This document shows, piece by piece, positions 1 to 36,088 of a stretch of DNA of 36,088 nt. The notes beneath the pieces are model-generated. The model saw only the letters and a program-made list of their open reading frames with translations. It did no database searches and had not been told where the DNA came from. Each line of letters starts with the position of its first letter. Positions within the stretch are counted from its first letter, which is position 1. The DNA lies in NCBI GenBank assembly GCA_027451505.1, contig DAIDJD010000144.1, positions 1-36,088 on the forward strand, in the 5' to 3' direction. Source of the stretch: a candidate division FCPU426 bacterium. GTDB lineage: Bacteria; Oederibacteriota; JAJYGY01; DAIDJD01. The translations under genes and the position numbers were made by a program.

Positions 1-627
1 CGCGGGGAGGTCGAGGAAGAACACCAGGGTGATGGGCATGCTCATGACGGTGTAGGCCGCCAGGAAGTCCGGATTGCCCATGGTGCTAAACATGCGTTCG
101 GGGTTGTAGGTGTCGGGGTTCCAGGGCACGAAGTCGATGCCAAAGTTCTGCAGCAGCCCGTAGAAGCCCGCCACCGTGCCGGCCAGGACCACGGTCCCCA
201 GGAGCAGGCGGGCCTGGCGCTCGGTGCGCACGTGCTGGAGGGGCCACCAGAACAGGAACACGTACATCACCCAGGTGGTGATGCCCTCGAAGTCCTCATA
301 GACGCCGTGCACCGAGAGGCGCCAGTTGACCGTGTGGAAGGTGCAGGCCAGGCACACCAGCAGCCAGGCCAGCACGGGCAGGTCGAGGGCGCTGCGCAGC
401 AGCGTCAAGGGCCGCACGAACAGCAGCTTGAAGAGCATGAGGCCCGCGGCCAGGTAGGTGAGCACCCGCACGGCCGTGATCTTGTTGAACTCGAAGACGT
501 CGTAGCCGCGCGTGTAGAAGATCAAGGGGGCGCCCAGCAGCACCCCCATGAGCAGCAGGTCCAGCAGAAGGTCGACGCGGCGCGCGACGGGGCCGCCGGC
601 GGGGAGGTAGGCCGGGCCGTTCGCCAC
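1..627 (-). CDS. O-antigen ligase/Wzy-like membrane protein, N-terminal part (runs off left edge)
   Basis: Open minus-strand frame missed by the ORF track because it leaves the window. GTG start at 625-627, just after the glyA stop: MANGPAYLPAGGPVARRVDLLLDLLLMGVLLGAPLIFYTRGYDVFEFNK...FSTMGNPDFLAAYTVMSMPITLVFFLDLPA. Hydrophobic, with a GNPDFLA motif like the two other O-antigen-ligase-like proteins here. Confidence 0.75.
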   Translation of the reverse strand, partial: MANGPAYLPAGGPVARRVDLLLDLLLMGVLLGAPLIFYTRGYDVFEFNKITAVRVLTYLAAGLMLFKLLFVRPLTLLRSALDLPVLAWLLVCLACTFHTVNWRLSVHGVYEDFEGITTWVMYVFLFWWPLQHVRTERQARLLLGTVVLAGTVAGFYGLLQNFGIDFVPWNPDTYNPERMFSTMGNPDFLAAYTVMSMPITLVFFLDLPA

Positions 628-629
628 GG

Positions 630-1871
<1,242 letters not shown>

Positions 1872-1921
1872 GGAAACGCTTCCCTTTCTTTGGGGGTGGG
1901 TCGAAAGCGGGGGAGGATGCC

Positions 1922-2392
1922 TCAGCCGCAGGAGCCGGGCTCGGGGCGCGCGCCCAGCGAGTCCAAGGCCGTGAGCTTGTCGACGCGGCGCTGGTGCCGG
2001 CCGCCCTCGAAGGGGGTGGCCAGGAAGAGCTGGACCATCTCCTTGGAGATGGTCAGGGCCAGCAGGCGGCTGGGCAGCACCATCACGTGGGCGTCGTTGT
2101 GGGCCCGGCCCATGCGGGCGGTGTAGAGGTCGTGGCACAGGGCCGCGCGCACGCCCGGCACCTTGTTGGCGGCGATGCTCATGCCGATGCCGCTGCCGCA
2201 GATGAGCACGCCGAAGGCCGCGCCGCCGGAGGCCACGCGCTCGCCCAGGGCCCGGGCGAAGTCCGGGTAGTCGCTGGGCTGGCGGTCGTGGGCGCCCAGG
2301 TCGAGCACCTCGTGCCCCTCGGCCCTGAGGAAGGCGGCCATCTCCTGCTTGAAGTCGTACCCGGCGTGGTCGGTGGCGATGGCGAGCTGCAT
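1922..2392 (-). CDS. rpiB: Ribose-5-phosphate isomerase B
   Basis: [18 protein letters not shown]...[43 protein letters not shown]: RpiB/LacAB hallmark sequence. Confidence 0.96.
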
Positions 2393-2448
2393 GGGGTCCC
2401 CGAGCGAGGTCAGTAGCGGTAGGCCAGCGCCAGGCCCCCGGGGGCCGG

Positions 2449-3114
2449 CTACAGCGCCAGCCCGTGGGCGGCGTCCACGCGCAGGGCCGTCCCCCGGCAG
2501 AAGGCGATGTCCCAAAGCCAGGTGCCCAGGAAGCAGGCCGCCCCCACGCCGATGAGGGCCGCGGGCACTTGGCGGTCGGTGTCCGAGGTGTTGGGGTAGG
2601 CCTCCAGGTATCCGCCGAAGGCGCCCAGGACCACGCCGAAGACCTCGGCCCCGGCCAGGCCCACGAAGGAGCCGTAGTCCCCGCAGTAACGCAACCCCGA
2701 GCCGTGCAGCAGCACGCCGGGCCACAGCGACAACCTGAGGGCCTCCTGCGGATCGCGGGCCTCGATGATGCTGGTCACGGGCGCCGGATCCGGGTCCAGA
2801 TCGCCGCGCATCATGGCCAAGTCGCCGCTGGGCGGGCCGTCCACCGACGCCACCTCGGTCCAAGGGATGTTGAAGAGGGTCCCCTTGGCGTTGGAGACGG
2901 TGAGGAAGTAGCGGTCGTAGTCCACCAGGCGCAGCTGCGCCTCCTGGCCGTCCTTCAGGACGACCTTGTAGAGGGACCCGGCGGTGGGGACCGCGGAAAG
3001 GGCCCCCGCGGGTGCCGGGGCGGGACCGGCCGAGCCCCGACCCGCCAGCGGCAAAGCCAAGGCCGAAGCCAGAATCAGGACCAGCGCGCGCGCGCGCCGT
3101 TGGCTGGGATGCAT
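2449..3114 (-). CDS. Hypothetical exported/membrane protein
   Basis: Signal-peptide-like N-terminus [25 protein letters not shown], then a short beta-rich segment ([45 protein letters not shown]) and hydrophobic stretches. Confidence 0.7.
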
Positions 3115-3125
3115 GGACGCCTCCT

Positions 3126-4487
3126 TCATGCGGTGGGGGCCGCGCGGGGCGCGACGGCCCGATGGCCGATGTCCCGGCGGTACCGCATCCCCTCGAAACG
3201 GATCCTTTCGCAGGCGTGGTAGGCCCGCTCCAGGGCCGCGGGCAGGTCGGGGCCCCATGCGGTCACGTCGAGCACCCGGCCCCCCTGGGTCACCCAGCCC
3301 CCGTTGAGCCGGGACGTGCCGGCGTGGAAGACCATTTCTCCGTCGCCGGACCCATCGCCGGACCCGCCACCGGACCCATCGCCGAACCCATCGCCGAACC
3401 CATCGCCGAATCCGTCGCCGAATCCGTCGCCCAGCCCCTCGATGGGCGCGTCCTTGGAGGCGGTGAAGGGGTACCCATGGGAGGCCAGGACCACCGTGGC
3501 GCAGGCCCCCGGCTTCCAGGCCAGCGGCGCAACGGAGCCCAGGCGGCCCTCGGCGCAGGCCAGCAGCACGGGCAGCAGGTCGAAGTCCATGCGCGGCACC
3601 ACGGCCTGGGTTTCGGGATCCCCGAAGCGCACGTTGTACTCCACCACCTTGGGGCCGGACGGGGTGAGCATGAGGCCGACATACAGGCAGCCCCTGAAGT
3701 CCAACCCCTCGCGCGCCAGGCCCGCCAGGGTGGGGGAAAGGATCTCCTCCCAGACCCGGTTCATGGTCCCGGCGTCCAGGGCCGGGGCCGGGCTGTAGGC
3801 GCCCATGCCGCCGGTGTTGGGCCCCCGATCTCCCTCCTCGAGGCGTTTGTGGTCCTGGGCCGAGGCCATGGGCCTGAGGACGCGCCCGTCGCAGAAGCAC
3901 AGCAGCGAGGCCTCCTCGCCGGGCAGGAACTCCTCGACCAGCACCGCGGCCCCGGCCTCCCCGAAGGCGCGCGCCTCCAGGCAGCTGAACAGGGCGTCCT
4001 CGACCTCGGAGCGGGTGGCGCAGATCGTCACGCCCTTGCCGGCGGCCAGGCCGTCGGCCTTGACCACGACGGGCAGGCTCAGCGTGGCCGCGAAGGCCAG
4101 GGCCTGGTCCCGGGAGGTGAACGATTCGGCGCGGGCCGTGGCCACCCCGTGGGCGGCCATGAAACGCTTGGCGAAGCCCTTGCTGGACTCCAGGCGGGCC
4201 GCTTCCTTCCCCGGCCCGAAGACCGGGATGGAGGCCGCCCTCAGGGCGTCGGCCAATCCGGCGGCCAAGGGGCCCTCGGGCCCCACCACCACCAGCTCCA
4301 CGGAACGCAGACGGCAGGCCTGGACCACCGCCTGGGCGTCGGAGACGTCCACGGCGACGGGCTCGCCCAGGGACGCCAGGGCCGCCCCGCCCGGAGCCAC
4401 GAACAGCCGCCCCAGCAGCGGGCTTTGCCGGATCTTCCAGGCCAAGGCGTGCTCGCGGCCGCCGGATCCGATGAGGAGGACGTTCAT
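3126..4487 (-). CDS. purD: Phosphoribosylamine-glycine ligase (GARS)
   Basis: MNVLLIGSGGREHALAWKI...VVGPEGPLAAGLADAL...GPNTGGMGAYSPAP...VEYNVRFGDPETQ. C-terminal domain carries a GDGF/GDGS repeat insertion. Confidence 0.97.
   Translation of the reverse strand: MNVLLIGSGGREHALAWKIRQSPLLGRLFVAPGGAALASLGEPVAVDVSDAQAVVQACRLRSVELVVVGPEGPLAAGLADALRAASIPVFGPGKEAARLESSKGFAKRFMAAHGVATARAESFTSRDQALAFAATLSLPVVVKADGLAAGKGVTICATRSEVEDALFSCLEARAFGEAGAAVLVEEFLPGEEASLLCFCDGRVLRPMASAQDHKRLEEGDRGPNTGGMGAYSPAPALDAGTMNRVWEEILSPTLAGLAREGLDFRGCLYVGLMLTPSGPKVVEYNVRFGDPETQAVVPRMDFDLLPVLLACAEGRLGSVAPLAWKPGACATVVLASHGYPFTASKDAPIEGLGDGFGDGFGDGFGDGFGDGSGGGSGDGSGDGEMVFHAGTSRLNGGWVTQGGRVLDVTAWGPDLPAALERAYHACERIRFEGMRYRRDIGHRAVAPRAAPTA
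3336..3431. repeat. 12-bp tandem repeat, 8 units, in frame within purD
   Basis: Minus-strand units GGCGACGGATTC x2, GGCGATGGGTTC x2, GGCGATGGGTCC, GGTGGCGGGTCC, GGCGATGGGTCC, GGCGACGGAGAA, encoding GDGF x4, GDGS, GGGS, GDGS, GDGE. Confidence 0.95.
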
Positions 4488-4496
4488 GGCCGCCCG

Positions 4497-6071
4497 TTAA
4501 TGGAGGAAGTGGCGCATGCCGGTGAACACCATGGCCATGCCGGCCTCGTCGGCCGCGGCCACGGACCGCGCGTCGTTGACCGAACCGCCGGGTTGGATCA
4601 CCGCGGTGACCCCCGCGGCCGCGGCCGCGCGCGGTCCGTCGTCGAAGGGGAAGAAGGCGTCGGAGGCCAGCACCGAGCCCCGCGCCCGCTCCCCGGCCGC
4701 CTGGACCGCCACGGCCACCGCGCCCACGCGGCTGGTCTGTCCCGGCCCCACGCCCACGGTGGCGCCGCCCTTGGCCAGCACGATGGCGTTGCTCTTGACC
4801 CGGGCGGCCACCCGCCAGGCGAAGAGCAGGTCCTCCCATTCGGCTTCGGTGGGCGCGCGCCGGGTGACCACCCGGCAGCGGCCCCGGTCCACGCGCTCCT
4901 CGTCCGGGCTCTGCAGCAGCAGGCCCCCGGCGACCTTCTTCATGGACCAGGCCTCGTACCCGAGCCCCGGGGCCGGACGGGAGGGGGCCGCCGGGGAGGC
5001 GATGCGCATCACCCTCAGGTTCTTCTTGGCGCGCAGCGCCTCCAGGGCCCCGGGCGTGAACTCCGGGGCGACCAGGCACTCCAGGAAGGTCGTGCCGATG
5101 CGCTCCACGAACCCCTCGTCCACGGCGCGGTTGCAGGCGACAATGCCGCTGAAGGCGCTCACCGGGTCGGAATCGAAGGCCTTCTGGTAGGCGGTGGCGG
5201 CGTCCCCGGCCACGGCCGCGCCGCAGGGGTTGGCGTGCTTGACCACGGCCACGGCCGGCTCGGGGAAGCCCCGCACCACGCCCAGGGCCGCGTCCAGGTC
5301 GGCGATGTTGTTGTAGCTGAGTTCCTTGCCCTGGATCTGCTCGGCCCGCGCCAGGGTGTCCCCGCCCGCGCCCGGCTGGGCGTAGAAGGCGGCCTTCTGG
5401 TGGGGGTTCTCGCCGTAGCGCAGGTCCTGGACCTTGTCGAAGGCCAGGTTCAGGCGCCCCGGGAAGGCGCCCGCCTTGCCCAGGCGCGCGGCCAGGTAGG
5501 CGTGCACGCAGCGGTCGAACTCGGCGGTGTGGGCGAAGGCCTCGACCACCAGGGCCTCCAGGGTGGCCTCGGAAAGCGTGAACCCGGAGGCGCGCAGCTC
5601 CTCCAGGACCGGGGCGTAGCCCTCCGGGGAGGTCAGCACGGCCACGCTGCGGAAGTTCTTGGCGCCCGAGCGGATCATGGAGGGACCGCCGATATCGATG
5701 TTCTCCACCGCCCGTTCCAGGGTGCAGGCCGGGTCGGCCACGGCCTTCTGGAAGGGGTAGAGGTTCACCACCACCATGTCGATCGGGGCGATGCCGTGGC
5801 GGGCCACGGTCTCGAGGTGCTCGGGGTTGTCGCGCAGGTGCAGCAGGCCCCCGTGGATGACCGGATGCAGGGTCTTGACCCGGCCGTCGAGCATCTCCGG
5901 GAAGCCGGTGTGTTCGCTGATGTCCTTGACGGCCAGGCCCGCCTCGCGCAGCGCCTTGGCCGTTCCCCCGGTGGAGATGAGCTCCACCCCCCCCTCGGAG
6001 AGGCCGCGGGCGAATTCCGCCAGCCCGGTCTTGTCCGTCACCGAAAGCAATGCCCTTCGCACCTTCACCAA
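4497..6071 (-). CDS. purH: Bifunctional AICAR transformylase / IMP cyclohydrolase
   Basis: VKVRRALLSVTDKTGLAEFARGLSEGGVELISTGGTAKALREAG...; RYGENPHQKAAFY; KHANPCGAAV. Likely TTG start at 6069-6071, after a GGAG Shine-Dalgarno (the ORF track extends to 6143). Confidence 0.96.
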   Translation of the reverse strand: MVKVRRALLSVTDKTGLAEFARGLSEGGVELISTGGTAKALREAGLAVKDISEHTGFPEMLDGRVKTLHPVIHGGLLHLRDNPEHLETVARHGIAPIDMVVVNLYPFQKAVADPACTLERAVENIDIGGPSMIRSGAKNFRSVAVLTSPEGYAPVLEELRASGFTLSEATLEALVVEAFAHTAEFDRCVHAYLAARLGKAGAFPGRLNLAFDKVQDLRYGENPHQKAAFYAQPGAGGDTLARAEQIQGKELSYNNIADLDAALGVVRGFPEPAVAVVKHANPCGAAVAGDAATAYQKAFDSDPVSAFSGIVACNRAVDEGFVERIGTTFLECLVAPEFTPGALEALRAKKNLRVMRIASPAAPSRPAPGLGYEAWSMKKVAGGLLLQSPDEERVDRGRCRVVTRRAPTEAEWEDLLFAWRVAARVKSNAIVLAKGGATVGVGPGQTSRVGAVAVAVQAAGERARGSVLASDAFFPFDDGPRAAAAAGVTAVIQPGGSVNDARSVAAADEAGMAMVFTGMRHFLH

Positions 6072-6091
6072 CGAATACTCCGCATCAAGTT

Positions 6092-6121
6092 GGAAAAATG
6101 TCCCGGACGCCGCGTCCCGGG
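6092..6121 (-). terminator. Intrinsic-terminator-like hairpin between purN and purH
   Basis: Minus strand CCCGGgACGCGGCGTCCGGG followed by ACATTTTTCC. Confidence 0.45.
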
Positions 6122-6143
6122 CCCTTTCCGGGGGGCGGTCCAA

Positions 6144-6162
6144 GGGGCGGAAATGCCGCCCC
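6144..6162 (-). other. Perfect GC-rich hairpin after purN
   Basis: GGGGCGG-N5-CCGCCCC, 7-bp perfect stem just downstream of the purN stop. Confidence 0.5.
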
Positions 6163-6172
6163 CCTTAGGGTA

Positions 6173-6757
6173 TCAGGCTTCGCACACGGCGCGCAAGGCC
6201 CGGGGATAAAGGGCGTGCTCGGCCTCCAGCACCCGGGCGGCCAGGCTGGCGGCGTCGTCCCCGGGCAGCACCGGGACGCGGGCCTGGGCCACCACCGAAC
6301 CCGCGTCGACCTCCTCGGTGACCCAGTGCACCGTGGCCCCGCTTTCGCGCTCCCCGGCCCGCAGCACGGCCTCGTGGACCTTGAGCCCGTGCATGCCCGG
6401 CCCACCGAACTTCGGCAGAAGGGAGGGGTGGATGTTGAGTGTCCGGCCGGCGTAGGCCCGGACGAAGGCCGGGGTGAGGATGCGCGTGTATCCGGCCAGG
6501 CACAGGAGTTCGGCCCCGGCAGCGCGCAGGACGCCGAGGACCTCGGCGTCGAAGGCCTCCCGCGTCGGATAGGCGCGGTGGTCCCGCGCCTCGACGGGCA
6601 CGCCGTAGGCCGCGGCCCGCCCGAGCGCCCCGGCGCCGGGACGGTTGCTGAAGACCAGCACGGCCTGGGCCGGGAACCCGGGCGCGGCCATGGCCTCCAG
6701 CAGGGCCTGGGCGTTGGAGCCCCCCCCGCTGGCCAGGATGGCCACCCGGCGCCTCAC
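6173..6757 (-). CDS. purN: Phosphoribosylglycinamide formyltransferase (folate-dependent)
   Basis: VRRRVAILASGGGSNAQALLEAM...NIHPSLLPKFGGPGMHGLKVHEAVLRAGERESGATVHWVTEEVDAG; GTG start overlaps the upstream TGA by 4 nt. Confidence 0.96.
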   Translation of the reverse strand: MRRRVAILASGGGSNAQALLEAMAAPGFPAQAVLVFSNRPGAGALGRAAAYGVPVEARDHRAYPTREAFDAEVLGVLRAAGAELLCLAGYTRILTPAFVRAYAGRTLNIHPSLLPKFGGPGMHGLKVHEAVLRAGERESGATVHWVTEEVDAGSVVAQARVPVLPGDDAASLAARVLEAEHALYPRALRAVCEA

Positions 6758-7485
6758 GCCGCGGACCCGGAATAGCCGAACTCGCGCCGGAGGAGCACGG
6801 CCCATCCGGCCCCCAGGCAGGCGGCGCAGGAGAGCGCGTTGAAGGCCAGGCTCCATGCGGGGTCGCCCCGCAGCCCGGGCAGGAGCGCGCGCAGGCCCCA
6901 GCCCGCGGCCAGGGCCAGGGGCTCCAGTCCCCGGGAGGTCCCCCAGACCTCGAGCAGGCCCAGGCCGGCCGCGGCCAGGCACAGGGCCCCCAATTCCCCG
7001 AGCCCGGTGGGCAGGGCCGAGAACAGCGCCACCGCCGCGGCCAGGGCCAGGGCCTGGAGCGCCTGGGCCGCGGGCACCAGAAGGCCGCCGGAGGCGTAGA
7101 AGGCGGGGCCCTCCTTGGCCAGGACCACCCCGTGGCAGAAGGCCAGGAAGCCCAGCAGAAGGGTCGCCAGGGCCGCCCACTTGGCCAGCAGGTAGCCGCC
7201 GCGGGGCAGGGGCCGGCACAGGGCCAGGGCCAGGGAACCCGAGGCCGCCTCCCCGCGGATCAGCCCCAGGCCCAGGAGCCAGCCCAAAGGGGGAAGCAGA
7301 AGGTCCCCGGCCCAGGCCAGGCCGGAGGGGCTCAGCGCCGAGGGGGCCCCGTTGATCCACACGTGGGCGGCCCCGCTCAGCGCGCCGTAGGCGCCCAGGG
7401 CCGCGGCCGCGCCCAGGGCCAGGCGCCCGGGGGAGGAGGCGAAGCGGCGCAGGGTGCTGAGGTAGACCTCCCTAAGAGCCTGCAC
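6754..7485 (-). CDS. ABC-2 type transporter permease
   Basis: Polytopic hydrophobic protein VQALREVYLSTLRRFASSPGRLALG..., directly downstream of and overlapping an ABC ATPase gene; GTG start at 7483-7485. Confidence 0.8.
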   Translation of the reverse strand: MQALREVYLSTLRRFASSPGRLALGAAAALGAYGALSGAAHVWINGAPSALSPSGLAWAGDLLLPPLGWLLGLGLIRGEAASGSLALALCRPLPRGGYLLAKWAALATLLLGFLAFCHGVVLAKEGPAFYASGGLLVPAAQALQALALAAAVALFSALPTGLGELGALCLAAAGLGLLEVWGTSRGLEPLALAAGWGLRALLPGLRGDPAWSLAFNALSCAACLGAGWAVLLRREFGYSGSAA

Positions 7486-8386
7486 GGCCGCCCTCCTTGA
7501 AGAAGCGTTCCAGGTCGCCCTGGTGGGGCCCGCTGCGGTGCACCCGGACCCCCGCCGCCACCAGATCCGCGACCAGGGCCGCCGCGGCCTCGGGCCCGGG
7601 CACGGCCACGCGCAGGCTGCCCTCGGCCAGGACGGCACCGGCCAGGTCCAGGCCCGCGAGGACCGTCCGGACCCGCTCGGCGTCCCCGGGCGCGGGCAGC
7701 CAGGCCACGCTCCAGGCCGTCCCCGCCGCGGTCCGCAGGTTCTCGTCCGAGGCCAGGCGCCCGTCCTTGAGGAACAGCACCCGGTGGCACAGGCGCCCGA
7801 GCTGGTCGAGCTGGTGCGAATTCACCAGCACGGCCCCGCCCGCCGCGGCGAAGGCCTCCACGCGTTCGCGGGCCAAAATGGCGCCCTCGGGGTCCATGCC
7901 GCTGGTGGGCTCGTCCAGGAGCAGGCAGCGCGGGGCGCCCACCAGGGCCTGGGCCAGCCCCACGCGCTGCAGCATGCCGCGCGAATACTGCCTCAGGGGG
8001 CGGCCCCAAGCCGCGGGGTCCAGTCCGACCTGCCCCAGCGCGGCGGCCACGTCCGCGCGCCGTTCCCGGGCCGGCCACCCCGCCAAGGCGTGGTGGTGGG
8101 CCACGAAATCCGCGCCCCGCATCCAGGCGTCGAAGCCCAGGCGCTCGGGGAGGTGGCCCACCAGGCGCCGCGCCTCCAGGCTCCCGGCGGGATGCCCGCC
8201 CAACGAGGCGCTCCCCTGGTCGGGCCTGAGCAGCCCCAGAAGGCAGCCCATCAGGGTGGTCTTGCCCGAGCCGTTGGGCCCGATGACGCCCACGATCTCG
8301 CCGGGCTCCACCCTCAAGGATACCCGCTCCAGGGCCGGCTTGGCCGCGCCCCGGTAGGTCTTGCCGAGCCCATCGGCCTCGATCAT
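7472..8386 (-). CDS. ABC transporter ATP-binding protein (ABC-2 class)
   Basis: Walker A GPNGSGKTT; signature QYSRGMLQRVGLAQALVG; Walker B CLLLDEPTSGMDP. Confidence 0.95.
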   Translation of the reverse strand: MIEADGLGKTYRGAAKPALERVSLRVEPGEIVGVIGPNGSGKTTLMGCLLGLLRPDQGSASLGGHPAGSLEARRLVGHLPERLGFDAWMRGADFVAHHHALAGWPARERRADVAAALGQVGLDPAAWGRPLRQYSRGMLQRVGLAQALVGAPRCLLLDEPTSGMDPEGAILARERVEAFAAAGGAVLVNSHQLDQLGRLCHRVLFLKDGRLASDENLRTAAGTAWSVAWLPAPGDAERVRTVLAGLDLAGAVLAEGSLRVAVPGPEAAAALVADLVAAGVRVHRSGPHQGDLERFFKEGGRAGS

Positions 8387-10320
8387 CGCCCCTCCCCGGC
8401 GGCCGCCCGCTTCCCCGCGCCGCCGCTTCCCCGCGCCAGGGCCGCGCGCAGCAGCGCCAAGTTGCGGGCGAAATCAGCGTCCCCGGGCCAGCGGGCCAGG
8501 GCCCCCTCCAGCAGGGCCGCGGCCTGGGCCAGGCGGCCGTGGGCGGCCTCCAGGCTGGCCAGGGCCTCGATGGCGCCCCGGTCCCAGGGATCCAGCTCCA
8601 ACTGGCGGGTGTACTCCGCCACGGCGTCGTCCAGGCGGCCCTGGGCCGCGTCCAGCCGGCCCAGTTGGGCGTGGACCTGCACATAGTCCGGGGCGTAGGC
8701 CCGCAGTCCGTCGAAGGCCTGGCGGGCCTCGGCCAAGTCGTCGGCGCCCCCCAAGTCGAGCAGGTCGCAGCCGAGGAAGTAGCGGGCCTCGCGAAGGTCC
8801 GGATCGAACTGCACCGCGAGGCGGTAGTGGGGCAGGGCGTCGGCGCCGCGGCCGGCCCGGGAAAGGGCCTCGGCCGCGGCCAGTTCCCTGCCGGCTTGCA
8901 GCGCCAGCAGGGCCCCCACGGCGGGCACCGCCGCGGTCACGCACAGGGCCAAGGAAACCAGCGCGCGCGCCGCCGGTTCCGGGTTGAGGGAAAGCGCCGG
9001 GGCGCGCCGGGCCGTCAGGGCAACGGCCAAGCCCAGAAGCAAGAGGAAGGGCAGCAGCGTGGACGCAAGGAACAGGTCCAGCGAGGCCAGGTTGCAGGCC
9101 AGGCAGCCCGAGGCCGAGGCCAGGACGGCCAGGCCCAGCCCCGCCCCCCCGGGGTCGGATGCCCAGCCCCGGCTGTAGGCCCTCAAGGGCCCCAGGATCA
9201 GGGCCAGGACCGCCACGCAGGCGGCCAAGCCCAGGATGCCGGTCTCGACCAGGATCTGCAGAACCCAGTTCTCGGGGGCCACGACCTCGTAGGCGTGGTG
9301 GGCCAGGCCGGCCAGGGAGGCCGTCGGATGGAAGGGCGGATAGGCGGCGGCGAAAGTTCCCGGGCCCCAACCCAGCCAGGGCCGGGCCCGCGCCATCGCC
9401 AGGCTGCCCCGCCAGACGTACTCCCGGAAGGAAACGCTCACGGCCCAGGCGGCCGGGCCTCCGGTGAGCCGCCCCAGGACCCGGGGCGGCAGCAGCAGGG
9501 GCGCGGCCAGGACCGCGGCCAGGGCCGCCATCCCCAGGGCCTTGAGCCCCGCGCGCCGGGCCGCGGCTCCGGCCGGCGAGCGCCACAGCAGATGCCCCGC
9601 CACCGCGGCCTCCGCGCCCAGGCCCACCAGCCCGGCCTTGCCCGCGGCCAGGAGCAGCCCGGCCAGGGACAACGCGGCCGCGATCCAGGCGACCCGGCGC
9701 CAGGCCAGGCCCTTGCCGGCGAAGGCCTGGTGGAGGAGCAGGGGCAGGGCCAGCACGAAGAACCCCGCCGCGAAGTTGGGATTGCCGAAGCAGCCCGGGA
9801 CCCGGCCCGCGAAATCGGCCGGGCCGGGTCCGGGGAAGGGATCCAGCCCGAAGCGTTGGGCCAGCGAGCGCGCCCCGGCCGCCCCCGCGGCCACGACCAG
9901 GGAGCGCAGGAACCAGGTCCGTCCCCGCTCCTCGGCGAAGAGGTCCACCGCGGCCGCGGACAGGGCCAGGCACAGAAGCCAGCCCTGCCAGGCCGGCCGC
10001 GACGCGGGGGCCAACGGCGAGGCCAGGTACGCCGCGGTGACCACGCCCGCCAGGGCCCCCAGGCCGACCAGGACGCGCACCGGGGGAAGGCGCAGCGGCC
10101 GGTCCCACCAAAGCCGCAGGGCCGTCAGCGCGGGCAGGAAACCCAGGGCCACGGCCAGCCAAAGGCCCTTGGGGGCCAGGGGGGTGGCCGAGGCGGGATC
10201 CTGGAGCAGGACCACGGCGCCCAGGCAAAGGGGCAGCAGGCCCAGGCGCACGGCCTCGAGGGTATGCGCGACCGCCGGAATCCAAGCCGGCTCCGATGGG
10301 GACTTTTCCGCGGGGATCAT
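8383..10320 (-). CDS. O-antigen ligase/Wzy-like membrane protein with C-terminal TPR repeats
   Basis: Polytopic; motifs GCFGNPNFAAGFFVLALPLLLHQAF and LGWGPGTFAAAYPPF; C-terminal TPR units (ADALPHYRLAVQFDPDLREARYFLG..., GRLDDAVAEYTRQLELDPWDRGAIEALA). Confidence 0.85.
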   Translation of the reverse strand: MIPAEKSPSEPAWIPAVAHTLEAVRLGLLPLCLGAVVLLQDPASATPLAPKGLWLAVALGFLPALTALRLWWDRPLRLPPVRVLVGLGALAGVVTAAYLASPLAPASRPAWQGWLLCLALSAAAVDLFAEERGRTWFLRSLVVAAGAAGARSLAQRFGLDPFPGPGPADFAGRVPGCFGNPNFAAGFFVLALPLLLHQAFAGKGLAWRRVAWIAAALSLAGLLLAAGKAGLVGLGAEAAVAGHLLWRSPAGAAARRAGLKALGMAALAAVLAAPLLLPPRVLGRLTGGPAAWAVSVSFREYVWRGSLAMARARPWLGWGPGTFAAAYPPFHPTASLAGLAHHAYEVVAPENWVLQILVETGILGLAACVAVLALILGPLRAYSRGWASDPGGAGLGLAVLASASGCLACNLASLDLFLASTLLPFLLLLGLAVALTARRAPALSLNPEPAARALVSLALCVTAAVPAVGALLALQAGRELAAAEALSRAGRGADALPHYRLAVQFDPDLREARYFLGCDLLDLGGADDLAEARQAFDGLRAYAPDYVQVHAQLGRLDAAQGRLDDAVAEYTRQLELDPWDRGAIEALASLEAAHGRLAQAAALLEGALARWPGDADFARNLALLRAALARGSGGAGKRAAAGEGR

Positions 10321-12044
10321 CTCAGGATCTCGTCTTTCAGGTGGCGGGCCCCGGCATGCCCCGGGTCCAGGCGCAAGGCCTCGTCGAGTTCGGCCACCGC
10401 GGCCTTGAGGCGTCGTTCATAGAAATAGGCGTAGCCCAGGCTGAAATGGGCGTCGGCGCTGTCCGGGGCCAGGCGCACGGCGAGACGGTAGGCGCGCTCC
10501 GCGTCGGCCGGACGGCCCAGCACCAGGTAGCAGTTGCCCAGGTTCTGGGCCCCGCCCGGGGTTGGGGAGAGCCCCTCGGCGTGGGCCAGGACCCGGGCTG
10601 CCGAAGGGTAGTCGCGCCGGGCGGCCAGGGCGTCGCCCCAGCGTTCCCAAAGGGCCGCATCGTCGGGCCGGGTCCGGGCCAGGGCCTCCAGGGCCGCGGG
10701 GTCGCCCGAATCGGCGAGCGCGTCCACCCGGGCGTCCAGAGCCGCGCCCACCCCCCGGCCGGAACCCGCCCAGCGCTGGGCCGCCGACCACAAGCAGGCC
10801 GTGGCCAAAGCCGCGCAGGCCAGGGCCGCCCAGGGCCTGGCGCCGGCGCCCCGCGGCTGGGGGGCGGGGGGGCGCCACGCCAGCAGGCCCCAGGCCGCGG
10901 CCACGGGCACCAGGATCCCCGGGGCGAAGAAAAAACGGTCGGTCTGGCTCTCCATGAGGACCCCGGCGAGGCCCAGGGCCAGGAGCGGGGCCTGCTCCAG
11001 CGGGGATGAGGCCGCCTGGCGGCGGCACACCCACGCCGCGACCGCGAAGGCGGCCAAGCCGGCCAAGCCGGCGCCGCAGGCCAAGGCGAGGAGAAGTTGG
11101 TGGGGGGATTCCGCGAAGCGGTCGCCGGCGTCGACCAGGGAACGCAGGGCCGGGGCGGCGTGCCCTTGGAAGGCCAGGGCAAAGGCGCCCGGGCCCCAGC
11201 CCAGAAGGGGGCGCTGGAGCCAGAGGCCCAGGCTGGCCCTCCAAAGGGGCAGGCGCTGGGTCGGGCGCAACCAATCCGCGGGCGGGAAAAGGGCGAGCGC
11301 CCCCACTAGGGCGGCCAGTCCCGGGATCCAGGACCGCCTCCCGGGTCCCGAGGCGGGCGCACCGGAGGGCCGGAAGGCGGACGCGGGGAGAAGGAGGGCC
11401 TGGAGGGCCAACGCGGCCAGCCCGGAGCGGCTTTGGGTCGCGGCCAAGGCGGCCAGGGCGGCCCCCAGGACCGCGGCCCGGCGCCAACCCTTGAGGCCCA
11501 AGGCCAGGGGCCAACTCAGGACCAGGAAGGCGGCCAGGCAGTCCGGGTTGCCGTATCCGGCGAAGGCCCGCGGCCCGAAGGGACGTCCGGCGTAAGGGCG
11601 GTAGGGTTCGAAGCCCAGACGCTGGGCCAGCGCGTACAGGGCGACCACCGCCAGGGCCCACTGCCAAGCGCCCAGCAGGGCCCGCCCCCAGGCGCGCGGG
11701 GCCGCGGCGAGGGCCAGGCAGACGGCCGCGGCGCAGGCCGGGACCGGGTCAGGAGACCCCAGAAGGGCGCGGTAGGGGGAGGCCAGGAGGGCCGCTCCGG
11801 CGGCCGCCGCGGCCGCGGCCCAGGCCCCGGCCGAAGCCCAGGATGGGGCGCCCCAGCCCGCGGGTCCGTCCGAGCCCAGGCCCAGGGCCGCCCCCAGGAG
11901 CAGGGCCGCCGCCAGCGCCAGGGCCGCGGCGCCCTTGGGATCGAACAGGCGCGTGGTGGGCAGAAGGATGAGGGCCGCGAAGGCCGCGGCGGCGCCCCAG
12001 CGCAGAGCCCGCTCCAGCCCCTCATGGGCGGCCCGAGCCGGCAT
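10317..12044 (-). CDS. O-antigen ligase/Wzy-like membrane protein with C-terminal TPR repeats (second copy)
   Basis: [17 protein letters not shown]...; motifs [22 protein letters not shown] and [18 protein letters not shown] at the C-terminus ([51 protein letters not shown]). ATGA overlaps with both neighbours. Confidence 0.85.
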
Positions 12045-13069
12045 CAGACCAGGACGGCTTCCCGGGTTCCCTTCTCGACCCGGCCCAGCACGCGGCCCGG
12101 CATCCCCAGGGCCTTGAGCCCGGAGAGGGCCCGCTGGGCCTGGGCCTGGGCCACCATGAAGACAAGGCCGATGCCCATGTTCAGGGTGCTGTAGGCGTCG
12201 GCTTCGGGCACCCGACCGAGCTCGGTGATGAGGCGGAAAAGGGGCGGCACCTCCCAGGCGTCGCGCCGGATCACGGCCCGCAGGCCCTCCGGCAGCACGC
12301 GCGGGATGTTGTCGGTGAACCCGCCTCCGGTGAGGTGGGCGATGGCGTGGATGTCGACCTTCCGGCGCAGGGGCAGGAGATAGGGGGCGTAGCAGCGGTG
12401 GGGCTCGAGCAGGGCCTCGGCCAGGGTGCGCCCCAGGCGCGGGTGGCGGCGCTTCAGCGGCAGGCGGGCCCGCTCCAGAAGGACCTTCCGGGCGAGGCTG
12501 TAGCCGTTGGTGTGCAGGCCGCTGGAGGGCAGCCCGATGATGGCGTCCCCGGCGCGCACCCGCTCGCCGGTGATGAGGTCCTTGCGCTCCACGACCCCGA
12601 CGATGGTCCCGGCCAGGTCGAAGTCCCCGGGCGCGTAGAGGCCGGGCATCTCCGCGGTCTCGCCGCCGATGAGCACGGTCTTCTGGGCCTTGCAGGCGAT
12701 GGCGAGCCCGCGCACCACCTCGGACGTGACCTTGGGCTCGAGCTTGCCCGTGGCGAAGTAGTCGAGGAAGAAGAGCGGTTGGGCGCCCTGGACCAGGATG
12801 TCGTTGACGCAATGGTTGACGAGGTCCTGGCCCACCGTGTGGTAGACCCCCGCCTTGGCCGCCACCAGGATCTTGGTGCCCACCCCGTCGGTGCTGCTGA
12901 CGAGGATGGGGTCCCGGAAGCGGGCCTTGTCGAAGCGGAAGAGGCCGCCGAAGGAGCCCAGGTCGCCCAGGACGTTGCGGTTGAAGGTCGAGCGCACGTG
13001 GGCCTTCATGCGCCGCACGGCCTCATTGCCGGCGTCGATGTTCACGCCCGCGTCTCGGTAGGTGGTCAT
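12044..13069 (-). CDS. purM: Phosphoribosylformylglycinamidine cyclo-ligase (AIR synthetase)
   Basis: [22 protein letters not shown]...[12 protein letters not shown]...[25 protein letters not shown]. Confidence 0.97.
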
Positions 13070-13107
13070 GGGATCCTTGGGTCCGATGGGGGAGGGCCGG
13101 CGTTGCC

Positions 13108-13154
13108 GCGGGTTCGCCCCCCGGCGCCCCGGCCGGCGGCGCGGGGGAACCCGC
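13108..13154 (-). promoter_or_regulatory. Large GC-rich hairpin in the purM 5' leader
   Basis: Plus strand GCGGGTTC...GAACCCGC, perfect 8-bp outer stem enclosing CCCC/GGGG and further GC complementarity. Confidence 0.6.
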
Positions 13155-13156
13155 TG

Positions 13157-13185
13157 ATGCTAGCCCCTGGCGCTGCGATGCTCAA
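13157..13185 (-). promoter_or_regulatory. Candidate sigma70-type promoter for purM
   Basis: Minus strand TTGAGC-17 nt-TAGCAT, immediately upstream of the leader hairpin. Confidence 0.4.
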
Positions 13186-13216
13186 GCCCCGCCCGCAGCC
13201 GGGCGGCGCCGGTGCC

Positions 13217-14700
13217 TCAATCGCACTTGGCCCCGCCGCCGGCGGCCAGTCGGGAGTTGGAGACCACGCCGCGCACGCCCACGGGGTAGTCCCCGTCGAA
13301 GCAGGCCTTGCAGAAATCGCCCACGGGCATTCCCACCGCCGCCATCATGCCCTCCACCGTGAGGTAGCCCAGGCTGTCGACGTCGAGGTAGCGCTCGATC
13401 TCGGAGTGGCTCATGGTGTTGATGAGCAGCTCCTTGCGGGTGGGGAAATCCATGCCGTAGAAGCAGGGGTGGGCCACCGGCGGGCTGGACACGCGCAGGT
13501 GCACCTCGCGGGCCCCCGCGGCGCGCAGCATCTTGATGATCTTGCGGCTGGTGGTGCCGCGCACGAGGGAGTCGTCCACCACGACCACCCGCTTATCCTT
13601 TAGGATGGCGCGCACCGGGTTGAGCTTCACCTTGACCCCGAAGTCCCGGATGCTCTGGCTGGGCTGGATGAAGGTGCGGCCGACGTAATGGTTGCGGATG
13701 AGGCCCATCTCGAAGGGCAGCCCGGCGGTCTCGGCGTAGCCGATGGCCGCGGTGACGCCGCTGTCGGGCACCGGGATGACCAGGTCCGCCTCGGCCGGAC
13801 GCTCGCGGGCGAGCTGGCGCCCCAGCTCGCGGCGCACCCGCTCGACCTGCTCGCCGAACTGGATGCTGTCGGGCCGGGCGAAGTACACGAACTCGAAAAC
13901 GCAATGGGCCTTGCGCTGGGGCTCGAAGGGCTTGAGGCTCGTCAGCCCCGAGGCGTCGAGGACCACCATCTCGCCGGGCTCCACCTCGCGCACGAACTCG
14001 GCGTCCAGGAGGTCCAGGGCGCAGCTCTCCGAGGCCAGGATCCAGGCCCCGTCCAGGCGGCCCAGGCACAGCGGCCGGAACCCGGAGGGGTCGCGCACGC
14101 CGATGAGCTGCTTCTCGTTCATCAGCACCAGGCTGTAGGCGCCCTGGACCCGCTTCAGGCTGTCGACCACGGTGTCGGCGAAGCGCCGGCCGCTGCTGCG
14201 GGCGATGAGGTGCACCAGCACCTCGCTGTCGGCGGTGGTGCTGAAGATGCTGCCGTAGGCCTCCAGCTCGCTGCGCAGCAGTTCGGCGTTGGTCAGGTTG
14301 CCGTTGTGGGCCACGGCCAGGCCGCCGCGGGCGTATTCCACGGTGATGGGCTGGGCGTTGCGTAGGCTCGTGCCGCCGGCGGTGGAGTAGCGCACGTGCC
14401 CCACGGCCAGGCGCCCGGGCAGCTTGGCCAACTCGTCGGCGCCAAAGGCGTCGGCCACCAGCCCCATGCGCTTGATGGCGTGCAGGCTGTCGGCGTCGGC
14501 GCTGGTGATGCCGCAGCTCTCCTGGCCCCGGTGCTGCAGCGCGTAGAGCCCCAGGTAGGCCATCTTGGAGGCCTCGGGGTGGCCGTAGACGCCCATCACG
14601 CCGCAGGCTTCCCCGCCCTTGAGGTCCGGGCCCGCGGGCGCGCGCGACTCAAGGGATTCGACCAGGGCCACGAGTTCGTCCAGGCTGCGCACGGGTCTGC

Positions 14701-14704
<4 letters not shown>
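13217..14704 (-). CDS. purF: Amidophosphoribosyltransferase, Fe-S containing (Bacillus-type)
   Basis: Propeptide then [48 protein letters not shown]; Fe-S cysteine contexts [44 protein letters not shown] start overlaps the purL TGA. Confidence 0.96.
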
Positions 14705-17036
<2,332 letters not shown>

Positions 17037-17040
<4 letters not shown>

Positions 17041-17735
17041 CGGATCGCCACCGCGCCCAGCAGGCTCTCGAAAAGGACGCGTCCGTCCTCCCCGCCCAGG
17101 GCGGCCTCGGAGGCCCGCTCGGGGTGCGGCATCAGCCCCAGCACGTTGCCGCGCTCGTTGAGGACGCCGGCGATGGACTCCAAGGACCCGTTGGGGTTGG
17201 AAGCCTCCCCCAGGGTCCCGTCGGCGGCGCAGTAGCGGAAGGCCACCTGGCGGCGGTCGTTCAGGCGCCGGAGCGTCTCGGCGTCGCAGTAGTAGTTCCC
17301 CTCGCCGTGGGCGATGGGCATGCGCAGCACTTGGCGCGGCCGGGCCGCCCGGGTGAAGGGGCTGTCGCCGCGCTCGACGCGCAGGTGAACGTCCTGGCAC
17401 AGGAAGCGCAGCCCGCGGTTGCGCAGCAGCACCCCGGGGACCAAGTGGCTTTCGGCGAGGATCTGGAACCCGTTGCAGATGCCCAGGACCAGGCCCCCCC
17501 GCGCGGCGTGGGCCCCCACGGCCCGCATCACCGGCGCGAAGCGCGCCACGGCCCCGCAGCGCAGGTAGTCCCCGTAGCTGAAGCCGCCGGGGACCACCAC
17601 GCAGTCGGTCCCGGAGGGCAGTTCCGCGGACTCGTGCCAGAGCAGGTCGACCTTCTGCCGCAGCACCGTCCCCAGGACGTGCACGCAGTCCTGGTCGCAG
17701 TTGCTCCCCGGGAATTGCAGAACCGCGAAGCGCAT
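17037..17735 (-). CDS. purQ: Phosphoribosylformylglycinamidine synthase subunit PurQ
   Basis: [21 protein letters not shown]...[21 protein letters not shown]...[11 protein letters not shown]. Confidence 0.97.
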
Positions 17736-17739
17736 CCCC

Positions 17740-18012
17740 TCAGGCCCCCTTCCCCGGCTTCACTTGCTCGAGCGTGAACTCGTAGCGCTCGATCTGGGTG
17801 TTGGCCAGCAGGCGCGCGCACATCTCCTCGACCCGGGCGCGGGCGCGGGCCGGGTTCAGGCCCTTGGAATCGAGGGTGAGCTCGAGGTATTTGCCCTGGC
17901 GCAGGCCGGCCACCTCGCGGTAGCCCATGGTGCGCAGGGCCGCCCCGACGGCGACCCCCTGGGGGTCGAGCACGCTCGGCTTGAGGGTGACGTGGATCCT
18001 GGCGAGGTACAT
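17740..18012 (-). CDS. purS: Phosphoribosylformylglycinamidine synthase subunit PurS
   Basis: MYLARIHVTLKPSVLDPQGVAVGAALRTMGYREVAGLRQGKYLELTLD; 90 aa between purB and purQ. Confidence 0.94.
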   Translation of the reverse strand: MYLARIHVTLKPSVLDPQGVAVGAALRTMGYREVAGLRQGKYLELTLDSKGLNPARARARVEEMCARLLANTQIERYEFTLEQVKPGKGA

Positions 18013-18039
18013 CGGTGCCTTCCTTTGGGCGGGTCCGGG

Positions 18040-19347
<1,308 letters not shown>

Positions 19348-19365
19348 CCCGGCACCGAAAAACGA

Positions 19366-19393
19366 CGAACGAAGCCCGAGGGGGCTTCGTTCG
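19366..19393 (-). promoter_or_regulatory. 12-bp perfect hairpin with U-tract in the purB leader (attenuator/terminator-like)
   Basis: CGAACGAAGCCC-GAGG-GGGCTTCGTTCG on the plus strand; on the minus strand it is followed by TCGTTTTTCGG, ending 18 nt before the purB ATG. Confidence 0.75.
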
Positions 19394-19409
19394 CGGATTT
19401 GGAGCGCAG

Positions 19410-19438
19410 ATTATGCGTTAGGAGCCGCGCCCTGGCAA
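19410..19438 (-). promoter_or_regulatory. Candidate sigma70 promoter for the purB-led operon
   Basis: Minus strand TTGCCA-17 nt-CATAAT, about 17 nt upstream of the leader hairpin. Confidence 0.6.
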
Positions 19439-19483
19439 GCCCGGGCGCCCCCCGGGGGGACGACGCGGGCGGGCCCAGGCGCG

Positions 19484-19918
19484 TCAGGCCGCGCCGGAAG
19501 GCCGGCGGCGGCGGGGGGGCGGGGCCTTGGTCAGGCGGGCCAGCCCCCGCCGGGCCCATTCCGCGACCCAGCGGTCGGAGTCGACGCAGGAATGCTCCAG
19601 GACCGCCTGGCTCTCGGGGAGGGCCAGGCTCGCAAGGCTCTGGGCCGCGGCCCGGCGCACGTCCACGTCCATGTCCTTGAGGCACGCCGCCAGGGCCTGG
19701 GCCGAGCGGGCCGCCCCAAGCTCGCCGAGCGACCAGGCGGCGCAGGCCCGGATGGCGGCCTCCCGGTCCCGAAGCAGGGATTCCAACGATTCACCGGCCT
19801 CGGTGGCGGAATTTTTGACCAACTCCACGATGGCCGAACGCCGGACCGAGGTAGCCGGGCTTTCCAAATCCGCGAGCAGGCTGGCAACGTCTTTAGCCTG
19901 ACGTTTGCGTTTCACCAT
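19484..19918 (-). CDS. HEAT-repeat protein
   Basis: MVKRKRQAKDVASLLADLESPATSVRRSAIVELVKNSATEAGESLESLLRDREAAIRACAAWSLGELGAARSAQALAACLKDMDVDVRRAAAQSLASLAL: HEAT-like helical repeats. Confidence 0.8.
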   Translation of the reverse strand: MVKRKRQAKDVASLLADLESPATSVRRSAIVELVKNSATEAGESLESLLRDREAAIRACAAWSLGELGAARSAQALAACLKDMDVDVRRAAAQSLASLALPESQAVLEHSCVDSDRWVAEWARRGLARLTKAPPPRRRRPSGAA

Positions 19919-19934
19919 CGCGGCCCCAGCCCCC

Positions 19935-20080
19935 CCACAGTAGAAAAGCTCCCTTGCTGGCGTTTATTTTGAAACATTGTTTTGAATAAATAAAGATAAC
20001 TTTTTCCGAAAATAAACGAAAATGTAAAATAGCAAAATTTATTATGCAAAAAAGAAACGAAAAATGGCCGTGAACCACAA
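19935..20080. other. AT-rich intergenic segment with repeated A-tracts
   Basis: Strong local AT enrichment in an otherwise GC-rich window; A-tracts at 20009-20012, 20019-20022, 20026-20029, 20034-20037, 20048-20053, 20060-20064. Confidence 0.75.
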
Positions 20081-20140
20081 AAAGTAAAAGGGCCGGCCCC
20101 GAAGCGCTGCGCTTCAGGAACCGACCCTTTACTTTTTCTG
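20078..20140 (-). terminator. Intrinsic terminator downstream of tpx (long hairpin, A/T tracts on both sides)
   Basis: AAAAAGTAAAAGGG...CCCTTTACTTTTT arms enclosing GAAGCGC-T-GCGCTTC. Confidence 0.8.
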
Positions 20141-20164
20141 AAACCAATGTTTGAAATCGGGCCT

Positions 20165-20677
20165 TTATGCGAGCAAACGCTTGAGCGCCGCCAAGGCTGT
20201 GTCATAGTCCGGATGGCTCGCCATTTCCGCGACCAGCTGCACGTACGCGATTTTGTCGTCCTTGCCCACGACGAAGAGGGAGCGCGCCAACAGCCCCTGT
20301 TCCTTGACGTAGACCCCGTACTTGACGCCGAAATCGTGGTCCCGGAAGTCCGAAAGCATGCGCAGGTTCGTGATCTGGCCGGCGCTGCACCAACGGTTCA
20401 GGGCCATGGGGGTGTCGCAGCTGATGGTGATCCAGTCCACCCCGGCGAGTTTGTTGGCCTCCTCGCTGAAACGCTTGGTCTGCGCGTCGCAGATGCCGGT
20501 GTCGACCGAAGGGACCACATTGAAGAAGCGGACCTTGCCCTTGAGTTCTCGGCTGTCGAAGGCCTTGCCCAGGCCCGCGAAGGCGGTGAACTCAGGCGCC
20601 GCGTCGCCGGCCTTGAGTTCCGGGCCGACCAGGGTGAGGGGGGTGCCTTTTAGCGAATATTTTCCTGTGCGCTCCAT
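20165..20677 (-). CDS. tpx: Thiol peroxidase (Tpx-type peroxiredoxin)
   Basis: MERTGKYSLKGTPLTLVGPELKAGDAAPEF...NVVPSVDTGICDAQTKRF (peroxidatic Cys) and NRWCSAGQITNLRMLSDFRDHDFG (resolving Cys region). Confidence 0.94.
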   Translation of the reverse strand: MERTGKYSLKGTPLTLVGPELKAGDAAPEFTAFAGLGKAFDSRELKGKVRFFNVVPSVDTGICDAQTKRFSEEANKLAGVDWITISCDTPMALNRWCSAGQITNLRMLSDFRDHDFGVKYGVYVKEQGLLARSLFVVGKDDKIAYVQLVAEMASHPDYDTALAALKRLLA

Positions 20678-20748
20678 GCTTGAAACCTCCGTGGCTCTCT
20701 TGGGGGATGAGATCCGGGAACGGGAGGGAAACGGAATCTCCCGGACCG

Positions 20749-20778
20749 ATCTTAACGCCGGTGCGCCCGCCCGGTAAA
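20749..20778 (-). promoter_or_regulatory. Candidate promoter for tpx
   Basis: Minus strand TTTACC-18 nt-TAAGAT. Confidence 0.35.
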
Positions 20779-20787
20779 CCGCCGTTT

Positions 20788-20809
20788 CCGCGCCGGCGCA
20801 CCGGCGCGG
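20788..20809 (-). other. Perfect 9-bp GC hairpin downstream of the GIY-YIG-like gene
   Basis: CCGCGCCGG-CGCA-CCGGCGCGG; no U-tract. Confidence 0.5.
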
Positions 20810-20813
20810 AGCG

Positions 20814-21257
20814 TCAGCCCAGGTCCTGGACCGTGATCTCGCCGTAGCGCCCGCTGTGGGGCTGGCTCTCGAGGTCGTTGAGCGCGGGTTTCTTGGCGGC
20901 GGCCAGGGCCCACGCCAGGTCCTTCCAATCGTCCTCCCCGGCGCAGTCGGCCTCGGCCACCGCGTCGAAGTAGAGGTCGGCCAGGCGTTCGTGGACCTTG
21001 CGCAGCTTGTCCTCGGGGAGCCCGCCGCGCCCCTCCAGGACGGCCTGCAGGTGCTCGGCGATGCTGCCCCCCTGGGGCACGTGGCCCACGTACAGGACCG
21101 TGCCATCGGCGGCCTGGGGCGGGAACTCCACCAGCTCGTAGACTCCGCCCCCGCGGGGGGCGTGGTTCATCACGCCGCCTAGGTGCAGCCGGTAGATGCG
21201 TTCGGTGAAGCGGATGTGGAAGGTGCGGGCGGGCTTGCCCGCCAAACCGGTCTGCAT
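20814..21257 (-). CDS. Small protein with degenerate GIY-YIG-like fold (hypothetical)
   Basis: GGGVYELVEFPPQAADGTVLYVGHVPQGGSIAEHLQAVLEGRG resembles GIY-(10-12 aa)-YIG spacing; AKKPALND resembles the late KP.xN element. Confidence 0.55.
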   Translation of the reverse strand: MQTGLAGKPARTFHIRFTERIYRLHLGGVMNHAPRGGGVYELVEFPPQAADGTVLYVGHVPQGGSIAEHLQAVLEGRGGLPEDKLRKVHERLADLYFDAVAEADCAGEDDWKDLAWALAAAKKPALNDLESQPHSGRYGEITVQDLG

Positions 21258-21321
21258 GGCGACTCCTCGCGCTGGTCCCGGGCGCCGCCGTGGGAGGGCG
21301 TCCGGGGGGATGGATGGTGGA

Positions 21322-21342
21322 ACGGGCCCGCCAAGGGCCCGT
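21322..21342 (-). terminator. Hairpin downstream of the HAD phosphatase
   Basis: ACGGGCCC-GCCAA-GGGCCCGT, perfect 8-bp stem just past the stop; short U run only. Confidence 0.4.
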
Positions 21343-21351
21343 AAAGTCCGG

Positions 21352-22014
21352 TCACAGGATCCGGAGCAGGTCCAGAAGGCCGCCCAGGAGGAGGTCCGGG
21401 GCGGCCGCGCGCAGCAGGCCCTCGTCCCCTATGCCCCCGAGGATGGCCAGCGTGGGCATCCCCGCGGCCCGCCCCGCCTCGACATCGACGCGGCTGTCCC
21501 CGACCATGGCGGCCTCCCCCGCGCCCACGCCGAGGTCGACGCAGGCCTTGAGCAGGGGCTCGGGATGGGGCTTCTTGCGGGGGCAGGTGTTGCCCCCCAC
21601 GACGCTGCCGAAAAGTCCGGCGACCCCCAGCCCCTCCAGGATGCGGCGGGAGACCCGTTCGGGTTTGTTCGTGACCACCGCCAAACGGTGGCGCCCGCCC
21701 AGGGCCGCCAACGCCTCGGCGGCCCCGGGGCAGAGGCGGGTGCGGTCCAGGCAGTGCTCGCGGTAGTGGAGCATGAAGGCCTCCACCTCGGCGGAGACGT
21801 CCCCGCCGGGCGCACCCAGGAGCCGCCGCACCAGGGCCTCGACGCCGTCCCCGACGAAGGAGGCCACGGTCGCTGCGGGGTGCGGAGGCAGCCCGGCGCG
21901 GGCCCGCAGCCAGTTGCCCGAGGCCACCAGGTCCTCGGTGGAGTCGACCAGGGTGCCGTCGAGGTCGAACAGCAGGGCGCGCACGCGCCTAGGATCAAAA
22001 GGTGTAGGAGACAT
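21352..22014 (-). CDS. gph: HAD-superfamily phosphatase, phosphoglycolate phosphatase-like
   Basis: VRALLFDLDGTLVDSTEDL...VVTNKPERVSRRILEGLGVAGLFGSVVGGNTCPRKKPHPEPLLKA...AAMVGDSRVDVEAGRAAGM. Confidence 0.85.
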   Translation of the reverse strand: MSPTPFDPRRVRALLFDLDGTLVDSTEDLVASGNWLRARAGLPPHPAATVASFVGDGVEALVRRLLGAPGGDVSAEVEAFMLHYREHCLDRTRLCPGAAEALAALGGRHRLAVVTNKPERVSRRILEGLGVAGLFGSVVGGNTCPRKKPHPEPLLKACVDLGVGAGEAAMVGDSRVDVEAGRAAGMPTLAILGGIGDEGLLRAAAPDLLLGGLLDLLRIL

Positions 22015-23065
22015 CGAAGGTCAGGATCCCGCCGTCGGTCCAGGGCGTCTCGACGGCCCAAAGGTACTGCGCCTGCCAGCCCACCACGGCGCTGTAGGCC
22101 CCGTAGCGCGCCTGGAGCTCCGGGGTCAGGACCACGTATTCCTCGGCGGGCAGGCCGCTGGGCCCCGCCGCGGTGGCCCAGGGGCTGAGCCAGTGGGCCG
22201 TGGCCTCGCAGGCCAGGCCCATGCGGGAATGCTTCCCCCGGTACCAGATCAGGGCCAACCCGGCCACCGCGTCGAGGCCGTAGCGGGGCGCCAGCCACAG
22301 CCCGCCCCCGTCGGCGCCGGGCAAGGAGGCGTTTTGGGTGACCCCCTGGGCGTTGGCCCGCCAGTCGAGGTACGAGCCCGGAGAGACCACCGCCTGCTGG
22401 CCGAACTGGAGCCGTCCGCGGGCCTGCAGCCAGCCCTCCCAGGGCCCCTCCTGCCCCCCCGCCACCAGGCCCGGAACCACCTGCCAGCGTCCGGCCCCGG
22501 TGCCGACCAGGGGCTGGACCGCCTGGAACGGGCCCAGGCCCGTGGGCGCCACGGCCTGCACGCTCCAGCCGGCCTGGAACCCGTCTCCGGAGCCGCCCGC
22601 GGGCGCGGGGAGCAGAGGCCCGCGCAGTTCCAGGCCCACATCGCCCAATCCCTGGCTCTGGAACACCCCCGGAGTGCCGACGTTGTAGTACTGCGGCGTC
22701 GCGGTGTAGGGGGAAAGCTGGCTGAAGACCGTGGGGATGTCGGCCTCCAGGACCACCGATTTGCCCGGCCGCCACAGCAGCCGGGTGTCCAGGGTCAAGA
22801 GGTCCAGTTCCTGGGCCCCGCCGTTGAGGACCATGTAGCTGAAGTCGCCCCCGTCCTGCCAGCCCACGTAGCCCACCGTGGAGACGCGTTCGCTGACGTC
22901 GAAGCTGCCGGAGTCGAAGGGACGCGGCACATCGATGCCCAGCCAGTCGTTGTCCGCCCGCGCCTTGGCCGGCGCCAGACACAGGACCAGCAGAAGGGCC
23001 CAGGCCGACCCAGGACCCGCTGCCCGCCGGGGCGCCGGGGCGTGGGGGAGGGGATGGGGACGCAT
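21995..23065 (-). CDS. Exported beta-barrel-like outer membrane protein (hypothetical)
   Basis: Signal peptide (WALLLVLCLAPAKARA), alternating beta pattern, C-terminal ILTFDVSYTF ending in aromatic F. Start at 23063-23065 or upstream at 23095. Confidence 0.6.
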   Translation of the reverse strand: MRPHPLPHAPAPRRAAGPGSAWALLLVLCLAPAKARADNDWLGIDVPRPFDSGSFDVSERVSTVGYVGWQDGGDFSYMVLNGGAQELDLLTLDTRLLWRPGKSVVLEADIPTVFSQLSPYTATPQYYNVGTPGVFQSQGLGDVGLELRGPLLPAPAGGSGDGFQAGWSVQAVAPTGLGPFQAVQPLVGTGAGRWQVVPGLVAGGQEGPWEGWLQARGRLQFGQQAVVSPGSYLDWRANAQGVTQNASLPGADGGGLWLAPRYGLDAVAGLALIWYRGKHSRMGLACEATAHWLSPWATAAGPSGLPAEEYVVLTPELQARYGAYSAVVGWQAQYLWAVETPWTDGGILTFDVSYTF

Positions 23066-23257
23066 GGGCGCATGATGGCAGGCCCCCCCGCGCAACGCAA
23101 GGGCCGGCGCCTAAGGACCCGGTGCCGGGGCGCGCTGCGCCTTGCGGGCCGGGGCCGGGCCGTGTTAAATAAGGGCACCCTGCGGTGTCCGTGCTGGGGG
23201 CCGGTCTTTTTTGATCCGTAACTCTACTTCAGGGACCCCGAATAGGCCTCCCTTTGG

Positions 23258-23312
23258 GGACGGTTCTTGAGGGAACCCACCTGATCCTAGGGTTCAAAAA
23301 ACCGGTTCCCCA
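23258..23312. other. Long imperfect hairpin in the region upstream of rny
   Basis: GGGGACGGTTCTTGAGGGAACCC...GGGTTCAAAAAACCGGTTCCCC. Confidence 0.5.
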
Positions 23313-23718
23313 CGGCACAGGCGGGGGCATTTTCCGCCCGAAATCGGCGACTTGACCGCCGCCGCCGCGCCCGGATAGACTGCTGTCCGGTTCCCTAAGA
23401 TCAGATTCCAACACCGGGGAACGGCCTTGAACCTGAATCGGCGCGAGGGGCGCCGCTGTGACGATGCTGTTGTCATTCTTACACTGTCTTTTCTGCGTAA
23501 AGCCCGAGGATTCGGCGGACGCGCTCCCGATAGGTCGGACGCGGCCCGGACTTCCCCGCCATGGGGCCGCTTGGGCCCCGGGCGTGGACCGGCCCGTTCC
23601 GTGCCCTTGGTGCGGCCCTCCCGGATCGCCGGGCGTGTACGCGCCGGCCTGATTCAGGTTTGAACGCGGGGCCTTGGGGCCCCTCGGGCGCGCTCCCCTG
23701 GCGCGCCGCCCTTCCCCT

Positions 23719-23735
23719 CCAAAACCCCGTTTTGG
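23719..23735 (+). promoter_or_regulatory. Perfect hairpin abutting the rny Shine-Dalgarno
   Basis: CCAAAAC-CCC-GTTTTGG; its 3' end overlaps the GGAG that precedes the ATG at 23743. Confidence 0.5.
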
Positions 23736-23742
23736 AGCGGCC

Positions 23743-25302
23743 ATGTTCGCCACACTTCTGTTGACGTTCGCCGGGGGCGCCCTTCTGGGCGTCCTGGCGC
23801 GCCTGGCCTACGACCGCCGACGCTCCGCCGACGCCCTCAAATCCGCCGAAGCCCAAGCCGCCCGCGTCCTCGAACTGGCCCGGCGCGAGGGCGAGGCCCG
23901 CACCAAGGAGATGCTCCTCGAGGCCCGCGCCGAGGTGCTGCGCGAACGCCAGGACTTCGACGACGCCTGCGCCCGCATGCGCGACGAACTCAGCGACGCC
24001 GGGCGCCGGGTCCAGGACGAGGAACGCCGCGTCGTGGACCTGCGCCGGGAGCTCGATGAGGGCGCCCGCGACCTGGAGGCCCACCGCAACGAGATCGCCA
24101 ACCGGTCCCAACAGCTCTCCCGCAAGGAGCACGAACTCGACCGGCTGCTCGCCGAGGAACGCCAACGCCTGGAGAAAATCGCCCACCTCGGCCAGGACGA
24201 GGCCCGACGCCAGCTCATGCGCAGCATCGAGCACGACACCCGCCGCGAATGCGCCGAACGGATCAAGCAGCTCGAGGACGAGGCCAAGGAGACCTCCGAC
24301 CGGCGCGCCAAGCAGATCCTGAGCCTCGCCATCCAACGTTGGGCCCACAGCCACACGGCCGAAACCACCGTCAGCGTGGTGCACCTGCCCAGTGAGGACA
24401 TGAAGGGGCGCATCATCGGCCGCGAGGGCCGCAACATCCGCGCGCTGGAGAACGCCACGGGGGTCGACCTGATCATCGACGACACCCCCGAGACCGTGGT
24501 GGTCTCGAGCTTCAACCTCTTCCGCAGGGAGGTCGCGCGCCTGAGCCTGGAGCAGCTCGTCTCCGACGGGCGCATCCACCCCAGCCGCATCGAGGAGGGC
24601 GTCCAGAAGGTGCGCGACGAGATGGAGGCCCAGATCGTCCACACCGGGGAGCAGGCCTGCCAGCAGGCCGGGATCTACGGCATCCACCCCGAGCTGGTGC
24701 GCTTGGTGGGCAAGCTGCGCTTCCGCACCAGCTACGGCCAGAACCAGCTCATCCACACCCTCGAGGTGGCGCACCTGGCGGCCACCCTGGCCGCGGAGGT
24801 GGGCGCGGACGTCGAGGTGGCCAAACGGGGGGCCTTCCTGCACGACATCGGCAAGGCCCTGGACCAGGACCGCGAGGGGACCCACATCCAGCTGGGCGTC
24901 GAGATGATGCGCCGCTACCACGAGCATCCCGCGGTCATCCACTGCGTGGAGGCCCACCACAACGACGTCCCCATGGAGAGCATCGAGGCCTTCCTGGTGC
25001 AGGCCGCCGACGCCATCAGCGGCGGGCGCCCGGGCGCCCGCCGGGAGAGCCTGGAGGCCTACATCAAGCGCCTGCAGAAGCTCGAGGAAATCGCCCACGG
25101 GTTCAAGGGCGTCACCCAGGCCTACGCCCTCCAGGCCGGGCGCGAGGTGCGCATCATGGTGGCCCACGACCTCGTCAGCGACGCCGAGGCGGGCCAGCTG
25201 GCGCGGGACGTGGCCCGCAAGGTGGAGTCCGAGATGGAGTACCCCGGCCAGATCAAGGTGCAGGTGATCCGCGAGACGCGGGCCGTCGAGTACGCCAAGT
25301 GA
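23743..25302 (+). CDS. rny: Ribonuclease Y
   Basis: N-terminal TM plus coiled coil; KH segment KGRIIGREGRNIRALENATGVDLIIDDTPE; HD domain FLHDIGKALDQDREGTH. Confidence 0.97.
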   Translation: MFATLLLTFAGGALLGVLARLAYDRRRSADALKSAEAQAARVLELARREGEARTKEMLLEARAEVLRERQDFDDACARMRDELSDAGRRVQDEERRVVDLRRELDEGARDLEAHRNEIANRSQQLSRKEHELDRLLAEERQRLEKIAHLGQDEARRQLMRSIEHDTRRECAERIKQLEDEAKETSDRRAKQILSLAIQRWAHSHTAETTVSVVHLPSEDMKGRIIGREGRNIRALENATGVDLIIDDTPETVVVSSFNLFRREVARLSLEQLVSDGRIHPSRIEEGVQKVRDEMEAQIVHTGEQACQQAGIYGIHPELVRLVGKLRFRTSYGQNQLIHTLEVAHLAATLAAEVGADVEVAKRGAFLHDIGKALDQDREGTHIQLGVEMMRRYHEHPAVIHCVEAHHNDVPMESIEAFLVQAADAISGGRPGARRESLEAYIKRLQKLEEIAHGFKGVTQAYALQAGREVRIMVAHDLVSDAEAGQLARDVARKVESEMEYPGQIKVQVIRETRAVEYAK

Positions 25303-26084
25303 GGGCCCTCCTGGTGGGGGACGTCATCGGCGAGCCCGGCCGCAAGGCCTGCTCCGCCTTCGTGCGGCCCTTGAGGGCCGAGTTGGGGATCGACTTGGTG
25401 GTCGCCAACGTCGAGAACCTCGCCGGGGGCTTCGGCGTCCACCCCAAGGCCCTGGGCGAGCTGCGCGACGCCGGGGTCGACGTCTTCACCTCGGGCAACC
25501 ACATCTGGGACAAGAAGGAGGTGGAGGGCTGCTGGGCCGCCTTCCCCACGCTCCTGCGCCCCTGCAACTACCCCCCAGGGGTGCCGGGCCGCGGCGAGGT
25601 CCTGGTCCCGGTCCCCGGCGGCGAGCCCGTCGGCGTGGTCAACGTGATGGGGCGGGTCTTCATGCCGGTGCAAAGCGACGACCCTTTCGCCTCGGCGCGC
25701 GCGGCGGTCGCCCGCCTGAAATCGCAGGGCGCCCGCGCCGTGATCGTGGACCTGCACGCCGAGGCCAGCAGCGAAAAGGTGGCTCTGTGGCGCCACCTCG
25801 ACGGGGAGGCCTCCGCCGTGGTGGGCACCCACACCCACGTCCCCACGGCCGACGCGCGGATCTCGGCCCGCGGCACGGCCTACCTCACGGACCTCGGCCT
25901 CACCGGGGGCTACGGCGGCGTGATCGGCATGGAAGCGGAGGGCGTCCTGCGCAAGATGCTTCTCTCGCTGCCGGTGCGCCACAGCCCCTCGGCGACGGAG
26001 ATCGAGTTCTGGGGCCTTCTGGTGGCCACCGACGAGCGCGGTCGGGCCGTCGAGGTGCGCCAAATCCACCGCGCCCTGGTTTGA
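25299..26084 (+). CDS. ymdB: YmdB-family metallophosphoesterase (TIGR00282-type)
   Basis: VRALLVGDVIGEPGRKA...NVENLAGGFGVHPK...FTSGNHIWDKKE...VVGTHTHVPTADARI; GTGA overlap with rny. Confidence 0.94.
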   Translation: MRALLVGDVIGEPGRKACSAFVRPLRAELGIDLVVANVENLAGGFGVHPKALGELRDAGVDVFTSGNHIWDKKEVEGCWAAFPTLLRPCNYPPGVPGRGEVLVPVPGGEPVGVVNVMGRVFMPVQSDDPFASARAAVARLKSQGARAVIVDLHAEASSEKVALWRHLDGEASAVVGTHTHVPTADARISARGTAYLTDLGLTGGYGGVIGMEAEGVLRKMLLSLPVRHSPSATEIEFWGLLVATDERGRAVEVRQIHRALV

Positions 26085-26152
26085 CCCCGGCGCCGCCCCC
26101 TCCGGCGGGCCCCGCCCTTGCGCCCCGGCCCCGCGCGTGGGACCATGTCCAA

Positions 26153-26647
26153 ATGCTTGGGAGCCCAAATAAATCGGCGGGGTCCGACCCGCCGTCGCGG
26201 CAGGTCATGGACGCCCTGCGCCGCCTCGTGCGTGCGCTACGCCTGTACTCGCGCGTCTGCGAGGGGCGCCTCGGCCTCAGCGCGGCCCAGGTCTTCGCGC
26301 TCCGCGCGCTGGAGTCGGCGGGCCCCTTGAGCCTGGGGGGCCTGGCCGCGGCGACCCTCACGGACCCCAGTTCGGTGAGCGTGGTGGTCGGGCGCCTGGC
26401 CCGCAAGGGGCTGGTGGCCCGGCGCCGCGCGGCCTCCGACGGCCGCCGCGCCGAACTCAGCCTGACCCCCCGCGGGCGTTCCTTGCTGCGCGGCGTCCCG
26501 GCCAGCCCCCAGGAGCGCGTGGTGCGGGCCCTGGCCGCCCTTCCCGCCCGCCGCCGGGCCGCCCTGGCGCGCGACCTCCAATCGGTGCTCCGGGGGGCGG
26601 GCCTGTTCCAGGCCCCCGCCACCCTCTTCTTCGAGGATAAGACGTGA
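26153..26647 (+). CDS. MarR-family transcriptional regulator
   Basis: LGLSAAQVFALRALESAGPLSLGGLAAATLTDPSSVSVVVGRLARKGLVARRRAASDGRRAELSLTPRGRSLL. Confidence 0.9.
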   Translation: MLGSPNKSAGSDPPSRQVMDALRRLVRALRLYSRVCEGRLGLSAAQVFALRALESAGPLSLGGLAAATLTDPSSVSVVVGRLARKGLVARRRAASDGRRAELSLTPRGRSLLRGVPASPQERVVRALAALPARRRAALARDLQSVLRGAGLFQAPATLFFEDKT

Positions 26648-27951
26648 GCCGAGACCGCAATGCAAGCGTCCGGGACGCCCGGCTGGCGGCCCTGGGCCTG
26701 GCCGTCGGGACGCTGGCGTATTTTTCGGGGAGGGCCCTGCTCGCGGCCATCCACCTGACCACCAACCTCATGTTCTGGGGCGCCTTCTCCTTCGCCGATC
26801 GGCCGCCTTCGGGCCACCTCCCGCTCTGGGCGGCCCTCATCCCGGCCGCGGGCGGACTCGTCATCGGTCTGGTCGCCCGCTACGGCAGCGAGGCCGTGCG
26901 GGGCCACGGCATCCCGGAGATGATCGAGACGGTGCTGGTCGGGGAAAGCCGGGTGCCCTTCCGGGTGGCCGTCCTCAAGCCGCTGTGTTCGGCCCTTTCC
27001 ATCGGTTCGGGCGGCCCCTTCGGCGCCGAGGGTCCGGTGATCGGGCTGGGCGGATCCCTGGGTTCCCTTCTGGGTCGGAGGCTGGACGCCCGGGAACGCA
27101 AGGTCCTCCTCGCCGCCGGGGCCGGGGCCGGGATCACCGCGGTCTTCGGGTGCCCTGTCGCCGCCACCCTGCTCGCGCTGGAGCTGCTGCTCTACGAATT
27201 CAACCCCTGGTCCCTCGCCGTGGTGGGGCTGGCCTGCGCCGCCTCGGCGGGCCTGCGCGTCGTGCTGGTGGGGTCGGACCCCCTCTTCCCCGTGGGGAAC
27301 GTGGCTCCCGCGCACGGGTGGGGCCTGCTGCTGTACTGCGCCCTGGGCGCCCCCCTGGGTCTGGCCGCGGTGGGCATCACCCGCCTGGTGGAGGCCTGGG
27401 AACACGCCTACTCCAAGCTCCCCTTTCATTGGATGTGGTGGCCGGCGCTCGGGGGCCTGGTGGTGGGCGTCGTGGGCCTGTGGGAGCCCAGCGCCCTCGG
27501 CCCCGCCTACGGCGCCATCAGCGCCGCGCTGTCCGGCAGCCTGGCCTCCTGGGCCCTTCTGGTTTTCGCCGCGGTGAAGCTCCTGGTGTGGTCGCAGGCC
27601 CTGGGCAGCGGCACCACCGGGGGCACCCTGGCCCCCCTCTTCGGCGTGGGAGCCGGGTTGGGATCCCTGCTGGTGGCGCTGTGCGCCCTCGCCGCCCCGA
27701 AGTTGGGCCTGGACGCCCGCACCGGCGCCATGGTGGGCATGGCCGCGGTCTTCACCGGATGCTCCTACGCCCCCCTGGCCTCCATCGCGCTGGTGCTGGA
27801 GACCACCCATTGCCTGGAGGCGGCCCTGCCCCTGCTGGGCGCATGCTCCCTGGCCACCCTGGTGTGCGGCTCCCTCCAGGAGCATTCCCTGATGACCGAA
27901 GGCCCGGCCCGGCGGGGGGTCCGCTTCCCCAAGGTGGCCAAGTCGCACTGA
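26644..27951 (+). CDS. ClC-family chloride channel/antiporter
   Basis: RGHGIPEMIE; GSGGPFGAEGPVIGLGGSLGS; GSGTTGGTLAPLFGVGAGLGS; GTGA overlap with the MarR gene. Confidence 0.94.
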   Translation: MSRDRNASVRDARLAALGLAVGTLAYFSGRALLAAIHLTTNLMFWGAFSFADRPPSGHLPLWAALIPAAGGLVIGLVARYGSEAVRGHGIPEMIETVLVGESRVPFRVAVLKPLCSALSIGSGGPFGAEGPVIGLGGSLGSLLGRRLDARERKVLLAAGAGAGITAVFGCPVAATLLALELLLYEFNPWSLAVVGLACAASAGLRVVLVGSDPLFPVGNVAPAHGWGLLLYCALGAPLGLAAVGITRLVEAWEHAYSKLPFHWMWWPALGGLVVGVVGLWEPSALGPAYGAISAALSGSLASWALLVFAAVKLLVWSQALGSGTTGGTLAPLFGVGAGLGSLLVALCALAAPKLGLDARTGAMVGMAAVFTGCSYAPLASIALVLETTHCLEAALPLLGACSLATLVCGSLQEHSLMTEGPARRGVRFPKVAKSH

Positions 27952-27958
27952 CGAGGGG

Positions 27959-30484
27959 CTATGAAAACAACGGGCCCCATCGGCCCCGCTCGTAGCGCAG
28001 CAATTCGTCCCCGTCGAAGCGCCAAAGGTGCAGCCATCCGTTGTCCAACAAGTTCCTGACGGTCGGATGCTTGGATATCACGGCCTCGATCGACGCGCCG
28101 GGCGCGTCGATCACCACGGTCAGGCGCAAAGGCTCATGCACCCATCGGTCCCCGTCGCAAAGGGACTGCCGGGACAGGCCGATGCGCAGGTCCCCGCCGT
28201 TGCCCTCGAACACGCCCAGGGTCCCCCCGACCACGTTGTGCAAAACCTTGTTGCCGCTGCCCAGCCGCGCGGGATCGCAGGTGGAGGCGTGGTACTGCCA
28301 GTTGATCCAGTGGGCGACCAGCATGGGCGCGGTCATCCCCTGCTCAAGAAGGCTTCCGTCGGCGTCCGCCTTGGCGTCGTAGTCCTGCAGGAAGCTGCGT
28401 CCCTCCAGCGCCACGCCCAGGCTCCTGCCCCGGGGAGCGATCACAAAAGAGGCGTTGCCGGCCAGGCCCCACTCCGGGCGGGTTTCCGCGCCGTCGTTGG
28501 CGCGCCGCCGAAACCGGTCCAGCAGGCGGTCCCGCGGCGCCAGCGGGTCCAGCCGCAGTCGGGGGGCCCGCTCCCTGCGGGCCCGGTCGCCGGCCCGATC
28601 CAGGACGGGCCGGAGGTCCTCCCAGCGCCGCCGCGCATCCGGTGGCAGCAGATCAAGGTCGAATCCCTCGATCTCGTCGGTGGCGGTGTTGTGCATGGCG
28701 GCGACGAACCAGGTCCCCACCGGGATGGAGACGCCAAGGTCCTTCAAGCCCTCCCGGACCTTGGGATCGTTCAAAAGTTGGGCCAGGCTGCGCGCGTTCA
28801 CCTCACCGGTTTGGCCGCAGCACGCGCCGCAGTCCAAGGCGGAGGCGTGGGCGTTGTTGGCCGACTGGCTGCCGTGCCCGACCAGCAGCACCAGGGGCGC
28901 CAGGTCCTCGGCGAGGCCCATGCTCCGAAGGACTTTGGCCGCCAAGGCCGCCCGGGCGCGGGGATCCAGCCCCACCACCCGGGGCCGGCAGAGGGCTCGG
29001 TAACGCGGCGCCAGCCCCGCCAGATCGTCCCGAATCCTGGCGTGCCGTCCCGGCCGCAACCATCCGCCCAGCTTGCCCACATACGCCAAGCCCGCGGCTT
29101 CGACGTACGAGAAGGCCGCCCCCGGCCAGCGGCCCGCCCCCTGCCACTGCTCCGCGAGCGCGAAACGCGTTCGGCGGGATTGTCCGGCCGCCACCTGGGC
29201 CGCGGCATCGCCGATGGCGGCCGTCATCCCCGCCGAGGTGATGGCGTCGGCCACCTCCACGGAGGGCGCAAGCAGGCCCGGCAACTGGGGCCGCCGGGCC
29301 CGGGTGGCGAGGGGGGTGTATGCCGCGGGAACGCCGAAGAATCCGGCGAATCCGAGGGTCCGGACGCCCGGCGAGGCGGCCTCCAACGCGCGCCGCAGGG
29401 GTTCACTCCGGACATCGATGCAAAAGGCGGCTTGCACATCGGGGGCGGGGGCCGCCGGATCGCCGCCGCCGGCCCGCAGGCGGCGGGCCAAGTCCCTTTG
29501 ATACCCGGCCTCCAGCGCCACCTGCCAAACTTCGTCGACCAGAAGCGACCTCTCGGCCAGCTTCAGCGAACCGGAAACGTCCCTCCAGGACCGCCTCAGC
29601 GCCAGGAAAGCCTGGCGTGCCCCGGCTTCGTCCTTGCTCTCAAGCAGGACGATATCCCAGGCGAGACGAATCGCCAGCAGCTCCCGCAAGTGCCCATCGG
29701 AGCGCCCCTCCAAGCCCGCCTGCCAACCCAAATAGGCGCACCAGGAGGCCCAGCCATGGACGGTCAAAAGCAGCGCCTCCAGGTAGTCCGCCCAAACCGG
29801 GGCCGGCAGTCCGAGGCGCTCCTGCACCAGGCGTTCGGCCCCCTGGGCCGTGGACGGCAGGGCCCGCACATGCCGATCGATTCCGTGCAGCTCCATGAGA
29901 AGGCCGATGCCGTGGTCGTGCTGAAGCGTTTCCCTCCAGAAGGCGTACAAACCGCCCACCCGCTCGGGCTGCCAGTCGGCCTGATGCTCGTCGAAATAGG
30001 CCGCGCAGGTCTGGCTCACCTGGTGGGTGATGGCCTGTTGCCAAGATAGGCGCGCATGCCGCTTGGGGTTGTTGTCCAAAAAGTCGATCAGCAACGGCAG
30101 GCGGGCCCCCGGCTCCGCGGCGTCGAGCGAGTCCAGGCACTGGCTCGGCGTCAGCCCAAGGGCCTGGGCTTCGGGCACCCTGCGCAACGCGTGCTCCAGG
30201 TCCTCGGGGACGATGCGGCCCTCGTTCCAAGCCCGCCGCTGCAGTTCCCGGGGGGGGAAAACCCGGATGTCGGCAAGCACCGCCATGCGGGCGGCCACTT
30301 CGCGCAAGGGCATGCCCACGCGCTTCCAATGCGGATTGACCGCGATCATCCGGTCGAGCGGCCAGGCCGGCGCGATCGCCGCGCAGGCCCGGTCGCAGGC
30401 GGCTTCCATGGACGGCCCGCTTCCGGGGGCCGCGCCTTCAAGGATCCGGGATCCGGCGTTTTCTTGCATCGGCTCCTCGTTCAT
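27959..30484 (-). CDS. dabA: DabA-type inorganic carbon transporter subunit (DUF2309)
   Basis: AAFCIDVRSEPLRRALE (Cys/Asp metal-site segment); VLLVGHGSQSANNAHASALDCGACCGQTGEVNARSLAQLLN (His/Cys segment). Confidence 0.93.
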   Translation of the reverse strand: MNEEPMQENAGSRILEGAAPGSGPSMEAACDRACAAIAPAWPLDRMIAVNPHWKRVGMPLREVAARMAVLADIRVFPPRELQRRAWNEGRIVPEDLEHALRRVPEAQALGLTPSQCLDSLDAAEPGARLPLLIDFLDNNPKRHARLSWQQAITHQVSQTCAAYFDEHQADWQPERVGGLYAFWRETLQHDHGIGLLMELHGIDRHVRALPSTAQGAERLVQERLGLPAPVWADYLEALLLTVHGWASWCAYLGWQAGLEGRSDGHLRELLAIRLAWDIVLLESKDEAGARQAFLALRRSWRDVSGSLKLAERSLLVDEVWQVALEAGYQRDLARRLRAGGGDPAAPAPDVQAAFCIDVRSEPLRRALEAASPGVRTLGFAGFFGVPAAYTPLATRARRPQLPGLLAPSVEVADAITSAGMTAAIGDAAAQVAAGQSRRTRFALAEQWQGAGRWPGAAFSYVEAAGLAYVGKLGGWLRPGRHARIRDDLAGLAPRYRALCRPRVVGLDPRARAALAAKVLRSMGLAEDLAPLVLLVGHGSQSANNAHASALDCGACCGQTGEVNARSLAQLLNDPKVREGLKDLGVSIPVGTWFVAAMHNTATDEIEGFDLDLLPPDARRRWEDLRPVLDRAGDRARRERAPRLRLDPLAPRDRLLDRFRRRANDGAETRPEWGLAGNASFVIAPRGRSLGVALEGRSFLQDYDAKADADGSLLEQGMTAPMLVAHWINWQYHASTCDPARLGSGNKVLHNVVGGTLGVFEGNGGDLRIGLSRQSLCDGDRWVHEPLRLTVVIDAPGASIEAVISKHPTVRNLLDNGWLHLWRFDGDELLRYERGRWGPLFS

Positions 30485-32037
30485 CGCGGGTCGTCGGACA
30501 GGATGGGGCGTTCCGGGCCGGACCGAAGCGCCTCGGATGCCCAGCGTGCGGGCCAAAGCTGGAGGGCGATGCGCGTATAAGCCTCGTCCAGATAGAAGCC
30601 CGCGTAGCACCAGCGGCGCCAAGCCGTCAGCGCCTGCGGATGCCGCTGCAAAAGGGCCACGAAAACGTAAAGGCCCACCAGGACCAAAAGGGCCGCCAAG
30701 CCCAACTCCGGATGGGGCGTATCCGAAACGCCCAGGGGCAATCCGTGGGCCCACAGGGCCGCGCACGTCAGCAAGCCCACCATGAAAAGGCCGCCCAACA
30801 CCTGGAGGCCCCGTGAACGAAGCTCGGCGCGTCCGGCGCGGATCCACAGAAGGGGCGCCCAGGCAAGACCCAAAACGGCGCTCCACCACCACGGCCACGC
30901 CGCCAGGCCCGATTCGGACTTCAACAGCAGCACCAGCGCGAGGCTCACCGCCGGGGCGAGCACCAGGCTGCCCGTCGGCACCGCCTCCGCCGGGTGCATG
31001 GCCTGAAGCCGCGCCCCTCGGACCACCTGCGCCGCCGACAGGAAGCTGTGCGCCTTGTAGAGCGAATGTCCGATCAGATGCAGGGCCGCGAGCGTATAAA
31101 GGCCCAGCCCGCACTCGAGAACCATATAGCCCATCTGGGCCGCCGTGGACCACGCCAGCCGGACCTTGATGCTCACGCGGGTCAGCATGACCATCCCCGC
31201 CAAAACCGCGGTCCCCAAGCCGAAGCCGACAAGCAGAACACGCGCCGGCATCGCCCGATCCAACAGCGGTGAAAAGCGTATCAGCATGAAGCCGCCGAGG
31301 TTCACGACACCGGCGTGCAGCAAAGCGGAAACAGGGGTGGGAGCTTCCATCACTTGGATCAGCCAGCCATGCACGGGGAGCAGGGCCGTCCGCAGGATGA
31401 CCGCGGAGACGAACGCCAGGGCGCTCAACTGCAGGAGGATCGGCAGCCCTCCGCCCCCAAGGCGGCTCCAAAGGCACGACAACGAGCCGCTTCCGACCGT
31501 CCTCCAAGCCAACGCCGCCGCTGCCACCAGCAGGACGTCGGCCGCGCGGTCGGCCATGCGCTTCTTGTGGGCCGCCAGCCGGGCGAAGGGCCGTTCCGGA
31601 TAGAAGCACAAAAGGCGCTCCAGCTCCCATCCCACCCAGGCCCACGCCAGGATCAGGACCACCCAGTGGTCGGCCACCAACAGCAGCTGCACCGCCGCGA
31701 GCACGCCCGCCAGCGCCGCCACATAGCGCGGTTGCCCCGCCTCCCCGTCCAGATAACGCTTGGAAAAGGCTCCGATGACGGTTCCCAGCAGTTGGACCAG
31801 CAGGGCCATCACCAAACCCAGCGGAGTGACACGTAGGACGCCCGCGATCGCCGGATCCCGGTGGGGCGCGCAGGCCGAGGCCAGGAGCGCCAAAAACGAG
31901 AGGATGGAGAGCCGGCGGAAGGCCCGCCAACAGCCCGGCGCGGGAAGGCCGGAAAGGCGGGGCAGGACAGCCGCCACCATCATCAACGCGACCGGCGCGA
32001 CGGCGCCGAGGATCGAAAGGACCCGCACCCAATCCAT
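30481..32037 (-). CDS. dabB: DabB-type proton-conducting membrane subunit (NuoL/MrpA-like)
   Basis: HDWVVL/WELERLL...LPVHGWLIQVMEAPTPVSALLHAGVVNLGGFMLIRFSPL; ATGA overlap with dabA. ATG at 32035-32037 (the ORF track uses an in-frame TTG one codon upstream). Confidence 0.92.
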   Translation of the reverse strand: MDWVRVLSILGAVAPVALMMVAAVLPRLSGLPAPGCWRAFRRLSILSFLALLASACAPHRDPAIAGVLRVTPLGLVMALLVQLLGTVIGAFSKRYLDGEAGQPRYVAALAGVLAAVQLLLVADHWVVLILAWAWVGWELERLLCFYPERPFARLAAHKKRMADRAADVLLVAAAALAWRTVGSGSLSCLWSRLGGGGLPILLQLSALAFVSAVILRTALLPVHGWLIQVMEAPTPVSALLHAGVVNLGGFMLIRFSPLLDRAMPARVLLVGFGLGTAVLAGMVMLTRVSIKVRLAWSTAAQMGYMVLECGLGLYTLAALHLIGHSLYKAHSFLSAAQVVRGARLQAMHPAEAVPTGSLVLAPAVSLALVLLLKSESGLAAWPWWWSAVLGLAWAPLLWIRAGRAELRSRGLQVLGGLFMVGLLTCAALWAHGLPLGVSDTPHPELGLAALLVLVGLYVFVALLQRHPQALTAWRRWCYAGFYLDEAYTRIALQLWPARWASEALRSGPERPILSDDPR

Positions 32038-32051
32038 CAATAAATCCCCCG

Positions 32052-32079
32052 AAAAAAGGCCGCGGCCTTCAGGGCCGCC
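32052..32079 (-). terminator. Hairpin with U6 tract between purE and dabB (terminator or attenuator)
   Basis: Minus strand GCGGCC-CTGAA-GGCCGC-GGCCTTTTTTC; overlapping alternative stem AAGGC-CGCG-GCCTT directly before the T-tract. Confidence 0.65.
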
Positions 32080-32097
32080 CCGGGGCGCTCGGCGCCG

Positions 32098-32619
32098 TCA
32101 ACTTTCGACCCGGCGCCATCCCTCGGGACCGGCCGCGTCCCAGGCGTCGTTCTTGGACAGCACCTGTCCTTCCTGCGCCCGCATCAGATCGGCCAGACGC
32201 CGTTCCAGGTCCCCGTCACCGGAAGCCAGCAGCCGGGCCGCGAACAATCCGGCGTTGCGGGCTCCGTCGATGGCCATGGTCGCCACCGGAACGCCGGAGG
32301 GCATCTGGGCTATGGACAGCAACGAATCCAGGCCCTGCAGCTTGGCGCTTTTGACCGGGACCCCGATGACCGGCAGGACGGTCAAGCTGGCGGTCATGCC
32401 CGGCAAATGGGCGGCCCCCCCGGCGCCCGCGATGATCGCCCGAAGCCCCCGTGAGCGCGCGCTCCGGGCGTAGTCGTAAAGCCTCATGGGGCTGCGATGG
32501 GCGGAGACGATGGCGGTTTCATAGGGGATGAGCAGTTCGTCCAAGGCGTCGGCGGCGCCCTTCATGACGGGCCAATCGCTGTCGGATCCCATGATGATCC
32601 CGATCAACGCGTGCTTCAC
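32098..32619 (-). CDS. purE: N5-carboxyaminoimidazole ribonucleotide mutase (class I PurE)
   Basis: VKHALIGIIMGSDSDWPVMKGAADAL...IVSAHRSPMRLYDYA...IIAGAGGAAHLPGMTASLTVLPVIGVPV. Confidence 0.97.
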   Translation of the reverse strand: MKHALIGIIMGSDSDWPVMKGAADALDELLIPYETAIVSAHRSPMRLYDYARSARSRGLRAIIAGAGGAAHLPGMTASLTVLPVIGVPVKSAKLQGLDSLLSIAQMPSGVPVATMAIDGARNAGLFAARLLASGDGDLERRLADLMRAQEGQVLSKNDAWDAAGPEGWRRVES

Positions 32620-33827
32620 TTCGCCTCCACAAAGCGGATGAGGCGCCGGGCCCTTCGGACGAGGCCCAACGCGGCGGGTACGCTGCCGGCCAAGGCCGTC
32701 ACGTGCCCGAGTTTTCGCCCCGGGGTCGTGACCGCTTTCCCGTACAGGTGCACGTGCAGCCCCGGCAGCGCCAGGGCGGCCTTCAGGCCATCCACCTTGT
32801 ACGGGCCCGTGACGCCCTCGGGGCCCAGCAGATTGGCCGTGGCCGCCGGGCTCAGGGTGCCGGTCCCTCCCAAGGGCCAGCCCAGCACGGCCCGCAGGTG
32901 GTTCTCGAACTGGCTGGTGGCGCAGGCCTCCAGGCTGTGGTGGCCGCTGTTGTGGACCCTTGGGGAAACCTCGTTGAGGCTCAACCGGCCGCGCCGATCC
33001 ATGAAGAGCTCGACGCCCACGGCGCCGACGACCCCCAGCGCGGCCGCCGCGGACCTCGCCAGCGTTCGGGCCCGTCTGGCCAGCCCCGGGGCGATGCGGG
33101 CGGGGGCGGCGAGGCTTTCCATGACATGGCGCTTCGGGTCCATGTTCAGTTCCACGGGGGCGTAGTCGACCATTTCCCCCCGCCGGCCGCGCACGACCAC
33201 CACCGCAAGCTCCAACGCCAGGTCGACCCTGGTTTCAAGCATGCAGGGGGCCCGGAATCCGTCCAGACGCGGGTCGGACGGGCCGGCGGGGATGAGCACG
33301 CCTTTGCCGTCGTACCCGGCGCGCCGGGCCTTGACCACGCACGGTCCGCCGAAGGCGGCCACGGCCTCGGTCAAGGGGCCCCGCACCTCCTCAAATTCGG
33401 GCTGGGGCAGGCCGGCCCGGGCCAGGGCCCGCCGTTGCAGCAGCTTGTCCTGGATGCGGGCGAGGGTCCGGGAACCGGGCAGCACTTTCAGCCCCGATTT
33501 TTCCAGCGTCGCCAGGGCCGACGCGGGCGGGGCCTCGATCTCCAGGCTCAAGGCTTCGCAGCCCCGCGCCAGGTCGGCCATGGCGTCCACGTCATCCCAA
33601 CCCGCCCGGATGAACCGGGCCGCCCAAGGGGCGGCCGGGCAAAGGGGATCGGGATCCAGGACGTGAAGCCCGACGCCCAGGCCCATTCCGGCCTGGGCCA
33701 GCAGGAGCCCCAACTGGCCCCCGCCCAGCAGGGCCAGGTTGGCGGTGGCGGGCCGGGTCCGCCCGCGGCCGCCCGGGGCGCTCGGGTGCCGGTCCGGAAG
33801 CGCGGGAGGCATGGGTCGGTCGGCCAC
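32616..33827 (-). CDS. purK: 5-(carboxyamino)imidazole ribonucleotide synthase (ATP- and bicarbonate-dependent)
   Basis: NLALLGGGQLGLLLAQAGMGLG...ARRAGYDGKGV...NEVSPRVHNSGHHSLEACATSQFENHLRAVLGWPLG. GTG start at 33825-33827, or an internal ATG at 33810-33812. Confidence 0.95.
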   Translation of the reverse strand: MADRPMPPALPDRHPSAPGGRGRTRPATANLALLGGGQLGLLLAQAGMGLGVGLHVLDPDPLCPAAPWAARFIRAGWDDVDAMADLARGCEALSLEIEAPPASALATLEKSGLKVLPGSRTLARIQDKLLQRRALARAGLPQPEFEEVRGPLTEAVAAFGGPCVVKARRAGYDGKGVLIPAGPSDPRLDGFRAPCMLETRVDLALELAVVVVRGRRGEMVDYAPVELNMDPKRHVMESLAAPARIAPGLARRARTLARSAAAALGVVGAVGVELFMDRRGRLSLNEVSPRVHNSGHHSLEACATSQFENHLRAVLGWPLGGTGTLSPAATANLLGPEGVTGPYKVDGLKAALALPGLHVHLYGKAVTTPGRKLGHVTALAGSVPAALGLVRRARRLIRFVEAK

Positions 33828-33979
33828 GGTGGATGGTCTCCTTTTTTCCCGGCGTCGAAGCCGATGAGGGTCCCCTGGGGATGGGCATGGGCGGCGCGGC
33901 TCCCCAACGCCGCCCCCAGGGCGGGGACGAGGTGACTATTTACACCGAAAGGATGGCTTTTTAAAAATAGATAATTAGA

Positions 33980-33990
33980 ATGATATTCAT
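33980..33990. promoter_or_regulatory. Inverted repeat ATGA-TAT-TCAT in the purK/LysR divergent intergenic region
   Basis: Perfect 4-bp dyad with 3-nt spacer in an AT-rich patch (33940-34005) between divergent genes; candidate LysR operator. Confidence 0.35.
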
Positions 33991-34013
33991 CGCTTTTTAC
34001 GAAGGAACCAAAC

Positions 34014-34907
34014 GTGCAAAGACTGAACTACAACCAGCTCCACTATTTCTGGACCATCGCCAAGGCCGGGGGGATCAGCGAAGCGGCGCGCCAAATGGGG
34101 AGCTCGCAGTCCAATTTGAGCGCCCAGCTCAAGGAACTGGAAGGGGCCCTCGGCCAGCGCCTCTTCGACCGCGAACGGCGGCGGCTGCGCCTCAGCGAGG
34201 CCGGCCGGGTGGCGCTGGATTACGCCGAGACCATTTTCGGCCAGGGCCAGGAAATGCTGGAGGTGCTCAAGGGAAGGCCGGGGTCGCGGCGCCGCGCGCT
34301 CCTGCGCGTGGGGGCCCTGAGCTCCCTGTCCAAGAACCTGCAGTTGGAGTTCTGCCGGCCCGCGCTCAAGGACCCGGGCGTCCAGGTGCTGGCTTTGGAG
34401 GGCAGCTTCAACAGCCTGCTGCGCCGGCTCCAGGAGCACAAATTGGACGTCGTGCTGAGCACCATGCCGGTGCGCACGGACGAGGCCCCCGGGCTCTACA
34501 ACCACGAGTTGGCCAGCATGCCGGTGCTTCTGGTGGGCAAGCCGCCTTTGCGCCTACCCCGCGGGCCGTTCCCGAAGATCTTGGCGGAGGTCCCCTTGAT
34601 CCTGCCGAGCCGTCAAAGCCGGGTGCGCGCGGGCTTCGACGCCTGGCTGGAGGCCGCCCGGGTGCGGCCCATGATCAAGGCCGAAGCCGACGACATGGCC
34701 TTGCTGCGGCTTTTCGCCCTGAGCGGTCAGGGCCTGGCGTTGGTGCCCCGGATCGTGGTGGCGCCCGAGCTCAAAGAGCGCCGCCTGGTGCGCGCCGGGG
34801 GGGTGCCCGGCCTGAAGGAGGTCTTCTACGCCATCACCGCCACGCGGCGCTTCCCCGACGCGCTGGTGGAAAGGCTGGTCCGGCGACTTCGCCGCGACGC
34901 CGCCTGA
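34014..34907 (+). CDS. LysR-family transcriptional regulator, NhaR-like
   Basis: MQRLNYNQLHYFWTIAKAGGISEAARQMGSSQSNLSAQLKELEGALGQRLFDRERRRLRLSEAGRVALDYAETIF resembles the NhaR N-terminus (NYNHLYYFW...); GTG start with an AAGGA Shine-Dalgarno. Confidence 0.9.
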   Translation: MQRLNYNQLHYFWTIAKAGGISEAARQMGSSQSNLSAQLKELEGALGQRLFDRERRRLRLSEAGRVALDYAETIFGQGQEMLEVLKGRPGSRRRALLRVGALSSLSKNLQLEFCRPALKDPGVQVLALEGSFNSLLRRLQEHKLDVVLSTMPVRTDEAPGLYNHELASMPVLLVGKPPLRLPRGPFPKILAEVPLILPSRQSRVRAGFDAWLEAARVRPMIKAEADDMALLRLFALSGQGLALVPRIVVAPELKERRLVRAGGVPGLKEVFYAITATRRFPDALVERLVRRLRRDAA

Positions 34908-35085
34908 ACCCGCGAATCCAGGCGCGCGGTGGACCCGGTGTTGGACGCCCCGGGCCCCCGGCCACACCGGCATGCGGTGCCTTTGGGGTGAACCCGCAGG
35001 CGGCCGAAGGGCCGGCCGGGCGGACTCCCGCTTCCCCAGGGCGGCGCCACCGCGCCGACGTGGATCCGTCCACGGCGCTGGCCGC

Positions 35086-35709
35086 TCATCGGCACCAGCC
35101 GCCCCAACCCAAGCCAAACCCGAACCCCCCCACGCCGATGCCGATGCCCCACCACCAGGGACGGGGCGCGACATAGATGATGTAGGGCCCCCAGGGCTCG
35201 GGCACGACCCGGATGCGCCGGCGGTCCACGCCGTAGTGGGCCTCCAGGCGCGCCCAGGACCAGCCCCTCAGCCTCAGCCGGACCACGGCCCTAGGCGTGA
35301 CCCGGGCCCGGGCCGCGATCAGGAAGAGCAGGGGCAGGTCCCCGTCCGCCACGCCCTCCGAGCGGACCCACAGCACGTCCGCCACGGGAACGCGGTAGCG
35401 CTGGGCGATGCCGCGGATGTACCCGGCGTCGGAGGCGGGGGGCGGGCCGGCGGCGGGGCCGACTGCGGCCGCCCCGATGGCGGGGGGCCCCCCGCGCTCC
35501 ACCGCGACCACCAGGGACCGGTCGAAGGTGCGCCGCACCCCACCCACCACCATGGTCAAATGGGTCCGGTCCTCCTGGACCAGCTCGCCGACGATCACGC
35601 GACCGTCCGTGAGCGTCACCTCGGCCGGGACCGGCGCGGGGCCGGCCTGGGCCACCGCCGCGCACAGGCCCCAGGCCAGGGCCGCCGCCGCCATCCTACG
35701 CATGTCCAT
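35086..35709 (-). CDS. Small exported protein with Gly/Trp-rich C-terminus (hypothetical)
   Basis: MDMRRMAAAALAWGLCAAVAQA signal peptide; C-terminal WWWGIGIGVGGFGFGLGWGGWCR; GGAGG Shine-Dalgarno. Confidence 0.65.
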   Translation of the reverse strand: MDMRRMAAAALAWGLCAAVAQAGPAPVPAEVTLTDGRVIVGELVQEDRTHLTMVVGGVRRTFDRSLVVAVERGGPPAIGAAAVGPAAGPPPASDAGYIRGIAQRYRVPVADVLWVRSEGVADGDLPLLFLIAARARVTPRAVVRLRLRGWSWARLEAHYGVDRRRIRVVPEPWGPYIIYVAPRPWWWGIGIGVGGFGFGLGWGGWCR

Positions 35710-35806
35710 ACCGCCCTCCAAGCCGCCGGCGCCGCCGAAGGACGGGCGCCGCGGGGTCCCTCCGGTCCCAAGGCCGGATCCCGGTTCCCCGCCGCCTCGA
35801 CGCGCG

Positions 35807-36088
35807 TTATTTCAACGCGCGCTCCTCCTCGGCCGCCGCCTTGCGCGTCTCCAACTCCTGCCACTTGTCGAAAGCCGCCTCGAGCTCCTCCTTGAGGCGG
35901 CCCAGCCGTTCGCTCAAGGCCCGCATGCGGTCGGGGCGCTGCGCCAGGCCCGGGTCCATGAACTGGTCCTCGATGCCCTTCTTCTCCGCCTCGAGGGCCG
36001 CGATGGCGCGCTCCAGCTCCTCCTGCCGCCGGGCCAGCTCCCGCGCCCGCTTTTGGGCGTCCTTGGCCTGCTCCCGCGAGGCCGCGGC
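35807..36088 (-). CDS. ABC-F family ATPase, C-terminal coiled coil (runs off right edge)
   Basis: Open minus frame ...RARELARRQEELERAIAALEAEKKGIEDQFMDPGLAQRPDRMRALSERLGRLKEELEAAFDKWQELETRKAAAEEERALK*: ABC-F C-terminal-domain-like. Confidence 0.65.
   Translation of the reverse strand, partial: AAASREQAKDAQKRARELARRQEELERAIAALEAEKKGIEDQFMDPGLAQRPDRMRALSERLGRLKEELEAAFDKWQELETRKAAAEEERALK

Follow-up and report, generated by a model that had tools for sequence, protein, structure and literature searches.

How does an enzyme of purine synthesis come to carry a tandem repeat inside its C-terminal domain, and does the repeat serve the enzyme or is it simply tolerated? We addressed this question for purD in a 36,088-nucleotide stretch (the window; contig DAIDJD010000144.1, positions 1 to 36,088) from a candidate division FCPU426 bacterium, combining a reading of the array itself with comparisons to other PurD proteins, structure prediction and a census of tandem repeats in the genome.

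The repeat array and its host enzyme

The purD gene (3126–4487, minus strand) is intact and encodes a 453-residue phosphoribosylamine–glycine ligase (GAR synthetase), as identified with NCBIfam and Pfam. The protein scores 466 bits against the TIGR00877 equivalog model (cut-off 288), placing it within the PurD family, and carries the Pfam domains GARS_N, GARS_A and GARS_C; the repeat cuts the beginning of GARS_C off from the rest, so that the match does not start until profile position 31. The reading frame holds no stop, and both the ATP-grasp and C-terminal domains are in place. Of the 83 columns with at least 97% conservation across 109 homologues, PurD keeps 81, and it thus looks functional, suggesting from its sequence that it has probably retained activity. 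It is the sole PurD in the genome, the remaining matches being weak ATP-grasp relatives; as the gene is also intact, a pseudogene or a second PurD copy was ruled out. A PurH-like reading frame (IMP cyclohydrolase/AICAR transformylase, identified from its translation; 4497–6143, minus strand) lies 9 bp upstream, and together the two probably form a purine gene cluster. Downstream of purD is an RpiB-like reading frame (1922–2392, minus strand), also identified from its translation, and between them lies a small reading frame (2449–3116, minus strand) whose product looks secreted or membrane-bound. A search for structured RNA across 2400–6800 gave no Rfam match.

The array (3336–3431, minus strand) consists of eight 12-bp units, all in the PurD reading frame and arranged as GGCGACGGATTC twice, GGCGATGGGTTC twice, GGCGATGGGTCC, GGTGGCGGGTCC, GGCGATGGGTCC and GGCGACGGAGAA, which together encode (GDGF)4-GDGS-GGGS-GDGS-GDGE. 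The last unit, GGCGACGGAGAA (GDGE; 3336–3347, minus strand), stands directly before MVFHAGT and, judging from the tabulated units, is possibly the seed of the array. Tandem Repeats Finder reported a period of 12 at 3343–3431 (7.4 copies, 88% matches, 0 indels) and gave a period-24 reading at 3340–3431 a score of 121; triplet shuffles of DNA from this genome, 2.17 Mb in all, reached 73 at most. The array therefore exceeds chance, has a period divisible by 3 and lies within a gene, confirming the in-frame 12-bp minisatellite that a preliminary description had reported in PurD from unit reading. In a whole-genome search, no further copies of the purD repeat were found elsewhere, making this a single-locus array.

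That description had also read a gradient across the units as a record of stepwise duplication. Two pairs of adjacent units are identical, and the similarity between neighbours is matched or bettered by 1600 of the 40320 possible orderings (4%); the gradient thus has modest support, since 96% of orderings place less similar units side by side. Stepwise duplication is likewise supported as the natural origin of an in-frame 12-bp array, with unit order contributing modestly.

Loop length and predicted structure in PurD

The short loop that had been proposed for other PurD proteins was recovered by alignment: IEGL and VFHAG are separated by 33 residues in this protein and by 8–14, mostly 9 or 10, in 109 other PurDs, a net gain over the normal spacer of about 24 residues, or six units. 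The nearest relative compared, G001 from the same order, shares 64% identity across the first 355 residues; its spacer, EGWNEEDGL, is nine residues long. In 39 other genomes of the phylum the GARS_C match starts at position 1 or 2 and contains no long insert. The homologue alignment that had been suggested as a check therefore places the long repeat segment in this PurD and finds it absent from relatives, including the one of the same order.

Beyond the phylum, nearly all complete PurD matches in three more phyla (35, 120 and 60 matching genomes) were of normal length, those of G300 and G305 being about 13 residues longer. One genome of another phylum (G172; L220:1963–2100) carries a Q/P/K-rich insert at the same PurD loop, ISGLEKNKQSNKQSKTQPRAKSQPQPQPQPQSSTPQGASIIFHAGT, with a 36-residue spacer and CAACCA repeats, whereas its genus mate G171 has a 12-residue spacer, IHGLEKSQPDSQATSLIFHAGT, without the insert. 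The G172 insert thus appears to have arisen independently at the same loop and would point to a permissive site that tolerates slippage products. Taken with the survey of further phyla, it indicates that long low-complexity inserts of unrelated composition are tolerated at this site, though rarely; large inserts are rare among the approximately 250 PurD C-domains examined, and the loop therefore does not expand freely. In a further genome (G196), purD is split between two contigs (C118 and C218; end of L222 and start of L223) exactly at the PurD loop, a break perhaps caused by an unassembled repeat.

An AlphaFold2 model built from 36 aligned sequences had a mean pLDDT of 90.3, with most of the core above 90. 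Residues 361–381, inside the repeat, fell below 50, and the repeat is therefore predicted to form a disordered loop, which probably lies at the protein surface. Foldseek matched the model to solved PurDs with TM scores of up to 0.95, normalised to target length.

Genomic context and origin of the expansion

A low-complexity repeat in a core metabolic enzyme had been put forward as unusual, and to place it in context we counted arrays scoring at least 50 in 722 kb of the 2.36-Mb genome. The census returned 97 arrays. Per 100 kb this amounts to 13.4, compared with 2.5 in triplet shuffles and 16.0 in a 118-kb sample from the same-order relative. The period was divisible by 3 in 86 of the 97 arrays and in all 27 of those scoring at least 80, of which 10 sit at or no more than 300 bp from a contig end. 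Many arrays code for Thr/Pro-rich linkers in proteins that are probably secreted, for example ones with type IX sorting domains, kumamolisin prodomains or rhamnogalacturonan lyase-like domains. Thr/Pro-rich arrays were seen at L218:16573–16870, L207:1–345, L213:1–198 and L212:13819–14022 (TATPTVTLTD, PTAVPTAV, SPTPSA); several contigs end in such minisatellites, which therefore probably fragment the assembly. One array (L138:2395–2472) forms the Lys/Ala/Gly-rich C-terminal tail of a CTC-type ribosomal protein L25. The ten repeat proteins scanned against Pfam included no other cytosolic biosynthetic enzyme, so PurD is an uncommon host of a common kind of array. The claim of unusualness accordingly holds for the host enzyme and is weakened for the array, which is typical of a genome rich in in-frame minisatellites.

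Against this background, the insert is most likely a tolerated slippage product rather than a new functional part. We consider it highly probable that replication slippage or unequal recombination expanded a short Gly/Asp stretch in a variable loop, and that the result is nearly neutral and tolerated; both the slippage mechanism and the near-neutrality are what we infer from the array and its setting. Expansion would have started from a short glycine/aspartate-rich stretch in the C-terminal domain of PurD, within a loop that naturally varies in length, and slippage or unequal recombination would have taken it from about two 12-bp units to eight, the 12-bp period maintaining the reading frame along the way. 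Because the Gly/Asp/Ser/Phe product is flexible, the folded enzyme could accommodate it as a disordered loop, and the expansion would owe its persistence to near-neutrality in a lineage where in-frame minisatellites are generally abundant in the genomes. The normal spacer range of 8–14 residues would likewise argue for tolerated expansion.

One feature of the units counts against neutral expansion. The Asp-Gly core is retained in seven of the eight units even though third positions differ (GAC/GAT, GGA/GGG), a pattern that could reflect weak selection on the peptide, although a set of eight is too small to decide. This retention despite synonymous change, together with Asp residues spaced regularly every four positions, would also suit a selected functional element that binds Ca2+, a different cation or a partner and tunes the activity or assembly of PurD. 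We regard such an element as improbable: Pfam detected no Ca-binding repeat family in PurD at E 0.001, the tetrapeptide unit is neither the RTX nonapeptide nor a DxDxDG loop, the order-level relative G001 lacks the repeat, the segment is predicted to be disordered, and the sole other clear large insert at the loop, the Q/P/K-rich one of G172, is compositionally unrelated. The metal- or nucleotide-binding role suggested in the preliminary description is, on these grounds, unsupported.

A variable-number repeat could also serve as a tuning switch, in which units gained or lost would, with no frameshift, give strains loops of different length and enzymes of different properties. Tandem units with two identical adjacent pairs, a period that is always in frame and a repeat-rich genome would all fit, but the units have diverged from each other, suggesting slow rather than rapid turnover, and in-frame steps are unable to turn the gene off; we judge a switch of this kind distinctly unlikely. 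It is very unlikely that low-complexity inserts arise independently and repeatedly at the PurD loop of bacteria and tune the enzyme, with this array changing length from strain to strain and acting as an in-frame rheostat on purine synthesis. Finally, although this metagenome-assembled genome is fragmented (252 contigs) and several contigs end in repeats, an assembly artefact is hardly credible for an array of just 96 bp that lies mid-contig with distinguishable units and an exact frame, as short-read assembly tends to collapse repeats and would not be expected to create diverged units.

Comparison with known systems

With the insert read as a tolerated slippage product, several known systems offer comparisons. 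RTX and other Ca-binding Asp-Gly repeats are G- and D-rich and tandem, as is the PurD array; however, RTX repeats follow the nonapeptide GGxGxDxUx, whereas the PurD unit has four residues, the wrong motif and no Pfam match and sits in a cytosolic enzyme, which places it outside the RTX class. Rickettsia palindromic elements are in-frame insertions in protein genes whose peptides are tolerated in bacterial proteins (cited in PMC3733652). They resemble the PurD case in that an extra peptide is tolerated inside probably functional proteins; they are dispersed and palindromic, in contrast to the tandem, single-locus purD array, which is unique in its genome.

Compared with bacterial PurD or GAR synthetase in general (TIGR00877; solved structures 1gso, 2xcl, 2yrw and 3lp8), the domains, near-invariant residues and predicted fold are alike, and the difference lies in the spacer, which here has 33 residues with a tandem repeat and 8–14 residues in the others. 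In the literature searched, we found no relevant paper describing purD tandem repeats or insertions into GAR synthetase loops. The array could act as a candidate strain or typing marker for this uncultured lineage, and it indicates no new mechanism.

In-frame intragenic repeats and variable segments are well known in bacteria, as in the in-frame variable segments of Staphylococcus aureus surface-protein genes (PMC2884548). Like these bacterial intragenic minisatellites and variable-number tandem repeats, the purD array consists of repeated in-frame coding units; unlike them, it is hosted by a cytosolic biosynthetic enzyme and is the array of one genome. The purD array is a fresh example of this known phenomenon, and a clean one: slippage can lengthen a loop of a single-copy core enzyme while its conserved residues and predicted fold stay unchanged.
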